Below, one piece after another: positions 1 through 64,000 of a DNA stretch of 64,000 nucleotides. Position 1 is the first letter of the stretch; every line of letters begins with the position of its first letter. The stretch is from contig CAILCG010000014.1 in the NCBI GenBank assembly GCA_903832665.1, positions 124,001 to 188,000 of the forward strand, in the 5' to 3' direction. The position numbers and the translations under genes were made by a program. Under the pieces are notes generated by a model. It did no database searches. It was not told the DNA's origin and saw only the letters and a program-made list of their open reading frames with translations. The stretch is from an uncultured Methanomicrobiales archaeon. GTDB lineage: Archaea; Halobacteriota; Methanomicrobia; Methanomicrobiales; Methanospirillaceae.

Positions 1-372
1 ACGCGCTACCTGCTCAATGATGTTGCGATCGCAAAGAAGATCCCGCTCTTCCATGGCGGCATCCGGGGATTCTATGGCCAGGCAACCACGATCCTTCCCG
101 GGACAACCCCGTGCCTCAAATGCATCTTCCCCAAGGCCCCGCCAAAGGAAGTATTCCCGGTTGTGGGCGTGACCCCGGGTATCATTGGGACGATCCAGGC
201 CAACGAAGTGATCAAGTACCTGCTGGGCAGCGGAGACCTTCTCGCGGGCCGCCTCTTCATCTGGGATGGGAGGGAGGCGCATGCAGAGGAGATCTGCGTA
301 GAGCGTAACCCCGCGTGCGAAGCGTGTGGTAGCTTGCGAACAACAAAAAAACCTGCGAGGGAAGAGAAATGA
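1..372 (+). CDS. ThiF/MoeB/HesA-family E1-like adenylyltransferase, C-terminal part
   Basis: The gene is cut by the window edge; 123 codons remain. Members of this family adenylate the C-terminal Gly-Gly of MoaD or ThiS so that sulfur can be loaded on it. The visible part shows the family's paired zinc-binding cysteines (PCLKC near residue 44 of the fragment and ACEAC near the end) and the motif GVTPGIIGTIQANEVIKYL, which is typical of the C-terminal half of MoeB/ThiF proteins. The stop codon overlaps the start of the MoaD gene (ATGA), so the two are translationally coupled. The choice between MoeB, ThiF and HesA cannot be made from this fragment, but the MoaD and MoaE genes downstream favour a molybdopterin role. 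Confidence 0.88.
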   Translation, partial: TRYLLNDVAIAKKIPLFHGGIRGFYGQATTILPGTTPCLKCIFPKAPPKEVFPVVGVTPGIIGTIQANEVIKYLLGSGDLLAGRLFIWDGREAHAEEICVERNPACEACGSLRTTKKPAREEK

Positions 373-647
373 CCGTTAAGATCCGGTTTTTTGCACGGTT
401 CCGGGAACTGCTCGGAACAGATATCCTGACCGATGTTACGGCCGGGACTACGCTTCGATCATTGATCACCACAATCTCCCAAAGAAATCCTGAGGGACAT
501 GCTGCCATCTTTGATGAGAACGGCACGTTTCACGAGTTTGTCATCTTAATGAAGAACGGCAAACGGATCGAACTCGGGGATGCGGCCGACACGTCGGTTG
601 CAGATGGCGATGAGATCGCGGTCTTCCCGCCGGTTGCCGGGGGATAA
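369..647 (+). CDS. moaD: MoaD/ThiS-family sulfur carrier protein
   Basis: A 92-residue beta-grasp protein that ends in VAGG. In this family the terminal glycine carries the thiocarboxylate used by molybdopterin synthase. The N-terminus (VKIRFFARFRELLG) is the usual MoaD beginning, and the length fits. The start ATG overlaps the stop of the E1-like gene and moaE follows after 12 bases, so the protein probably forms the small subunit of the MoaD/MoaE synthase encoded here. A general sulfur-carrier role, such as ThiS or a SAMP-like modifier, remains possible because archaeal beta-grasp proteins are often shared between pathways. Confidence 0.88.
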   Translation: MTVKIRFFARFRELLGTDILTDVTAGTTLRSLITTISQRNPEGHAAIFDENGTFHEFVILMKNGKRIELGDAADTSVADGDEIAVFPPVAGG

Positions 648-659
648 TCCGGTAGCATC

Positions 660-1082
660 ATGATCGCAATCCAGACGGGCGATGTCGACATCGGGGCTCT
701 CATAACTGCGGCAAAGAAGCCCGGTACCGGAGCTATCGTAGTCTTTGACGGGGTAGTCCGGGATGACGGGATCACCGAAATGGAACTCGAAGCCTACGAG
801 GAAGTGGCGGTAAAAGAGTTAGAGAAGATCGCTAAGGAAGCGACCCGGCAGTTCCGGCTCCTGCATGTCGATATCATTCACCGTGTCGGCAACCTGGGGG
901 TTGGCGAAAATATCCTGATCATTGTGGTGAGTGCCGGACACCGGCCCGAAGCCTATGCCGGTTCCCGCTATATCATCGAAGAGATCAAGAAAGGGGTCCC
1001 GATCTGGAAGAAAGAACTCACCCGGGATGGCGGGCGGTGGGTGCCGGGTGAACACGGGCACGGGGGCGGGAAGCCCACATAA
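660..1082 (+). CDS. moaE: molybdopterin synthase catalytic subunit MoaE
   Basis: A 140-residue protein that matches MoaE along its length. MoaE binds precursor Z (cyclic pyranopterin monophosphate) and accepts sulfur from the MoaD tail. Visible family features are the early GAIVVFDGVVRDD segment, the central HRVG.L.VGE segment, SAGHRPEAY and the active-site lysine region GVPIWKKE. The gene follows moaD by 12 bases and closes the E1-moaD-moaE operon. In methanogens the product pterin serves molybdenum or tungsten formylmethanofuran dehydrogenase and formate dehydrogenase; that connection is general knowledge and not visible in this window. Confidence 0.95.
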   Translation: MIAIQTGDVDIGALITAAKKPGTGAIVVFDGVVRDDGITEMELEAYEEVAVKELEKIAKEATRQFRLLHVDIIHRVGNLGVGENILIIVVSAGHRPEAYAGSRYIIEEIKKGVPIWKKELTRDGGRWVPGEHGHGGGKPT

Positions 1083-1286
1083 CCGGCTTCATCATTCACT
1101 CACTATCCGTCATATCCGCCCCGGAATATTTTTTGAGGGGGGGGGCGATGCATATACGCTTATTTTTCTTAAATCTGATTCTGGAGTATTTTTCCTTTAA
1201 ACCGGGAGTCCGGTTCTTGTACATCAGTTCAGGGTCTTCCGGCTCCGGGCAATCCTTAATGTCTCACCACGGCGTATGATTGTTAA

Positions 1287-1838
1287 ATGAAATCTCGCCA
1301 GGACTCCGCTGTTTCCGAAACGATCGGTACGATCCTGATCATCCTTCTCGTTGTGGTGCTGGCCGCTATTGTGCTCACTCTCGCTATGGGGATCACTATC
1401 CTTCCCAAGAAACCCGTCCTTGCGGGTTTTTCTGTTGATGTGGTAAAAGGGGCCGATGCAAATCCCCCCCATGCACTGACCGTTCCTGTCATCCGCTTCA
1501 GCGAGATTGCCGGCGATAACCTTACCCAGGAATATTCTCCCAATACACATTCGGGAATTAACGGGACAAAGATCAAACTCATCGACCCCAATGGTAAGAT
1601 GTACACGGTCGTCCAGGCAATTTCCCTGACCGGAAAAGAGCTCAACAAAGGAGAGTCTTTTTACATCTTCCATTACCTTGTTGGCGAACCGAATGAATAC
1701 TGGCTGACCAATGATCCCACCCGGGTCTTTGCGTCTTCCGGCGTAATACCATTTACCCCTCACGGTAACTGGCGCCTCCTGATTACGGACGAGAAAGATA
1801 CGAATATGGTCATTCTTGACAAGACGCTGGCGATGTAA
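1287..1838 (+). CDS. archaeal type IV pilin-like protein (Pilin_N domain)
   Basis: A 183-residue protein with the N-terminal signature of archaeal pilins: a short positive leader (MKSRQDS), the processing site before AVSETIGTIL, and then one hydrophobic helix of about 20 residues (residues 15-35). The rest is a beta-rich extracytoplasmic domain without cysteines. Archaeal prepilin peptidase would cut just before AVSE, and the hydrophobic helix would pack into a pilus or anchor the protein. No assembly ATPase or other pilin gene lies in the window, so it is probably an orphan minor pilin or adhesion protein. The ATG follows an AT-rich upstream region without a clear ribosome binding site. Confidence 0.85.
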   Translation: MKSRQDSAVSETIGTILIILLVVVLAAIVLTLAMGITILPKKPVLAGFSVDVVKGADANPPHALTVPVIRFSEIAGDNLTQEYSPNTHSGINGTKIKLIDPNGKMYTVVQAISLTGKELNKGESFYIFHYLVGEPNEYWLTNDPTRVFASSGVIPFTPHGNWRLLITDEKDTNMVILDKTLAM

Positions 1839-2060
1839 GGATCAAATATCCATTAGAGATATCAATGCGCCCGTGTGTTATCGGTGTTTTGGGCCGGTGA
1901 ACTTCGGGAAACCCTGTAGGTTTTCATTTTTTTTAGGTACCAGGTAAATATCCGGCAATATTTCATTTAAACCCGAGATGGGAATATTCAGGTTCGATCA
2001 TTTTCCCGTTCCGCGCCCGATATTTATCAGGACGCCCGTTGAACCGGAGTGTGGTACATC

Positions 2061-2366
2061 ATGCAGCAGAACCCGATGGATGTGTTCCTAAAAGAAGCCC
2101 CCGAAGTAGCAGCGGCCTTCAACGGCCTGATCATGTCGCTTGTCGCATCAAAAGGACTGGATGTAAAGACCAAGCAGCTCATCTACATTGCGATGAAGGC
2201 CTCGATGGGCGATGAGATGGCAGTCCGGGCACATGTCCCGATGGCAAAAGCCGCCGGGGCAACAAAAGAGGAGGTCGTGGATGCGATCCTCATGACGCTT
2301 ACGGTCTCGGGCATCCGAGGTGTTGTCACCTGCCTGCCGGGAGCGGTGAAACATTTCGAAGAATAA
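2061..2366 (+). CDS. carboxymuconolactone decarboxylase/AhpD-like protein without CxxC
   Basis: A 101-residue all-helical protein of the AhpD/CMD family. I place the start at ATG 2061 because GGAG lies at 2046-2049, about 11 bases upstream; a GTG at 2049 would add four residues. Redox-active members carry CxxC followed by a histidine. Here the corresponding stretch reads ASMGDEMAVRAHV, so the histidine is kept but both cysteines are absent. This excludes an AhpD-type disulfide peroxidase role and leaves the function open. The pattern GATKEEVVDAILMTL is typical of the second helical half of the fold. The gene stands alone between a pilin gene and the divergent regulator region. Confidence 0.8.
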   Translation: MQQNPMDVFLKEAPEVAAAFNGLIMSLVASKGLDVKTKQLIYIAMKASMGDEMAVRAHVPMAKAAGATKEEVVDAILMTLTVSGIRGVVTCLPGAVKHFEE

Positions 2367-2378
2367 TTTTTTCGTTTT
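2367..2378 (+). terminator. T-rich transcription stop after the CMD-like gene
   Basis: TTTTTTCGTTTT follows directly on the stop codon of the CMD-like gene. Archaeal RNA polymerase terminates on such U-tracts without needing a hairpin. The next gene is on the opposite strand. Confidence 0.45.
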
Positions 2379-2477
2379 CAGGTATCAGCGTTTCCATGGT
2401 TACCGGGCGTAATCCCCGGAGTACTACCCGGAGTAAAATGATTGATTGTCTCCATCCGATGGAGGAGAAGGGGGATT

Positions 2478-2963
2478 TTAGATTCTCCGTGCAATGACCT
2501 CCAGCGCATCGAGCACCGTCCCGGACTTCGGTTTCATGATGGCCACTGGTACATCCACGATCTTTTCTATCATCGATGCCAGGATGGGTGCACAGATGAT
2601 CCCGGCTGCCCCGTCTTTTTCCGACATTACCGCAGCAATAATGCACTCTTCGATCGAGTTTGCCGTATATCCCCGCAGGGAATACGTCTGGTGTTTTATG
2701 CAGATCTCCTGCCCCTCGATTTCATCGAGAAGAAATTTTGCGGCAATGACCGATATGAAGACGGGCAGTTTTGGTTCAAGCACCTGGACGATCTTTTTAA
2801 CCGTGGAGAGGCGGACATCTCCTTCACCGGATGTGATCTTGTAGAGCGTTGCGGCAGGGATCCCGGCCTTGTCGGCAAGCTCCCTGATGGTCATGTTCCT
2901 GCGGGAGAGTTCCTCTTCCAGTGCTGTCCGGAAATCCACTTCAAATACCTTTTTTGAAAACAT
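2478..2963 (-). CDS. XRE-type HTH transcriptional regulator, divergent to the coenzyme M cluster
   Basis: A 161-residue protein. Residues 10-65 form a Cro/CI-type helix-turn-helix (RELADKAGIPAATLYKITSGEG). The C-terminal part (about residues 75-161) is a small alpha/beta domain ending IMKPKSGTVLDALEVIARRI, which resembles a ligand-sensing domain, perhaps like the N-terminal domain of PrpR; this second assignment is weak. The gene is divergent to the coenzyme M operon with 103 bases between the starts, and a perfect 10-base palindrome lies six bases upstream of its ATG. It is therefore the best candidate for an autoregulated local regulator of coenzyme M synthesis. The effector is unknown. Confidence 0.8.
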   Translation of the reverse strand: MFSKKVFEVDFRTALEEELSRRNMTIRELADKAGIPAATLYKITSGEGDVRLSTVKKIVQVLEPKLPVFISVIAAKFLLDEIEGQEICIKHQTYSLRGYTANSIEECIIAAVMSEKDGAAGIICAPILASMIEKIVDVPVAIMKPKSGTVLDALEVIARRI

Positions 2964-2968
2964 TATGC

Positions 2969-2978
2969 TACTATAGTA
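2969..2978. promoter_or_regulatory. palindromic operator candidate TACTATAGTA
   Basis: A perfect 10-base palindrome in the AT-rich gap between the divergent regulator (start at 2963) and the coenzyme M operon (start at 3067). Its position just upstream of the regulator start fits an autoregulatory binding site. A related sequence, TATTATAGTA, occurs near 26152-26161 in front of the tRNA-Cys locus. Confidence 0.5.
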
Positions 2979-3066
2979 TCAATTAAAAATAAAATATTTC
3001 CTTTAATGGTTAAAAAACAGAAAATTATAGCAAACCTATTTTTAACTGCGGTTCCTTCTGCTAGTC

Positions 3067-3849
3067 ATGAGCTCCGGAACCATCAGCGATATTACCATAC
3101 TGCCCGGCCATGATAAGCATGGGAACCCGGAATCTTTTGACCGCATCGTGATCCGGCCCGGAGATACCCTGTCCATCGTCGGTCCGACCGGTTCGGGAAA
3201 GACTGCGTTCATCAATGATATCGAAGTTTTTGCCTGCAATGATACTGCGACCGGGAGAACGGTGCTGGTGAACGGAGAGATCCCGGCCGAAGAGTTCATC
3301 CGTGACCCTTCGAAAAAACCCATCGCCCTCATCACCCAGAACACCAAGTGCCTGGCCGATATGTCCGTTGAGGCGTTCCTTTCCATGCATGTCCGGGCAC
3401 GGAAGATGAGCGGTTCAGCGATCGTTGCAGAGACCATCGAGCTGGCCAACCAGTTTACCGGAGAGCAGATCCAGCCGGGCTGCCGCATCACGGCGCTGTC
3501 CGGTGGCCAGACGCGTTCACTCATGGTGGCTGACGCAGTCCTGATCAGCAATGCACCGCTCATCCTGCTCGACGAAGTGGAAAATGCGGGGATTTTCCGG
3601 GAAAAAGTGATCGAGGTCTTAAAAGATCACTGCAAATCGGTGATCTTCGTCACCCACGATCCACTGGTCTCGCTCTTATCCGATCGCCGGCTGGTCATGC
3701 GACACGGCGGGGTGGAGAAAATTCTCGAGCCGGAGGGCCGGGAGACGCATATCCGGGAGATGGTGGCCCGCATGGATCTCACGCTCTGCCGCTTCCGGGA
3801 ACGGATCCGCGCCGGGGAACTTCTCTCTGAACCGGGGTTTACAATATGA
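3067..3849 (+). CDS. soluble ABC-type ATPase of the coenzyme M cluster
   Basis: A 260-residue ABC ATPase with Walker A GPTGSGKT (about residues 38-45), Q-loop ITQN, signature LSGGQ (about 140), Walker B LILLDEVE and switch histidine VTHD. No membrane protein is encoded next to it, so it is unlikely to be a plain transporter subunit. It starts the operon and its last codons overlap the next gene (ATGA). Its neighbours are a HypB-like GTPase, a 4Fe-4S protein and ComF, which suggests nucleotide-driven maturation, electron delivery or sulfur delivery for coenzyme M synthesis; this is inference. No ribosome binding site is visible, and a TATA-like CTATTTTTAA at about 3031 suggests a short leader. 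Confidence 0.85.
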   Translation: MSSGTISDITILPGHDKHGNPESFDRIVIRPGDTLSIVGPTGSGKTAFINDIEVFACNDTATGRTVLVNGEIPAEEFIRDPSKKPIALITQNTKCLADMSVEAFLSMHVRARKMSGSAIVAETIELANQFTGEQIQPGCRITALSGGQTRSLMVADAVLISNAPLILLDEVENAGIFREKVIEVLKDHCKSVIFVTHDPLVSLLSDRRLVMRHGGVEKILEPEGRETHIREMVARMDLTLCRFRERIRAGELLSEPGFTI

Positions 3850-4553
3850 AACTCATCATCATCGCCGGACCCCCGAGCGCTGGAAAGACTGCGGTAACCC
3901 GCCAGATCATCCGGCATTTCCTTGGCAAGAAGAAGTGTGCTTTTCTCAAGATCGATGTGGTCAGGGCATTTGAAGATGAGGAACTCCGGGAAGAGTTCCA
4001 GATTCCCGCCCGCAAGATCTATTCCGGTGATCTCTGCCCTGACCATACGGGAGTCATGGTCCTCAAAGATGCCATCGCGTGGGCAGAACGTCTCGGGACA
4101 GATATTTTTATCGTGGAAAGTGCGGGCTTATGTCTCCGCTGCTCCCCCTACGTCACCCAGTCTCTCGGGATCGTGGTCATCTCGGCAGTCAGCGGCATGA
4201 ATTCCCCGCTGAAGATGGGTCCCATGATCTCCCTTGCCGATGTTGCCGTGATCACCAAAACGGATCTTGTCTCCCAGTCGGAAAAAGAAGTATTCCGCGA
4301 GAAGACTAAAGAGGTCGCGCCGGCTATCGATATCATTGAGACCAATGCAGTGCAGGGAACCGGGCTCCGCTTCCTGATGAGAGCGATTGATCAGCAGGCA
4401 GAAATTTCTGATCCCGCTACGATTGTGCTCCGGGGCATACCCCCGCTCGGGGTCTGCACCATCTGCGTAGGGAAGAGGGAGATCGGCTGGCAGAACCATT
4501 TCGGGGTGGTCCGGAAACTGGACGGGGCCGATGACATATTCCGGGGTGACTAG
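3846..4553 (+). CDS. HypB/CobW-like SIMIBI GTPase of the coenzyme M cluster
   Basis: A 235-residue P-loop NTPase of the HypB/UreG/CobW class. Visible are Walker A GPPSAGKTA (residues 8-16), a Walker-B-like IVESAG followed by CLRC, and the base-specificity motif TKTD in place of NKxD. A second cysteine pair, CTIC, lies near residue 212. Family members insert metals or load cofactors into enzymes, with cysteines holding the metal. The start overlaps the ATPase stop and the Fe-S protein gene follows after two bases. With the ATPase and the Fe-S protein it probably forms a small maturation system for an enzyme of this operon, ComF being the obvious candidate. No experiment known to me supports this. 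Confidence 0.82.
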   Translation: MKLIIIAGPPSAGKTAVTRQIIRHFLGKKKCAFLKIDVVRAFEDEELREEFQIPARKIYSGDLCPDHTGVMVLKDAIAWAERLGTDIFIVESAGLCLRCSPYVTQSLGIVVISAVSGMNSPLKMGPMISLADVAVITKTDLVSQSEKEVFREKTKEVAPAIDIIETNAVQGTGLRFLMRAIDQQAEISDPATIVLRGIPPLGVCTICVGKREIGWQNHFGVVRKLDGADDIFRGD

Positions 4554-4555
4554 GG

Positions 4556-5176
4556 GTGAACACATGGCAACCGCCCGGGAAGGATTGCGGCGCATGTGGT
4601 GCGAAATGCTGTAATGATTTTCTCGCAATGATGGGCCAGGGAACTAAGTCCCCGCAGGACTGCCCGTATTATGGTCCCTCCGCGCAAACGGTTGTCGCTG
4701 ATATATTGGCCCGCACCGGAACCGATGTGTGCGGGAGGGAGTACGATTTCATCATCGGTCCGCTTCCCGGCGAGCCGTCTGCCCGGAAGATCATCCTCCC
4801 GTTCCGAGCCGATCTGGTAGAACGCTGGGAGATTGTCCGGGGGGATATCGTGATCGGCCGGCCTATGGGGCAGGGCTGCCCGGTGCAGCACGTGCTCCGG
4901 GTGCTGGAGGCAAACCCGGTGACGGGGGTGCTTACCTGCCACACGGTCGGACCCCACGAGGCACGGCAGTGCGGGGGAAAGGATGTCCAGGCGTATCATG
5001 TCATTGGCTTTGAAGGCATGGCAGAAGTGGTGAAACGCCCCCCGGAGTTCGGGTTCCGGCAGTTCTTCCTCCCCTCGTTCTGCATGATGCAGGTCGCCCA
5101 TACCGGCGTAGTGAACATGGTGCTGGAAAAAACCACGGGCATCCAGGTGAGGGTTGAGGATATCCGGATCCTCTAG
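4556..5176 (+). CDS. 4Fe-4S (PF04060-type) protein of the coenzyme M cluster
   Basis: A 206-residue protein starting with GTG two bases after the preceding stop. Residues 10-42 hold CGACGAKCC...CPYYG, the four-cysteine arrangement of the FeS domain also found in corrinoid Fe-S proteins and RnfB. The remainder is a separate domain with cysteines at several points (VCGREY, GCPVQHV, TCHTVG, QCGGKD) and no family I can name with confidence. Its place between a HypB-like GTPase and ComF suggests an electron or cluster donor for ComF. Absence of a membrane segment points to the cytoplasm. Alternative reading: a general methanogen Fe-S protein that happens to be co-transcribed. Confidence 0.78.
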   Translation: MNTWQPPGKDCGACGAKCCNDFLAMMGQGTKSPQDCPYYGPSAQTVVADILARTGTDVCGREYDFIIGPLPGEPSARKIILPFRADLVERWEIVRGDIVIGRPMGQGCPVQHVLRVLEANPVTGVLTCHTVGPHEARQCGGKDVQAYHVIGFEGMAEVVKRPPEFGFRQFFLPSFCMMQVAHTGVVNMVLEKTTGIQVRVEDIRIL

Positions 5177-5186
5177 GAGTGGAGTG

Positions 5187-6434
5187 ATGAAGACGATCGA
5201 CGGGATAAACAAGAAGATCGCAGAGGGCAGCGCTGTTGTCTGTACTGCCGAAGAACTCAAACAGCGCATTGCAGACGGTGAGACCATCACGGCTGCCGAT
5301 GTGGACGTGGTCACTACCGGCACGTTTGGCGTAATGTCGGGAACCTTGGCGGTCCTGCACCTCCCGGTCACTGCCCCCGGCACCTTCCGCCAGGCTGAAA
5401 AAGTCTGGCTCAATGGCGTGCCGGCCATACCGGGACCCTGCCCGAACGAGGGACTCGGGTCTGTTGATCTCGTGGTATACGGTACCGCCCATGCGAGTGC
5501 TGCCTATGGCGGGGGACACCTCTTCCGGGACATCGTGGCAGGAAAGGAGATCACGGTCGATGTCGAGTCATCGCACCTGTGGTTCTCCCGCTCCGTGACC
5601 CTTGCCGAGATGGGCCATGCCCGCCTCATCACCACCCGGAGTGCTTTTAGGAATTACCTTGCGGTCATCAACACGAAACCGGATACCGTACAGTCCATCT
5701 TTTCAGTACAGGGACTGACCGGCCCGTATACGGAGGCATCGGTGAGCGGGTGCGGGGATATCAACCCGATCCAGAACGATCCGGACCTGCGGGTGATCGG
5801 TGTCGGGACACGGCTCCTCCTCAACGGGGGGACCGGCTATGTCATGGGCCAGGGCACCCGGAGCAGCCGGGAAAAACCCAACATTGCCGCGTACGGGGAT
5901 ATGCATGCCATGAACCCGGAGATGATGGGCGGTTTTGTCACTTCGCTCGGACCCGAGTGCAACTCCTCGGTCGCCATCCCCATTCCCGTGCTTGACGATA
6001 CTGTTCTCACCAGCCTCCGCATCACCAACAACCGCATCCCGCTCCCGGTTGCCGATGTGCGGGACCGGATCCCCTTTGCCACGGCCAGCTACGCGGATGT
6101 CTGGGACGGTACGGATTCCGCCATCTCGTACTCACCAGATGCCTGCATCCATTGCGAAACCTGCCCGGCTGCGCAGGTCTGTCCGACCGGTGCGATCACG
6201 CTCCCGACGGGAATTGACCCGCAGCTCTGCGTGAACTGCGGTACCTGCGTCCGGGAATGCCCCGGGGGCGCATTCTCCGGAAATCTCGGGGTGCTGACCG
6301 CTGGCGCGACAAAAGTTCCCATCACGCTCCGCCAGTCGGACCGTGCCCGGGCACTGCGGTTGTGCACGCACCTCAAAGACCTGATCCTTGACCGGAAGTT
6401 CAGCCTTACCGGGAAAGTGGAGGATCTCGTATGA
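5187..6434 (+). CDS. comF: ComF-like sulfurtransferase (COG1900, methanogenesis marker 16) with ferredoxin domain
   Basis: A 415-residue protein of the DUF39/COG1900 family, known as methanogenesis marker 16. The M. jannaschii homologue was reported to convert sulfoacetaldehyde to coenzyme M. Residues 1-310 form the DUF39 domain (GTFGVMSGTLAVLH, GTRSSREKPNIAAYGDMH). Residues 318-372 carry two 4Fe-4S motifs, CIHCETC...CPTG and CVNCGTCVREC. I chose ATG 5187 over upstream starts because AGGAGTGGAG precedes it. The next gene overlaps its stop (ATGA). Cysteate synthase and ComDE follow, so this enzyme would perform the last step of the same pathway and would need reductant and a sulfur donor. Confidence 0.88.
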   Translation: MKTIDGINKKIAEGSAVVCTAEELKQRIADGETITAADVDVVTTGTFGVMSGTLAVLHLPVTAPGTFRQAEKVWLNGVPAIPGPCPNEGLGSVDLVVYGTAHASAAYGGGHLFRDIVAGKEITVDVESSHLWFSRSVTLAEMGHARLITTRSAFRNYLAVINTKPDTVQSIFSVQGLTGPYTEASVSGCGDINPIQNDPDLRVIGVGTRLLLNGGTGYVMGQGTRSSREKPNIAAYGDMHAMNPEMMGGFVTSLGPECNSSVAIPIPVLDDTVLTSLRITNNRIPLPVADVRDRIPFATASYADVWDGTDSAISYSPDACIHCETCPAAQVCPTGAITLPTGIDPQLCVNCGTCVRECPGGAFSGNLGVLTAGATKVPITLRQSDRARALRLCTHLKDLILDRKFSLTGKVEDLV

Positions 6435-7699
6435 GCTCCTACACGCTCCGCTGTGTTCACTGTGGCGATGAGGTGCCGGAGCATTACACCACGGCCTGCC
6501 CCCGGGGCCATGCCTCTCTCCTGCGGGCAGACTACGCTGAAAAGCAGTTGAATGTAATGAAGGCTCCGGGCATCTTCCGCTTCAGCAGCTGGCTCCCGGT
6601 TCATGGTTCGCTGCCGATCGATGCAGGTCCCGTCTGTTACAAAAGTGAAGCGCTGGCACGCGAGCTGAACCTCCCTAACCTCCATATCGGTTTCAATGGC
6701 TACTGGCCGGAACGGGGCGGGACGATCGCGACCTGCTCGTTCAAGGAGCTTGAAGCCCTCCCCACGATGGTCAGGGTAAGGGAGAACACGACAGACACGC
6801 TCGTCATTGCCTCGGCCGGCAATACTGCCCGGGCCTTCCTCCAGGTCTCGGCCCTGACCGGTGTCCCGGTCGTTGTCGTGGTACCGGAAAAATCTCTCGC
6901 CCGCCTCTGGACAACGGTTCCCGCGGAGAAGGCCTGCGTGATTGCAGTCCGGGGGGACTACACCGATGCGATCCGTTTCAGCCGCGAGGTCTGTTCCCTT
7001 CCCGGATTCATCGAGGAAGGAGGAGCCCGCAATGTTGCGCGGCGGGACGGTATGGGAACGGTCATGCTGGACGCAGCCGTGACCATCGGACGCATGCCCG
7101 ACTACTACTTCCAGGCAATCGGCAGCGGTACCGGGGGGATTGCCGCGTGGGAAGCAGCAGTCCGCCTCCGGGAGGACGGCCGCTTCGGGCAGGCACTCCC
7201 GTCCCTCCACCTCAGCCAGAACCTTCCCTTTGTCCCTATGGTCTCGGCGTGGAACGACCATCGGAGAACCCTGGTGGCAGAGACGGATATGCCGGACGCC
7301 TCTTCTGCCATATCCCGGGTCTTTTCGGATGTACTGACCAACCGCGAACCCCCCTACGCAATTCCCGGCGGGGTGTTCGATGCGATGTCGGCAACCGGTG
7401 GCCGGATGTACGCGGTCACCAATGACGAAGCCCGTGCCGCCGGGAACCTGTTTACGGAACACGAAGGCATCGACCTCGACCCCGCTGCCGCGGTAGCGGT
7501 ATCGTCGCTCATCCGGGCGTGCGAGACCGGCAGCATCGATACGGGCCGGACCGTGCTCCTGAATATAACGGGCGGGGGATATGAGAGGGTGCGGGAAGAT
7601 CACGCGCTCATCCCGGTACATCCGGCGTTCTGCGTCCCGGCCGGTGCAACTGCTGAACAGGTAAAAAAAGAACTGGCGAAGCTGGTGAACCATGTATGA
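6431..7699 (+). CDS. cysteate synthase
   Basis: A 422-residue PLP enzyme of the threonine synthase superfamily. Cysteate synthase replaces the phosphate of O-phosphoserine with sulfite to make L-cysteate, the first step of coenzyme M synthesis in Methanosarcinales and Methanomicrobiales. An N-terminal zinc-ribbon-like segment (CVHCGDEVPEHYTTAC, residues 8-23) and the PLP lysine in SFKELE (about residue 103) are visible, with the glycine-rich SGTGG loop near residue 235. The identity rests mainly on context: ComF is upstream, ComDE overlaps its 3' end by eight bases. A true threonine synthase is possible but unlikely in this position. Confidence 0.88.
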   Translation: MSSYTLRCVHCGDEVPEHYTTACPRGHASLLRADYAEKQLNVMKAPGIFRFSSWLPVHGSLPIDAGPVCYKSEALARELNLPNLHIGFNGYWPERGGTIATCSFKELEALPTMVRVRENTTDTLVIASAGNTARAFLQVSALTGVPVVVVVPEKSLARLWTTVPAEKACVIAVRGDYTDAIRFSREVCSLPGFIEEGGARNVARRDGMGTVMLDAAVTIGRMPDYYFQAIGSGTGGIAAWEAAVRLREDGRFGQALPSLHLSQNLPFVPMVSAWNDHRRTLVAETDMPDASSAISRVFSDVLTNREPPYAIPGGVFDAMSATGGRMYAVTNDEARAAGNLFTEHEGIDLDPAAAVAVSSLIRACETGSIDTGRTVLLNITGGGYERVREDHALIPVHPAFCVPAGATAEQVKKELAKLVNHV

Positions 7700-8828
7700 G
7701 AACCTCGTAATCGATATCCTGAAAGAGCACGGTATCAGCTACATCGCCTCGATACCCTGCGACAAGGCAAAAGACCTCTGTTTCATGCTTCCCGATAACT
7801 TCGATCACACCTGCCTTACCCGGGAAGAGGATGGGATCGGCGTCTGTGCCGGTCTTGTCCTTGCCGGACAACGGCCCGCGATGGTCATCCAGAGTTCGGG
7901 ACTGGGCAACTCCCTCAACGCGATCATGTCCCTGACACGGACGTACGATCTTCCGCTTCCCATCATCGCGAGCTGGCGCGGGGTACAGGACGAGATTATC
8001 CCGGCACAGGTGCCGTTCAATGCCGCGATCCCGAAGATCCTCGAAGCGACCGGTATTCCCTTTACCGTCATCCATACCCATGACGAGTTTGGGAAGATTG
8101 GCGATGTGATTGACGATGCGTTCCTGCACCTGCGGCCCCATGTAGCCCTGGTGCTCCCCGGGGCATGGGAAGGGGCATGGGAAGGGGCGGGATCCTGCCG
8201 GGCGGAGTGCCCGCCCCCGTCCCGTGTCCGGCAGGTCACTGTCGCCTACGAGCGGACCATCAGGGAACCCGTGATGACCCGGTTCGATGCGATCCGCGTC
8301 ATTGCCCGGCACCTGGCGGAACAGGCCGTTGTCTCGAATATCGGGGTGCCCGGCAAGGAGCTCTATGCCGCACATGACCGGCCCCTGAACTTCTACATGC
8401 TCGGCAGTTACACGCAGGCCTCGCCACTGGGGCTCGGGCTGGCTGAAGGTTCTCATCGCGATGTCTGGGTGATCGATGGCGACGGGAGTGTCCTGGGGAC
8501 CGGTATCCTGCCGGTCATCGGGACCCGGCAGCCGGCGAATCTCACGATCTTCTGTCTTGACAATGGTGCGTTTGGCAGCACCGGTAACCAGTTGACACCG
8601 GCCTACCGGGACACCGATATCGAGCTGCTTGCCATTGCCGCGGGTTTCCCTCACACGGCAAAAGCCCAGACGGAAACAGAACTGTCTGCCGTTATCGGGA
8701 AGATGGGGCGTGGCCCGAACTTTGTTCACGTGCTCCTGAAACCCGGTAATTCCGCGGTAAAGAACATCCCCCTTACCCCGCATGAGATCCGGGACCGGTT
8801 CTCGGCGGCGATGAAAAAATCCCATTAA
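7692..8828 (+). CDS. comDE: sulfopyruvate decarboxylase, fused ComD-ComE
   Basis: A 378-residue thiamine diphosphate enzyme that decarboxylates sulfopyruvate to sulfoacetaldehyde. Residues 1-155 correspond to the ComD subunit and about 190-378 to ComE, with the ThDP/Mg motif GDGSVLGTG...NLTIFCLDNGAFGSTGNQ. In some methanogens these are separate genes; here they are one chain, as in Methanosarcina. The linker holds a short duplicated sequence (GAWEGAWEGAG) from a repeated GGGCATGGGAAG unit at about 8160-8188. The gene starts eight bases before the end of cysteate synthase. Its stop faces the convergent aminotransferase gene across 30 AT-rich bases. Confidence 0.93.
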   Translation: MYENLVIDILKEHGISYIASIPCDKAKDLCFMLPDNFDHTCLTREEDGIGVCAGLVLAGQRPAMVIQSSGLGNSLNAIMSLTRTYDLPLPIIASWRGVQDEIIPAQVPFNAAIPKILEATGIPFTVIHTHDEFGKIGDVIDDAFLHLRPHVALVLPGAWEGAWEGAGSCRAECPPPSRVRQVTVAYERTIREPVMTRFDAIRVIARHLAEQAVVSNIGVPGKELYAAHDRPLNFYMLGSYTQASPLGLGLAEGSHRDVWVIDGDGSVLGTGILPVIGTRQPANLTIFCLDNGAFGSTGNQLTPAYRDTDIELLAIAAGFPHTAKAQTETELSAVIGKMGRGPNFVHVLLKPGNSAVKNIPLTPHEIRDRFSAAMKKSH

Positions 8829-8858
8829 CTGACGAATTAAAAAAATAATTTTTGCGGT

Positions 8859-10073
8859 TCAGCGTACCCGAAGACTGAGTGTCTCCAGGCGCCGGCACGC
8901 TTCATTGAGCGTCTCATCCTTTTTCGAGAACGTGAACCGGAGCTTTGTCTCTCCGCCCTCGTGATAGAACGAGCTGCCCGGGACCGCTGCCACACCGGCC
9001 TTCTCCACGAGCCAGCGGGCAAACTCCGTATCCTTCATGCCAAACCCGCGGATATCCGTGAAGACATAGTAAGCCCCTTCCGGCAGCGGGCAGGAGAAAC
9101 CTGCATTTTTCAGCCCGTTGAAGAGGATGTGCCGTTTCCGGTCGTATTCCCGGGCAAGCTCATGGTAATAGGCATCCGGCAACTGAAGCGCTGCAACACA
9201 GGCATGCTGGAGAGGTGCGGGGGCACCGACCGTCAGGAAATCGTGGATCTTGCGCAGCCGTGCGGTGATCTCGTTGCCCGCAAGCGCATACCCGACACGC
9301 CAGCCGGTGACACTGTAGGTCTTGGAGAAACTCCCGATGGTGATTGTACGATCCAGCATCCCGTCCAGTGCACCGATCGAGACATGTTTTCTTCCATCGT
9401 AGAGAATGTGCTCGTAAATCTCATCGGTGATCGCGATCACGTTGTGGTCGATACAGAGGTCTGCAATGAACCGGAGTTCTTTTTTGGAAAAGACCTTGCC
9501 GGTCGGGTTGTTGGGAGTATTGAGGATGATCGCCCGGGTTTTTTTGGTGAAGGCGGCTTTCCATGCCTCTTCGTCAATGGAGAAATCATCCTTCAGCTGG
9601 ACATACCGGGGCACTGCACCGGATATCTGGGCATCCGGACCATAATTTTCATAGAACGGTTCAGGCACGATCACTTCGTCGCCGGGCTGGATGATGGCAA
9701 GCATGGAGGCCATCATCGCTTCGGTCGAGCCGCAGGTCACCGTGATTCCGGCCTGGGGGTCGAAGTCCATGCCATTGAACTTCTTCACCCGGGCAGCCAG
9801 TGCCTCGCGGAGATCCTGTGCCCCCCACGTGATCGCGTACGGGTTGTAATCCTCATTGACCGCTGCGCAGGCCGCGACTTTCAGTTCCGCAGGGCAGGGA
9901 AAGTCCGGAAAGCCCTGGGCGAGGTTGATCGCGTTATGCTTCAGCGAGAGCCGGGTCATCTCCCGGATCACCGATTCCGAGAAGTTGTCCGCCCGGGAGG
10001 GATGGGTGGAAAAGAACCGGGCCATGGGGGTGTTCCCTGATGACGGAGGGATACCGGGCATTGCAGGCTTCAT
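8859..10073 (-). CDS. class I aminotransferase, candidate cysteate/aspartate aminotransferase
   Basis: A 404-residue fold-type I PLP aminotransferase of the aspartate/kynurenine type. The PLP lysine is in SFSKTYSVTGWRVGY (about residue 250) and the substrate-carboxylate arginine is probably in LRFTFSKKDE near residue 380. NPNNPTG-type residues are present (LNTPNNPTGK). Conversion of cysteate to sulfopyruvate is the step missing from the coenzyme M operon that ends 30 bases away, so this gene is the natural candidate; broad-specificity aspartate aminotransferase is the alternative and the two may be one enzyme. The start could also be ATG 10025, giving MARFFSTHPSR, which would remove a proline-rich N-terminus of 16 residues. 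Confidence 0.85.
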   Translation of the reverse strand: MKPAMPGIPPSSGNTPMARFFSTHPSRADNFSESVIREMTRLSLKHNAINLAQGFPDFPCPAELKVAACAAVNEDYNPYAITWGAQDLREALAARVKKFNGMDFDPQAGITVTCGSTEAMMASMLAIIQPGDEVIVPEPFYENYGPDAQISGAVPRYVQLKDDFSIDEEAWKAAFTKKTRAIILNTPNNPTGKVFSKKELRFIADLCIDHNVIAITDEIYEHILYDGRKHVSIGALDGMLDRTITIGSFSKTYSVTGWRVGYALAGNEITARLRKIHDFLTVGAPAPLQHACVAALQLPDAYYHELAREYDRKRHILFNGLKNAGFSCPLPEGAYYVFTDIRGFGMKDTEFARWLVEKAGVAAVPGSSFYHEGGETKLRFTFSKKDETLNEACRRLETLSLRVR

Positions 10074-10280
10074 GCTATAGGGTTGACGCTGAGCACAATA
10101 AGCTATCAGGTTTGCGGTAAAAGCTGCCGGTTTGTTCCGCCGGTAAAAACGAGTACGGGGTACCGGATTCCCATCCCGAACCGATGCACATCATCTGATT
10201 CATCTCCTGAATTGTAGCTTATCAGGAGCTTCCCGGTATCTTCGGAAAGGATACCTGTATGGGCCGGACCGGGCCCGAAC

Positions 10281-11249
10281 TTACCTGACGTCTGGCGCGA
10301 TCCGGATAAGATTCTCCCGCCCTTTTCTGATCTTCTGGATCAGCCCTTTCCGGTGGAGGTTGTTGAGGGCTGAACTCACGGTCGATTTGGGCAGGCCCAG
10401 CGATCTTATGATCCCTGACTGGTACTGCTCTCCTCGTTCGTTCACCAGCAGCGTTATGATTCTCTCTTCGAGCCCCGCCTCTTCTGCATCGGAGAGGATT
10501 ACTGCCGGCTCTCCGACCTCTATCCGGTCTTCATCCTCTTTCTCCCTATCCCGCTCCACCGCAAGGCGCTTGTAGGCCCGGAATACCAGGAATCCCGCGA
10601 GGATCATGGCGATGATGACAATCGCACCGATCACCGGAATAAGGGGAAACGAGGGTTTTTCGAGTACAACCCGGGGTTCCCCCGGCCCGAACGCCCGCAT
10701 GCCGTACCAGACAAGACCGTCCCGCTGCAGGTCGGGCGCAGGTTCTGCCTGCGCTACGGTCCAGCCGTACGGGTACCGGATGATGAGGGTATTGTCCTTT
10801 TCCAGGTAGAGTCCCCCGGAGAATGCGTCGTCTATGGTGAGACTGCCATCGGGCCGGGCAAATCCCGACCAGCTGAACGAATACAGGACAATCCCGTACC
10901 TGCCGGTGGGGGAGGTCTGGACTGCAGTGGTGCCGGTCACGTTGCTGATGGCCATCGGCCGGGCGGCAACAACCGATGCCTGGACTGCGGAATGCTGCAT
11001 CAGATCCCTGACCTGCGGAAGGTACACAGCGGGCAGGTCGCGGGTATAATTGTCGAACGCCAGCAGGTCGTCATCCGATGCAAGGGGCGTGCGGTACTCG
11101 ATCTGCCAGAGAGCGGTGCCGTCTTCCTGGACCGTGATCGTGTAGGTTGTGGTGTAGGCCGGGGCCGGAGCGGCCGCTGCGCCTGCCGGCAGGATACATG
11201 CCAGCAGTATTGCCAGGAAAAGAAGACGGCTGATGCTTACGGGACTCAT
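10281..11249 (-). CDS. membrane-anchored winged-helix protein with extracytoplasmic domain
   Basis: A 322-residue protein with a signal-like hydrophobic start (SRLLFLAILLACILPAGAAAA), an extracytoplasmic beta-rich domain (residues 25-205), one membrane helix (about residues 207-229) and a cytoplasmic C-terminal winged helix (LPKSTVSSALNNLHRKGLI, about 265-320). This layout, receptor outside and DNA-binding domain inside, is common among uncharacterised methanogen regulators and would let an external signal act directly on transcription. I placed the start at ATG 11249 because it begins the signal segment; an upstream ATG at 11330 adds 27 residues without family character. It lies 89 bases downstream of the secreted protein gene on the same strand. 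Confidence 0.78.
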   Translation of the reverse strand: MSPVSISRLLFLAILLACILPAGAAAAPAPAYTTTYTITVQEDGTALWQIEYRTPLASDDDLLAFDNYTRDLPAVYLPQVRDLMQHSAVQASVVAARPMAISNVTGTTAVQTSPTGRYGIVLYSFSWSGFARPDGSLTIDDAFSGGLYLEKDNTLIIRYPYGWTVAQAEPAPDLQRDGLVWYGMRAFGPGEPRVVLEKPSFPLIPVIGAIVIIAMILAGFLVFRAYKRLAVERDREKEDEDRIEVGEPAVILSDAEEAGLEERIITLLVNERGEQYQSGIIRSLGLPKSTVSSALNNLHRKGLIQKIRKGRENLIRIAPDVR

Positions 11250-11338
11250 GGAACCACGTGCCTGCTGAATAGTATCATCTCCAGGTATTAAAATTCCGGA
11301 ACCCGGAGGATAACGGGTCCTGCGGTTCATGTATCGTA

Positions 11339-12208
11339 TTACTTGTTCGGGGAATTGCCTTTTCCTTTGCTATCGGATGACCCGTTGTTCCCGTTCTGCC
11401 GGCCGGAATTCTGCTGGCCCTGCTGCTGGTTACCGGTTACTGCGGGGGTTGGCTGGGTGATGACCGGGGAGGGTGTACCGGAAACGGCGTTCTTGTGCAG
11501 ATTCTTCTCCTGCTCGTCCTGCTGAGCCTGCGGGCCTGTCCCCGGTACCAGGGTGTGGGTCTCGTTCAGCGGTATAGTTGCATTCAATCTTCCGCTTCGT
11601 TCCATCTCCCGCTGCTCGAGCCCGATTGCCCTGAGAATTGTCCTGTTGTTCCGTTCTGCGATGCGGTCGAACTTTACTGCCGTCTTTTCAGATAATTTCT
11701 CTTCGAGTCTGATACTGTTATTATAGGCCCGCTGGAGTCCCGTGTTGTTCGGGTGGCTGAGCAGGAGCTGTTCCAGTACGAACTGGTGTTTTTCGATCTG
11801 TTCCTGGGCATGGAGAAGCCCGGTGGCATTGGACCTGATGAGTGCGAGCGTGGCCAGGGTCAGGTTCATCTTCTGCCAGTACTGGTCAAGGGCCTGCTGG
11901 GCAGAGTCGGACTGGTTGAGTTCGAGTGCCCGCCGCACTTCTGCAATCCGGAGCCGGGAATGGCCGACCTGCTTGTCCACCCGCTCGCTCTGGTTGGTGG
12001 TGAAGGATTCATCAATATTTTCCATAGCGAGCTTCAACCCGTAGAGGGGACTGCCGGCTCCGATTGGACCGTCATAGGGCTGGATCTCATCAGCCGGTGC
12101 GAGTCCGGTAGTGTTATCGAGGGGGGAATCCTGCGCTGCTGCAATGCCGCTGAGGCAGAGCAGGCCGAGCACAAGGAGGCCCGTGAATACTGTCCTGCTG
12201 GTTTTCAT
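11339..12208 (-). CDS. secreted DUF5667-like protein
   Basis: A 289-residue exported protein. Start ATG 12208 is preceded by GGAGAAGAAG and begins a clear signal peptide (MKTSRTVFTGLLVLGLLCLS). The motif GSPLYGLKLAMENI near residue 50 followed by a helical, glutamine-rich region is typical of DUF5667 proteins, whose function is unknown. The C-terminus is a low-complexity tail of Gln, Asn, Gly and Ser ending KGKGNSPNK. Several NxS/T sites could be glycosylated. The gene is followed on the same strand by the membrane-anchored winged-helix protein, a recurring pairing of secreted protein and membrane regulator that suggests an envelope-sensing unit. Confidence 0.75.
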   Translation of the reverse strand: MKTSRTVFTGLLVLGLLCLSGIAAAQDSPLDNTTGLAPADEIQPYDGPIGAGSPLYGLKLAMENIDESFTTNQSERVDKQVGHSRLRIAEVRRALELNQSDSAQQALDQYWQKMNLTLATLALIRSNATGLLHAQEQIEKHQFVLEQLLLSHPNNTGLQRAYNNSIRLEEKLSEKTAVKFDRIAERNNRTILRAIGLEQREMERSGRLNATIPLNETHTLVPGTGPQAQQDEQEKNLHKNAVSGTPSPVITQPTPAVTGNQQQGQQNSGRQNGNNGSSDSKGKGNSPNK

Positions 12209-12579
12209 GGTATCTTCTTCTCCAAACCGGCCCGTGCCGTTTGGATCCATGTTGTATGCTGTGGGCCATAAGGGTCGCGAAAATCCGAGATTTTTTTTGT
12301 TCGTCCGTGTTGGGTGCGATTGTACCGGGATTGTTCCGGATGGTTTTGATTGGCAATCGGGGGCTGGTTATGCGGGAAAAAATTCCGGGCAATTTGGGGG
12401 GATTTTGTTTACTGAGTGGTTGAGAATAAAGTCCGGGAGGGAACTATCACGTGATTGCATCTTCAGGATTCCTGGTTTTTGTGTCGGGATGCACTTCTTT
12501 AAAAATCCTTGAGCCGATTGTATAACGGATATTATCTAATACATTTTGATCAATACTTTTTCCGCGACGTGAATCCACC
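12209..12579. other. 371-base intergenic region with divergent promoters
   Basis: No gene is apparent. The region separates the divergent DUF5667-like gene and the sensor kinase. A TATA-like TTTAAAAA at 12498-12505 stands about 75 bases before the kinase ATG, and the last 80 bases are AT-rich. Confidence 0.4.
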
Positions 12580-14292
12580 ATGTTTCCCAGAGCACCCCGC
12601 ACCGTCTCCATTTTTCTTATCCTTATTGTACTCCTTGGTGCAGTTGCTATTGTCTATTCAATCTCTTCTGAAACAAAAATGGCCTTAAAAGAGTCCCTGC
12701 AGGAGAAACTTATGTCTGCGGCAGGCATCATGGCATCGGAGATCGATGGTGATGCATTTGCCCGGCTGCAGGCAGGTGATGAAAAAAACCCGGATTTTAT
12801 CCGGATCCGTGACCAGCTCCATCATCTGAAAGACGTGAGTCCGGATATTCACTATGTTTACACGATGAGAAAAGACGGGGAACTGGTTGAATTCGTTGTG
12901 GATGGGGATTACGGTTACAGCGCGGACGCGGCAGGAATCGGGCAGAAATATCCCCAGGCAGAACCGGATATGCTGGCCGGGTTCACAGCTCCCACTGCAG
13001 ATGAAGATTTTACTACCGATCAATGGGGGACCGTGCTTTCAGGATACTATCCCCTGCGGAACAGTACGGGTGCAATTGTCGGGATTATTGGTGTAGATAT
13101 GGACAGTTCAAAGGTGCAGGCCAACCTGGACCGGATTAACCTGATCCTCTACTTTGTCGGCATCCTTGCGTTGTTCTTTGTTGCTGCCGGAATCGTTATT
13201 GTTGAGAACCGACGTTTATCGGATGAGCAGGTTCTGCGGGAGAGCGAGGAGAAGTTCAAGACCCTGTTCGAGAATGCAGGCTCTGCAATCTTCATCATGG
13301 ACTCAACAGTCTTTCTGGACTGCAATCACCGGACCGAGACGATGTTCGGATGTTCACGCGATGAGATTGTCGGCCATTCACCGGCCGGTCATTCCCCGGA
13401 ACGCCAGCCTGATGGACGCCTCTCTTTAGACAAGGCCCGGGAATATATCGATAAAGCCCTGTCGGGTGAATCCCCGTTCTTCGAATGGGTTCACCTCCGG
13501 TGCGATGGGGCTCCGTTCATTGCCGAAGTGAGCCTGAACCGTGTCATGCTGAGGGGTACCCCTTACGTGCAGGCCATTGTCCAGGACATCACCGACCGGA
13601 AAAAAGATGAAACTTCGCTCAAGACCGTGACAAAAAAACTCTCCCTGTTAAACACGATCACGTTCGAAGAGATCCGGAATGCGATCTTTGCGCTGAACGG
13701 GTATCTAAGCCTGGATAAGTCGTCTGCGGATATGGATAGGCGGAATAAATATCTGGATAAGGAAGAAGAACTGGTAAACAAGATCTCGAAATCTCTTACT
13801 TTTGCCAAGAGTTACCAGGATCTGGGGGTCAGGTCTCCCCAGTGGCAGAATGTTGCCCATTCCTTCATCATGGGCATCTCCCATCTCGATTTTTCGCGAA
13901 TTGACCGGTTAGTGCAGGTCGAGAATCTGGAGATCTATGCGGATCCCCTCCTAGAACGGGTCTTCTTCCTGCTGTCCGACAATGTCCTTGCCCATGCCCG
14001 GACAGCCACCCATGTCACGATCGGGTACGAGCTGGAAGATGATCATCTGTTGCTCTACTTTGAGGATAACGGCAATGGAATTCCGGATCCTCTCAAGGAA
14101 AAGATCTTTGAGCGGGGATTTGGGATCCAGAAAGGTATGGAGTTGTTCCTGGCCCGGGAGATTCTCAGTATCACAGGTATTACGATACAAGAGACGGGTA
14201 CCCCTGGAAAAGGAGCGCGGTTTGAGCTGATGGTACCACAGGGAGTGTTCCGCTTTGTTGATAAGAAAGGGGAAAGTTCATCCGGCTCGTGA
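12580..14292 (+). CDS. membrane PAS sensor with kinase-like domain lacking the phosphoacceptor histidine
   Basis: A 570-residue sensor: membrane helix at residues 8-28, extracytoplasmic sensing domain (30-185), second helix (188-210), PAS domain (225-345), then a dimerisation and ATPase-like domain. In related methanogen kinases the dimerisation helix reads ITRHD.LN.L; here it reads [10 protein letters not shown], so the histidine is glutamate. The N-box ([10 protein letters not shown]) and DNGNGI are kept, but the second glycine box reads [12 protein letters not shown] where relatives have GLGLF. Both autophosphorylation and nucleotide handling are therefore doubtful, and the protein may be a pseudokinase or a dimerisation partner of a true kinase. 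No receiver protein is adjacent. Confidence 0.9.
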
Positions 14293-15058
14293 GGAGCTGC
14301 GATGCACTCTTGTGGATGGTACGATCTTCACGTGTATTAAACGGGGGATGCGCAGATCCGGAAAAGACCGGTTGGGGAGCTGCGGTGGGCGGTTCCATTC
14401 TATGAAATGGCAGAACGCGGGGGAAGGTGCACCCCGTCAGTCAGTTGTCGGTTATTATCACCTCCCACTCAACTACAAAGTATATATCGAATATTTATCC
14501 ACCGGATCTAATCACAATGCCCCGCAAATTCAGCCCCCTCGTGATGACGAAGATCCGGTGGATTGCACACCCGTCGCGTGATGCAGAGTGCATCGCGAGG
14601 TTACTGCTCATGCAGGTGATTCTCGTGTGTGTAGTGAATGCTGCACAGAAGACCTGGGTTGCCGGAAGAGTGGCAGGCGATGATCGTTCGGAAGAACAGG
14701 TACCAGGCGGGACTCTCTCACCTCTTCCCGCAGGAACTCTGGATGATGCATTCGATCCCTCCGATTCGCCCGGCATCCCGCTTCGGGTATTGTGGGAATG
14801 TATCGCCGTATATGGGGGGCTTCAGGAGATGCCTCCGGCCGGAACTTTTCTTCTTGCGGACACCGGCTCGTGTCGTAGATCCCTATGATGATCTATCGGC
14901 CGGCCTCCGGCTGAGTACTGATTGGTAACCGGAATACCGGTCGCTGCGGTCTCTCGTGGGCTGCATAATCTGTCGCAATCATTTTGACGAGTGGAGGCTC
15001 CGTCGGCCCGGAAGGAGAACAGGAACAAACGAAAATTAAAAAAAGGAGGATTGGTTAC
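14293..15058. other. gene-poor region
   Basis: Apart from the doubtful short gene at 14517-14888 I see no convincing coding sequence. A TATA-like TATATAT at 14481-14487 and an AT-rich flank mark a possible promoter. The codon use of the open frames here is unlike that of neighbouring genes. Confidence 0.4.
14517..14888 (+). CDS. doubtful small protein or gene remnant
   Basis: An open frame of 123 codons that begins with ATG 30 bases after a TATATAT element. The first 45 residues (MPRKFSPLVMTKIRWIAHPS and the following RDAECIARLLL) look protein-like, with a possible helical segment, while the rest is rich in Gly, Pro and Ser and resembles out-of-frame sequence. I recognise no family. It may be the start of a frameshifted gene, since another frame continues with plausible residues (EEWQAMIVRKNRYQAGL) near 14660. 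Function unknown. Confidence 0.25.
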   Translation: MPRKFSPLVMTKIRWIAHPSRDAECIARLLLMQVILVCVVNAAQKTWVAGRVAGDDRSEEQVPGGTLSPLPAGTLDDAFDPSDSPGIPLRVLWECIAVYGGLQEMPPAGTFLLADTGSCRRSL

Positions 15059-15760
15059 ATGGTGGGAAAAATTCCAGGGGATGAAGGAAATCGAGCACCG
15101 GACCCGGATGGGTCTGGTGAACCCGGAGCCGGGGCGAACCCAACGAACCCGGCAGGAACCGGGAACGGGGCCGGCAAAAAATCCGGGAAGAAATCCGTGG
15201 AGCGGGTAACTGCCTTAGGGGGGCTGAGTATTGGCTGCCGGCCAAAGGAACCAAAGAGTTCTCTCCGGCGCATGACCCAGCGGGACACCTATGGAAGAGA
15301 TCCTGAGATCCCGTACGTGAAGTTCGAGGCCGTTGCCCGCTCAACGCGCTTAGCGATGTGCTGGTGATTGCCGGCCGGCGCGGGAGCGTGGAGGAAGTGG
15401 CCGGCAAACGTGGCTGGGCATTCGATTTTATCATCTGCGAGCCGGACCGGAATGTGTTTGTGAAAGTGAAGCGTTCGCAGACATTGGTCACGTACGATGG
15501 AGAGCCTGCAGCGGTACTGACGCGAGATCGCGAGCCTTCACCGCGTGGCCCTGACTCTCGTAACTGCCCGGGAATTCTGGGTCCGGTCTCCCAAGAGGAC
15601 TTGGCAGTTCTTCCTGATCCGGCACGATTCTATCCGGGAGATCCGGGCTGGTGGCAGATATATCCCGCGTGAATTCATCCCCATGAGGACAACGGACTTC
15701 TCCAGCACCGATAGTGACGGGACAGATGATCCCTTCACTCCGTTTAAGGACAGGGAGTAG
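15059..15760 (+). pseudogene. frameshifted hypothetical gene
   Basis: Three pieces in different frames read as one protein. Piece one starts at ATG 15059 behind a strong GGAGGA (15045-15050), has a Gly/Pro/Asn-rich low-complexity stretch and ends YVKFEAVAR at about 15340. Piece two continues in another frame with NALSDVLVIAGRRGSVEEVA and FIICEPDRNVFVKVKRSQTL to about 15500. Piece three, in the third frame, gives EIASLHRVALTLVTAREFW and WQFFLIRHDSIREI and ends at 15760. Restored, it would be a protein of about 230 residues with an alpha/beta, nuclease-like look (repeated FVKVKRS and FLIRHDS strands); this is a guess. Two frameshifts make function unlikely. Confidence 0.6.
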
Positions 15761-15761
15761 C

Positions 15762-16098
15762 CCTTTTTTTGGCACCCCCCGGGAAGATGCTCCTGGAAGG
15801 GGTAATCCGTAAGAGGCAATCCGGGCCCTTTACGGGCTCTGTTTATCATTCCAATCTTCCGGGTACTACGGGAAAACCCCGATAATGCCCTGTTTTTGGT
15901 ACCTGTTGAAAATACGCCTGTTTAAGGCCCCGTTTGTTAAAATAACTGCGGAAACCATCTCTCCAAGCGCACGCCAAGGGGCTTTAAACCGAGTCATTTA
16001 TCGCCAATAAGCCCATCCGGGCCCGGAAACCCCGCTGGAATGCGAATACGAGAGTCGGTTTTTTCCGGAGAGGAAATCAAAAAAAGGATTGATGGAAA
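15762..16098. repeat. direct repeat, copy A
   Basis: First of two imperfect direct copies, offset by 390-395 bases. The best conserved core, 15881-16006, differs from copy B at about five of 130 positions, including GATAATGCCCTGTTTT and CCAAGGGGCTTTAAACCGAG. Copy A starts with a T-tract and carries a few extra bases (near 15795 and 16003). Confidence 0.85.
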
Positions 16099-16171
16099 CG
16101 CGGAATCTGTCCCTGGAGAAGGACCCCACGGAAAGGTGGCGGATTCTCTCTCAGAAGATGGAGAGGAATTA

Positions 16172-16488
16172 CCTTTTTTGACACCCACGTGAAAGCGTCT
16201 CCCGGAAGAGGCAATCCGGGCCCTCTACGGGCTCCATTTCTCTTTCCAGTACTCCGGGTACTGCGGGAAAACCCCGATAATGCCCTGTTTTCGGCACCTG
16301 TTGAAAATACGCCTGTTTAAGGCCCCGTTTGTCAAAATAAATGCGGAAACCATCTCTCCAAACGCACGCCAAGGGGCTTTAAACCGAGTCATTTATCATA
16401 AGCCCATCCGGGCCCGGAAACCCTGCTGGAATACGAATATGAGGGTCGGTTTTTTCGGAGAGGAGATCAAAAAAAGGACTGATGAAAA
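16172..16488. repeat. direct repeat, copy B
   Basis: Second copy of the repeat, ending 111 bases before the pdxS stop. On the minus strand both copies can be read as a peptide around GLKQAYFQQVPKTGHYRGFP, but of the five core differences three change the amino acid and copy A is closed by a stop soon after, so coding is not supported. The element may be a non-coding mobile repeat or a duplicated structured RNA. Confidence 0.85.
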
Positions 16489-16599
16489 CATTCATCATTT
16501 TCAGGTAGCAGCGCCGGATCCTCACGAGAATGATCGGCCACAAAGGAGCCAGACTTCCCTGCGCAAAAATCCCGTCGCGCCCGGCCAACGATCCGGAAC

Positions 16600-17496
16600 T
16601 TATCTCCCGCGTGTTGCCAGGGTTTCTTCCTTCGTCAACAAATGCACATCCAGCCCGGGCATCGCTTCCCCAAGACTCTTACTTGCATTCGCAATGATCG
16701 TTGCATCGGTAAAGTGATTCACCGACTCCACGATGGCTTTGGCCCAGCGGGCCGGGTTCTCTGACTTGAATATCCCCGATCCCACGAAGACTCCATCCGC
16801 ACCCAGCTGCATCATGAGGGCCGCATCCGCGGGAGGCGCAATACCACCGGCAGAGAAGTTTACGACCGGCAGCCTCCCCCGTTTCGCGGTCTCGATGACG
16901 AGCTCCACCGGGGCCTCGATCTCACGGGCATACGCGACCAGCTCCTGCGGCTCGATCGCACGAATCGTCCGGATGCCGCCCTGGATTGCCCGCATGTGGC
17001 GCACGGCCTCGACCACATTGCCCGTGCCGGCTTCACCCTTTGTCCGGATCATGGCTGCTCCTTCATTGATGCGGCGGAGTGCCTCGCCAAGATTACGGGC
17101 ACCGCAGACAAACGGGACCGTGAATTTTGTCTTCTCGATATGGAACTCTTCATCGGCCGGTGTCAGGACTTCGCTCTCATCGATCATGTCCACGCCCAGC
17201 ACTTCCAGCACCTGCGCCTCGACAAAGTGGCCGATCCGCACCTTGCCCATCACGGGGATCGAGACCGCATCGATGATCTCGATTACTTTCTCCGGGTCCG
17301 CCATGCGAGCCACCCCGCCGGCCTTCCGGATATCGGACGGCACGCGTTCCAGCGACATTACCGCAACGGCACCGGCTTCTTCTGCAATCCGTGCCTGTTC
17401 GGCGTTCACGACATCCATGATCACACCGCCTTTCTGCATGGCGGCAAATCCCCGCTTGAGGAGTTCGGTGCCATGCCTGAGTTCTGATAATTCCAT
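16600..17496 (-). CDS. pdxS: pyridoxal 5'-phosphate synthase subunit PdxS
   Basis: A 298-residue PdxS (SNZ family) protein that makes PLP from ribose 5-phosphate, glyceraldehyde 3-phosphate and ammonia delivered by PdxT. Visible motifs are [19 protein letters not shown] at the N-terminus, the catalytic lysine in [10 protein letters not shown] and the second lysine/ phosphate loop [17 protein letters not shown]. The family normally begins MELxELRHGTE, so I use ATG 17496; ATG 17508 and 17526 are alternatives. PdxT is not in the window. PLP is needed by cysK, metY, the Sep-tRNA:Cys-tRNA synthase, the desulfurase and the aminotransferase encoded nearby. Confidence 0.95.
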
Positions 17497-17720
17497 GAGC
17501 GTCACCATTGATCTGTTCCGGATCACCGGATCTGCCGGAAGGGTCTGGCACCGTTACACCGGCGCCATCCGTCTCCCGGGTGTATCACAGGGTGTTGGAG
17601 ATACGAGCTGATAACGGGCGACACGCCGGCAGTTTTTACCGCTATCCGCAGGATTAAAAAGGAAATTAAAAAAGAAAAAAAAGGACTTGGGCCGAAGCCG
17701 TGATTCCCCGGGACCTGCAA

Positions 17721-18686
17721 TCAGATCTGCCGGAGATTGCCCCGCTGCTTCACGTACCGGTCCCAGTTCCACGGCTCGTCCAGCACATTCACGGTCACCT
17801 GGTCGATCCCGCAGACACCCAGCGCTCGGCGCCGCACCTGCTCGGAAAGATGATCGGAAAGGGGGCAGGTCTTGCAGGTGAAGACCATGTCGATCTCCAC
17901 GCGGGTGCCCTTCACCCGGATCTCCTTAATCAGCCCGAGGTCCACGATATCGATACCAACTTCCGGGTCAATCACTTCCCGCAGGGCCTCACGGACCTGG
18001 TTCTCGCAGACGAGCTCCTGCTGTACAACCGGGGAGACCGGACCGGTGTGGGCCAGTTCGAGCGTACGGAGCTTCTCTTCGAGCTGGTTCTGCCGGTCCA
18101 GCAGCCGGCTCACGACCCGCAGCATCGGATCGGGCATGACCTCGCCGGCCGCCTCCTGGGGCGACAGGCTTTCGGGCCCTGCGATCCTGCCCGGCACGCC
18201 GACAACCGTTGCGCCGGGGGGAACCGAGCGGACAACAACCGATCCGGCCCCGACTTTTGCCCCCTTCCCGATCCGGATAGGGCCGAGTACAATAGAACCC
18301 GACCCGAGAATAACGCCATCCTCTATTGTGGGATGTCGCTTGACATTCTCGAGTGCGGTGCCACCCAGCACCACGCCCATATAGATGAGAACATCGTCCC
18401 CAATCTCGGCAGTCTCTCCGATGACGACTCCCATGCCGTGGTCGATCACGACCCTCCGGCCCAGCTGTGCCCCGGGATGGATCTCAATTCCCGTCAGGAA
18501 GCGGCTGATGTGGGAGACCAGCCGGGCCCAGAATTTCAGGTTATGGACCCAGAGCCACCGGGCCCTCCGCTGGAACCAGAGGGCATGGAGCCCAGGGTAG
18601 CAGAAGAGAATCTCCAAAGTGGAGCGGGCGGCGGGGTCCTTGGAAAAGATTGCCCGGATATCTTCGCGCAGGTGATCGAAAACCAT
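17721..18686 (-). CDS. cysE: serine O-acetyltransferase fused to a MIP18/DUF59 domain
   Basis: A 321-residue two-domain protein. Residues 1-185 are CysE: an N-terminal helical part and a left-handed beta-helix with hexapeptide repeats ([22 protein letters not shown]), including the catalytic histidine in DHG. CysE acetylates serine to O-acetylserine. After a helical linker (200-225), residues 226-300 form a MIP18/PaaD-like domain with [15 protein letters not shown] and the cysteines [14 protein letters not shown]18-type proteins act in Fe-S cluster assembly. The gene lies 11 bases downstream of cysK. The fusion suggests a direct link between cysteine supply and Fe-S assembly, which is inference. 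Confidence 0.9.
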
Positions 18687-18697
18687 GGTCTGCTCAC

Positions 18698-19630
18698 TTA
18701 TGCATCAAAGAGGTCGGGAATACTTAAGTACCGTTCCCCCGTGTCAGGCAGGATCACGACAATCTGCTTTCCTTTGTTCTCCGGCCGGGCCGCTACGGCG
18801 AGTGCAGCGAAGGTTGCCGCTCCGCTGGAGATCCCCGCGAGAATACCTTCTTCTTTTGCAAGTCTCCGGGTAGTCTCGAATGCATCTTCGTTTCTGACCC
18901 GGATGATCTCATCGATCAGATCGCGACGGAGAACGGCCGGGACAAATCCCGCACCGATTCCCTGGATGCGGTGTGCGCCCGGGGCCCCCCCCGAGAGGAC
19001 CGGGGATGCATCGGGTTCAACCGCGATGGCGCGGATCGAGGGTTTTCTCTGCTTGAGCACCTCCGCGATACCGGTGATGGTCCCTCCGGTCCCGACCCCG
19101 GCAACGAGAATATCGATCTCTCCCCCGGTATCACGCCAGATCTCTTCAGCAGTCGTCCTCCGGTGAATCTCCGGATTGGCGGGATTGCTGAACTGCTGGG
19201 GAAGGAAAAAGTAGTTCGGGTTCTCTGATGCCATCTGCTCGGCCCGGGCAACTGCCCCTTTCATGCCTTCAGCGCCCGGTGTCAGGATGATCTCTGCCCC
19301 GAATGCCTTTGCCAGTTTCCGGCGCTCAATACTCATGGTCTCGGGCATCACCAGGGTGAATTTGTATCCCCGGGCTGCACTCACGAACGCAAGGGCAACA
19401 CCGGTGTTGCCGCTCGTTGCTTCGAGAATGATCGTATCCTTGCGGATCAGTCCCCGCTTTTCCGCTTCATCGATCATGGCAACGCCGATCCGGTCCTTGA
19501 CACTGCCCATCGGGTTGAAGGATTCGAGCTTGGCAATCACGGTAGCCTGCGATCCCTTTGTTATACGGTTTAGCCGGACGAGCGGCGTGTGGCCGATCGT
19601 TGCGGTGATATTGTCATGAATCTTTGTCAT
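18698..19630 (-). CDS. cysK: cysteine synthase A (O-acetylserine sulfhydrylase)
   Basis: A 310-residue PLP enzyme that makes cysteine from O-acetylserine and sulfide. It shows the early [12 protein letters not shown] motif, the PLP lysine in [11 protein letters not shown] (about residue 42), the asparagine loop [12 protein letters not shown] and the phosphate-binding [10 protein letters not shown]. The length is standard. It is the first gene of a cysK-cysE pair. A TTCACAATTGTTA motif lies 61 bases upstream of the start, and the same motif occurs at two other loci in the window, suggesting sulfur-responsive control. Confidence 0.96.
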
Positions 19631-19690
19631 GGTTTATCCTCGTTTTGAATCCGGAGCCGATTGCCGCACAAGCGGGCGGGACTTCGGGAC

Positions 19691-19703
19691 TTCACAATTG
19701 TTA
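19691..19703. promoter_or_regulatory. TTCACAATTGTTA motif upstream of cysK
   Basis: The 13-base sequence is identical at 25284 and 26138. Here it continues as TTAATTGTCC, giving a second half-similar arm. It stands 61-73 bases upstream of the cysK start. Its centre CAATTG is palindromic, as expected for a dimeric winged-helix regulator. Confidence 0.6.
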
Positions 19704-19710
19704 ATTGTCC

Positions 19711-20357
19711 GGACCTGATATTATACCTTGGGTACTGGCAAAATCCCGGCACCGGATGCTGAGATCGTTGTGATACCATATTTTGCCGAAAGATAAGAAG
19801 ATAGCGGCAAAACCTGACACAAAATCAGGATATAATACCCGGCCGGTGCTATAGTGTGTGTTCACAAACGTGGACAGGAAAGAACATGAACACACTCCAG
19901 GTTAATCTCATTGAACCAGGAACCGGACCGGCCAGCTCCGTTCCTGTAAGTGATGCTGACGCCGGCAAGATTCCGGTACAGCATCTTTCCCGGTTCAGTG
20001 GTATCCGGAGCTCCGGGCAGTATTGTAGCCCGGTGCTGACAAGGACTGGCCCGGCCATGACCGCTTCTGCCGTAATCCGGCAGCGATCCGCAGCCCTTGG
20101 TATGTGTCCATTGATGACACTATCCTGATCTCACGTCCCAGAAATTCATGATCTTATCAGACAGTTCTCACGCGTCCGCCATGTCCGCGACCCACACATC
20201 ACATAATCGCCTCATTGAAGTACAACCAGCACGCACCCGCTGTAAATCCCGGGAAAGTCTTCGCTCCCGGGCAATATCTTTTTTTAACGCCCGATTACAC
20301 GTCTTCGAGAAATCCTGATGCCCCTCTCCCAAAAGGACCGCGATAATCCCGATCCGG
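19711..20357. other. intergenic region without a supported gene
   Basis: About 650 bases between the cysK promoter and ccdA. An open frame from ATG 19887 (MNTLQVNLIEPGTGPASSV) is preceded by GGAAAG, but its product has no protein-like pattern beyond the first 20 residues and runs out near 20128. I see no RNA gene or repeat. Confidence 0.4.
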
Positions 20358-21050
20358 CTACCGGAAGAGCCGGGGAAAAATGAGCAGGGTGAGGTACCAG
20401 GCCGAGATTGCCAGCATGACTATCCCCCCGGCGATCTGAATCCCCCGGTGGTGACGAGTCAGGTACCCCAAGAGCTGCCGGCTTGCCGACCGGGTGAGAC
20501 CCGCGATTATCAGCAGGGGGAGGGTGATTCCCAGGCCAAACAGAAGAAACGCCCCCAGTCCTTCGAAAAGACCGGATGCAGTTGACGCGAGAGCTATGAG
20601 CACGAAGACTGCAGCCGCATTGCAGGGAAGGATAATGATCCCAAATGTCACGCCCAGAATGAATGCCGCCGAAAGCGGATTATCCAGCCGGGGGACAATC
20701 CGTACAAAAGAAAACCGCCCGAGATTCAGGTTGAAGATCGGCATGAGCGAGAGAATGAACAGGAGAATAAAGGTTGCCGGGGTGATGAGATCCCGCACCG
20801 TACTCCCCCCCATCTGTATCGCCGCAGAAAAGAGGAATCCTCCCGCCAGCAGGGAGGCAATAACTCCGGCGGCCGCAAGACAACCCAGCAAAAACGGTGA
20901 GAAATTCCGGTCGTCATTCCGGTCATCGTTCCCGGCTCTTCCCGCGAGAAAGGAGATGTACCCCGGGTACAGGACAAGGGCGCACGGGGCCCCTACCGGT
21001 GCATAGAGGCCTGCGAGAAAGGAGAGCCAGAGAAGGGTAGCAGTATCCAT
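20358..21050 (-). CDS. ccdA: CcdA-type thiol-disulfide transporter
   Basis: A 230-residue membrane protein with six predicted helices, homologous to CcdA and the central domain of DsbD. It moves reducing equivalents from cytoplasmic thioredoxin to extracytoplasmic partners. The first conserved cysteine is in APVGAPCALVLYPGY (about residue 23) and the second in GIIILPCNAAAVFV (about 140). The ATG stands three bases after the reconstructed stop of the thioredoxin-like lipoprotein gene, so the two form an operon and the lipoprotein is the likely redox partner. Confidence 0.88.
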   Translation of the reverse strand: MDTATLLWLSFLAGLYAPVGAPCALVLYPGYISFLAGRAGNDDRNDDRNFSPFLLGCLAAAGVIASLLAGGFLFSAAIQMGGSTVRDLITPATFILLFILSLMPIFNLNLGRFSFVRIVPRLDNPLSAAFILGVTFGIIILPCNAAAVFVLIALASTASGLFEGLGAFLLFGLGITLPLLIIAGLTRSASRQLLGYLTRHHRGIQIAGGIVMLAISAWYLTLLIFPRLFR

Positions 21051-21053
21051 GGT

Positions 21054-21661
21054 TCAGCACTCGTTTGACTGGAGTATATCGAATGCACTGGCAGGCTTGA
21101 GTCCCGGTGGAAGCAGGACCTCATGTCCCCCGGGGCAGATGAGACCGGAACGGTTTGGGGATCGATGGCAAACGGGCCCAGGCTGTGAAGCAGCTGGAGG
21201 ATAATTGCCAGCGATGCACGGGCGGTATACCCGGTGAAACTGGACTGGTTGTGGTATTTTGCAATATATCCCGGATCCCCCGGTGGATCGATATCAAGAA
21301 CGACAAAAAGGACTGTCCCGTTCCGGACCGCGGGGAGCTGCCCGATCTCACCGATCTCCCTGTTGAGCAGGTTAATGCAGGAGGGACAGGAGTCCGATAC
21401 TACCAGGAGTAGTACAGGTTTTACCCCAAAAGAGCGGAGGCTGAAGATTCCTTTTCCCTGCAGGTCCGTCAGCGGCATCTCCGTCCAGGATCGTTCGCCC
21501 GCAGTCACCGTTGGAGATGCCGGTGACGCAATGACCGGCGGGGATTGAACAACAGACGTACACCCGGCAGACAGAAAACAGAGCAGGAGAAGTGCCGTCA
21601 TGGCAGGCATGAGACCCCTCGTTCTTCCGGACATACGCTCCATGGTCAGACGGGTACGCAA
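21054..21661 (-). CDS. thioredoxin-like lipoprotein, frameshifted near the C-terminus
   Basis: An exported protein with signal peptide and lipobox (LLLLCFLSAGC), followed by a thioredoxin-like fold with the redox motif SDSCPSCINL (about residue 92). It probably exchanges electrons with CcdA. The frame from the start runs past the ccdA ATG to 20993 with a nonsensical tail. In a neighbouring frame, ICPGGHEVLLPPGLKPASAF reads on to a TGA at 21054-21056, three bases before ccdA, which is exactly where the gene should end. A shift of one base between about 21125 and 21160 would explain this. The start may be one of several ATGs between 21610 and 21661. Confidence 0.75.
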
Positions 21662-21885
21662 CCGGGGATAAATCCTTGGGACGTGGCAGTTTTTTTATCC
21701 TTCCGACCGGACTTCAAATCAGGACCCCCGGAAGAAATTTCCCCCGGAGAAATAAAGGTGTTATTAAAATGCGACATTGGATCCAATACTGCCTGAATCC
21801 GAGAGTTCATTGCCCGACGGGTCCATATCTGTAGATAACGGGAATGTACGGCGATCCGTACAGGTGCCGCTTTATGGAAAAAAGG

Positions 21886-21958
21886 GCCGGTGTGGCAGAA
21901 CGGTTAATGCCTTCGCCTGCAAAGCGAATGTTTGGGGGTTCGACTCCACCCGCCGGCG
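21886..21958 (+). tRNA. tRNA-Cys(GCA), copy 1, next to cysS
   Basis: A 73-base cloverleaf: acceptor GCCGGTG/CGCCGGC, D arm GCAG..ATGC, anticodon stem TTCGC/GCGAA with loop CTGCAAA (anticodon GCA), T stem GGGGG/CCACC with loop TTCGACT. It has A37 and, by this folding, G73, and one G-A mismatch in the T stem. CCA is not encoded. The cysteinyl-tRNA synthetase gene starts 21 bases downstream, so both may be on one transcript. Confidence 0.85.
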
Positions 21959-21979
21959 TAAAAAAAGGAAATGATCTTC

Positions 21980-23239
21980 ATGGACCTGTACAGTACGCTC
22001 ACCAGAACCACAGAACCGCTCGTAACCCTTCATCCGGACCGGGTTTACCTCTTTGTCTGCGGTCCAACGGTCTACGATTACTCCCATCTTGGTCATGCCC
22101 GGACGTACGTGGTATTCGACGTACTGGCAAAGTACCTGCGTTCAACGGGAAAAGAAGTCTTCTATCTCCAGAATATCACCGATGTTGACGATAAGATCAT
22201 CAACCGTGCAAAGGAAGAGGGCAAATCGCAGAACGAGCTCTCGCGGAAGTTCGAGACTGAATATCTCCGTGATATACACTCCCTCGGGATCGATGCGGTC
22301 AGCTACTATGCCCGGGCTACCACCCATATACCGGAGATTATCGATCAGGTGGAGCGCCTGATTGCCCGCGGGGTGGCCTATGTCACGGAGACCGGGGTCT
22401 ACTTCAACCTGGATACGTTCGATGGCAACGGGGAGCTTTCAGGTCAGGAGCGGGCAAAACGTGTCAGCCGCGTCAGCGATGCGTCGAAACATAATCCTCA
22501 CGACTTTGCGCTCTGGAAGACCGGGGAATACGGGGAATATACCTGGGACTCCCCGTGGGGCCGGGGGCGGCCCGGCTGGCATATCGAAGATACCGCCATC
22601 TCCGAGAAATATTTCGGCCAGCAGTACGATATCCACGGCGGCGGACTGGATCTGATCTTCCCCCATCACGAGGCAGAGATCGCCCAGATGGAATCGCTCG
22701 AAGGAAAGCATCCCATGGTCCGGTACTGGATGCACACCGGGTTCCTGACTGTGAAAGGAGAGAAGATGTCAAAGTCGCTCGGGAACTTCATTACTATCCG
22801 CGATGCCCTGAAGACGTGGAACAAGGATGTGCTGCGATATTTCATCCTGCTCTCTCATTACCGCTCTCCGCTCCAGGCCACGGATGAGGGGATCAACAAT
22901 GCGGCCAAAGCGCTCGAACATATCCGGGCGGTTGCGAAAAAAGACCTTGGCGAGAATCGTGATATAAGAAAAGCCTTCACCGATGCGATGGAGTCTGACC
23001 TCAATACCCCGGCGGCACTTGCGGCAATCCAGGCTCTTGCCACGAGCGGGGACATCGGGGCGTTAAGAGAATACGGGGATATCCTCGGGATAAATTTCCT
23101 GCGCGAAACCAGTGCCCCGTTGAGTGTCCTCCAGGATATCCGGGCAGAGCTGCGGGCCCGGAAAGAGTTCGAAGTCGCTGACCTGATCCGCGAGCGCATG
23201 GTGGCTGCCGGGATCACGATCACCGATGCACCCCTGTAA
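21980..23239 (+). CDS. cysS: cysteinyl-tRNA synthetase
   Basis: A 419-residue class I synthetase that charges tRNA-Cys directly with cysteine. Motifs: the zinc cysteine and HIGH-like YDYSHLGHART (about residues 30-40), WHIED, the zinc site HGGGLDLIFPHHEAE, and KMSKS as EKMSKSLGNF (about residue 260). The C-terminal domain is slightly shorter than in bacterial enzymes. ATG 21980 is preferred to 21971, because GGAA would be too close to the latter. The window also encodes the indirect, Sep-dependent route, so this organism has both. The gene sits directly behind one of the two tRNA-Cys genes. Confidence 0.96.
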   Translation: MDLYSTLTRTTEPLVTLHPDRVYLFVCGPTVYDYSHLGHARTYVVFDVLAKYLRSTGKEVFYLQNITDVDDKIINRAKEEGKSQNELSRKFETEYLRDIHSLGIDAVSYYARATTHIPEIIDQVERLIARGVAYVTETGVYFNLDTFDGNGELSGQERAKRVSRVSDASKHNPHDFALWKTGEYGEYTWDSPWGRGRPGWHIEDTAISEKYFGQQYDIHGGGLDLIFPHHEAEIAQMESLEGKHPMVRYWMHTGFLTVKGEKMSKSLGNFITIRDALKTWNKDVLRYFILLSHYRSPLQATDEGINNAAKALEHIRAVAKKDLGENRDIRKAFTDAMESDLNTPAALAAIQALATSGDIGALREYGDILGINFLRETSAPLSVLQDIRAELRARKEFEVADLIRERMVAAGITITDAPL

Positions 23240-23388
23240 GGGGGGCCGTGTAAAGAAGAACCCGGGTTCATTGAGAGATAGCCCGGCTCGTGAAGAACTG
23301 AGACGGCACTGCCCAGAAACTGCATTTCCCCGGGAATAAATGGTGTTTTTTTATCGTAATGGCGGATAAGTAGCCACCCGCTCATCTT

Positions 23389-24225
23389 TTACCGGCTAAT
23401 AGTGTCGGTTCTGATCATGTTTGCGATCCTGGTTATTTCGCTCAGGTACAGGTTCACCAGTTCGCGGGCGAAAACGGCAAGTTGCGGGATGATCCTGAAC
23501 AGCCCGAATGCGATCACGATCAGGATCACGAGCGAAAGCGCTTCAGCAAACACGTTGTGGGCCCAGAAGAAACTCGCGTACCCGGCTCCAAATTCCGTGG
23601 TACCGGTAACATCCGGGAGACCGGTAAACCACTGGTCCGACCATGCAATGAAGACTACCACGACCCGCAGGATGTTGAGGATGTAGATGGTGGGAACGAT
23701 GATGAGGAAGGCAAGCAGGCCCTGTCTCAGTGTAAGGTTATCCGATCCTGCAGTAACGCCGAGCAGTATCGCGATGGCGGTGATGCCTGTGCAGGCAAGA
23801 ATGATCTCGGTGGCAAATCCGTTTCGTATGATAATGTTCCAACCCTCCACCTGTACAGGATGATCAAGAACCTGGAGAAGCCATACAGCCTGGTTAACTA
23901 CCGAAGTGATAAGGAGGTCCCGGAAAACCGGGATGAACGTGAAGGGGACAAATATCATGGTGGCAACGGCAGCTGCGTTTGAAATCTGCAGGACGATCGG
24001 TTCTTCCCGCAGGAGATAATGGATCGTGATTGCAAGGAACGGCAGGGATGCGATGGCGAGAGCCGGGTAGAGCAGATTATCCAGGGTCAGGTATTCCGGC
24101 ACCGCGGTCAGGAGATTGATCACGATGAGCGACCATCCCGCTATTGCTGCGTATTTTCTCCGCTTTCCTGCAACAAGGAAAACAACAAACGCAAGAAATG
24201 CTGCAAGAATGAGAACGTCACTCAT
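23389..24225 (-). CDS. artA: archaeosortase A-like transpeptidase
   Basis: A 278-residue membrane protein with about eight helices. The exosortase/archaeosortase catalytic triad is present: cysteine in LACTGITA (about 147), arginine in NILRVVVVF (about 188) and histidine in WAHNVFAE (about 227). ArtA removes the PGF-CTERM tail of exported proteins and attaches them to a membrane lipid. A protein with such a tail, the C1 peptidase ending near 56845, is encoded in the same window. The gene stands alone, opposite cysS. Confidence 0.88.
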   Translation of the reverse strand: MSDVLILAAFLAFVVFLVAGKRRKYAAIAGWSLIVINLLTAVPEYLTLDNLLYPALAIASLPFLAITIHYLLREEPIVLQISNAAAVATMIFVPFTFIPVFRDLLITSVVNQAVWLLQVLDHPVQVEGWNIIIRNGFATEIILACTGITAIAILLGVTAGSDNLTLRQGLLAFLIIVPTIYILNILRVVVVFIAWSDQWFTGLPDVTGTTEFGAGYASFFWAHNVFAEALSLVILIVIAFGLFRIIPQLAVFARELVNLYLSEITRIANMIRTDTISR

Positions 24226-24279
24226 ACGGATACCTCATATCATCAACCCGCTCCCCGAAAAAAGAATATGGTCCTCACT

Positions 24280-24780
24280 TCAGAAAAACGCCGGGTTAAA
24301 CATGCCAAAGATCATCGCGATGTGGGCGACAACAAGGAATCCAATCAGGAGCATGAAATGCAGTTTCATCTTTGCGTCCTTCTCCATATTCGGGCCTAAG
24401 CCCCCGAGCTCAAGCAGTGCGATCCCGAATAGGAAGATCACGCCACTCAGGTAGAATCCCACCGCAATGATATCGCTGTAACCCCGCCATACAATATGGG
24501 GTACAACCTGGGTCGTGAGGTATACAAAGATCCCGAGGAAATAGAACCCGAGCGCTATTCCTACAATCTTGTTGAACTGCCTTAACGGTCCATCGTATAA
24601 CCGCCCGAAGGTCACGAAGAATTCCGTTGCGGTCAGGGTCTCGGCAAGGATCACCGGGATTGCCATGAAGATCAACAGGTTCCAGGGCTGGTTGGTTGCC
24701 AGCAGTTCCATATAATGGGTCATGTCCATCGACATGCCCTTCGATGCCGCAACAGAGGCAGCGTGTGTCATTATTTCCAT
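24280..24780 (-). CDS. four-helix membrane protein (DUF6803-like)
   Basis: A 166-residue integral membrane protein with four predicted helices (around residues 35-55, 75-97, 103-127 and 140-162). The segment TNQPWNLLIFMAIPVILAET follows the first amphipathic region, and histidines occur at membrane edges (THYMEL, QVVPHIV, KLHFML, AHIAMI), which could bind haem or metal; this is speculative. I think it belongs to the family listed as DUF6803, with modest confidence. It is on the same strand as the winged-helix gene 194 bases upstream. Confidence 0.65.
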   Translation of the reverse strand: MEIMTHAASVAASKGMSMDMTHYMELLATNQPWNLLIFMAIPVILAETLTATEFFVTFGRLYDGPLRQFNKIVGIALGFYFLGIFVYLTTQVVPHIVWRGYSDIIAVGFYLSGVIFLFGIALLELGGLGPNMEKDAKMKLHFMLLIGFLVVAHIAMIFGMFNPAFF

Positions 24781-24974
24781 GGTTAAGTCTCTTTTTTTTT
24801 AAGAAATGCCGGCGTATCCGGGGCTCATATCATTCGATTCGGGGTTCTGCATCACACAAGAAAAGGGGAGGATATCTTCTCTCATCTGTTCATCTCCCGG
24901 CTATTTTTACCGGAGGAAGGGAAATGAACAGGCCGCTTTTCCTGTAAGCAGGTGAGATTCACGAGTGGCCGCCA

Positions 24975-25257
24975 TCATATCGCGACCACGTCCTTAAGGG
25001 ATTGGTTCAGGCCATAGAGGCTCTGGCGTGCGTCAATGAAATAATGACGCTCGATAAGAAACTGTTCCTCTTTGAGCCGGTTCAGTGCATACCGCACGGT
25101 TCGTGACGGCAGGGAGGTCTCGCGGATGAGATCCTTCTGGGTCAGCTGGTCACCGTTCTCTAGCACTTTGTATACGAGCTTTGCCGATGGTGGCAGGTGC
25201 CCGATCTTTCTGATAGTGCTCTTCTCGTTTGGATTTACAACAAAAACGATCCCTCAT
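24975..25257 (-). CDS. small winged-helix regulator with an apparent frameshift at codon 5
   Basis: The body reads GHLPPSAKLVYKVLENGDQL and LPSRTVRYALNRLKEEQFLI, a MarR/TrmB-like winged helix of about 95 residues, a type frequent in methanogens. The frame has no ATG. Just upstream, GGTGAT followed by ATG 25257 opens MRDRF in another frame; removing one T from the T5 run (complement of 25242-25246) joins MRDRF to VVNPNEKSTIRKIGHLPP. Without that change the protein would have to start at GTG 25166 and lose the first helix. The motif TTCACAATTGTTA lies 27 bases upstream, so the protein may regulate itself, cysK and the Sep-tRNA:Cys-tRNA synthase locus. Confidence 0.7.
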
Positions 25258-25283
25258 AGTGGATCACCATACTAATTGGGAAA

Positions 25284-25296
25284 TTCACAATTGTTA
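25284..25296. promoter_or_regulatory. TTCACAATTGTTA motif upstream of the winged-helix gene
   Basis: Identical to the 13-base motif at 19691 and 26138. It lies 27-39 bases upstream of the reconstructed start of the winged-helix regulator, within its expected core promoter, which suggests autorepression. Confidence 0.6.
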
Positions 25297-25523
25297 AGTA
25301 TTTCGGTTTCACCTGTTGACGTTGTTCTTTGTTCCCCGGTTGGGAAAAAACCGTACGTATTGTTGGTAAATACCGCAGGAAAATCAAACCGGTCCTGCCC
25401 CACACATGCGAAAAAAATCCTGCTTTTTCCTGCAGGATGTGGCAAAATTTGTCGGAATTGAGCCGTTGATATGAAAAAAGTGTCATACAAGTATCCGTTC
25501 ACCCTGGTGAACAAGAAATCTCT

Positions 25524-25841
25524 ATGACCACACAACGAAAAAACCTCGCCACCTTCACGATCATCATTGGGGTACTGACCCTGATCCTGACCGCATCTGC
25601 TCTGGCAGAGAAGGATCACGAGGGACACCTGCCGGAACGGAATGGCCGGGGTACTGCGGAGTCAGTGATCTTCTCCGGGCTCCCTGCATGGATCCTCATC
25701 CTGTTTTCTGCCATTTCCGGTTTCGTCAGTACCGTGAACAGACGATATGACAATATACGCACGGGTCAGGTCACCTGCCCAGCCATGCGATACAATTTCC
25801 CTATGCCATGGCAGATGCGTTGTTCATTCCCTGCAGTATGA
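25524..25841 (+). CDS. small exported or membrane protein
   Basis: A 105-residue protein of unknown function. The N-terminus (TFTIIIGVLTLILTASALA) is a signal peptide or membrane helix, and a second hydrophobic segment (VIFSGLPAWILILFSAISGFV) spans residues 50-72. The intervening loop is charged and histidine-containing (EKDHEGHLPERNGRG). The tail after residue 78 looks less regular and may be out of frame. No neighbour suggests a function. Confidence 0.5.
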   Translation: MTTQRKNLATFTIIIGVLTLILTASALAEKDHEGHLPERNGRGTAESVIFSGLPAWILILFSAISGFVSTVNRRYDNIRTGQVTCPAMRYNFPMPWQMRCSFPAV

Positions 25842-26137
25842 TCGGCAAAACCTGAACCTTATTTTTTCCGGAGTGCCCGCTCAATTTTTCCGAAAGCCAG
25901 CGGTACCATGCGCATCCTGCCAACTGGCCTGAAACAAAATTGTTCCTGTCCGACCCGGATTTATCACCCTTTTTCACGTGAGAATTATTTGGGAAAATTC
26001 CGAATCCTCGTATCCGTCCGTATGATTCCCACGCGTGGATGAACGCTCCCTTACCGGGCGGATCCGGGAAGATGCCGGGGCTCTTGCCGCAATGAGCAAG
26101 AGCAGGAAAATCCTGCCGGTGACCGAACCTATAAATA

Positions 26138-26150
26138 TTCACAATTGTTA
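26138..26150. promoter_or_regulatory. TTCACAATTGTTA motif upstream of tRNA-Cys and pscS
   Basis: Third identical copy of the 13-base motif, 40 bases before the tRNA-Cys gene. The 348-base gap from 25842 to 26189 holds no gene, only this motif and the related palindrome that follows. Confidence 0.6.
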
Positions 26151-26166
26151 TTTATTATAGTAAAAA

Positions 26167-26178
26167 TCACAATCGTGA
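26167..26178. promoter_or_regulatory. palindromic TCACAATCGTGA, second operator candidate
   Basis: An almost perfect palindrome of the same family (TCACAATTGTGA would be fully symmetric), 17 bases after the first motif and 11 bases before the tRNA-Cys gene. Two sites at one promoter would allow cooperative binding. Confidence 0.5.
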
Positions 26179-26189
26179 TGCAGGACTAT

Positions 26190-26261
26190 GCCAAGGTGGC
26201 GGAGTGGCCACGCGGTTGATTGCAGATCAGCTACACCCCGGTTCAATTCCGGGCCTTGGCT
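26190..26261 (+). tRNA. tRNA-Cys(GCA), copy 2, next to Sep-tRNA:Cys-tRNA synthase
   Basis: A 72-base cloverleaf: acceptor GCCAAGG/CCTTGGC, anticodon stem GTTGA/TCAGC with loop TTGCAGA (anticodon GCA, G37), perfect T stem CCCGG/CCGGG, discriminator U73. CCA is not encoded. The pscS gene starts 48 bases downstream. Copy 2 differs from copy 1 over most of its length and carries G37 and U73, expected for a SepRS substrate. Confidence 0.92.
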
Positions 26262-26308
26262 TTTGAAAAGAATGTAAAAATATCCAAACGAGCAATGGGA
26301 GATTTACC

Positions 26309-27673
26309 ATGACCATACGAATCCAGAAAACATTCGAAGCGCTCTTTGCGTTGGAAGAGATTCGGGGGATCTTCCGCGAATCCTTACCAACCGGTCTGGA
26401 TCCGGAGGAAGATGCCGTGTTCCGGCAGCGGATTGCCGAGCTCAAAGCCATTGTCGCGGATCTCGAAGCCGGGAAAGGCACGCCAAAGGTCACCAAGATT
26501 GCCGGTACTATCGATCTCCGCACCCGCGAAGAGGAAGCGATCAATATCCAGCCGATCCAGGCTGCGGGCCGGCTGACAACCGAGGCGAGGAAGGCCCTCA
26601 TATCGTACGGGGACGGGTACTCAACATGTGACGCCTGCCGGAAACCCTTCCGTCTCGACAAGATCTCCAAGCCGGGCATTGCCGACTTCCATGACGATCT
26701 CGCAAAGTTCGTCAACATGGATATCGCCCGGGTGATGCCGGGAGCCCGACGGGGATTCCAGGCAGTTGCCGGTACGCTGGTCGGGAAAGGCGATACCGTG
26801 ATCGTTTCAGCGCTCGCTCACTATACCGAGTTCCTTGCAGTCGAAAATGCCGGCGGGGTTGTCCGGGAAGTGCCGCTGAATGCAAAAAATCTCGTGACCG
26901 CAGAAGCAACGGCCGAAAAGATCGAAGAGGTCAAGACCGAAACCGGAAAGCTTCCGGTTCTCGTGATGATCGACCACTACGATTACCAGTACGCAAACGA
27001 GCACGATATTGCGGCGATTGCAAAAGTATCCCACCAGTACGATATTCCGATCCTCTACAACGGGGCATATACGGTCGGCGTCATGCCGGTCGATGGCAAG
27101 AAACTCGGGGTTGACTTTGTTGTCGGCTCCGGACATAAGAGTATGGCCTCGGTCGCGCCGTCCGGAGTACTGGCGATGACCGAAGAATGGGCCCCAAAAG
27201 CGCTGCGGACAACCGCAATGGTCGGGGACCTGACCAAGCGGAAGTTCGGGATAAAAGAAGTCGAGATGCTGGGCTGTACCCTTATGGGCGGGACGCTGCT
27301 GTCCATGATGGCATCGTTCCCCACGGTAAAAGCCCGGACCCTGAAGTGGGAGGAGGAAGTAAAACGCTCCAACTACTTCATCGATCGGCTGCTGAAGATC
27401 GCGGGCAGCAGGGTGCTCTCCGAGTACCCGAGAAAACATACGTTAACCAAAGTAGACACCACGGGCAGCTTCGATACGATCGCCCAGACCCACAAGCGTC
27501 GCGGGTTCTACTTAAGCGATGAACTCTCGTCCCGCGGGATCGTTGGCGAGTTTGCCGGTGCAACCCGGACCTGGAAGCTCAACACCTATGGGCTCTCGGA
27601 CAAGAAAGTCCGGTACCTTGCCGATGCCTTCACCGAAGTCGCAGAAAAATACGAACTGACAGTATCCCGGTAA
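26309..27673 (+). CDS. pscS: O-phosphoseryl-tRNA:Cys-tRNA synthase with N-terminal extension
   Basis: A 454-residue PLP enzyme that converts O-phosphoseryl-tRNA-Cys to Cys-tRNA-Cys with a sulfur donor. The cysteines that carry persulfide are visible: the pair in STCDACRKPF and one in EMLGCTLMGG; the PLP lysine is in GSGHKSMA. Typical enzymes have about 380 residues. The extra N-terminal region of about 80 residues (helical, FEALFALEEIRGIF, up to INIQPIQAAG) may correspond to the SepCysE bridging protein described in other methanogens; that is inference. The gene lies just behind a tRNA-Cys and two operator candidates. SepRS is not in the window. Confidence 0.95.
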   Translation: MTIRIQKTFEALFALEEIRGIFRESLPTGLDPEEDAVFRQRIAELKAIVADLEAGKGTPKVTKIAGTIDLRTREEEAINIQPIQAAGRLTTEARKALISYGDGYSTCDACRKPFRLDKISKPGIADFHDDLAKFVNMDIARVMPGARRGFQAVAGTLVGKGDTVIVSALAHYTEFLAVENAGGVVREVPLNAKNLVTAEATAEKIEEVKTETGKLPVLVMIDHYDYQYANEHDIAAIAKVSHQYDIPILYNGAYTVGVMPVDGKKLGVDFVVGSGHKSMASVAPSGVLAMTEEWAPKALRTTAMVGDLTKRKFGIKEVEMLGCTLMGGTLLSMMASFPTVKARTLKWEEEVKRSNYFIDRLLKIAGSRVLSEYPRKHTLTKVDTTGSFDTIAQTHKRRGFYLSDELSSRGIVGEFAGATRTWKLNTYGLSDKKVRYLADAFTEVAEKYELTVSR

Positions 27674-27814
27674 AGATCGCATGATCATGAAACCAATTCC
27701 CCCAAAAAAAACGAGCAATGATAACTGGGACGCTGAATATCTCCTCTCACTCATTTGGAGGGGAGATGCCCGTTCCGGTATTCACTCAGCCGGATAATCA
27801 CAAAAAAAAGATAA

Positions 27815-29140
<1,326 letters not shown>

Positions 29141-29216
29141 TGAATTCGGTTGCTGTCAGACCTCCGGATACTCAGGACTTCCGTCCGATGCTCGCAGTAC
29201 GGGACGGTGTACGGAG

Positions 29217-30707
29217 ATGATCCAGGAGTCCGTGGGCACGGTGACTACCCGGTCATATCATCATGCCACCCCGCTCGTACTGGAGAGCGGGGATGCCCTT
29301 CCTTCCTTTACGATCGCGTACGAGACGTATGGCAAGCTGAACCGGGACAGGAACAACGCAATCCTGATCTGCCACGCCCTTTCCGGCGATGCCCACATTG
29401 CCGGATTCCATGAAGGCGACGACAAACCCGGCTGGTGGGATGCGATCGTGGGCCCGGGCAAGGCCTTTGACACGGACCGGTATTTCATCATCTGCTCGAA
29501 CGTGATCGGCGGGTGCAAGGGATCGACCGGCCCGTCGTCCATCAATCCCGCGACCGGAAAACCCTATGGAGCAAAATTTCCCGTTATCACCATCAGTGAC
29601 ATGGTCAATGCCCAGAAACTGCTCATCGATCATCTCCAGATCCCGCAGCTCTATGCGGTTGCTGGCGGTTCGATGGGCGGCATGCAGGCGCTCCAGTGGA
29701 CGGTCAGCTACCCAGACCTGATGAAGAAGGCGATCGTGATCGCAGCAACCGGTTATTCCACCCCCCAGCAGATCGCGTTCAACGAAGTTGGCCGCAAAGC
29801 GATCATCTCGGACCCGGAATGGAATGGCGGGAATTACTATGATACGAAATCGTACGATGCGCCCGGCCCGGTCAAGGGTCTCGCCCTTGCGCGGATGGTT
29901 GGCCACATCACGTATCTCTCCGACGAGTCGATGCACGCAAAGTTCGGGCGCTCGCTCCAGGCCAAGGACCGGATAGGGTTTGACTTCTCCACCGATTTTG
30001 CGGTCGAGAGTTACCTCCATCACCAGGGAGACACGTTTACCCAGCGCTTCGATGCGAACTCGTATCTCTACATCACCAAGGCGATCGACTACTTTGACCT
30101 GACACGTGATGGCTCGCTCGTGAAGGGGTTAGCGGAGGTAAAAGCGGGATTCCTCGTCATCTCGGTATCGTCCGACTGGCTCTATCCCCCGTACCAGTCG
30201 CAGGAGATCGTCTCGGCCCTCACGGCAAACGAACGCGAGGTCCGGTACAGCGAGATCCGGTCGAACTTCGGCCACGACGGGTTCCTCATGGAGTCCGGCC
30301 AGGTCAACTACCTGATTGCCCAATTCCTCTCGCGGACAGTTGTCAGCGATGTGATGATTCGTAATGTCCCGACGATTGAGGAGGGGGCAACTACGGCCGT
30401 GACAGCACGCCGGATGATCAATCTCGAGGTCAATCACCTGCCCGTACTGTCGTGCTATGGTCATCTCGTTGGTATCGTGACCTCGTGGGATATCGCAAAA
30501 GCAGTGGCGAAAAATTTCCTCTGGCTCGATGAGATCATGTCAAAGCACGTGCACACGACCACGCCAGATGAACCCATCGAAGCAGCCGCAAAGAAGATGG
30601 AGGAGCACTCCATCTCGGCGCTGCCGGTGGTCGATGCCGACCAGCATCTCATCGGCCTCATCACGAGCGATGCGATCAGCACCCTGGTGGGGAGAGGAAA
30701 CTCGTGA
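29217..30707 (+). CDS. metX: homoserine O-acetyltransferase with C-terminal CBS pair
   Basis: A 496-residue protein. Residues 1-370 are the alpha/beta-hydrolase MetX: nucleophile in [12 protein letters not shown] (about residue 147), aspartate in SSDWLYPP and histidine in FGHDGFLME. It acetylates homoserine with acetyl-CoA. Residues 375-496 form two CBS domains ([15 protein letters not shown] and [18 protein letters not shown]), which may sense adenosyl compounds such as SAM and give feedback control. I used ATG 29217; the frame is open upstream to 29049 but that part overlaps the metY end and lacks family character. Confidence 0.93.
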
Positions 30708-30780
30708 GAATTCTCCTCCTGAAAGTCTGCAGGCAACCGGTTTCCCGCAGAGGCACCTGTTCAGAAAATCAGAGGAAAAA

Positions 30781-31275
30781 ATGACAGAACCCCTTTCAAT
30801 CCCCGGCAATGTTCCCGGCAAAGCACTGCTCCTGCTCGGCTGCCCGGAGGCACCGGCACAGCAGGCAATCGCCTTGTACCTGGCGCACCAGCTGCGCTCG
30901 CATGGTGCGGATCTCCTCATCACGGGTAACCCCTCGGTGCTCAACCTGCTCAGGGTCTCGGACCCGGAGAAGCACTATATCGGGCAGATGATGGTGCTCG
31001 AAAAGTGCATTGAAGAGATCGTGGAGAAGCGGCGAACCACGGATCTCTGTGTGGTCTGTGCCCACAATGACGCGGCGATAGCCTATGCAGCAACGATGCA
31101 TCACCTCCTCCCGGACAGCCGGATGGTTGTGATCATCTTTGGGAAAGATCCCGAACCCCTCGCGGCGTCGATCGATTTCCCCTGCGAGAAGATCGTGGAG
31201 AAGGCAGTGCATAACCCGATGCAGCTGAAGGCAAAGGTCAACGAGGTGTTCGGATGGGCTGCATCGAGAACCTGA
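30781..31275 (+). CDS. DUF1890 protein
   Basis: A 164-residue protein of the methanogen-associated DUF1890 family. The Rossmann-like pattern GKALLLLGCPEAPAQQAIALYL at the N-terminus and a later VVCAHNDAAIAYAATM segment suggest an alpha/beta domain, perhaps distantly like DsrE; function is not known. GAGG precedes ATG 30781. The next gene, DUF1894, starts 22 bases before its end in another frame. The pair sits between metX and thiI, within the sulfur region. Confidence 0.82.
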   Translation: MTEPLSIPGNVPGKALLLLGCPEAPAQQAIALYLAHQLRSHGADLLITGNPSVLNLLRVSDPEKHYIGQMMVLEKCIEEIVEKRRTTDLCVVCAHNDAAIAYAATMHHLLPDSRMVVIIFGKDPEPLAASIDFPCEKIVEKAVHNPMQLKAKVNEVFGWAASRT

Positions 31276-31541
31276 AGTACGAGATGCTCCTCCCGCTCGG
31301 GGCCTCCTTTAAGGAATGCCGGGAGTACGTGGAGAAGAACTTCTCGGAGGTCTGGTACGTGGATCCCGGCTACAAGCTCTTCGATGAGTACATCATCGGC
31401 CTGCCGCCGATTGCTCTCGGACTCGATGGGGGGAAGATTGTCTTTCCCTATACCAAGCCCTGCCACGGGACCTATCTCCTGCGGATAGAAGATTGTGATG
31501 AGGCGGATCGTGTCCGCAAAACCGCGAGAAAGAAAAAATAA
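31254..31541 (+). CDS. DUF1894 protein
   Basis: A 95-residue protein of the methanogen family DUF1894, usually paired with DUF1890 as here. It contains three cysteines (GCIENL, KECREY, KPCHGTY) and ends in a basic tail RKTARKKK. It overlaps the DUF1890 gene by 22 bases, so they are translated together. Function unknown; the steady pairing suggests that the two proteins form a complex. Confidence 0.82.
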   Translation: MGCIENLKYEMLLPLGASFKECREYVEKNFSEVWYVDPGYKLFDEYIIGLPPIALGLDGGKIVFPYTKPCHGTYLLRIEDCDEADRVRKTARKKK

Positions 31542-31557
31542 CCGGTGAATAAACTTC

Positions 31558-32667
31558 ATGAAAAAACAATGGCTTGTCCGTTATTCTGAAATATTCTTAA
31601 AATCCGATCCGGTGCGCCGCCAGTGGGAGAATGCGCTCATTGCAAACATCCGCGAAGTGATGCCGGGCATCCATGTCCGGAACGAGCGGGGACGCATCTG
31701 GCTTGATGGCGATGTGAAACCCGACCTGCTGAAGAAAATTTTCGGGATTGTATCATTCTCCGAAGTGGCACACATAAAACTTGACGAGATCGAGTCCAGT
31801 CTTCCTGATTACTGCCGCCGGCATGGAATAGAAAAGGCAAAAACGTTTGCGATAAAGATGAAGCGGGTGGGCACCCATGCCTTCAGCTCGAATGACAAGG
31901 CGATCGAGTACGGCAACCAGCTCCGTTCAGAATTCCCGCACCTGAAAGTGAACCTTGCCAATCCGGATATGGAGATCCATATCGAGATCCGGGAGAACGA
32001 AGCTTACCTGTACGATGCCGTTACAAAAGGTGTCGGAGGTCTTCCGCTCGGGGTCGAAGGCACGCTTGTTGCCCTCGTCTCGGGAGGCATCGACTCACCA
32101 GTGGCTGCATGGATGATGATGAAGCGGGGATGCCGGATCATCCCGCTCTTTGTGGCGCTTGACACATTTCTTGACGAGACCACGATCGCCCGTGCCCGGC
32201 GCGTTGTCGAACAGCTGGCCCAGTTCCAGCCCGGCATCGAACTTACCGTGATTGCCGATTCGTATCTTGCCGAAGCGAGATCAGAACTTGCCAGCCGGCA
32301 TCTGGAAAAGTATACCTGCATCTTCTGCAAGCGCCGGATGTACCGGGTGGCAACTGCCTATGCCGACCGGGTGGGGGCAAAGGGGATTGTGACCGGTGAA
32401 TCCATTGGCCAGGTAGCCAGCCAGACGCTTGACAATCTGGTCGTGCTCACCGATGCTGCCGAGATCCCCATCTACCGCCCGCTCATCGGGTTTGACAAGG
32501 AAGATGCCATCCAGCTGGCCCGGCAGATTGGGACCTTTACCCAATCCACGTCATCTGCATCGGGTTGCAAAGCAGTTCCGAAAGGGCCGTCGACAAGTGC
32601 AAAACTCGAAACTATCCGGGAGATTGAAGGGAAACTGAAAGCCACCGGCATACCCATCCCGGGCTGA
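31558..32667 (+). CDS. thiI: tRNA 4-thiouridine sulfurtransferase ThiI
   Basis: A 369-residue protein with an N-terminal ferredoxin-like/THUMP region (residues 1-165) and a PP-loop adenylating domain with LVSGGIDSPVAAW (about residue 172). ThiI activates U8 of tRNA with ATP and inserts sulfur. A cysteine pair (CIFCKRRMYR, about residues 255-258) probably takes part in sulfur transfer; the rhodanese domain of bacterial ThiI is absent. GGTGA lies about 10 bases before the ATG. Sulfur could come from the PP-loop/desulfurase fusion encoded at 46159 or from another donor. Confidence 0.93.
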   Translation: MKKQWLVRYSEIFLKSDPVRRQWENALIANIREVMPGIHVRNERGRIWLDGDVKPDLLKKIFGIVSFSEVAHIKLDEIESSLPDYCRRHGIEKAKTFAIKMKRVGTHAFSSNDKAIEYGNQLRSEFPHLKVNLANPDMEIHIEIRENEAYLYDAVTKGVGGLPLGVEGTLVALVSGGIDSPVAAWMMMKRGCRIIPLFVALDTFLDETTIARARRVVEQLAQFQPGIELTVIADSYLAEARSELASRHLEKYTCIFCKRRMYRVATAYADRVGAKGIVTGESIGQVASQTLDNLVVLTDAAEIPIYRPLIGFDKEDAIQLARQIGTFTQSTSSASGCKAVPKGPSTSAKLETIREIEGKLKATGIPIPG

Positions 32668-32799
32668 AATTTTTTTGAGGCCGGTATCCCGGTAACAAAC
32701 CAGTAATTCTTTTTTCAGGACATTCCTGTCCTGATGGATTTAGAACTGGTACGGGAGCATGACCTCCGTTCTTCTCAGTTTTTTTTGTTCATGGCTTTC

Positions 32800-32808
32800 T
32801 TTATATAC
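32800..32808 (+). promoter_or_regulatory. TATA box of the P-type ATPase/TrkA operon
   Basis: TTTATATAC in an AT-rich stretch, with a transcription start expected about 25 bases downstream and a 5' leader of roughly 55-60 bases before ATG 32889. Confidence 0.5.
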
Positions 32809-32888
32809 AAAAACGTGCAGTCTTGCTACAGGTAGAACCGGGCAGGTGAGACCGTGTTCATTTCTCATCTCCCGTAAGGGGACCCGAT

Positions 32889-35250
32889 ATGGCTGGAGAT
32901 AATGAGAATGCCTCGATTGCAAATCTTATTCGCATCATCCATACCCTGCCGCCAGCGGATGTCTTCCGGGTTCTCGCTACGCGTCAGGAAGGTCTTACTT
33001 CTGCGGAAGCCGGCGAAAACCTGCTCCGTTTCGGACCCAACGCCTTACAGAAGATCAGGGGAAAACCCCTGTACCTGAAATTTTTTGCAAATTTTACCCA
33101 CCTGATGGCGATCCTGCTCTGGGTCGGGGGCATTATTGCCTTTATCGCCCAGATGCCCCAGCTGGGTGTTGCCGTCTGGATCGTCAATATCATCAATGGT
33201 CTCTTCTCCTTCTGGCAGGAGTACCGTGCCGAAAAGGCCACTGAGGCGCTGCTTAAGTTGTTGCCGCACCAGGTCAGGGTTGTGCGGGAGGGGAAGGAAC
33301 AGGTGATTCTCTCCGAAGGACTGGTGCCGGGAGATCTGATCCTAATAGCGGAAGGCGATCATATTTCCGCGGATGGCCCAGCGGCATGCCCTGATAAAAC
33401 GGCTTTCTGCGGTGGAAACGTTGGGATGTACCTCTGTCATCTGCACGGACAAGACCGGGATGCTCACCCAGAACGAGATGACCGCAAAGAACCTCTGGGT
33501 GGCGCACCGAAGTCTCACGGTAACCGGTGTCGGCTATGCCCCGGAAGGAACGATCAATGAGTACGATCAGCCGGTCCCACCCGCTGTTCCCGGGGATTTG
33601 AAATTCCTTCTTACGGGAGCCGGTCTCTGCAACAATGCACGGCTCCTGCCCCCGGATGCAAAATCCCCCCAGTGGAAGATCATCGGAGACCCTACCGAAG
33701 CTGCGTTGAAAGTCGTTGCGCTCAAGGCGGGGACAGACCCTGAAGCAGAACTCTTAAAAACCCCCCGGGTGCGGGAACTTCCCTTTGATTCCCGGCGAAA
33801 ACTGATGAGCACCATTCACCAGTCCGGCAGTGAACGGATCGTGTACCTCAAGGGAGCTCCCAAAGAGGTGCTCGCCCTCTGCACATTGTTTTTTTCCGGT
33901 GAACAATCGCAGCCAATGGATGACAATCTCCGGGCCGAGATTATGAGCATCAATGATGAATATGCCCGCACCGGTTTGCGGGTGCTCGCGGTTGCCACGC
34001 GGGTACTTCCCGAAAGCGTGGCCACGTACACCAGCGATTTGGTTGAACGGGACCTGGCCTTTCTCGGGCTGATCGCCATGATGGATCCCCCCCGTACGGA
34101 AGTGGCTGAAGCGATTGGGAAATGCCACCGTGCCAGTATCCGGGTGATCATGATCACCGGAGATTACGGGTTGACCGCAGAGAGTATAGCCCGGAGGATA
34201 GGCATCGTTACGCAGGACCATCCCCGTATCATCACCGGGTCTGATCTTGACCAGATGGCAGAAGTTGATTTGCAGGAAACATTCAGGGGAGAGGTCATCT
34301 TTGCCCGGGCATCCCCCGAGCACAAACTCCGGGTGGTCAGTACCCTCCAGTCAATGGGTCACGTGGTCGCCGTCACAGGCGACGGGGTGAACGATGCCCC
34401 TGCCCTCAAAAAAGCAGATATCGGCGTTGCCATGGGAATTGCCGGGACCGATGTGGCAAAGGAAGCGGCGGATATGGTCCTGACCGATGATAACTTTGCC
34501 TCCATTGTCAATGCAGTGGAAGAAGGCCGGGCCGTCTATGCAAACATCAAAAAATTTACTACGTATATTTTCACCAGTAACACGCCCGAGGCTGTGCCTT
34601 TCATCCTTTTTGCATTCTCCGGAGCCCGGATCCCGCTGGCCCTCAACATTATGCAGATCCTTTCCATTGATCTTGGCACCGACCTGGTGCCGGCTCTAGC
34701 CCTGGGTGCCGAACGCCCCGAGCCGGGCGTGATGGACAAACCGCCCCGCAACCTGGATGAGCATGTGATCACTCCTTCCCTTCTTGCCCGGGCGTATCTC
34801 TGGCTCGGTCCAATCCAGAGCATCGCGGCGATCTCGGCATTCTTCTTTACCTACTGGACCAGCGGGTACTGGGGCCAGTTCCTTGATCTCCCCGCCACCG
34901 GTACGCTCTACCTCTCTGCTACGACAATGGCACTTGCGGCGGTGGTTACAACCCAGATAGGAAACGTCCTTGCCCAGAGGACAGAACGCCGTTCGATCTT
35001 TGAGATCGGGTTCTTTTCAAACCGGTTCATATGGGTGGGTATTGCCACCGAACTCGTAGTAATCTCTGTCATTGTGTATGTCCCGGTCTTCCAGCAGATC
35101 TTCGGGACGGCAACATTCCCGCCGGAATACTGGCTCTTCCTGCTGGCGTGGGCACCGGTGCTACTGGTGGCAGAAGAACTGAGGAAAGGAATTCTCCGGT
35201 GGAAGGAGCGCAGAACAACCAGGACAATGCATGTGGGTGATAGTGCATGA
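32889..35250 (+). pseudogene. P2-type cation ATPase with internal deletion and frameshift
   Basis: The 5' part (32889 to about 33382) encodes the cation-ATPase N-terminal domain, two membrane helices and the start of the actuator domain up to EGDHISADG. The 3' part continues in another frame from MAQRHALIKRLSAVETLG through the phosphorylation site, the nucleotide domain, GDGVNDAPALK and the last six helices to 35250. The TGES motif, helices 3 and 4 and the PEGL segment, about 140-150 codons, are missing at the junction. The phosphorylation motif reads DKTGMLT where DKTGTLT is invariant in the family. The product cannot pump ions. A TrkA gene overlaps its stop. Confidence 0.88.
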
Positions 35251-35897
35251 AGATCATGATTATTGGATGTGGACGAATGGGTGCGGGTCTCTCCCTGCAT
35301 CTCATGATGTCCGATCATACGGTAACGGTAATAGACAACGACCCGTCTGCGTTTGAACGCCTCGATCGTGCGTTTGCGGGCCAGACTTTTTCCGGTGATG
35401 CACTCGACCGGGATACGCTGATCCGGGCCGGGATCGAACGTGTAGACTGCCTTGCGGCCTTAACTTCGGATGATAACATCAACCTGGTGGTTGCACGGGT
35501 AGCAAAGGAGGTGTTCAGGGTCCCCAAGGTGGTTGCCCGGATGCACGATCCCCGGAAATCAGAGATCTACCATCGGCTGGGCATCCAGACGGTCTCGCCG
35601 GTCATCCTGGGGATGCAGCGCTTTGCCGAGATCCTCACCTTCTCCCGGCTGGATATTGTTCATTCGCTGGGAAGCGGAGGGGTCGGGATCGTCGAGTCCG
35701 AGATCCCTCCGCTGCTTGTTGGCCGGATGGTAAACGATCTTGCGGTCCCCGGAGAGATCCAGGTGGTGGCGATCACGCGTGGCGGGAAGACCTTTGTACC
35801 GATCATCAGCACGATCTTCCAGCAGGGCGATCTGATCCACATAGCTGTGTCTGCGGCATCCATAGATCGCCTGAAAGCACTGATGGGGCTGGCATGA
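35247..35897 (+). CDS. TrkA-type K+ channel/transporter regulator 1
   Basis: A 216-residue protein with a Rossmann RCK-N domain (MIIGCGRMGAGLSLHLM, residues 3-20; acidic VIDNDP at the end of strand 2) that binds NAD(H) or nucleotides, and a TrkA-C domain from about residue 135. Such proteins gate Trk/Ktr potassium transporters. The start overlaps the stop of the broken ATPase gene (ATGA). A second TrkA follows after 19 bases. No TrkH-like channel lies in the window, so the target is elsewhere. Confidence 0.9.
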   Translation: MKIMIIGCGRMGAGLSLHLMMSDHTVTVIDNDPSAFERLDRAFAGQTFSGDALDRDTLIRAGIERVDCLAALTSDDNINLVVARVAKEVFRVPKVVARMHDPRKSEIYHRLGIQTVSPVILGMQRFAEILTFSRLDIVHSLGSGGVGIVESEIPPLLVGRMVNDLAVPGEIQVVAITRGGKTFVPIISTIFQQGDLIHIAVSAASIDRLKALMGLA

Positions 35898-35916
35898 TGC
35901 CGGGGGGAGGTATGGT

Positions 35917-36591
35917 ATGACAATGCACGTGATGATTATCGGGGGTGGCAAGGTCGGGACGTACCTGGCGCAGATACTGATTGCTGACGGGCATACCGTG
36001 AAGGTGATCGAAAGCATACGGGAGGACTTCAAGCGGGCTGCAGAGGAGCTTCCTGCCGGCGTTGTCATCTTCGGCAGCGGCACGGACCCGAATGTCCTTG
36101 AATCTGCCGATATCCGGGAAGTGGATGTGGTAGCCGCAGTGACCCGGACCGACGAGACAAACCTGGTGATCACGAGCCTTGCCCGCTTCGAGTTTAATGT
36201 CAAACGCACGATTGCACGGGTAAACACGCCGAAAAATGCCTGGCTTTTCACGCAGGAGATGGGCGTTGATGTGCCCCTGAACCAGGCCGACCTGATGGCG
36301 CACCTGATAGCAGAGGAGATGTCGCTGGGGGATGTGATGACGCTCCTGAAACTCCGGATAGGTCAGTATTCCTTAGTCGAGAACAAGGTTGATCCGCGAT
36401 CGATTGCCGCAGGAAAGGCTGTCCGGGATCTCAACCTGCCCCGGGAATGCGTACTGACTGCGGTCATCCGCGAAGGCAACCTGATCATCCCGCGGGGAAA
36501 TACGATTCTTTTACCGGAAGACGAGGTGTTTGCCCTGGTACATGTTTCCCAGCTGGATTCCCTCGCGTCAATCATGAAATCCCCGGGATGA
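35917..36591 (+). CDS. TrkA-type K+ channel/transporter regulator 2
   Basis: A 224-residue paralogue of the preceding gene: RCK-N with MIIGGGKVGTYLAQIL (residues 6-21) and VIESIRED, TrkA-C from about residue 145 (LVENKVDPRSIAAGKAVRDL). The two proteins probably form a hetero-oligomeric ring or regulate different channels. GGGGGAGG precedes the start ATG at 35917. Confidence 0.9.
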   Translation: MTMHVMIIGGGKVGTYLAQILIADGHTVKVIESIREDFKRAAEELPAGVVIFGSGTDPNVLESADIREVDVVAAVTRTDETNLVITSLARFEFNVKRTIARVNTPKNAWLFTQEMGVDVPLNQADLMAHLIAEEMSLGDVMTLLKLRIGQYSLVENKVDPRSIAAGKAVRDLNLPRECVLTAVIREGNLIIPRGNTILLPEDEVFALVHVSQLDSLASIMKSPG

Positions 36592-36756
36592 TCCCGAAGA
36601 TGTTCCGGTAAATCTCCCCCTGAATTGCTGGTCGGCATATACCCGTATTCTTTTTTTTAAGATTAATCGGTCAGCTATGGCCTTTGGGAAAATAGCGAAA
36701 TCCGGCCCTGGGCCAAACCCTCTCGTTCAGCGCGAAGTCATAAAAAAAGAAAAAAA

Positions 36757-37473
36757 TTATGCTTCCGGTGCAGCACTGTCGTACACCCGTGTCATGTAGC
36801 GTGCCTGGAAGACGCTGAAGAGCGGGGCGAGGATGAGGATGATAAGGATCGCTGCTGCGATAAAACCAATGAGGGCACCACTGCCGCCACCCAGCATGAC
36901 GATGCTGATTCCCCCGAGGATGATGAGACCAAAGATAATGATGCAGATGGGGATCGCAATGACGATGGTAACGAGGATCAGGGCGATGATGTAATTGATC
37001 CACCCGATCTTCTTGATCGTCTCAAGGATTGCCCCGAAATTGAAGGCTTCGGAAAAACTCCCCATGCGGGCAAAGCGGATCGCTGCTATTGGCATGAGGA
37101 TGCCGACGATGATCTCGACAATATACAGGACCAGTGTGAGGCCCAGGTTGGGGGACCAGTTCTGGACAGCCTGCATATTTGCCGCCATTACCGCAAGCAG
37201 CATGCTTCCGTAGAGGAATGCCCAGATGATCATCATGGGGATTGCATAGATAATTCCCACAACAACCAGTTTCAGGCCGTCAATGAACAGGGTTCCCCAC
37301 TGGTCGACTTCCGGTGCCGGGACGGCGCCCCGGTAAATGCGCATGACGTACCCGTTCATGGGAATACCTATGCAGATGATTGCAAGAATCAGTTTCATCC
37401 ACCGGTCTGCCCTTCCAAAAATGCCTTCTTTTGTATACCCAAAGGCATCGTTCAACACGTTACCGTAATCCAT
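36757..37473 (-). CDS. DUF4013 membrane protein
   Basis: A 238-residue membrane protein with about six helices and the DUF4013 start MDYGNVLNDAFGYTKEGIFG followed by GRADRWMKLI. Function unknown. It is monocistronic. A T-rich tract of both strands lies between its 3' end and the TrkA operon (36640-36756). Confidence 0.8.
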   Translation of the reverse strand: MDYGNVLNDAFGYTKEGIFGRADRWMKLILAIICIGIPMNGYVMRIYRGAVPAPEVDQWGTLFIDGLKLVVVGIIYAIPMMIIWAFLYGSMLLAVMAANMQAVQNWSPNLGLTLVLYIVEIIVGILMPIAAIRFARMGSFSEAFNFGAILETIKKIGWINYIIALILVTIVIAIPICIIIFGLIILGGISIVMLGGGSGALIGFIAAAILIILILAPLFSVFQARYMTRVYDSAAPEA

Positions 37474-37832
37474 ATTTCACCAGTCTATCTGTTTGTGCCG
37501 GGTGACGGATAAGTGTAGCGCCGGAACGATTGAATGGAGGCAGGTACGGGAAAAACAGCCCGGCCAATGCATTACCCTAAGCCGGCCACAGGATATTTGC
37601 CCGCTTCAGGGTCAGGAAGCGAAAAATCACGGAATTATTTTATCCCTGTGCTCCCCCATGGGCATTCGTACCCGGTGTTCAAAGTTCAAAGGGATTATGC
37701 CCCGCTCCCGGAAACATTCTCTCCCGCAGCCACTTTTTGAAAACTGCGCACGGGACAAACCTTTATTGGCTTGCTCGCGGGAGTTAAAGGTTGTAATACC
37801 TGGCTCCCGGAAGCGGGGCAGGGGGTTTAAGG
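37474..37832. other. 359-base intergenic region
   Basis: No gene supported. It contains the divergent promoters of the DUF4013 and YeeE/YedE genes. An open frame near 37493-38005 overlaps the next gene out of frame and looks non-coding. Confidence 0.4.
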
Positions 37833-38357
37833 ATGATGGACTTTCTTACACAAGCCACGTGGTCCCCGTATGTGGCCGGCGCGGGTATCGGTGTACTGAG
37901 CTGCCTGGCATTCCTGCTGTCGGACCGGCCGATCGAGTGTTCAACGGCGTTTGTCAAGGCACGGGGACTGATAAGCCGGATGTTCAACCGCGAGGGAACA
38001 GATAAGAAGGAATACTATAAGGAGATCATCCCGCAGGTGGACTGGGCATTCATGATCATCCCCGGTGTGGTGATTGGTGCTTTCATTGCCTCGATCCTTT
38101 CTGGCCAGTTCCATATCTTCTGGGTGCCTGCGATGTGGGGCACTTCATTCGGGTATGATCCCGTCCCCCGGATTATTGTCGCCCTTGCCGGTGGGATCCT
38201 GCTTGGGCTGGGTTCCCGGTGGGCTGGCGGCTGTACGAGTGGGCACGGGATCAACGGCTTTATCCAGCTCTCGCTGGCCAGCATGATCACGGCATGCTGT
38301 TTCTTTGCCGGTGGGATCGCGACTGCCCTGCTGCTCTTCCGGGTTATCGGAGCGTAA
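37833..38357 (+). CDS. YeeE/YedE-family membrane protein 1
   Basis: A 174-residue membrane protein of the sulfur transport family (TsuA/YeeE, formerly DUF395), with the signature GSRWAGGCTSGHGINGF (about residues 125-141) whose cysteine relays thiosulfate or other sulfur species in characterised homologues. It represents one half of the usual fused protein; the other half is encoded by the next gene, ten bases on. Together they may import thiosulfate or a related sulfur compound. Another conserved cysteine lies in RPIECSTAF. Confidence 0.9.
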   Translation: MMDFLTQATWSPYVAGAGIGVLSCLAFLLSDRPIECSTAFVKARGLISRMFNREGTDKKEYYKEIIPQVDWAFMIIPGVVIGAFIASILSGQFHIFWVPAMWGTSFGYDPVPRIIVALAGGILLGLGSRWAGGCTSGHGINGFIQLSLASMITACCFFAGGIATALLLFRVIGA

Positions 38358-38367
38358 TTGAGAGGAA

Positions 38368-38928
38368 ATGATGTTTGCCAGTCTTCATAAAAACAAAAAT
38401 GCCCAGATCGTCCTGGGTCTCCTCTTCGGGATATGCTTTGGTTTCCTGCTCCAGAAGGGAGGAGTCACCAGTTATGCGGTGATCGAAGGCCAGCTCCTTC
38501 TCACCGATTTTACTGTCCTCAAGCTCATGTTATCCGCAGTCATTGTCGGGATGGCCGGTTTTCACCTGATGAGGCATTTCGGGTTTGTCCAGTCACATGC
38601 AGCCGAAGGCTCCATGGGATCGAATGTAATCGGGGGGCTCATCTTCGGCGTGGGATTTGCCCTGCTCGGGTACTGCCCGGGAACTGTTGCCGGTGCAGTA
38701 GGAACCGGGGCGCTTGATGCGCTCTTCGGGGGCATGGTCGGGCTTCTCATCGGTGCCGGGATCTTTGCCGAATTGTATCCCCGGCTCCGAACCCGCATAC
38801 TCGTATGGGGAAAATTTCCTGCCGTAACGGTGCCGGAGTTCCTGAACATGAACCTGTGGATTGTCATCGTGCTGATGGAAGTGTTCATGATCGGCTTTTT
38901 AGTAGTGCTCTGGTACCTCGGTTTATAG
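38368..38928 (+). CDS. YeeE/YedE-family membrane protein 2
   Basis: A 186-residue partner of the preceding gene, with five to six helices and the second-half signature GVGFALLGYCPGTVAGAVG (about residues 91-109). GAGAGG precedes its ATG. Two-gene YeeE/YedE systems are common. A substrate cannot be assigned from sequence; the surrounding sulfur genes make thiosulfate or sulfide-related import plausible. Confidence 0.9.
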   Translation: MMFASLHKNKNAQIVLGLLFGICFGFLLQKGGVTSYAVIEGQLLLTDFTVLKLMLSAVIVGMAGFHLMRHFGFVQSHAAEGSMGSNVIGGLIFGVGFALLGYCPGTVAGAVGTGALDALFGGMVGLLIGAGIFAELYPRLRTRILVWGKFPAVTVPEFLNMNLWIVIVLMEVFMIGFLVVLWYLGL

Positions 38929-39208
38929 GATACACTGCCGGAATATCCCCCCTCCAGTTTTTTTAAATCCTCACGGGGAATTATCATACCCGAATTTGCG
39001 TTCACGATCCCTGGTCGCCGGTTCGACCCATGAAGGGCAGTGGCTTATGATGCCCAGGGAGTATTTTCCTACAAAAAATCCGGACTATTTGCGGGAGAAT
39101 CCGCTCAGTGCGCACTGGATCCGCACATTCATCAGCTTTAATTACTCCGCCTCACATGGTGTAGTTACAGCGTCCCGCTCCAATGCCGGGACCGTATGGA
39201 GATATACT

Positions 39209-39934
39209 ATGACGGCAGGTATGAAAATCCCGATAAACTATGCAGAAGCTGCAGAGACACTCAAGAAGTATCTCAAACTCACCGGCTCACCGGTAGCGTT
39301 CCGGTTTGCAACAAAAAAGGAAGATATCCCCGCAGGCATGGAAGCGCTGGATAAGACGATCCGGCACTGTTCCATGGTCGGGCTTGCGCGAAATGAAGGG
39401 AGGATCTTCTATTCTACCGCCGATAAGCACGAATGCAATGGCGGCGGCTGGGCCCTGGGTCTCAAGGAGATCACCGAGAGATTAAAGACCGGCGATTTCT
39501 ATTACAAACTGGGGAAATTCGAAAGTTCGGCTGCCTGCAAGCGGACCATCGATCGTGTCCCGCACCTGCAGACCGGTGAGACCTATGCCACGATGTATGC
39601 CCCGCTGGAAAAGACCACGTTCGATCCGCAGGTCGTTATCATTGTTGCAACGCCATGGGCAATGCTGAAACTTGCCCAGAGCACGATGTTCCGCCTCGGG
39701 GGAAGAATCCAGTCCGAGTTTGCCGGCATCCAGTCGGTCTGTTCGGATGCCTGTGCACAGACCTACCTCACGGGTCATGTGAACTTCTCGCTGGGATGTG
39801 ACGGATCGCGGAAGTTCTCTGGGATAGAAGATGGCGAACTGGTCATCGGGATACCCGCAGAACTGCTGCCGGAGATTTCCGAAGCATTGAAAGTCGTAGC
39901 CGCAGCACCGGGTTCAAAGCCCGGTTCGAAGTGA
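39209..39934 (+). CDS. DUF169 family protein
   Basis: A 241-residue cytoplasmic protein of the DUF169 family, found in many anaerobic archaea. Characteristic parts are KLTGSPVAFRFATKKEDIP, the cysteine region KTIRHCSMVGLAR, HECNGGGWALGL and SVCSDACAQTYLTG. The several conserved cysteines suggest metal or cluster binding. I chose ATG 39209, which follows GGAG by eight bases; ATG 39221 is an alternative. Function unknown. Confidence 0.82.
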   Translation: MTAGMKIPINYAEAAETLKKYLKLTGSPVAFRFATKKEDIPAGMEALDKTIRHCSMVGLARNEGRIFYSTADKHECNGGGWALGLKEITERLKTGDFYYKLGKFESSAACKRTIDRVPHLQTGETYATMYAPLEKTTFDPQVVIIVATPWAMLKLAQSTMFRLGGRIQSEFAGIQSVCSDACAQTYLTGHVNFSLGCDGSRKFSGIEDGELVIGIPAELLPEISEALKVVAAAPGSKPGSK

Positions 39935-39948
39935 GGGAAGATCAATCC

Positions 39949-39972
39949 CTTTTTTTATCTTTGATTTTTTTC
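39949..39972 (+). terminator. double T-tract terminator after DUF169
   Basis: Two T runs (39950-39956 and 39965-39971) 15 bases behind the stop codon, in the gap before the convergent flavin-type gene. Confidence 0.45.
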
Positions 39973-40112
39973 TCTGGTTACGAATGCAGGGAACCGCGGA
40001 TCGCTTTCCTCCTGCGGAATCGCGATGATCCCGACCCCAAATATTTCCATCATCAACGCAAATGCAGCATGAAACGACTTTTTTGTGAGAGTCGTTTGTA
40101 AAAATAAAAAAA

Positions 40113-40517
40113 TCAGATGATCTTTGCACCGGCAGTCGGGCCGGGTTTACATTCGAAGACTTCGGTAATCTTTACGATGACCAGTGACCGTGCCGGCAGG
40201 GCTGGGTTCTTGATGTTGATCTTGGCTTTCATCGCATCGAACTCCGTGCCGCTTGTCTTGATTGCGGCTACCCCCTTAATCTGGTAACAGCCTTTGATCT
40301 CGGGTCCCCAGATATAGAACGCAATCTTTGGGTTTGTCCGGATATTCGAGAGCGATTTGTTCATGAAATTGTCCACGAACCAGACGGTCTCATCATCGAT
40401 GAGCTCGGCGATACCCAGCGGGATCACATTGGGCGTACCATCTTTGGAAGCAGTTGCAACCGGGAAGACCCTCATTTTCGCAAACGCTTCCTTCATCTCT
40501 GCGGTCAGTTTTACCAT
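40113..40517 (-). CDS. pyridoxamine 5'-phosphate oxidase-like FMN-binding protein
   Basis: A 134-residue split-barrel protein of the PPOX-related family. The pattern MRVFPVATASKDGTPNVIPLG, then DDETVWFVDNFMNKSLSNI and NPKIAFYIW, is typical; such proteins bind FMN, F420 or haem. The substrate is unknown. It stands alone, with an AT-rich upstream region of 260 bases. Confidence 0.88.
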   Translation of the reverse strand: MVKLTAEMKEAFAKMRVFPVATASKDGTPNVIPLGIAELIDDETVWFVDNFMNKSLSNIRTNPKIAFYIWGPEIKGCYQIKGVAAIKTSGTEFDAMKAKINIKNPALPARSLVIVKITEVFECKPGPTAGAKII

Positions 40518-40790
40518 GGTATCATCTCCATCTTTTTCCTCAGGGTCTCATCACGTATTAATTTATTGCAGATACTCTATTTTTAAAAAATTTCAAATCT
40601 GAAAAGCTACTCAAATTTTCAATAATAATTCATTACGACGTTAAAATTATATAAAATCCTCAAAATCCTGAAAAACGTCGCTGGATATAAGTGGTATAAG
40701 TTCAAATATTATAGGAAATAAATACGGGAAAATTCCAATAGTCTCACATTTTGTCTTTTTAAAAAATTCCTGTACCTGGTGGCTTTGCTT

Positions 40791-43720
40791 TTGATCTCCG
40801 TTCTGTATGTTGATGATGAGCAGACCCTCCTCGAAATAGGGAAGACCTTTCTCGAAAAGAGCGGTTCGGTACAGGTCGAAATCTCTCTTTCCGTCGCCGA
40901 TGCCAAGGAGCGGTTAACCCACCGGAGCTACGACGCGATCGTCTCTGATTACCAGATGCCGCTGACCAATGGCATCGAGTTTCTCAAATTTGTCCGGTCG
41001 CGGTACGGCGATCTCCCGTTCATTCTTTTTACCGGCCGGGGGCGCGAGGAAGTTGTTATTGAAGCGCTCAACCTCGGGGCTGATTTCTATCTCCAGAAAG
41101 GGGGCAATCCCCTGCCCCAGTTTGCCGAGCTGGAGCACAAGATCAAACAGGCGGTTAACCAGAAACAGTCCGAGCAGCGGATCAATGAATCGGAAGAACG
41201 ATACCGTACCCTGTTCGAGAAAGCGAGCGACGCCATCTTCATGATGGAGCGGGATGTCTATATTGATTGCAATACCAAGGCACTCGAGTTTCTGGGCTGC
41301 ACCCGGGAAGAGTTGATCGGGTCACACCTTCATGATCATTCCCCGGCTTTCCAGGCGGACGGACGGGACTCTTCAGAAAAAAGTGGGGAATATCTGCACG
41401 AAGTCCTATCAGGGAAATCCGGGTTTTTCAGCTGGCGCCACCAGCGGAGCGATGGAAGGATGCTCGATGTCGAGATCAGCCTCACGCGCCTGGATATGAA
41501 AGAAAGGGAACTCGTCCTGGCGATCATGCGGGATATGAGCGAGCACAAGGCCGTTGAATATGCCCTGCGGGAGTCTGCCCGTCTCATGACGAACATCATC
41601 GGGTTCCTCCCGGATGCTACCTTTGTGATCAATACCGATGGCAGGGTCATTGCGTGGAACCGGGCAATGGAAAAGATGACCGGCATTGCTGAAGATGCCA
41701 TGATCGGGAAAGGTGATTATGAATATTCCCTCCCCGTCTACGGGGAACGCCGCCCCATCCTGATCGACCAGATCCTTTCTCCCGACCCCGGGAGGACACC
41801 CTCCGATGGTGCCCGGGAAAATCACGGGCAGAGTCTTGTATCAGAATTTTTTGCCCCTATGCTCTGCCAGGGAAAAGGTGCCCACCTCTGGTTTGCGGCC
41901 TCTCCGCTCATCGATTCCCATGGGAATATTATCGGGGCAATTGAGTCGATCAGGGATATCACCGGGAGAAAAAACCGTGAGAATGAGCTGCAGGCATCCT
42001 ATCAGCAGATCGCCGCAATGGAAGGGGAACTGCGTAACCACCTTCTGGAACTTGAATCCCATGAGCGGGATATTCTTGAGAGTGAAGCAAACTACCGGGC
42101 CCTCTTTTCGGCAACGGTCGAGGGACATGCGGTCAACGAGCTGATCATTGATGTTGCCGGAGTTCCTGTCGAGTACCGCGTCCTCCAGGTGAACCCGGCC
42201 TTTGAGAGAATCTTTGGCATTCCCGGCAGTACGGCAATCGGCAGGACGAGCCTTGAGGTGTTTGGCGTGGACGAGCCTCTTGCCCTTGCCCGGTATGCCG
42301 AGGTTGTCCGGACCGGCAGATCGCAGTCGTTTGAGTGCTGGTATCCCCCGATGAAAAAATATTTTGCCATCTCGGTATACTCTCCCCGGAATGGAATATT
42401 TGCCACCGTGTTTGAAGATATTACAGACCGACGGCGAAAAGAGCAGGAACTCCAGGCAGCCTATGAGCAGATAGCAGCAGTTGAAGAGGAACTGCGAAAC
42501 AATCTTGAGGAACTGGTGTCCCGGGATCGGGCGCTGCGTGAGAACGAAGAGCATTACCGGCAGATTGTTGAAACGGCAAACGAGGGCATCTGGTCCCTGG
42601 CTCATGAGCTGAGAGCAACGTTTGTCAACTCCCGCCTTGCCGAGATGCTCGGCTACTCTCCCGATGAGATCCTGGGCAGGCCCATTATCGATTTTATCCC
42701 CAGTGAAGATCATCAGGATCATGCAGAAAAGATGCAGCACCGGCGCATGGGTTCGGGCTCGCGGCACGAGCGGCGGTTTTGCAGGAAAGACGGCTCTCCC
42801 CTCTGGTGCCTGGTATCTGCATCCCCTCTTATGGATGCCGGGGGTGAGTTCCGGGGCTCTTTTGCCATGCTCACCGATATCACTGCCCGCAAGATGGCGC
42901 GGCAGGAACTCGAGCTCAAGAACCAGGAACTCAATATCGTGAATGAACAGATGGCCGCTGCGTTCGAGGAGCTGAAATCTACCGAAGAGACGCTGATGGC
43001 CCGCAACCGGGAACTCGAGGAGCAGCGGGAATCGATGGCGAGAGCGAAGAACGCGCTGAAGATGGCCAACCGCAAGCTCAGCCTGCTCTCGGGCATTACC
43101 CGACATGATGTACTGAACCACTTATGGCGCTGAGAGGGTACGTTGAGTTATCGGCAGAATGTGTGCAGGATCCAAAATTACAGCAGATGATCGAGAAAGA
43201 AGAGACGATCATCGAGATGATCTCCCAGCAGATCCTCTTCACCCAGGAGTACGAGGATCTGGGAGTGAACGCCCCGGTCTGGCAGGCTCTCGATGCAACG
43301 GTGATGAACGCATCTGCCGGCCTGGATCTTTCCCGTATCTCATTAACCATTGCCTCGGACAACCTGGAGATCTATGCGGATCACCTGCTCGGGAAGGTGT
43401 TCTATAACCTGATGGACAATACCCTCCGCTATGGAGAGACCGTCTCGGGAATAACGGTATCCTGCGAGAAAAGAGCGGGCGGACTCGTCATCCTGTATAC
43501 CGATAACGGCGTTGGCATTGATGCGGAAGCCCGGCCCAATCTCTTTGAACGGGGTTTTGGAAAACATACCGGGCTCGGCCTCTTTTTCACAAAAGAAGTG
43601 CTCAGCATCACCGGGCTCTCCATTACCGAAACCGGTACCCCGGGAAAGGGCACACGGTTCGAGATTACCGTGCCGGAAGGGGAGTACCGTTTTCCCGGTT
43701 CACCCGTCCGGCAATCCTGA
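40791..43720 (+). pseudogene. receiver-PAS-histidine kinase broken by a one-base deletion
   Basis: The gene encodes a CheY-like receiver (VLYVDDEQ, phosphoaspartate in IVSDYQMP, residues 1-120), about four PAS domains (130-250, 260-390, 430-545, 585-700), a coiled coil and the phosphoacceptor helix GITRHDVLNH near 43110. There the frame ends at 43133, while the rest of the dimerisation helix and the ATPase domain (MALRGYVELS to 43720; N-box LMDNTLRYG, DNGVGI, TGLGLFF) continue in another frame. Relatives read LNQLMALRGY; inserting one G near 43119 restores this. The start is probably TTG 40791, behind GGTGG, or GTG 40779. Sequence error or recent mutation cannot be told apart. Confidence 0.85.
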
Positions 43721-43858
43721 CCCTTGAAATATTTTACCCTTGCTGTCTTCTGACCGTACGGTCACCGGCCAGAAAGGGTTTGTTCTTCCCTTTAACGGAG
43801 ATTTTTCCGGACCTTATTATTACGGTCGCATCGGGGCACTTCCTTTTTGTTGCTACCC

Positions 43859-44947
43859 TCACTCCAGGGTCCTCCGGTACGTGGCAATTCCCAGCATAAT
43901 AGCGGCAAAGGAGAAGATGCAGAGGGCGATGAGATCCATGCCGATCACTTCGATTCCCTGCCCCCGCAGGATGATGCTCCGGAGGGCATGCACGGCATAA
44001 TACTCCGGGTTGATGATCGTGATCCAGCGCAGCCAGTCCGGCATACCGATGACCGGGTAAAATGCCCCGCTGGTCATGAAGAGGATCAGGTTGAAGAATG
44101 CCGACATGGAGGCGTACTCCTGCTGGTTGGAGAACCGGGAGGCCATCGAGACCATGAAACTGGTGATCCCGATACTGGTGATGAAGAGCACGAGCAGGAC
44201 CATGAAAAAGTCCTGGGTGGACTGGATCAGGATTCCGGTGATCAGGAGATCAACGACAAAGATGACGAACCCCGAGAGAAATGCCCGCACGGTCCCGCTG
44301 GCGATCGTGCCCATGATGATGCTCGAACGTTTCACGGGGGTCACAAAGTAGCCTTCAATAATACCCATCTCCCGGTCCTTGATAAGCGCAATACCCCCGC
44401 CCATCATGGTGGTCATAAAGATGGCCATCACAATAACCCCTACACCAAAGAACTGGATGTATTTGATGTCCCCGTATATTTTGTTGATCTCGACCCGGGT
44501 ATGGGTCCCGGACTGGACGAGTGCAGTATTCACCCCGGATATGATGATTGAGGGGGTGACTGAATCGGAGCTGTCCACGTAGAGCCGCATTGCCCGATCA
44601 CGGAAATTTGGCGAGGGTAAGACCAGTACCCCGCTCACCACGCCGTTTTGCAATGCCCGTTTGGCTTTCAGTTCATCGGTATATATCGCGATATCAAAGG
44701 TGGGGGGATAGTCAACCGCGGCCTGGTGTTTGAGGTTATCAATAAAGGCAGTAAAGGGAAGGGCTGAATCGTCATAGGGCTCCTCCTGCACGATGGCGAT
44801 CGAGACGTGGCTGATCGTGCCCCCCATGGCATTGCCGAAGATAACGAGATACATGATCGGCATCAGCAGGGTGAAGATGATCACAAACGGGTTGCCAAGG
44901 AATTTCTTGAAATCCCGCTTGAAGATGGCAATAGCCCCTTTGATCAC
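43859..44947 (-). CDS. ABC-2 type export permease
   Basis: A 362-residue membrane protein with the ABC-2 layout: first helix near residue 20 (FVIIFTLLMPIMYLVIFG), a large extracytoplasmic loop (45-175) and five helices in the C-terminal half. It is the membrane partner of the ATPase gene that overlaps its start by four bases. Substrate unknown; drugs, lipids or sodium are possible in this family. Confidence 0.9.
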   Translation of the reverse strand: MIKGAIAIFKRDFKKFLGNPFVIIFTLLMPIMYLVIFGNAMGGTISHVSIAIVQEEPYDDSALPFTAFIDNLKHQAAVDYPPTFDIAIYTDELKAKRALQNGVVSGVLVLPSPNFRDRAMRLYVDSSDSVTPSIIISGVNTALVQSGTHTRVEINKIYGDIKYIQFFGVGVIVMAIFMTTMMGGGIALIKDREMGIIEGYFVTPVKRSSIIMGTIASGTVRAFLSGFVIFVVDLLITGILIQSTQDFFMVLLVLFITSIGITSFMVSMASRFSNQQEYASMSAFFNLILFMTSGAFYPVIGMPDWLRWITIINPEYYAVHALRSIILRGQGIEVIGMDLIALCIFSFAAIMLGIATYRRTLE

Positions 44948-46014
44948 GAGCGTCCCCTCCCGCCCTGCGTCCCTTCGCTTCCGCCGCTGTCGCTCAGGTT
45001 CTTGCCCGTCAGGTAAATGAAGACATCTTCAAGCGAGGGAGAACGGATCGAGATGGCATTCATAGTGACCGAATAGCGTTCGAAAACCGCGAAAATCGCG
45101 GGGAGAATGGTATTTCTGTTCTTTGCCGTAATGAGGAGTTTCTGGTCCTTGACTTCAGCCGAGATGACCAGGTGTTGTTCGCGGATTGCCGGAAGGACGC
45201 GCTCATCCATATGATCGAACCCGATCTCGATGAGGTCCCCTGCCGGGAGCAGGAGACGCAGGTTATCCATGGTATCGAGCGAGATGAGCCTCCCCCGGTC
45301 AACAAACGCGATCCTGCCGCAGAGTTTCTCAGCCTCATCCATGTAGTGCGTGGTCAGGATGATGGTGGTATTCTCCGCGTTTAAGGTCTCGATCTGCTGC
45401 CAGACCTCGCGCCGGGATTCGGGATCCAGGCCGATGGTAGGTTCATCGAGAAACAGGATCAGGGGCCGGTGGATGAATGCCCGTACGATCTCAAGTTTCC
45501 TCTTCATCCCCCCCGAGAAGGTCTGGACCATCATGTGAGCCCGGTCGGTCAGCCCGACCATTGCCAGGAGTTCCCAGATCCGGTCCGGCAGGATGCGGTC
45601 ATCGACATCTTCCAGTTTGCCGTAGAACTCCAGGTTATCGTACGCGGTGAGCTCGTTATCCAGCGTGCTGTTCTGGGGACAGACGCCGATGATCCCCCGG
45701 ATCTTCTCCGGGTCCCGGGTGATCTCGTACTCCCCGACAAAGGCAGTGCCTGATGAAGGGCTGAGCAGGGTGGTGAGAATCCGTATCAGGGTACTCTTTC
45801 CCGCCCCGTTGGGGCCCAGCAACCCGAAGATCTCGCCGCGTTTCACCTCGAACGTGATATCATCAACCGCCTTTACCGTCCGTTGCTTGTCCCGGAAGGT
45901 TTTGGTGAGATGTTCGATCCGAATGACGCTCTGGTCTGATGAAAAATACCTGCTACTGTCAGGATGGCGAAGTGCCTCGGTCTCTTCTTCGGGGCGTGGA
46001 TCGGAAAAGCTCAT
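44944..46014 (-). CDS. ABC exporter ATPase (DrrA/NatA type)
   Basis: A 356-residue ATPase with Walker A GPNGAGKST, signature FSGGMKRKLEI, Walker B LILFLDEPTIGLD and TTHYMDEAEKL. The C-terminal 80 residues are the DrrA-type extension. I place the start at ATG 46014 (MSFSDPRPEEE) because a TATA-like TTAAGTATT lies at the right distance for a leaderless or short-leader transcript; the frame is open to 46119. A variable N-terminal region of about 35 residues precedes the ATPase domain. Confidence 0.88.
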   Translation of the reverse strand: MSFSDPRPEEETEALRHPDSSRYFSSDQSVIRIEHLTKTFRDKQRTVKAVDDITFEVKRGEIFGLLGPNGAGKSTLIRILTTLLSPSSGTAFVGEYEITRDPEKIRGIIGVCPQNSTLDNELTAYDNLEFYGKLEDVDDRILPDRIWELLAMVGLTDRAHMMVQTFSGGMKRKLEIVRAFIHRPLILFLDEPTIGLDPESRREVWQQIETLNAENTTIILTTHYMDEAEKLCGRIAFVDRGRLISLDTMDNLRLLLPAGDLIEIGFDHMDERVLPAIREQHLVISAEVKDQKLLITAKNRNTILPAIFAVFERYSVTMNAISIRSPSLEDVFIYLTGKNLSDSGGSEGTQGGRGRS

Positions 46015-46158
46015 AGGCGTATTGAAAAATACGTGGGATCTGGTAATACTTAATGTGTGGGGAATGTACGAGTGTAGGATTTTCTCCTGGGCATCACTCA
46101 TTTTTCCCCCCTTCCGCAATCGCTTCTCTTATCACCCTTCCCGCGCAATTTAGTGTAT

Positions 46159-48867
46159 ATGATGCACGAACCGCCGGTAAAAAAGGTCCTCTTCTGGTGT
46201 GAGCAGTGCAATGTGCCGCTGGTGGCGAAGAGCTGTGCGTGCGGTGCCGAGGGAAAAAAGATCGAACTCCTCCAGCCGTACGATGTACGGCCCGCCCTTG
46301 CAGCCGATATGGCACTGGTAAAAAAACTCGTGGTGGAGCGGTTCGGCCCGGTCCCTCTTGCAAAAATTCTGCTCTTTAATAAGACCGGCGGGGTTGATCG
46401 GGCAGACCTCATGATCATGCATGGCGAGCGGTTCGGCTGGCTGACCTTCGATCCCGTATCGCGCACGTTCAGTCTCGACCTTTCTCCTGAAGCGCTCCAG
46501 TTCATTCTCCCGCATGCAACCAAAGGTATCATCGATCTCGATACCCACACGAATATCCGGCAGGAGCAGGGACGTGTTGGCGGGAAACGGATCCTGCTCA
46601 AGATACCAGTCCCTGACGGGACGGTCATTGTAAAATACAAAAACAAGGTCGGCACCGGCATGGTCAGGGATGGATCGATCAAGGTCAAGGAACTCATCAG
46701 CGTTACCCCCAGGACCCCGAAAAATCCCGGCTGGGATGTGGCGATAGAGAAGAACAAGTTCCACTTGAAAAACCTGGAACGCCATGCAATACGGGCGATC
46801 AAACAGCATATCGCAGATCGCCCGACTGCCAATGTCTCTTTTTCCGGGGGAAAAGACAGTACCGCGGTCCTCACGATCGCCTGGAAGGCAGGGGTAAACA
46901 AAGCCTTCTTCATCGATACCGGCCTCGAATTTCCCGAGACAATTGCGTTTGTCGGATCGCAGGATGTAGAGATCATACGAAAGGCGGGCGACTTCTGGCA
47001 GGCTGCGGAAAAGGCCGGACCCCCGGGCAAGGACAACCGCTGGTGCTGCAAGCTCCAGAAACTCCACCCGCTCAAACTCTATCTTGCGGATGTCGGCCCG
47101 TGCGTCACGGTGCAGGGCAACCGCTGGTATGAATCGTGGAACCGGGCGGGTCTGGATGAGACGAGCCAGAACCCGGCCAACCCGCTCCAGCTCAACATCT
47201 CCCCCATCCGGCACTGGCGGGCACTGGAAGTCTTCCTCTACCTCTGGTGGCAGAAGATCGCGATCAACCCGCTGTACGACAAGGGACTCGAACGCATCGG
47301 GTGTTATCTCTGTCCCGCGATGCTCGAGAGCGAGTACGAGGAACTCCGGACCCTCCAGCCGGCATATGCACAGCGCTGGGATGCGTTCCTTGAACGCTGG
47401 GCGGCAAAGAAAGGCCTTCCCGAAGAGTTCTTCCGCTGGGGACTCTGGCGGTGGAGGGAACTTCCCCCCAAGATGCGGGAACTCTGCTCGCTCAAAAAAG
47501 TACCGTATAATGAGGATCATACTCTCCGCACCGGTCCCGCACGGGCCCCCCCGCTGGTGGCGGCTGTTTCAAAGGAAGTAACGGAAACAAAAGTCGTTCC
47601 AGCGGAAACGGACGCAGCAGTACCCGATGACAAAAAAGTCCGGGATGATAAAATACTGGCACCCTCCGGGGATGTACCCGTATGCGAAGAATTTCCCGTC
47701 TCTGCGATACGGAAGGATTTCCCCATCCTGGGAGATCTCAGCTACCTGGATAATGCGGCCACGAGTTTCTCCCCCGAACCTGTGATCGAGTCCATGGTGG
47801 AGTTCGAGCACAATTACCGGGCCAATGTAGGGCGGGGCGTGCACCGCCTCACCCAGATCGCCAGCCAGCGTTACTGGCATGCCCACGAGAAGGTGGCAGA
47901 GTTCATTGGCGGGAAGAACGGCACCTGCGTCTTTACCAAGAATACCACCGAGTCGATCAATATGGTTGCCCACGGGCTTGCATGGTCCCCCGGCGATCGT
48001 GTCATCACCACCATACTCGAACATCACTCCAACCTGCTCCCGTGGCGTGCCCTGGATGACCGGGGAGTGACGGTCGACATCCTCGACCTTGGAGCCGATT
48101 ATTCCCTTGATCCCGATGCACTAAACAAGCTCATCACGCCCGAGACCCGTCTCGTAACGGTCACCCATGCCTCGAATGTGCTGGGCGTAGTCACCCCCAT
48201 CAGGGAGATTGCGAAGTGCTGCCATGATCACGGCATTAAACTGCTCGTAGATGGTGCCCAGACCGTTCCCCATATGCCGGTCGACGTCTCCAAACTCGGC
48301 TGCGATTATTTCGCCTTCTCCGGTCACAAGATGTGCGGCCCGACCGGCACCGGTGTGCTCTGGATGAAAGAGCCGGACCTGGAACCATTCATCCTTGGCG
48401 GGGGGATGGTCGAGACGGTCACCGGCACCGGCTATACGGCCGCCACCGGGTACCAGAAATACGAAGCCGGGACTCCCAATATCGCCGGTGGTATCGGGTT
48501 GGGTGTTGCTGCGGGGTATCTTGAAGCGATCGGCATGGAAAAGATCCAGCGCCACGAAGAGCAGCTTACCACGCGGCTGTTGAACGGCCTGGCACAGAAC
48601 CCGAAAATCCACGTCTATGCCTCCCGGCGTCCGGAAGCCCGCATCGGAGTCGTGTCGTTTACGGTGGATGGTTTCCACCCGCATGAGGTGGCCCAGCAGC
48701 TGGACGAGGCCGCAGATATTCTCGTGCGGTCAGGCCATCACTGCTGCCAGCCCCTGATGGAGTCGCTTGGCCTTCCCGACGGGACCGTACGGGCCAGTCT
48801 TGCGCTCTACAACACCGCAGAAGAGTGCGACATGCTGATTGCCACGTTGGAAGAGATTACCCGGTAA
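46159..48867 (+). CDS. PAPS reductase-type PP-loop protein fused to a SufS/CsdA-type cysteine desulfurase
   Basis: A 902-residue fusion. Residues 10-30 hold a zinc ribbon (WCEQCNVPL and SCACGAEGK); about 105-180 a PUA-like domain; 190-450 a PP-loop domain of the PAPS reductase family with SFSGGKDSTAV (about 227) and cysteines RWCCKLQK and GCYLCPAM; then a charged linker. Residues 517-902 are a class V cysteine desulfurase with PLP lysine in FSGHKMCGPTG (about 723) and the persulfide cysteine in SGHHCCQPL (about 861). The desulfurase would make persulfide from cysteine for transfer in the same chain to a substrate adenylated by the PP-loop, probably RNA given the PUA domain. Two adjacent ATGs start it (46159, 46162); GTG 46153 is possible. 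Confidence 0.93.
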   Translation: MMHEPPVKKVLFWCEQCNVPLVAKSCACGAEGKKIELLQPYDVRPALAADMALVKKLVVERFGPVPLAKILLFNKTGGVDRADLMIMHGERFGWLTFDPVSRTFSLDLSPEALQFILPHATKGIIDLDTHTNIRQEQGRVGGKRILLKIPVPDGTVIVKYKNKVGTGMVRDGSIKVKELISVTPRTPKNPGWDVAIEKNKFHLKNLERHAIRAIKQHIADRPTANVSFSGGKDSTAVLTIAWKAGVNKAFFIDTGLEFPETIAFVGSQDVEIIRKAGDFWQAAEKAGPPGKDNRWCCKLQKLHPLKLYLADVGPCVTVQGNRWYESWNRAGLDETSQNPANPLQLNISPIRHWRALEVFLYLWWQKIAINPLYDKGLERIGCYLCPAMLESEYEELRTLQPAYAQRWDAFLERWAAKKGLPEEFFRWGLWRWRELPPKMRELCSLKKVPYNEDHTLRTGPARAPPLVAAVSKEVTETKVVPAETDAAVPDDKKVRDDKILAPSGDVPVCEEFPVSAIRKDFPILGDLSYLDNAATSFSPEPVIESMVEFEHNYRANVGRGVHRLTQIASQRYWHAHEKVAEFIGGKNGTCVFTKNTTESINMVAHGLAWSPGDRVITTILEHHSNLLPWRALDDRGVTVDILDLGADYSLDPDALNKLITPETRLVTVTHASNVLGVVTPIREIAKCCHDHGIKLLVDGAQTVPHMPVDVSKLGCDYFAFSGHKMCGPTGTGVLWMKEPDLEPFILGGGMVETVTGTGYTAATGYQKYEAGTPNIAGGIGLGVAAGYLEAIGMEKIQRHEEQLTTRLLNGLAQNPKIHVYASRRPEARIGVVSFTVDGFHPHEVAQQLDEAADILVRSGHHCCQPLMESLGLPDGTVRASLALYNTAEECDMLIATLEEITR

Positions 48868-48984
48868 CCCGGCTCCCTTTTTTCGTCGGGCCTCCCTTGT
48901 CTGGCACGATTTAATAGTCCTGCTGCAAATACTGGTGTACTATCGTATCCGGAAATGTTCGCCCGATATCGGAGACACTTACCC

Positions 48985-49785
48985 ATGACCCCAGCCCAAC
49001 TGTCCGACCTTCTTGCCCGCGTGCGAAAGAATCACCCGCTCGTTCACCACATCACCAATTACGTGACGGTCAATGACTGCGCAAATATCACGATCTGTGC
49101 CGGGGGGGCACCGATCATGGCAGATGCCATCGAAGAAGTTGCCGAGATGACGGGCATTGTCGGGGCGCTTGTGCTCAACATCGGGACCCTCAATCACGAC
49201 CAGGTCGAGTCCATGATCGCTGCCGGCCATGTGGCAAATGAGAAGAAGATCCCCATCATACTCGATCCTGTTGGTGCCGGAGCCACCCGTTTCCGGACCG
49301 AAACCGCCCGGCGCCTGCTTGAAGAACTGGATATCACGATCCTCAAGGGAAATGCCGGGGAGATTGGCGTGCTTGCCGGCGCTGACGGCAAGGTGCGTGG
49401 CGTGGATTCAGCGGGGCTCACCGGTGATCCCATCGCGATCGCAAAGGCGTTTGCTGCCAGTTCCGGTCTCACGGTAGCGGTGAGCGGACCCACCGACATT
49501 GTAACGGATGGCAGACGCGTCCTCCTGGTGGAGAACGGTCATCCCATGATGGGCGGAATATCGGGAACCGGATGCATGGCCGCATCGGTGACCGGTGCAT
49601 TTGCCGCGGAATCGGATGATCCTGTCCAGGCAGCGGCAGCCGCACTTGCTGCTTTGGGCATTGCCGGCGAGAGAGCAGCAGCCCGGTCGCGGGGCCCCTA
49701 CACGTTCAAGGTCGCCCTGTTCGATGAACTTTCGCTCCTTACTCCCGCAGAGTTCGGTGCCGCGGCCAAGGTCCGATCCATCTGA
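48985..49785 (+). CDS. thiM: hydroxyethylthiazole kinase
   Basis: A 266-residue ThiM that phosphorylates 4-methyl-5-hydroxyethylthiazole in thiamine salvage. Typical motifs are [15 protein letters not shown] at residues 18-32, the nucleotide region [15 protein letters not shown] and the catalytic cysteine in [12 protein letters not shown]. An upstream ATG at 48955 would add ten residues (FARYRRHLP). thiE follows after ten bases and completes the branch. I see no TPP riboswitch in the short leader. Confidence 0.94.
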
Positions 49786-49795
49786 ACCCCTGTTT

Positions 49796-50440
49796 ATGAA
49801 CCTTGACCTGTACATCATCACCGATGAGAATATTGGACGGGGGCGGACGCATGCGGAGGTTGCCGAGCGGGCGATTACCGGCGGGGCTGATGCAATCCAG
49901 CTCCGGGATAAATTCCGCAGCAGCGGGGAACTGGTCCGGGTCGGGAGGACCCTCCGGGAGATCACCCGCAGGAGTTCAACCCTTTTTATCGTAAACGATC
50001 GGCTGGATGTGGCACTTACCTGCGGGGCTGACGGGGTGCACCTGGGGCAGGGCGATCTGCGGACCGATGTGGCCCGTCAGATCGCACCCCCCGGTTTCAT
50101 CATCGGGGTATCGATCAGCAATCCTGATGAGGCTCTCCAGGCAGAACGGGAAGGAGCGGATTATGTTGCCCTCAGCCCGACCTTTTCCACCGGATCCAAG
50201 GCAGATGCCAGGCCGGGACACGGGCTCGAAATGCTACGGGAGATCCGGAAACGCGTGACGATCCCGGTCATGGCGATCGGAGGAATAACCCGGGAGAATA
50301 TCCGGGAGGTGTTTGCTGCCGGCGCTGACGGGGTTGCCGTCATCTCGGCCGTGGTCGGTGCCGAAGATATCACCGCTGCTGCCCGCGATCTCAAAATGCT
50401 GATAGAGCACTATAAGGGACAGGGCATCCCTGATTCCTGA
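49796..50440 (+). CDS. thiE: thiamine-phosphate synthase
   Basis: A 214-residue TIM-barrel ThiE that joins HMP-PP and thiazole phosphate. Motifs: AIQLRDK (about 34), VNDRLDVALTCGADGVHLGQ (about 66-85), GVSISNPDEA, and the phosphate loop VMAIGGITREN. ThDP made here is the cofactor of ComDE, encoded earlier in the window. The gene is ten bases downstream of thiM and probably translated from the same message. Confidence 0.95.
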   Translation: MNLDLYIITDENIGRGRTHAEVAERAITGGADAIQLRDKFRSSGELVRVGRTLREITRRSSTLFIVNDRLDVALTCGADGVHLGQGDLRTDVARQIAPPGFIIGVSISNPDEALQAEREGADYVALSPTFSTGSKADARPGHGLEMLREIRKRVTIPVMAIGGITRENIREVFAAGADGVAVISAVVGAEDITAAARDLKMLIEHYKGQGIPDS

Positions 50441-50546
50441 TACCTGGTACTTCGCCCTGCCCGTACGGTTCAGGAATGGCCTTTTATCCGGTATCCCGTG
50501 ATTCGGTTACCGATGAGATTCCCTTTTTCCTCGCCGTGTGGATTCT

Positions 50547-51086
50547 CTAGTGAATCGTGCTCATCACGCCGATGGCCGCCCCCAGGACCAGCAGTGACGA
50601 AAGGATCCAGCCGGTCATGATCACCCCGACCCCCTTTATCCCTCGCCACTTGAAGATCCATGCAAGAAGCACGCATCCGTAGAGCCCGACACCGGGAATC
50701 CAGATGAATGGGACAAGGGTAAGGATTCCATATCGCTGGAACAATGAGGATTTTTTGGCAATTGCCTGGACGGAATCGAGATGTTTCCGGAGCCAGGCTG
50801 ATTGTTCTGCAAAGGTATCACAGATTGCAAAGAGCCCGTAGATGATCGCAATCCCAAAGGCAGTCATGATGATCATAACCGGGACCGGAGGAATGCCGAG
50901 TCCCACCCCGACAATAATTGCCATCGGCTGGAGAATGAGGACCGAGCCCACAAACCCGAAGGTATCCCAGAAGTTCGTCCCAAAGAGGATCACTGTTGCC
51001 AGGGGTACGAGCACGATGCCGGCGACCAGGAACAGGATTGCCTGGAATATTCCCTCAAACTCTTTGAACCGTGGTGAAGTATTCAT
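50547..51086 (-). CDS. putative small multidrug export protein (COG2426)
   Basis: A 179-residue membrane protein of four to five helices in the Sm_multidrug_ex family. Key regions are the first helix (AILFLVAGIVLVPLATVILFG), GLGIPPVPVMIIMTAFG and RYGILTLVPFIWIPGVGLYGC. The family name rests on weak evidence, so export of drugs should not be assumed. It is monocistronic and divergent to the PAS protein gene. Confidence 0.75.
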   Translation of the reverse strand: MNTSPRFKEFEGIFQAILFLVAGIVLVPLATVILFGTNFWDTFGFVGSVLILQPMAIIVGVGLGIPPVPVMIIMTAFGIAIIYGLFAICDTFAEQSAWLRKHLDSVQAIAKKSSLFQRYGILTLVPFIWIPGVGLYGCVLLAWIFKWRGIKGVGVIMTGWILSSLLVLGAAIGVMSTIH

Positions 51087-51347
51087 ATAAATTACTAGGA
51101 ATGGACAGGGATGATATATGAATCATAAAGATCCTCTCGATCTTCAGGGGACTCGATCGGGCGAATATCTTTCCGTTCAACGGTGGAATCCTTTTTTCTT
51201 CGCCGAATAACCGTTTCGCGTGCCCTGTCGCCTCCATTCACGGTTACGGAATTATTCCGGTACACCGATGCTGCGCCCGATAACAAGATATAATACCCTA
51301 ATCGAGCAAATTCAACCTTATATTCACAGTACTGAGATAAATGATCC

Positions 51348-52384
51348 ATGAAGACAATCTCCCCGCAAAAAACTCTGTGGCTTTCGGTTACCCTGCTCAT
51401 CACGGTCGTCATCATCCTGATCTCGATCTTCTCCATAAAAAACGGTTTTTTGAAATCTTCCCGTACTTCTATATTGTGCCCATCCTGCTTCTTGCGTACC
51501 TGTACCCCCGCTATGCAGTCTACTTTACCATCATCCTGGGCTGGATATTCTTAGGCCTGGTCTACCTGTATGGCCCGGTGGATATCCGGCTCTATGCGGC
51601 GAGCAGTGCGTTCTTCTACATTTTTGTATCCGTGGGAGTGATCATATCAGCCTTCTCCGGTCAACTGATGCAGGAGAAGAAATACCGGGAGATTTTTGAA
51701 AACTCCCAGGCAGGGATCTTCACGTTTGGTATCGAGACCCAGAAGATTCTCACGCTTAACCAGCAGTCGGCAGATCTCCTCGGCTATACGATTGACGAAC
51801 TCAAAAACCTGTTATTTGCTTCCCTCTGGTTCGACAACGTGACCGAGACAAAGTTCACCAAAAAAATCCGGCAGGACCAGAAGATCTCCAATATGGAGAT
51901 CGCCCTCCGCAAGAAAGACCGGATGATCATCTGGGTGCTGGCCACGGCGTCCATGACCAAGGAGGGTCTTGTCATCTGCTCCGCGGTCGATATCACAGAG
52001 AGCAAGCGTATCAAGGATGAACTCATCGAGTCCGAACTCCGTTACCGGACGCTCTTTGACGGGGCGAGCGACGCGATCTTCCTCCACGATACGGATGGAC
52101 GGATCTTCGAGACCAATACGATCGCCTCCCGCCTCTTAGGGTATTCGAAGAAGGAATTTATGCAGATGCGCCTGCATGATCTCGATACCCCCCCGGCACT
52201 CCTCCTGACGCCGGAAAAGGTCCAGTGGTTCCAGTCCCGGGGGCACATGCTCTTTGAGACCGTGCAGAAGAGAAAAAACGAGACAACTGTTCCTGTTGAG
52301 TTCAGCAGCAGGATCACAGAGTACTTTGGCATGTCTGCCGTCATGAGCACGGTGCGGGACCTGTCGGAACGAAACGACAAATAA
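51348..52384 (+). pseudogene. membrane PAS sensor without kinase domain, frameshifted at a homopolymer
   Basis: The 5' frame starts at ATG 51348 and gives MKTISPQKT and a first membrane helix (LWLSVTLLITVVIILISIF) up to IKNGF. The remaining protein, EIFPYFYIVPILLLAYLYPR onward, continues in another frame to 52384. Adding one T to the T6 run at 51446-51451 (or one A to 51437-51442) would join IKNGFFEIFPYF without loss. Restored, the protein has three or four membrane helices, then two PAS domains (about residues 115-220 and 225-340) and no kinase domain. A TATA-like GATATAATA stands at 51287-51295. Confidence 0.72.
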
Positions 52385-52554
52385 TATCAGAAAAATTCTT
52401 TTCTTTCGCTCACGCTTTTTTGAGTGTTTTTCCGGAACGTTTGTCCGGTCCGGTAGTGATGTACCTGTCTGCAATTCTGCCAGTTACTGTGGGACAGGAT
52501 ATCTTCCAATCCGATGGGATATCGGAGACGCATTGATCGCGGAATGGTGCGATA

Positions 52555-53987
52555 TTATTCCTTACGTGATGGGGCGAACCGGAATGCTTCTCCGGGTATC
52601 ATCAGCTCAAACCGGGCGCCCTTTCCCGGCTCGCCGGTTTCACTGATGGTGATGCCCGTGATGGAGAGAATTTCCCGGGACAAGGCAAGACCCAGCCCGG
52701 TATTTTTGCCAAAACCCCGTTCAAAAATTACGTTTTTCTCATCGGCAACAATACCCTCGCCATCATCTTCACACACAAGAATCATATCGCCATTGCGTGC
52801 CTCCAGTGAGAACCGGATGGTGGTGATTGTTCCCCCGTATCGAATGGCATTGTCCATCAGGTTATAGAACACCTTCTCGATCAGGGGATCGGCAAACACT
52901 TCCGCATGGGCCGGGAGATCGTTCTTAACCGCAATCGTTCCGAGTGATGCCTGCATTGCAGCGGCGTCAACAAGGGTACGACACTCCTGCCAGACGGGGG
53001 CGGTGACCCCAATCTTCTCGTACTCCTTGCCGAACTGGATCATGGCCGAGATACGCTTTGAGGCAGTTTTGAGGGTTCTGAAATACTCGCTAAGGGAAGG
53101 ATCGGGCTGCTTTGCTTCAAGCATCTGGAGAAATCCCAGGATCACGGTCACCTGGTTGTTGATATCGTGCCGGTTGATGCTCGAAAGCTCCACCATGTAC
53201 ACCGATGCCTCCGGGCAGGAGTTCATGGTCGGCGTAACCGGCAGAGGCTGTCGTTCACAAGAGTAAAGCGGTGGTCGCTGTCAAGGACATAGACCGGGTA
53301 GGAGATGGTATTGATGATGGTAGAGAGGTTTCTCTTGGACTCTACCTCGAGTTCCAGCTGCTGCTTTTCTGCCTGCACCTGCCGTTCGCGTATCTGGTTA
53401 TGAAGAATAAAACAGAAGACCCCGACGGCGATGGAAGTCATGATGATCATCGGCAGCGCGACATTGATGACCACCGTCATGATATCTGCGGCAGAATCCC
53501 CGGCAAGGATCCGGATGATGACGGCAAACAGAGAGATGACCGATTCCACGCTCGCTGTGATGATTATGGCCACCGGTACCGGTACCAGGCTCCGGTCGCG
53601 GTAATAGTAGACAAGGCCCCCGATGACTCCGGCAACCAGGGGTCCGATTGCTACTGCATACACGCTCGTCCCTCCCAGGGAAAGCCGGTAGAGGAACCCG
53701 ATAAGACCCGCCCCGAACCCGATATAGGGTCCGCATGCAAGACCCGCTGCCAGGGGGGCGAAGTCACGGATATTGACATTTGCGGTGTAAAAGGAGATGC
53801 CCGTGCTCATCCCGTAGATGGAGAGCAGGCCGAAAACAATAGAGAGGAAGACCTGTGTCACGGGAGTAGCGCGATGCTCCAGGATCTGCGTGTAGAACCG
53901 GCTCTTCGAGAAGAGGTACGCGAACAGGAAGACGACGCACGCCATCTGGAACAGAAGAAGAAACTCCCCAAAGAGGGTCACCGCCAT
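52555..53987 (-). pseudogene. 5TM-LytS-like sensor kinase with PAS deletion, now in two frames
   Basis: The 5' part (53987-53223) encodes a 5TMR/LytS-type membrane domain of five or six helices, a helical linker (EKQQLELEVESKRNLSTI) and the first 30 residues of a PAS domain (YPVYVLDSDHRFTLVNDS), then stops. The 3' part (53226-52555) overlaps in another frame and begins shortly before the phosphoacceptor helix LSSINRHDINNQV, followed by a complete ATPase domain (NLMDNAIRYG, DDGEGI, TGLGLALS). About 100 residues of PAS that should lie between are missing. An internal deletion with frame change is the simplest explanation; two separately translated proteins through the ATGA overlap is an alternative. 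Confidence 0.78.
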
Positions 53988-54268
53988 AAGGATACCTTTG
54001 TCGGGTACTGAATAAACCTATGGAAATAATATTCCCTGATACATGCCCTGTTTGGTGGGACCGTTGCGGTAGCGAGGGGCGGTGCGATTCCATTTTTCCG
54101 CCATTGTTCACCCGCATGGCGCCTGAAGTATGGGCGGGAAATACTTGGTTACGAACCGGTTCATTAATAAAAAAAACAGGTCCGGGAAAAGTCTCAGTAT
54201 CATTATCTGGTGAGAAACCAATGAATAGAGATAGATATTTTTAGGGTTTTTCCGTGTCCGGTAATTTC

Positions 54269-56845
54269 ATGCACCATAAACCTGTCCGTACATTTTCGGT
54301 GAAGGTTCTTCTCTGCACTCTCGTCTTCCTCGTGCTGGTACAGGGAGTTCTTGCGGCAGGAGCGTCTGTTGGCGAATCACACGCAGCCCCCCTCAATCCG
54401 GAATTCATCCGCTACATGGAGGAGAGAACAAACACCTCATCGGTGCAGGCGGATTCTCCGCACCTGAGCCTGATGAGTTCCTCTCTATCTGAAGCAACTG
54501 ACTCCTCGATTTTCCCAGTCGGTTCCCGTAGCCTGGGCTCGATCCCCTCCCCGATATACCACCCGGAACTCAGCGATGTGCAGATGTCTGTATCACCTGC
54601 GGGCTATCGCACTTCCGGGTATCCGGCAAGCTTTGATCTCCGGACGTATGGAAAGGTGAGTCCGGTCAAGGACCAGACATACTTTGGCACCTGCTGGGCG
54701 TTTGCATCCCTCGCATCCCTGGAATCCACCCTGATGCCCGCCGCCACTCTGGATTTTTCCGAGAAAAACCTGGCAAACCTTGCGGGATTTGACGGGGATA
54801 TCCCGAATGGCGGGGGCAATATGTTAATGTCAACCGCGTACCTGACGCGGTGAAATGGCCCCGTCAATGAAACAACCGATCCCTACCCTGTCGACTCCAC
54901 GTGGACTCCTTCAAGTACCTATCCTGCGGTACAGCATGTTCAGAATGTAGTATTTATTCCGTCCCGGACCAACAGGGCCGACACGAGCGCTATCAAGGAT
55001 GCCCTGACGCAATGGGGTGCGGTACACTCATCGCTATTCTGGAATAATTCGTTTTACAATGCCACGTACACTTCTTATCTTCATCCAGCAACCGCCCTGA
55101 ACGGGTATCCCGGCGGGGGACACGCGGTAACCATTGTCGGGTGGGATGACACCTATGCGGCAGGGAATTTTACCACACCCGCTGACGGGCCCGGGGCGTG
55201 GCTGGTAAAGAACAGCTGGGGTCCCGGATGGGGTGCCGGCGGCTTTTTCTATGTCTCGTATTATGACAAGTATTTTGGATCCGTAAAACAAGGAGATGGC
55301 ACCTACAAGGACACGGCGGTGTACCGGGCTGACAGCACATCCCGGTATGACACGATCTACTCATACGAGAGATTAGGACTGGTGAACACGTACTTCGCCG
55401 CTGAACCAAAGATCGGAACGTTTGCCAACGTCTTTACTGCCAATTCTTCAGAAACCCTGCAGGCGGTCGGCTTCTACACCTCCGACCTGAATGTTCCCTA
55501 CACGATTAGCATTTACAAGAATCCGACCTCAGGTCCTGTTGGCGGAATACCCGCGGCCACATTCAGCGGAACTCTCCCCACCATGGGATACAATACTGTG
55601 GTAATACCAGTGCTTCAGCAGGTGCCTGTTATGCCCGGTGACAGATTCTCGGTCGTTGTGCAGGTAACCAATCCGACGAACAATTATCCAATCCCGGTTG
55701 AAGAGAATTACCCGGGGTATATCCATGGCATCGTCTCACAACCCGGCCAGGGATATGCGATCAACAGCAGCGGGTGGACAGACTGGAAAGCAATAGTGAA
55801 TGACAGTCGCCTCTGTCTGAAAGCCTATACCAGTCCCACGCCGCCGGCCGCCGGTTTCACCGGAGCTCCCCTGTCAGGAACAACACCGCTCACCGTGACC
55901 TTCACGGACACGTCGACCTGTATTCCGACCTCATGGAACTGGTCGTTTGGTGACGGGACTTTCAGTACTGCCCGGAACCCGTCGCATACCTACACGGCAA
56001 CCGGATCCTATACCGTGATCCTGAACGCAACGAACGCCACGCCGGCCAGCTACTACCTGACAAGGACCGGTTACATTACGGTCAATGCCGCCCCGGTGGA
56101 ACTCAACCCCAGCGGAGGATCGGACAATACTCCCCCGCCATTGGAGCAGGGAATACCCGGTACCCAGACGGTAAATGTCGGTGGCACGACTACGGTCTCC
56201 CGGGTAACCGTGACCGGGACAGATATCGGCGATCTCATTGTTACCTCGTCGGAAGTATCCGGGCCCGGTAACGGCGTATCCCCTCCCCCGGGAATAGTTG
56301 AAGAATTTCTGGAGATCACTGCGTTACGATATTCTACGATTACCGGGGCAGAGATCGAATTTTCCGTTCCGCAATCATGGCTGGATGCGAACCATTTCAC
56401 CCCGCAGGATATCGTTATGATGCACCGTGTCGGTTCCGGGTGGGTGGCACTCCCCACAACGTTTGTCAGGAGCAAAGACGGGAGGGTGTATTTCACCGCA
56501 ACGAGTACCGGCTTCTCGCGGTTTGCCATCACCGGGCAGGCTGCCTCCATAGTGCAGTCTCCAGCGGTAACGCCCTCGCCAACCATTCAGATATCGGGTG
56601 CCATAACCCCGGCATCCGTCCTACCGATTACCACAGCCACCCCCAGCGTGCCGGTTATCCGTAACCCGGTCGCAGTGCAGACAACGGTTCCGCCAGCGTC
56701 CGTATCTCCGCCAGCCCCCGGGTTTCCGCTCGCAACCCTCGCACTGGCGGGAGCCGGTTGTATTGTGCTCATCGGCAGCGGATTCCTGGTACGGCGATGG
56801 TGGATCCGCCGGCAGAACCCGGCGCTGTTCCGGGAATATGATTAA
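54269..56845 (+). pseudogene. secreted C1A peptidase with PKD and PGF-CTERM, interrupted by an in-frame UGA
   Basis: One continuous frame of 859 codons, with TGA at 54851-54853 (codon 195). Order: signal peptide (LLCTLVFLVLVQGVLA), papain-like C1A domain with cysteine in FGTCWAF (about 140), histidine in GGGHAVTIVGW (about 287) and asparagine in VKNSWG (about 315), a PKD domain (about 527-600), a PGF-pre-PGF domain (about 630-755) and a PGF-CTERM tail (PGFPLATLALAGAGC then RRWW). The sequence around the stop, AYLTR*NGPVNET, suggests a lost tryptophan (TGG to TGA). Only the C-terminal part would be made from an internal start. Archaeosortase would process the intact protein. A GTG at 54254 is an alternative start. 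Confidence 0.82.
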
Positions 56846-56854
56846 TTTTTTTTT
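56846..56854 (+). terminator. T9 terminator after the peptidase gene
   Basis: Nine T residues follow directly on the stop codon, then an A run. The next gene, tRNA-Thr, is on the opposite strand. Confidence 0.5.
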
Positions 56855-56927
56855 AAAAAATCCAAGAGTTGTGATCTCTGGCGAAATCGGTTAAAAAAGA
56901 GGAATTTTTTAAAAATCCCCATTGCAA

Positions 56928-56999
56928 AGCCGCCGGAGGGACTTGAACCCTCGACCTGCTGATTACGAATCAGCCGCTATGCCGCTAAGCCACGGCGGC
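56928..56999 (-). tRNA. tRNA-Thr(CGT)
   Basis: A 72-base cloverleaf on the minus strand: acceptor GCCGCCG/CGGCGGC, anticodon stem GCTGA/TCAGC with loop TTCGTAA (anticodon CGT), T arm GAGGG TTCAAGT CCCTC, U73. CCA is not encoded. Confidence 0.93.
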
Positions 57000-57115
57000 G
57001 CAATACCTCATACTATCGGCTTCGTGCGTTAATAAAAGTAATGAATCCCGGTCCTCTTTTCTCATGCAGAAGGTATAAAATAAATGATTTATAGGTTGGA
57101 AAAAAATGGTGAAGT

Positions 57116-57391
57116 ATGAAAAAATCAGGGATTCTTGTCATCCTGCTTCTCATCGTTATGATATCCTTCTCGGGCTGTGAGATCGCGTGCAAATGGATCG
57201 GTGTGACCTGTTCGGATAACATCCACATCATCAGGATCTCAGAAGATCCCCATACCTGTAAAAGTTTAACCATTGATTGTTCCGGGTATGGCGATCACGG
57301 GTTTTTCAATAAAGCCGATGGCATTCCCTACACGCCGTTTTCAGATGCAGCCGGGTGCGGGTGCCGTGCCGTTGACTGGAACAATGGCTGA
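57116..57391 (+). CDS. small cysteine-rich lipoprotein
   Basis: A 91-residue protein with a lipoprotein signal (ILVILLLIVMISFSGC, cleavage before Cys20). The mature part has six further cysteines (ACKW, VTCSD, HTCKS, IDCSG, AGCGC), probably three disulfides, and no family I recognise. It is on the plus strand, after the tRNA-Thr gene. Its 3' end lies eight bases from the convergent DUF3467 gene. Confidence 0.7.
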   Translation: MKKSGILVILLLIVMISFSGCEIACKWIGVTCSDNIHIIRISEDPHTCKSLTIDCSGYGDHGFFNKADGIPYTPFSDAAGCGCRAVDWNNG

Positions 57392-57399
57392 ATCTTTTT

Positions 57400-57696
57400 T
57401 TATGAGTACCCGCGAAGGGTCGTGACGGTGCTGTCGGAGGGGGATTCCTTGGGTGCATTGACCGGCCCGAACTTTCCTTCATAGTCCGCCATGGTCTTGG
57501 TGAGGACCGCGAGCAGGTTCTTGGCATGCGTCGGGGTGATGGAGACGATCGCCTTTGCCCTTGCCTGGTTCACCTGGGGCAACTGGTGGAGAAAGAGGAA
57601 CGTGAACTCATCTTCCTTGTAGGCGATCTGGATCATATTGCTGTATACGGGGTCGAGTGTCTGCGGGATATTGACCGAAATTTCCTGTCCTGTCAT
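57400..57696 (-). CDS. DUF3467 protein
   Basis: A 98-residue protein of family DUF3467. The pattern IPQTLDPVYSNMIQIAYKEDEFTFLFLHQ and the later IVSITPTHAKNLLAVLTKTMADYE is typical. Function unknown; members are widespread in bacteria and archaea. ATG 57696 (MTGQEIS) is preferred to the ATG at 57705, which adds MIC. Confidence 0.82.
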   Translation of the reverse strand: MTGQEISVNIPQTLDPVYSNMIQIAYKEDEFTFLFLHQLPQVNQARAKAIVSITPTHAKNLLAVLTKTMADYEGKFGPVNAPKESPSDSTVTTLRGYS

Positions 57697-57765
57697 GCAG
57701 ATCATTTACGTCCTTTACCGCTATCAAACATTGGTTTCGACCATCGACCCCTGTCCTGCACCTGG

Positions 57766-57839
57766 CCGTAGGAAACGAGGCTGTTTTTAAAATCGGTGAA
57801 GAAAATTTCAAAAAGGTTAATCCTCCCGGTTTCCTACGG
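57766..57839. repeat. 11-base inverted repeat in an intergenic region
   Basis: CCGTAGGAAAC (57766-57776) and its exact complement GTTTCCTACGG (57829-57839) flank 52 bases of AT-rich sequence. It lies upstream of the Cas4-like gene and of the divergent DUF3467 gene, so it might be a cruciform, a regulatory site or the remains of a small element. Confidence 0.7.
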
Positions 57840-57896
57840 TAACGTGAGAGGAACATCCTGACAGATCATAGGCAACATGTCACGGTATCAGAGCTG

Positions 57897-58532
57897 GTGC
57901 GGGTGCAGGCATGCCCGGTCCGTTTTTACTATGAACGCAACGAGCCCGTTGTGGAGTCGGACCGGTACGCGGTCTGCAAGCAACTGTCCTATCATCTCGG
58001 GACCCCCCTGGATGCCGAAGCGATCTGGCAGGAGATCCTTACTGTTTCCCCGGCAATCGATCCGGCACTAAAAGAGTTCCTGGGGCTCTGCATCACCGCG
58101 TGTAACAAGAGCGAATGGAAACCCGCGGTCCAGCATGATGTCAAAGGTGTCTCGAATAAGCATGGGATCGTGGGGATGATCGATCGCTTTGCAGCGGATG
58201 GCGCATTCTCGATCGTCCGGGCGGCCGGGGCAATGCCGTTTGGCACTTATGCTGCTGACCGGCTCCGGATTGCCTGCATTGCGTTCTGCCTGGAGGAGAT
58301 GACGGGGTCTGACGTGAAGGGTGGGTGGGTTGAATATATTCCCGACGGGGTTGCCCGCTTCCATGAGGTCCAGCCCCGGGATCGCCAGCAGGTAATTGCA
58401 ACCCTGCACAAGCTCAAGGGGATACACGACGGCGAGATGCCACAGCACCCGTTGAACGCCCCGTGCCACCGGTGCAAGTACAAGGAGCGGTGCGAGAGCA
58501 GTGGCGGACACCGGCTGTCCGAATTGCTCTGA
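57897..58532 (+). CDS. Cas4-like (RecB/PD-DEXK) protein, not linked to CRISPR
   Basis: A protein of 211 residues or more resembling Cas4: N-terminal cysteine in VQACPVRFYYER, a central GIVGMIDRF (catalytic aspartate), ADRLRIACIAFCLEE, and a C-terminal cluster CHRCKYKERC, giving four cysteines for a 4Fe-4S cluster. The usual E-x-K strand of the nuclease reads FSIVRAAG, so the active site looks incomplete. In-frame sequence with family character (VTVSELVRVQ) extends up to about 57873 without an ATG, GTG or TTG, so the start is uncertain and a lost or shifted start is possible. No cas gene or array lies in the window. Confidence 0.72.
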   Translation: MRVQACPVRFYYERNEPVVESDRYAVCKQLSYHLGTPLDAEAIWQEILTVSPAIDPALKEFLGLCITACNKSEWKPAVQHDVKGVSNKHGIVGMIDRFAADGAFSIVRAAGAMPFGTYAADRLRIACIAFCLEEMTGSDVKGGWVEYIPDGVARFHEVQPRDRQQVIATLHKLKGIHDGEMPQHPLNAPCHRCKYKERCESSGGHRLSELL

Positions 58533-58570
58533 TAAGAACCTTTTTGGTCTCCGGCTGCCATCTCACCTGC

Positions 58571-59065
58571 GTGGATATTTATGTGCTGATACATGGCCGG
58601 GCGGAAAAACGTGCTCCCAATGCCGATGGCGATGAAGGACGGGCACTGACCGGGGAAGGACGCACGGAAATTCTCGGGGTCGCAGAGTTCCTCGCGTCCC
58701 GCGATGTGGTGTTTGGCTGTATAGCGACAAGCCCCTACGTGCGGGCCCTGGAGACAGCCCAGATCGTTGCCAAGGCTCTCGGGAAGCGGGGACTTCTGGT
58801 CCAGTGGGATGAGCTGACACCGGGAGGCAGTATCGAGGGGCTGGAGTCCCGTATTGCTGGCCGGCCCGAAGATGAGTCTGTGCTCATCGTGGGCCATGAA
58901 CCCCTCCTTGGCCAGTTCACCGGCTATATGATATCGGGCGGAGGAGATGCGGCGATTGCGATGGGGAAAGGCGGGCTTGCGAAGATCCGGAATGCCCGGT
59001 TCGATCCGGTGGGCGGGGAGCTGCAATGGCTGCTCACCGTGCGGCAGATCCTGAGCATGAAGTAG
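58571..59065 (+). CDS. SixA-like histidine phosphatase with altered RHG motif
   Basis: A 164-residue protein of the histidine phosphatase superfamily. It starts with GTG 58571. The family motif L-R-H-G reads LIHG here (VLIHGRAEKRAP), so the first catalytic arginine is isoleucine; the phospho-accepting histidine is kept. Other motifs are present: TSPYVRALETAQI and VGHEPLLGQFTG. SixA removes phosphate from phosphohistidine in signalling proteins, but activity of this variant is doubtful. The gene starts 39 bases after the Cas4-like gene. Confidence 0.8.
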   Translation: MDIYVLIHGRAEKRAPNADGDEGRALTGEGRTEILGVAEFLASRDVVFGCIATSPYVRALETAQIVAKALGKRGLLVQWDELTPGGSIEGLESRIAGRPEDESVLIVGHEPLLGQFTGYMISGGGDAAIAMGKGGLAKIRNARFDPVGGELQWLLTVRQILSMK

Positions 59066-59167
59066 CTGTTTTCCTGATTTCTTTTGCCCAGTGTGTCCTT
59101 CCCCCCTCTGATTATTATGATCCGGGCAAAAGCCTGTACTCTCTCCCCACTCTTCCAAAAGACAGGC

Positions 59168-59308
59168 ACCCTCCCCCAAATCCGGTGGGGGGAGGGTCCC
59201 CCATTTTGATCGAAGGTGACCCTCCCCTCCAAAAAAAGAGGAGAGGGTGCCCACCACCCCTCCGCGTGAAAATATTTTGAGGTGACCCCCCTCTTAGGCA
59301 AAGGGGGT
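59168..59308. repeat. three consecutive C/G-rich stem-loops
   Basis: Three hairpins in the 297-base gap between the SixA-like gene and the DUF3795 gene: 59168-59197 (ACCCTCCCCC with GGGGGAGGGT, perfect), 59219-59248 (ACCCTCCCCTCC against GAGGAGAGGGT around an A7 loop, imperfect) and 59285-59308 (ACCCCCCT with AGGGGGT). No gene is present. They may act as a compound terminator between convergent genes or as a structured non-coding RNA. Confidence 0.65.
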
Positions 59309-59362
59309 ACCCTACCCCCCTCCGGTTGCCCGGGCAGCAGGGTTTAGTACGTGATCCCGGTC

Positions 59363-59764
59363 TTACTCCCGCTCTTTCCCACACACCGAACATTTCGCGT
59401 GGTGCACATCGATCGTCCCCCCGCAGGCCGGGCAGGTCCAGCGTTCCCGCTCGGTCCTGACAAACGCCCGGATACCGCTCTCCCTTATTGCCGCAAGGTT
59501 CTCCACCATGCTCATGCCGTACCTCTTCCGGTACCGCTCATCCAGATGGCGCAACTGTTTGCAGGGATACTCAGCGCATCCGGGGGAACAGAATTTGCCC
59601 CGCATCTTTTCGCAGGCAGAGATCGCACAGTTGATATGACATTTCCGGTCCGGGGCACGACACCCGTTGCAATGGTTCTTCTCCCGGAGATACGCCATGC
59701 AGATGGCGCAGTTCATGCCACACGGCGCAATCAGGGTTGTCCTGAAGGGGTTCTTCACCGCCAT
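59363..59764 (-). CDS. DUF3795 zinc-binding protein
   Basis: A 133-residue cysteine-rich protein. The first half is DUF3795: APCGMNCAICMAYL, CNGCRAPDRKC, CAISACEKMRGKFC and CAEYPCKQLRHLD. The C-terminus adds a separate zinc ribbon, CPACGGTIDVHHAKCSVCGK. Function unknown. It is convergent to the SixA-like gene. Confidence 0.85.
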   Translation of the reverse strand: MAVKNPFRTTLIAPCGMNCAICMAYLREKNHCNGCRAPDRKCHINCAISACEKMRGKFCSPGCAEYPCKQLRHLDERYRKRYGMSMVENLAAIRESGIRAFVRTERERWTCPACGGTIDVHHAKCSVCGKERE

Positions 59765-59914
59765 TGATGAGATTTTTATCCCGCTCCTGCTAAAACCTGT
59801 CGGATGGTAACCGGTAGCCGGCAGGCCGTTTGTTCACTTTCGCCATCCGCACGCCCCCGCCTTTTATCCTTTTTTTTGCAATGGTCTGGATCGCATACGG
59901 AGTTGTTACCCCCC

Positions 59915-60292
59915 ATGACCTCAAAGCGAATCGAGACCGGAACCCCCGAAGGGGATGCACTGGGATTTACCGAACACCTCTTCTCGGGCTGGCTGGAACT
60001 GCGGGAGGAGAACCGGCTCTGCCTCCACTACATCATCTCGCGGGAGAAGAACGAGGGCAATACCCAGAACCTCATCCGGCAGTGGCTGGCGGAAGGCTAC
60101 GATGTCAGCGTCGTGATGCCGCGGCCCATCATGCAGCATATCCTACGGAAGTTCCGGTTCGAGCCATCGCTGGAGCATTTCCCGGGCCAGTACGAGGACC
60201 GGGTGGCAGTCTGGCATTGTCCCGGGATGCACATGTCTCATGCCGGCAGGACGCGGTTGAAGCGTGAAGATCCTTTTTTAGTATCGCGTTGA
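59915..60292 (+). CDS. conserved hypothetical protein
   Basis: A 125-residue soluble protein: RIETGTPEGDALGFTEHLFS, then YIISREKNEGNTQNLIRQWL and RPIMQHILRKFRFEPS. It has an alpha/beta look without membrane segments and one cysteine pair region near the end (WHCPGMHMSHAG). GGAG lies 11 bases before ATG 59915. I recognise no named family; the regular pattern and amino acid use support a real gene. Confidence 0.65.
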   Translation: MTSKRIETGTPEGDALGFTEHLFSGWLELREENRLCLHYIISREKNEGNTQNLIRQWLAEGYDVSVVMPRPIMQHILRKFRFEPSLEHFPGQYEDRVAVWHCPGMHMSHAGRTRLKREDPFLVSR

Positions 60293-60355
60293 TAGAGTGG
60301 AATTTGTTCCGGGTGCCGGATACAATAAATAGGCCAGACATGCAAAGGAGAAAAA

Positions 60356-60931
60356 ATGAAAGCGAAAACAGATCCTGTTAATTTCAAAGAGATGAATTTC
60401 AATAAATTATTCACACAAATTTCTCCGGAAGAGCTCTGTGACAACGTCTTTGACCTGGTAGGAAAAGTTTTCCCGGTTATTACTGCGGGCAAGGAAGACC
60501 ATTATAATTCCATGACCGCCAGTGGGGGTGGTCTGGGAGTGCTTTTCAAGAAACCCACCACGTGGTGTATTCTCCAGTCAACCCGGTATACCCTTGAACA
60601 TATTCAAAAAGAGCGTTCCTATACGATGTCGTACTTCCCGGATGAATATAAGAAACAAGTACTGTTTTTAGGCAGTAAATCCGGCAGGGACAGTGAGAAG
60701 ATGAAAGAAGTTGGATTGACCCGTGTCCAGACTCCTTCCGGAGATATCTCTTTCAAAGAAGCCACGCTTATTTTCGAATGCAAATTAACGCAGATTACTA
60801 CCCCCGGTCCCGATGATTTTTGCACACAGGAATCCAAAGATTACATAAAAGAAATGTACAAGGATACCGATGAATATCGCAGATACGTATTCGGGGAAAT
60901 CACCCACGTCTGGGTAAAGAAATACGAATGA
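60356..60931 (+). CDS. flavin reductase-like protein
   Basis: A 191-residue split-barrel flavoprotein of the flavin reductase family, close to methanogen and clostridial members that bind FMN. Features: VFPVITAGKEDHYNSMTAS near residues 38-56, GVLFKKPTTWCILQSTRYT and YFPDEYKKQVLFLGSKSGRD. GGAG precedes the start by six bases. Base composition is more AT-rich than its neighbours, which hints at horizontal acquisition, perhaps from Firmicutes. Confidence 0.85.
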   Translation: MKAKTDPVNFKEMNFNKLFTQISPEELCDNVFDLVGKVFPVITAGKEDHYNSMTASGGGLGVLFKKPTTWCILQSTRYTLEHIQKERSYTMSYFPDEYKKQVLFLGSKSGRDSEKMKEVGLTRVQTPSGDISFKEATLIFECKLTQITTPGPDDFCTQESKDYIKEMYKDTDEYRRYVFGEITHVWVKKYE

Positions 60932-61002
60932 TCCGGTGATTTTCCCGGTGAATTAAAAATACCCCCCCTTTTTGCCAGGGGTGCCAGATTCTTTTTTAAA
61001 AC

Positions 61003-61926
61003 TCACAACCCAAGCAGCGTCTTTGAAATAATATACTCGCCCCGGGCCTCGCGGGTTGTCCCGACCACCAGCCAGCGCTCACTGCCATGCTGCTCCACGA
61101 CTCCCTGCGCCTCGATGGTCTCTCCTGCAAGGGCCTGCCCGCTGTAGGTGTGGGTGAACGAGAGCACCCGGCTCACCGATTCGTGCTCCACAGAGTGAAT
61201 GGCCGGATTGTCAAACGAGAGGGACGCATCGGTGACTTTCGCCTCGATGGTCTGCCGGCCGATCACGGTGCCCCGGCTCAGGGGAGCAGACGTGAGTTCA
61301 TCGTAAGACCGGGTGAAGAGGATATCGAAGTAGGTCCCCTCGATCTGGCCCCGGTTCCACTTGCGCTGCTCGTGGATGACGAACTGGTCATAGGGAATCT
61401 CGGGCTTGCGCTTCTCGTACACCTTCCGCCACATGTCGGCCGAGAGTCCCTCAACTTTCCCGTCAAGGATACCCTGCCGGACCAGTGCCTGCGCCGTGAA
61501 CCAGTCCCGCCCGTACACCACCATGTCAATATCGGATGACTCATTCTCTAGCCCACAGAGCAGCGATCCCGTGCACCCGACCGTGCCGGGAGGAAGCCCG
61601 AGGAGATCCACGAGTCGCTTCACCCGGGGGTGATTTTTGGCGATTCGCGGGAGTTCCTCATCGGGTTTCCAGACGCGTTTCAGATCGCCATAGGGGATCC
61701 GCTGGAGAAGATCGGCATACTGCGGCTTGTGCTGCGCAATGAGGGCATAGGCCTCTTCAAAATCGTATTTCTTATATCTGGTGCCCGAGGCGCTCAGGCG
61801 CTCGCCGTCGGCTTCCGGGACATACCGGAGCACGCAGCCTACCGTATCCGCATTGTCATAGGTCGAGACTGCGTAGATCCAGCCGTCGGCATCCTCGATA
61901 AAATCGCGCAACCGGAGGGGCTTCAT
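61003..61926 (-). CDS. DNA polymerase beta-type nucleotidyltransferase (COG1665)
   Basis: A 307-residue protein. The nucleotidyltransferase motif is GSLLCGLENESSDIDMVVYG (about residues 121-140), with the two metal aspartates in DID and a third acidic residue likely in TYFDILF (about 205). The N-terminal half (MKPLRLRDFIEDADGWIYAV) is specific to archaea. Substrate unknown. It is the last gene of a three-gene operon with tsaC and the ACT/DUF5612 gene, ten bases after tsaC. Confidence 0.82.
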   Translation of the reverse strand: MKPLRLRDFIEDADGWIYAVSTYDNADTVGCVLRYVPEADGERLSASGTRYKKYDFEEAYALIAQHKPQYADLLQRIPYGDLKRVWKPDEELPRIAKNHPRVKRLVDLLGLPPGTVGCTGSLLCGLENESSDIDMVVYGRDWFTAQALVRQGILDGKVEGLSADMWRKVYEKRKPEIPYDQFVIHEQRKWNRGQIEGTYFDILFTRSYDELTSAPLSRGTVIGRQTIEAKVTDASLSFDNPAIHSVEHESVSRVLSFTHTYSGQALAGETIEAQGVVEQHGSERWLVVGTTREARGEYIISKTLLGL

Positions 61927-61936
61927 GCAGTCAGTC

Positions 61937-62509
61937 TCACCGGTTTACCAGGAATGCAGCGATCTTATCCACCTGTGCCCCCGCCCGGATGATCATCCGG
62001 TGGGGGAGATCTACAACAGTGCTGGGCGTGCCGGGCAGTTTTCCGCCATCGAGCAGCAACTCGTACGGCACCGTGCACTCATCGGGCATCTGGGGGTCTT
62101 TTCCCCCGTGGAGATTCGCGCTCGTTGCGGTGATGGGGGAATCGAACTGCTCGATCAGCTGCTGGGCGAGCGGATGGGCCGGGATCCGGATGCCAATCAT
62201 GCCGGTTCCTCCCGTCAGGATATCAGGAACACAGTTCCGGGATTCGAGTATGACGGTGACCGGCCCGGGCAGGAATGCCTGGAGAAATCCTTCCATCCAG
62301 GGCTCCACATGGGCAACTGCGGCCAGCATATCGAAATCCGCTACTGCAATCGAGATCGGCATTCCCAGCGGGCGGTGTTTCGCCTCGTAGACCCTGATGA
62401 TCGCTTCATCCGAGAATGCATCGGCCCCCAGCCCGTACAGGGTCTCGGTCGGGTACACCACGAGACCGTCATGCATGAGGATGGACACTGCCTTTTCTAT
62501 GCGTTCCAT
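61937..62509 (-). CDS. tsaC: L-threonylcarbamoyladenylate synthase (Sua5/YrdC family)
   Basis: A 190-residue single-domain protein that makes threonylcarbamoyl-AMP from threonine, bicarbonate and ATP for the t6A37 tRNA modification. Motifs: VVYPTETLYGLGADA (residues 18-32), the KxR-type YEAKHRPLGMPIS and PGPVTVIL, then SANLHGG. The C-terminal Sua5 domain is missing, as in TsaC. It starts one base after the end of the upstream ACT/DUF5612 gene. Confidence 0.93.
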   Translation of the reverse strand: MERIEKAVSILMHDGLVVYPTETLYGLGADAFSDEAIIRVYEAKHRPLGMPISIAVADFDMLAAVAHVEPWMEGFLQAFLPGPVTVILESRNCVPDILTGGTGMIGIRIPAHPLAQQLIEQFDSPITATSANLHGGKDPQMPDECTVPYELLLDGGKLPGTPSTVVDLPHRMIIRAGAQVDKIAAFLVNR

Positions 62510-62510
62510 A

Positions 62511-63194
62511 TCAGAACTCCCGCCCGCGGACCCGGTTGATATCGAAAACTGCCTTGCTGCTGACGTGCATCACGGCAAACACACCTGCCTGGATCGGATC
62601 CGTGACCACAAGATCGGCATGTTCCGGCACCGTGCCGACCATCTTCAATGCAATAACGGGGATCCCTGCCTCCCTGACCCGGTCCACCGCTTTTGAGATC
62701 TCGCCTCCCATGATAGAGCCTGCCAGCACCAGGATGGAGGCGCGGGGCAGCCGTGCAACCGCATCCACCGCGAGCGCAAGGGTCCGTTCGCCTACGAGCG
62801 GGATCGTATCTACCGATATGCGCTCCCCCCGTATATTATGCCGGTCCGCCTCGTTCACGGCACCCATCGCAACCTGTGCCACCTGTGCGCCGCCCCCGAT
62901 AATGATCACCCGCGAGCCGAAGATATGGCCAAACGGCTTGTAGGCTTTCACTTCTTTGACAGAATCGATCGCATTGAGATCTTCGAGAAGGGACTCATGG
63001 TCATCCGCATCAGCCGAATCATATTCAAAATAGAGTTCGGCCATGCCCGTATAGGCTCCGGACTCGAACACTTCCTGGCTGATCATCACGATGTTGGCAT
63101 CATGGGCCGCGACCACCGTTGCAATGTCGCGTAAGACACCATTGCGGTTCTCGGCAATGATCCTCATGGCCAGGCGTTCGGGTTCCGTCTCCAT
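62511..63194 (-). CDS. ACT domain protein with DUF5612
   Basis: A 227-residue protein. Residues 5-80 are an ACT domain (RIIAENRNGVLRDIATVVAAHDA), a small-ligand, often amino acid, sensing module. Residues 95-227 correspond to DUF5612 (RVIIIGGGAQVAQVAMGAVNEAD and VLAGSIMGGEISKAVDRVREAG), with a Rossmann-like glycine motif. It heads the operon with tsaC and the nucleotidyltransferase. A regulatory or amino acid-sensing role is likely but unproven. Confidence 0.85.
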   Translation of the reverse strand: METEPERLAMRIIAENRNGVLRDIATVVAAHDANIVMISQEVFESGAYTGMAELYFEYDSADADDHESLLEDLNAIDSVKEVKAYKPFGHIFGSRVIIIGGGAQVAQVAMGAVNEADRHNIRGERISVDTIPLVGERTLALAVDAVARLPRASILVLAGSIMGGEISKAVDRVREAGIPVIALKMVGTVPEHADLVVTDPIQAGVFAVMHVSSKAVFDINRVRGREF

Positions 63195-63204
63195 TGTTGA
63201 CCTA

Positions 63205-63275
63205 TGCGATAACCGGGAATCGAACCCGGGCTAGAAGCTTGGGAAGCTCCTGTCCTACCGCTAGACTATTATCGC
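63205..63275 (-). tRNA. tRNA-Gly(CCC)
   Basis: A 71-base cloverleaf on the minus strand: acceptor GCGATAA/TTATCGC, anticodon stem GGAGC/GCTTC (one G-T pair) with loop TTCCCAA (anticodon CCC), T arm CCGGG TTCGATT CCCGG, A73. It lies ten bases upstream of the ACT/DUF5612 gene start on the same strand and may be co-transcribed with it. Confidence 0.93.
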
Positions 63276-63498
63276 GCATTCTGGTATGCTCTCTAATATT
63301 AGCGTGATTTGGGAAATAAATATATCCGCTCCGGACTGTCGAATCAGTTATTTTTAAGAAACGGGGAGCTCCTATATACAATACGTTTCCAACAGCTGTC
63401 ACCGGCTGGCATGAGTGGCACTGCTCTCCTGGAGAACCATTGCAGGAAAGGGTTTTTGCGCACTTAAGAAAAGGAACCGACAATCGCGGAGAATTATC

Positions 63499-64000
63499 AT
63501 GGATGGTAAGAAAATTATCATAACCCTTATCCTGGTCGCGTGCTGCCTGTCTGCAGTACCGCTGGTAATGGCCCAGAGCGGCGATGACCAGACAACGATC
63601 TACCAGACCTCGTTTGCATCCGATCCCGGCTGGAAGACCAACACGGGCGGGGCATCGTCGAATTATTACTGGGTTCCCGACCTGGGAATGTACCACTTCT
63701 CTATCGAACCCAGCTCTGGCGGATATTCCTATATCCCTGTCACGCTGGACGGTGGATCGTTCACCCTTGATTACGATCTTCTCCTCACCAGGGTTGATGA
63801 AGGCGCTACCTTCCGGATGGGGTTGTCGGGTAATGAGATGGATCCGTCCAAGGGTCCCAATCTCGTCTCGATGTTCACCAATGCAAAATACGGCCAGATC
63901 ATGTGGCTGCACATGGTCTCGCCCGGAAACAAGTTAGAAGAAGTGAACAGCCAGAATGCGGCAGTTGAGATGGGGCCCAGCGGATACAAGGGGGCCACGG
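63499..64000 (+). CDS. secreted protein, 3' end cut by the window
   Basis: The first 167 residues of an exported protein. The start ATG 63499 opens a signal peptide (KKIIITLILVACCLSAVPLVMA). The mature part begins QSGDDQTTIYQTSFASDPGW and has a beta-sandwich-like pattern, possibly a carbohydrate-binding or laminin-G-like domain (FTLDYDLLLTRVDEGATFRMGLS). No catalytic motif is visible in this part. The 223-base gap before it holds AT-rich promoter sequence. Confidence 0.75.
   Translation, partial: MDGKKIIITLILVACCLSAVPLVMAQSGDDQTTIYQTSFASDPGWKTNTGGASSNYYWVPDLGMYHFSIEPSSGGYSYIPVTLDGGSFTLDYDLLLTRVDEGATFRMGLSGNEMDPSKGPNLVSMFTNAKYGQIMWLHMVSPGNKLEEVNSQNAAVEMGPSGYKGAT

Follow-up and report, generated by a model that had tools for sequence, protein, structure and literature searches.

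Biological methane formation depends on coenzyme M, and the source of the sulfite used in the synthesis of this coenzyme is a published open question (PMC6286981, PMC3448663). According to Chadwick et al. 2025 (PLoS Genet, PMC12068725, Fig 2B), genes for an ATPase, a 'Ni2+ binding GTPase' and a 'COG2000 domain Fe-S protein', the role of which is given as unknown, frequently colocalise with coenzyme M genes; the name COG2000 for the Fe-S protein is adopted from that paper. The cluster presented there places these three gene types beside the genes for ComF, cysteate synthase (CS) and ComDE, as does the operon analysed here; the core of the present observation, the colocalisation, was therefore published before. 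The main text of the same paper contains no report of bacterial occurrence, of a cysteine desulfurase, of links with CysK, MetY or ComA, or of the three genes in the absence of ComF. In a literature search that combined COG2000, Fe-S protein and GTPase, COG2000 was named, among the papers listed, in this one only. The new part is a widespread, sulfur-linked ATPase-GTPase-COG2000 operon, no description of which was found in the literature searched.

The three proteins (the trio) resemble components of several described systems. The nickel-insertion GTPases HypB and UreG share the SIMIBI fold with the trio GTPase, in which putative counterparts of their Cys-His-Cys ligands are present. The trio GTPase differs from them in its score against the best-matching NCBIfam model, HypB (TIGR00073; 63.4 bits, under the equivalog cut-off of 121.2), in its extra CxxC motifs, and in its ABC ATPase and COG2000 partners. 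HypB works with hydrogenase maturation partners (HypA), and on untargeted inspection no HypA or hydrogenase genes were noticed among the recurrent neighbours of the trio. The ISC and SUF systems (IscS/NifS, SufC) and the trio loci have in common a soluble ABC ATPase, an Fe-S protein and, in part of the trio loci, a cysteine desulfurase and an Rrf2 regulator, whereas the SIMIBI GTPase and the COG2000 β-domain distinguish the trio; additionally, no IscU/SufB scaffold was noticed during untargeted inspection, and the desulfurase is missing from half of the bacterial and nearly all of the archaeal trio loci. In the CysO/CysM and ThiF/MoaD systems, sulfur is handed to a cysteine synthase, as is proposed below for the trio, and a thiF-moaD-cysK group lies beside one archaeal trio (L108), but the trio itself has neither a ubiquitin-like carrier nor an E1 enzyme.

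The CFeSP large subunit and RACo/AtwA share with the trio an N-terminal PF04060 4Fe-4S domain and the use of ATP; the trio contains no corrinoid domain and no ASKHA fold. RACo and RamA are recognised by an ASKHA ATPase domain, whereas the ATPase found here is a PF00005 ABC protein, and AtwA (component A2) is built of tandem ABC domains, whereas only one ABC domain is present here. The analogy with the ATP-driven activation of corrinoid enzymes and methyl-CoM reductase, which was drawn in a preliminary description of this DNA, comes down to the PF04060 domain.

Organization of the Six-Gene Operon

The operon is located in a stretch of 64,000 nucleotides from an uncultured Methanomicrobiales archaeon (the window), in which the following genes were identified:

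2478..2963, minus strand: divergent HTH regulator (PF01381)
3067..3849, plus strand: ABC ATPase, 260 aa (PF00005, 44.7 bits)
3846..4553, plus strand: HypB/CobW-type SIMIBI GTPase, 235 aa (PF02492, 48.4 bits)
4556..5176, plus strand: COG2000 Fe-S protein, 206 aa (PF04060, 28 bits; gathering cut-off 23)
5187..6434, plus strand: ComF (MMP16, coenzyme M synthase; TIGR03287, 507 bits; cut-off 364)
6431..7699, plus strand: cysteate synthase (CS), the sulfite-consuming step (TIGR03844, 651 bits; cut-off 325)
7692..8828, plus strand: fused sulfopyruvate decarboxylase ComDE (TIGR03845, 200.9 bits, and TIGR03846, 216.5 bits)

The ATPase and GTPase genes overlap by 4 bp and are followed after a gap of 2 bp by the Fe-S protein gene, and all six genes of the operon are joined by 4- to 8-bp overlaps or separated by gaps of at most 10 bp. 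The same gene order, ATPase-GTPase-Fe-S-ComF-CS-ComDE, recurs in all 15 of the other ComF-bearing loci of the same taxonomic order that were fetched first. The coordinates and gene descriptions of the preliminary description, according to which the trio is overlapped or tightly spaced with comF, cysteate synthase and comDE, are correct, and its prediction of two 4Fe-4S clusters in ComF matches the two ferredoxin motifs of the ComF sequence.

Several other genes accompany the operon. Homologues of the HTH regulator, which has an extra C-terminal domain, are present in 32 of 78 archaeal trio loci and in 9 of 56 loci without the trio; the gene is conserved next to coenzyme M operons, whether these include the trio or not, and is a candidate regulator of coenzyme M synthesis. 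A CMD-family protein is encoded upstream of the trio (2049-2366, plus strand), and a homologue lies upstream of a Bacteroidales trio (L238:5591-5896). Further upstream (163-1082, plus strand), an apparent MoeB/ThiF-like C-terminal end is followed by SAMP1/MoaD and MoaE genes. A scan for sigma-70 promoters was uninformative, the host being an archaeon.

The ATPase, GTPase and COG2000 Fe-S Proteins

The ATPase consists of a single ABC domain in 260 aa and has no membrane partner. Its motifs in the alignment are GPTGSGK, LSGGQTR and THDP, together with an unusual Walker B, 'DEVENAGI'. In the GTPase, the alignments show the invariant motifs CPDH (64-67), E91-x-AGLCxRC99 and CxxC (204/207). When HypB structures are aligned, C64 and H67 coincide with the C and H of HypB, and C99 is one residue off the third ligand, which suggests that the GTPase has counterparts of the HypB metal ligands and a putative metal-binding capacity.

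The Fe-S protein is composed of an N-terminal CFeSP-type 4Fe-4S motif, which matches the corrinoid/Fe-S protein 4djd (E=3e-7), and a C-terminal all-β domain. The invariants of the β-domain are R102, P103, C108, P109, H112, P173, C176, H182 and E201, and Arg102, Cys108, His112, Cys176, His182 and Glu201 are invariant across 91 sequences. The AlphaFold2 model of the β-domain has a pLDDT of 96 and a pTM of 0.89. Foldseek returned no match under E=0.1 for either Fe-S protein model, and the best VIA-align matches (Z 5.4 and 4.1, approximately 60 residues) are generic barrel-like pieces, which were rejected as proof of kinship or of a new fold. Judged from these models, the β-domain has no convincing solved relative recognised by Foldseek or VIA-align.

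Distribution in Halobacteriota

The distribution of the genes was examined in 247 Halobacteriota genomes, with Methanobacteriota lying outside the sample. Every one of the 61 genomes with the trio-type GTPase also has the full-length Fe-S protein, which is found in no other genome of the sample, and strict searches with the ATPase and with the GTPase agree on a set of 66 genomes, among them some with paralogous (type-B) pairs that lack an Fe-S gene; the three genes thus travel as one unit. The recurrent gene order and the identical distribution of GTPase and Fe-S protein indicate that the arrangement of the trio is not due to chance. In Methanomicrobiales-type genomes the order of the window is found, part of the Methanosarcinaceae have the order CS-ATPase-GTPase-Fe-S-ComDE with ComF convergent, and in a third family (f22) the order is CS-ATPase-GTPase-Fe-S, with ComF elsewhere.

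Within the taxonomic order of the window (45 genomes), the trio and CS are both present in 30 genomes and both absent from 14, with 1 genome having the trio only and none CS only (p=9e-11). The corresponding numbers for the trio and ComF are 29 with both, 13 with neither, 2 with the trio only and 1 with ComF only (p=2e-8), the relatedness of the genomes making both p-values overstate the significance. The genomes of this order without CS span eight genera, which indicates that the trio is lost or kept together with the whole coenzyme M pathway. The co-occurrence of the trio with ComF that the preliminary description called for is found within the order but does not extend to the phylum, in which 54 of 110 ComF genomes have no trio; CS is present in 40 of these 54. 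Two single-contig genomes, G056 and G492 (L152, Methanoregula sp. SKADARSKE-2), contain the trio, CS and ComDE but no ComF anywhere, and their sole COG1900 protein is of the homocysteine type (approximately 150-165 bits). In a further genome (G228), ComF lies beside the HTH gene, and both CS and the trio are absent.

The first interpretation of the trio was that of a dedicated system for the maturation or activation of ComF. In agreement with it, 56 of 77 archaeal trio loci adjoin ComF, and the trio and ComF are lost together within the order of the window. ComF sequences form two supported clades, and clade I is almost entirely trio-adjacent. Additionally, three Methanosarcina genomes (L095, L161 and L162) contain an extra ATPase-GTPase-Fe-S-ComF cassette besides the native ComF; the ComF of the cassette is only about 45% identical to a native Methanosarcina ComF, and the cassette was probably acquired horizontally. 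A functional tie of the trio to one ComF subtype therefore exists. However, the 54 ComF genomes without the trio, the trio-CS-ComDE genomes without ComF and the wide bacterial occurrence without COG1900 described below, which the preliminary description had itself named as counter-evidence, contradict a dedicated role. One group of genomes (g65), identified as Methanosarcina by ComF identities of 81-92% to a named Methanosarcina, has no trio in 6 of its 7 sampled members, M. acetivorans itself not being among the genomes inspected. In M. acetivorans, a species of this genus, MMP16 is the primary coenzyme M synthase and works in vivo according to PMC12068725, where the M. jannaschii ComF (MJ1681) is also cited as making coenzyme M in E. 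coli. The trio is thus neither necessary for ComF nor confined to it, and a dedicated ComF system is considered quite improbable. Of the proposal that the trio is the missing part of coenzyme M synthesis, the tie to the pathway in several methanogen lineages stands, whereas the dedication to ComF does not.

Other genes were also noticed at these loci. An HdrCB-like protein with CCG and Fer4 domains is encoded next to or near ComF at L082:6321-7925 and about ten similar loci; it is common in trio-less ComF loci (family f10) and is a candidate alternative electron donor. SsuA/NMT1-like solute-binding proteins, two of them (L096 and L104) without an obvious signal peptide, lie beside three archaeal trios (L096, L104 and L108). 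Two MAG contigs labelled Nitrospirae and Bacilli (L160 and L164) carry archaeal coenzyme M operon genes and are probably mis-binned.

Bacterial Operons and Their Sulfur-Related Neighbours

When a collection of 84,980 species genomes was scanned with the GTPase, at least 578 related sites came up, and the best 80 were examined as loci. These 80 include loci from Heliobacteria, Peptococcaceae, Acidobacteria, Bacteroidales, Omnitrophota, Chloroflexi, Planctomycetes, Gallionellaceae and others; their bacterial GTPases are 53-64% identical to that of the window, and the GTPase is flanked by the ATPase in 79 of the 80 loci and by the Fe-S protein in 77. No COG1900 (ComF-type) protein of any kind is present in 35 of 45 bacterial trio genomes. 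The trio unit is therefore widespread in bacteria without ComF. The locus counts given here describe a best-scoring sample obtained by simple ORF calling and BLAST thresholds, in which related genomes are not independent.

A NifS/IscS-type cysteine desulfurase is encoded in 27 of 53 bacterial loci, usually between the GTPase and Fe-S genes, and is missing from the operon of the window and from nearly all archaeal trio loci. The other neighbours in the 53 bacterial loci include MetY (6 loci), CysK (4), ComA (3), MoeB/ThiF (3), CysE (1) and ComB (1), whereas MetY, CysK and CysE are found in none of 56 loci without the trio. In L172 the order is ComA-ComB-trio, and in L235 the trio operon is followed by CysE-CysK. 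The methanogen G203, which also carries a canonical coenzyme M operon, has a second trio (L108) beside cysE (fused to a SufT-type domain), cysK, moaD and thiF. Most bacterial loci have no conserved flanking gene beyond regulators, which are of the Crp/Fnr (16) and Rrf2 (14) types in the 53 loci and lie upstream of the operon in many of them. These regulators would suit a module that senses sulfur or redox state or keeps it in balance, as in sulfide detoxification or the repair of Fe-S damage, and that is placed in sulfur operons for co-regulation. This explanation is very improbable, as the trio lies inside biosynthetic operons and, in eight genera of the order, is missing along with the coenzyme M pathway.

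A more serious alternative is a general module for metallocluster assembly, insertion or repair, analogous to HypB or SUF, the clients of which would include sulfur operons and the two 4Fe-4S clusters of ComF. The kinship of the GTPase with HypB/UreG and its putative counterparts of the Cys-His-Cys ligands, the combination of an Fe-S protein and a cysteine desulfurase in one unit, the Rrf2 (IscR/CymR-like) regulators, the CysE-SufT fusion next to the L108 trio and the type-B pair beside heavy-metal-chelation DUF364 proteins and importers are all consistent with such a module. However, the recurrent partners of the trio do not fit it. CysK, MetY and CS depend on PLP, CysE is an acetyltransferase, and none of these four is known to contain a metal cluster; nor are ComA and ComB known to contain an Fe-S cluster. 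Cofactor insertion therefore cannot explain the linkages with CysK, CysE, MetY and CS, and on untargeted inspection no scaffold of the IscU, NifU or SufB type was noticed as a recurrent neighbour. A general metallocluster module is thus regarded as unlikely, if worth keeping in mind.

A Possible Sulfur-Supply Module

The feature common to CysK, CysE, MetY, CS and ComA is the use of inorganic sulfur or the preparation of an acceptor for it. The recurrent neighbours other than the desulfurase are mostly consumers of inorganic sulfur, namely CysK and MetY, the sulfite users CS and ComA, and ComF. Together with the desulfurase in half of the bacterial operons, these neighbours make sulfur supply the simplest reading. 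The trio is tentatively interpreted, from its genomic context, as an NTP-driven sulfur-supply module that may have been recruited to coenzyme M synthesis, an interpretation that is plausible but falls short of probable. With the same reserve, the trio may be seen as a soluble machine of mainly anaerobic prokaryotes and not as a ComF-specific chaperone.

In such a module, sulfur would enter as sulfide or as the persulfide of the desulfurase, and the Fe-S protein would hold or transform it by means of the CFeSP-type cluster and the invariant Cys, His and Arg residues of the β-domain. The HypB-like GTPase, the cysteines of which may bind metal or sulfur, and the ABC ATPase might act as gates for the transfer or power a redox step, and the product would be passed to the local sulfur-incorporating enzyme. 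The recipients in the operon of the window could be CS, ComF or both, and the species delivered could be sulfide, persulfide or sulfite. The invariant motifs of the Fe-S protein and the GTPase are consistent with this scheme but do not prove it. Several observations count against sulfur supply: roughly one in two bacterial loci lacks a desulfurase, none of the known carrier folds was recognised, the CysE-SufT/FeS_assembly fusion of L108 leaves room for a metal-cluster role, and Rrf2 regulators control Fe-S assembly too. Additionally, the 40 genomes with ComF and CS but no trio indicate that something else can take the place of the module or that it is not strictly required.

A narrower proposal is that the trio makes the sulfite for CS and ComA, perhaps by using NTP to oxidise sulfide or persulfide sulfur, and would be the source, missing so far, of the sulfite in coenzyme M and other sulfonates. 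Since the origin of this sulfite is an acknowledged puzzle, the proposal is attractive for coenzyme M and for ComA. The distribution of the trio follows that of CS no less closely than that of ComF, 12 archaeal loci have the trio adjoining CS with no ComF nearby, the trio adjoins ComA/ComB in Peptococcaceae-type bacteria, and ComA is found in 19 of the 45 trio genomes reached through the loci. However, ComA is absent from the other 26, the neighbours CysK and MetY use sulfide and not sulfite, and trio-ComF cassettes occur without CS nearby (L161 and L162). No CapA-type cysteate synthase above the family cut-off was found in the trio genomes. The co-occurrence of ComA with the trio in Bacteroidales (7/12 versus 51/186, p=0.04, uncorrected for relatedness) is too weak and was dropped as support. 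The sulfite proposal is accordingly rated as improbable.

The sulfur-supply interpretation shifts the question from a ComF chaperone to a shared sulfur-delivery machine, draws attention to an Fe-S protein domain without a recognised solved relative, and points to the bacterial versions, such as those of Heliobacterium and Bacteroidales, as places where the function is testable. In its most far-reaching form, which is similarly improbable, the unit would be an uncharacterised NTP-driven sulfur-conversion machine that provides sulfur in an oxidised or activated form, possibly as sulfite, for C-S and sulfonate bonds in anaerobes, with the COG2000 β-domain as a new catalytic fold. If true, such a conversion would fill a long-standing gap, the sulfite source of methanogens for coenzyme M.

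Evolution of the GTPase and the Type-B Pairs

In a GTPase tree obtained by a quick search with SH-aLRT support only, the Methanomicrobiales and bacterial versions are separated from a deeply diverged version in the coenzyme M loci of Methanosarcinales, which groups with the type-B pairs at 100%. Two distinct versions thus appear to lie beside CS/ComDE, through either separate recruitment or old divergence, which strengthens the link with coenzyme M synthesis.

The type-B pair (L116-L128, L216 and L244-L248) consists of a GTPase and an ABC ATPase without COG2000, several with an N-terminal extension. A search of a plasmid collection yielded a single type-B match, without annotation. The pairs occur in archaea, Bacteroidales and Fusobacterium and have two sets of partners: SBP_bac_6 proteins, some fused to DUF1858 and without a clear signal peptide in the sequences inspected, and DUF364/DUF4213 heavy-metal-chelation proteins with BtuF/FecCD-like importers.

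What the first reader, a model, noticed from the sequence alone, without database searches (positions are those of the whole stretch)
46159..48867. Single-chain PP-loop, PUA-like and cysteine desulfurase fusion
A zinc ribbon, a PUA-like RNA-binding domain, a PAPS reductase-type PP-loop with CxxC-like cysteines and a complete class V desulfurase are in one 902-residue chain. PAPS reductase is improbable in a chain with PUA and desulfurase; an RNA or small-molecule thiolation enzyme with its own sulfur source is more likely. Because methanogens often lack classical desulfurases, this may be a main entry of cysteine sulfur.
Basis: partly seen in the sequence, partly recalled or inferred. Interest (0 to 1): 0.7.

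Follow-up and report, generated by a model that had tools for sequence, protein, structure and literature searches.

The report
Sulfur-donor and PP-loop enzyme fusion
A methanogen gene joins a protein that takes sulfur from cysteine to one that probably uses ATP to put sulfur into another molecule; the fusion is already in print, but its job is unknown and its gene neighbours suggest a second customer for the sulfur.

Summary
Window 46159-48867(+) is one 902-residue chain: Cys4 ribbon, weakly supported PUA-like stretch, PAPS-reductase-type PP-loop domain, complete SufS-type desulfurase. It is conserved: 39 of 49 loci from named genomes span both halves. The fusion is already in print.

An APS/PAPS-reductase role is unlikely: ATP-type SGGKDS loop, ECGLH motif in 0 of 111, ATP sulfurylase in 0 of 100 genomes, CysN over cut-off in 1 of 60; yet M. 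jannaschii homologues are cited as such reductases. Four invariant cysteines match those of APS reductase. A [4Fe-4S] thiolation enzyme fits best; the substrate is unproven.

New here: the desulfurase half lies beside fdhD in 37 of 72 fused loci and 4 of 4 close stand-alone SufS genes, but the PP-loop half alone does in 0 of 25. Those SufS branch outside all fused ones, so the SufS-FdhD pairing probably predates the fusion. In 6 of 96 fused chains the desulfurase is degenerate.

"Main entry of cysteine sulfur" is not supported: this genome also has an IscS-type desulfurase.

The parts
46159..48867 (+). fusion gene, 902 aa: zinc ribbon + PUA-like stretch + PP-loop/PAPS-reductase-type domain + SufS-type desulfurase
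46198..46242 (+). Cys4 ribbon C14xxC17...C26xC28
   Evidence: read from sequence; C14, C17, C26 46 of 47 (one gap), C28 43 of 47
46576..46698 (+). weak PUA-like beta-strand stretch (residues about 140-180)
   Evidence: indirect only: homologue/paralogue PUA hits mapped onto it; no direct Pfam hit, isolated profile comparison negative
46831..47319 (+). PAPS_reduct (PP-loop ATP pyrophosphatase type) domain, residues 225-387
   Evidence: fold match to APS/PAPS reductases Z about 15, TtuA 10.5, NcsA 10.0
46843..46860 (+). PP-loop motif SGGKDS (229-234), invariant
   Evidence: 76 of 76 fused, 29 of 29 unfused, 3 of 3 split sequences
47044..47049 (+). C296-C297, half of a candidate [4Fe-4S] site
   Evidence: aligns with the CC of APS reductase 2goy; 76 of 76 fused
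47302..47313 (+). C382xxC385, other half of the candidate [4Fe-4S] site
   Evidence: aligns with the CxxC of 2goy; 76 of 76 fused
47521..47685 (+). low-confidence linker between the halves
   Evidence: pLDDT under 50 at residues 462-511 of the full-length model; unconserved
47686..48864 (+). SufS-type cysteine desulfurase half (residues 510-902)
48328..48330 (+). K724, PLP lysine of SGHK
   Evidence: K in 92 of 96 fused domains
48742..48744 (+). C862, catalytic-type cysteine of SGHHC
   Evidence: C in 90 of 96 fused domains; aligns with the SGHHC of solved desulfurases
48955..49785 (+). ThiM-like ORF directly downstream (start uncertain)
   Evidence: ORF list; homologue downstream in 21 of 72 fused loci; the name thiM is recalled from sequence, no family scan was run on it
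49796..50440 (+). ThiE-like ORF (start uncertain)
   Evidence: homologue in 20 of 72 fused loci; name recalled, not scanned

Best explanation
A single-chain sulfur relay. Shown by sequence: the C-terminal half is a SufS-type cysteine desulfurase with its PLP lysine and catalytic-type cysteine, and the N-terminal half is a PP-loop domain with an intact ATP-type SGGKDS loop and the four cysteines that hold the [4Fe-4S] cluster in APS reductase. Inferred: the desulfurase makes a persulfide on C862 from L-cysteine. Sulfur is handed to the Fe-S site of the PP-loop half, which adenylates an oxygen of its substrate with ATP and replaces it by sulfur, as TtuA/NcsA/TtcA do. The zinc ribbon and the PUA-bearing paralogue make a nucleic acid, most simply tRNA, the likeliest substrate. 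A second client is inferred from gene order: in most lineages outside Methanoregula the same desulfurase half probably also feeds FdhD, which sulfurates the Mo/W cofactor of formate dehydrogenase. That pairing probably predates the fusion. In Methanoregula-type loci such as this window the neighbour is thiM-thiE instead, and this genome's fdhD sits in a separate IscS cluster.
For: Desulfurase identity and intact residues. CC and CxxC align with APS reductase 2goy and are invariant. The PP-loop is SGGKDS, whereas 2goy shows SGAED and CysD shows SIGKDS in the same set of alignments. ECGLH-like motif after CxxC in 0 of 111. Sulfate activation is missing: PF01747 in 0 of 100, CysN over cut-off in 1 of 60. 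Second-tier fold matches to TtuA, NcsA and LarE. PUA in the genome's own paralogue. Halves linked as fusion in many genera and as adjacent intact genes in L106 and L112. FdhD beside the desulfurase half: 37 of 72 fused, 4 of 4 close stand-alone SufS, 0 of 9 distant SufS, 0 of 25 N-half-only loci; close stand-alone SufS branch outside all fused ones (support 0.945 and 0.997). E. coli FdhD takes sulfur from a desulfurase (PMC6239281, passages read).
Against: M. jannaschii homologues are cited as biochemically active APS and PAPS reductases (PMC6286981, passages read). The nearest folds are APS/PAPS reductases (Z about 15) rather than thiolases (Z about 10). No direct PUA hit in this chain. The desulfurase scores below the curated SufS cut-off (427.2 against 475.1). 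No substrate is shown. In this genome fdhD is not beside the fusion. The fused desulfurase is degenerate in 6 of 96 and absent in many genomes that keep the N-half, so the relay is not obligatory. Homologues in Methanosarcinales carry a ferredoxin tail instead, which would also suit a reductase.
Confidence: 0.5

Rival explanations
1. A true assimilatory APS/PAPS reductase (CysH type), as the 2018 and 2024 papers label it; the fused desulfurase or ferredoxin tail merely assists with electrons or sulfur.
For: Pfam PAPS_reduct over cut-off; cluster cysteines and best fold match to APS reductase; M. jannaschii homologues cited as active APS/PAPS reductases.
Against: ECGLH motif in 0 of 111; ATP-type PP-loop; scores far below the reductase cut-offs (TIGR02055 56 against 235.3; PRK02090 59.1 against 154); ATP sulfurylase in 0 of 100 and CysN over cut-off in 1 of 60 genomes, although the N-half is in 149 of 150. 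The 2018 authors also note that the source of APS/PAPS is unclear.
Confidence: 0.2
2. The chain is mainly a sulfur-donor hub for cofactors: the desulfurase feeds FdhD (Mo/W cofactor) or thiamine-related enzymes, and the PP-loop half thiolates a small molecule rather than RNA.
For: FdhD beside 37 of 72 fused loci in several orientations, ThiM-like in 21 of 72, LarE in 4, NadA in 3; LarE-SufS-FdhD order in L056 and LarE-fusion-FdhD in L046.
Against: FdhD is never beside the N-half alone (0 of 25), so the neighbourhood speaks for the desulfurase half, not for the PP-loop half; the Cys4 ribbon and the PUA of the paralogue point to nucleic acid.
Confidence: 0.2
3. A DNA phosphorothioation-like enzyme: SspD/DndC/BrxP-type PP-loop joined to an SspA/DndA-type desulfurase.
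For: PADLOC matches: BrxP 110.3 bits and SspD 33.2 on the N-half, SspA 197.3 and DndA 189.1 on the C-half.
Against: Present in nearly every genome of the order and in housekeeping surroundings (ThiM/ThiE-like, fdhD; purH and grpE-dnaK-dnaJ beside the N-half alone), unlike mobile defence genes; the desulfurase fits sufS far better (427 bits). Partner genes (DndB/D/E, SspB/C) were not searched for.
Confidence: 0.07

Closest known systems
CysH-SufS fusion of Methanomicrobiales (cluster 536, PMC11237513; putative APS/PAPS reductase with C-terminal cysteine desulfurylase domain, PMC6286981)
   Same: By description the same architecture and the same order of archaea; read as passages.
   Different: Those papers name it a sulfate-assimilation enzyme and report no link to FdhD in the passages read; no experiment on the fusion is described there.
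PRK13795-type archaeal proteins (NF010366-NF010369)
   Same: N-half aligns over residues 9-448 at 380.6 bits; same ribbon, PP-loop and cluster cysteines.
   Different: Full-length members (L136, L138) end in a two-cluster ferredoxin; here that tail is replaced by a desulfurase; score below the cut-off of 745.
Assimilatory APS reductase (PDB 2goy)
   Same: Domain, fold (Z 14.9) and CC...CxxC cysteines.
   Different: No ECGLH cysteine; SGGKDS instead of SGAED.
TtuA / NcsA / TtcA tRNA thiolases
   Same: ATP-type PP-loop plus cysteine-bound Fe-S site; fold Z about 10 for TtuA and NcsA.
   Different: Different PP-loop subfamily, CC...CxxC ligands, extra ribbon, own desulfurase; this genome has a separate NcsA-like gene (209.8 bits, below its cut-off).
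SufS cysteine desulfurase
   Same: Full length, PLP lysine and SGHHC cysteine.
   Different: Fused C-terminally to a PP-loop enzyme; below the curated SufS cut-off; tandem HCC in most members.

Membership tests
assimilatory APS/PAPS reductase | PAPS_reduct domain | tested here: met
   117.1 bits, cut-off 22.5
assimilatory APS/PAPS reductase | [4Fe-4S] cysteines CC and CxxC (APS type) | tested here: met
   aligned with 2goy, invariant in 76 of 76 fused; that these are the 2goy cluster ligands is recalled
assimilatory APS/PAPS reductase | C-terminal catalytic cysteine in ECGLH | tested here: not met
   0 of 111 sequences; the segments searched end near residue 454; the motif is recalled
assimilatory APS/PAPS reductase | curated reductase model scores | tested here: not met
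   TIGR02055 56/235.3, PRK02090 59.1/154
assimilatory APS/PAPS reductase | sulfate activation genes present | tested here: not met
   ATP sulfurylase 0 of 100; CysN over cut-off 1 of 60; APS kinase over cut-off 7 of 60, only 3 with nearly full-length matches
SufS cysteine desulfurase | Aminotran_5 fold with PLP lysine and catalytic cysteine | tested here: met
SufS cysteine desulfurase | TIGR01979 curated cut-off | tested here: not met
   427.2 against 475.1, so 'SufS-type' is used, not 'SufS'
SufS cysteine desulfurase | cysteine desulfurase activity | not testable with these tools
   no experiment
PP-loop Fe-S tRNA thiolase (TtuA/NcsA/TtcA-like) | intact ATP-type PP-loop | tested here: met
   SGGKDS invariant
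PP-loop Fe-S tRNA thiolase (TtuA/NcsA/TtcA-like) | match to the TtuA/NcsA/TtcA family models | tested here: inconclusive
   none among the 25 best of 80 NCBIfam families shown
PP-loop Fe-S tRNA thiolase (TtuA/NcsA/TtcA-like) | RNA-binding domain | tested here: inconclusive
   PUA clear in the paralogue, sub-threshold in two homologues, not detected here
PP-loop Fe-S tRNA thiolase (TtuA/NcsA/TtcA-like) | tRNA thiolation activity | not testable with these tools
   no experiment
Dnd/Ssp DNA phosphorothioation | DndC/SspD-like PP-loop protein | tested here: inconclusive
   SspD 33.2 bits, DndC 21.8 and 18.3 bits; PADLOC gives no cut-off
Dnd/Ssp DNA phosphorothioation | partner genes DndB/D/E or SspB/C | not tested
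   not searched
PRK13795 (NF010366) | full-length score with C-terminal ferredoxin | tested here: not met
   380.6 against 745, residues 9-448 only

The most novel reading that the evidence does not exclude
The ribbon/PUA/PAPS-reductase-like family of methanogens is the missing archaeal tRNA 2-thiocytidine synthetase (s2C, found at position 17 in M. maripaludis and P. furiosus tRNA), and in Methanomicrobiales it captured a SufS that had been the partner of FdhD, so that one chain shares cysteine sulfur between tRNA thiolation and Mo/W-cofactor sulfuration.
Probability: 0.1. Interest if true: 0.78.

Novelty: new member of a known kind. Interest (0 to 1): 0.5.

Why it matters
Which enzyme and which sulfur source make thionucleosides in methanogens is open: a 2017 review lists the archaeal s2C32 enzyme as 'to be determined' and the initial sulfur donor as still to be identified (PMC5372739, passages), and s2C was found at position 17 of archaeal tRNAs (PMC7668247, passage). 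Two papers label this protein family as sulfate-assimilation enzymes in organisms that mostly lack sulfate activation. If it is a thiolase with a built-in desulfurase, the annotation is wrong across an order, and a single-gene, single-chain system becomes available to test sulfur transfer. The FdhD link would name a sulfur donor for formate dehydrogenase maturation in these methanogens.

Tried and rejected
Isolated profile comparison of the PUA-like stretch (residues 96-190) with the paralogue: nothing, so PUA in this chain stays weak. C315 as a conserved acceptor cysteine: 73 of 76 fused but T or V in two of three split copies, so not universal. C443: 74 of 76 fused but 9 of 29 unfused; no general catalytic cysteine. 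Inter-domain arrangement: full-length pTM 0.53, not interpreted. CysN search: 60 of 60 genomes ring, but only 1 over the curated cut-off; the others were taken for translation elongation factors, which was not checked further. Literature search for the phrase 'PUA and ferredoxin domains': none; 'FdhD + desulfurase + Methanomicrobiales': one paper, not read. That the FdhD link is unreported rests on these searches only. Trees: several supports are low (0 to 0.6), so the number of fissions is not claimed. The fused/unfused counts are not a random sample: unfused loci were fetched on purpose. In the neighbour count seven of 138 rows were dropped as duplicates and 13 of 85 fused loci because a flank was under 1 kb.

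Full report
What is there. The window frame 46159-48867(+) encodes 902 residues without interruption. Pfam sees a PAPS_reduct domain (225-387) and an Aminotran_5 domain (529-893) over cut-off. NCBIfam places the N-half closest to PRK13795-type proteins (NF010366, 380.6 bits over residues 9-448, cut-off 745) and the C-half closest to SufS (TIGR01979, 427.2 bits, cut-off 475.1). The C-half aligns end to end with solved cysteine desulfurases (best E 2.7e-101). The N-half model is confident (pLDDT 90.2); its PP-loop part matches APS/PAPS reductases best (Z about 15), then FAD synthases and GMP synthetases, then TtuA (10.5), NcsA (10.0) and LarE (9.8).

Conservation. In named genomes 39 of 49 matched loci cover both halves; four more (L017, L041, L044, L058) are cut by contig ends; the remaining six hold only one half or are cut. 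One of the 39, L050, carries a frameshift in the N-half. In the order, 149 of 150 genomes have an N-half match; in the phylum sample 91 of 246. Outside the order the three homologues I looked at end in a two-cluster ferredoxin (L136, L137, L138). Among 110 distinct N-half sequences besides the window, 75 are fused, 3 split neighbours, 29 unfused and 3 undecided; the sample is enriched for unfused cases.

Not a sulfonucleotide reductase, probably. The four cysteines C296, C297, C382 and C385 align with the CC and CxxC of APS reductase 2goy and are invariant in 76 of 76 fused and 29 of 29 unfused sequences; one split copy (L112) has C297S. But no sequence of 111 has an ECGLH-like motif after CxxC, the PP-loop is the ATP-type SGGKDS, and sulfate activation is missing: ATP sulfurylase in 0 of 100 genomes, CysN over cut-off in 1 of 60, APS kinase over cut-off in 7 of 60, of which 3 are nearly full length. 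Against this reading stands the report that M. jannaschii homologues reduce APS and PAPS (PMC6286981, passages read; the underlying papers were not read).

RNA or not. The Cys4 ribbon is nearly invariant. A PUA domain is certain only in the paralogue of the same genome (G000:C16:119536-120891; Pfam 69.1 bits); it maps to residues 125-178 of the window protein. Two Methanosarcinales-type homologues give sub-threshold PUA hits mapping to residues 140-168. The window protein itself gives none, and an isolated profile comparison failed. RNA as substrate is therefore an inference.

The desulfurase half and FdhD. Among 85 distinct fused loci, 72 have at least 1 kb on both sides. FdhD lies within 1.5 kb in 37 of 72: downstream convergent 21, downstream same strand 8, upstream same strand 4, upstream opposite strand 2, two not assigned by the script. 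A ThiM-like gene lies there in 21 of 72, LarE in 4, NadA in 3; 12 of 72 have none of the genes tested. FdhD was confirmed with NCBIfam (TIGR00129 150.5 bits, cut-off 140.9) and LarE with TIGR00268 on representative proteins. Of 13 stand-alone SufS-like loci, the four close ones (L056, L195, L196, L197) all have FdhD directly downstream, and the nine distant ones (44-48% identity) have none. None of 25 loci with the N-half alone has FdhD; many of these sit between purH and grpE-dnaK-dnaJ. In a FastTree tree the four close stand-alone SufS branch outside all fused ones (support 0.945 and 0.997), and the split pairs fall inside. The simplest history is a SufS-FdhD pair first, then capture of the N-half, then local fissions and losses. 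FdhD takes sulfur from IscS in E. coli (PMC6239281, passages read), so FdhD is a plausible client of this desulfurase.

Degenerate cases. Of 96 distinct fused desulfurase domains, 92 keep K724 and 90 keep C862; the six that lost the cysteine are L184, L051, L052, L176, L192 and L193. None of them has FdhD in reach, although L192 and L193 have short flanks and test this poorly. The N-half motifs stay intact in L038, L051, L052 and in L085, the G002 copy. The N-half therefore has a role of its own.

This genome. Besides the fusion it has an IscS/NifS-type desulfurase (TIGR03402 612.4 bits, cut-off 530.75) followed by an IscU-like gene (name recalled), in a cluster with nadA-like, NcsA-like, fdhD and larE genes about 48 kb upstream of the fusion, and a third class V homologue at C14:327718. 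So the fusion is not the only route for cysteine sulfur.

Prior art. PMC6286981 (2018) mentions methanogen APS/PAPS reductase homologues with a C-terminal cysteine desulfurylase domain (passages). PMC11237513 (2024) reports cluster 536, CysH fused to SufS, exclusively Methanomicrobiales, with unfused gene sets in four assemblies (passage). A search for CysH + SufS + Methanomicrobiales found only that paper. The architecture is therefore known; the FdhD link, the order of events and the degenerate desulfurases were not in the passages I read.

Verdict. A real, conserved, already published fusion. The best reading is an Fe-S PP-loop thiolation enzyme with a built-in desulfurase whose older partner was FdhD; the substrate remains to be shown.

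Noticed in passing
G000:C16:119536-120891 (L127): A second, unfused ribbon-PUA-PAPS_reduct protein (473 aa, 38% identical to the N-half) in the same genome, close to the PRK13795.1-3 cut-off (535.6 of 588).
   Followed up: partly
L153 (G000:C14:116001-124500): A sulfur-trafficking cluster just before the window: nadA-like, NcsA-like PP-loop, fdhD, larE, iscS, iscU-like and an E1-like gene (nadA, iscU and E1 names recalled).
   Followed up: partly
L038, L051, L052 and L133/L176: Fused chains whose desulfurase lost the catalytic cysteine and in some the PLP lysine while the PP-loop half stays intact.
   Followed up: partly
L117, L118 and G111:C2:70502-71827: Genomes G039, G007 and G111 hold both the fusion and a second, unfused N-half of about 47-53% identity.
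   Followed up: no
G343, G251, G284, G335, G255: One genus outside the order has N-half homologues in open frames of 757-828 aa matching only residues 181-443; their extra domain was not examined.
   Followed up: no
L104: An unfused N-half with an IscS-like gene 294 bases away, on the opposite strand.
   Followed up: no
window 46150-47520 (-): A 456-aa antisense open frame over the N-half, probably a shadow of the GC-rich codon pattern.
   Followed up: no
window 54254-54853 (+): An ORF with a signal-like start and a CWAFASLASLES stretch resembling a papain-type protease (motif recalled).
   Followed up: no
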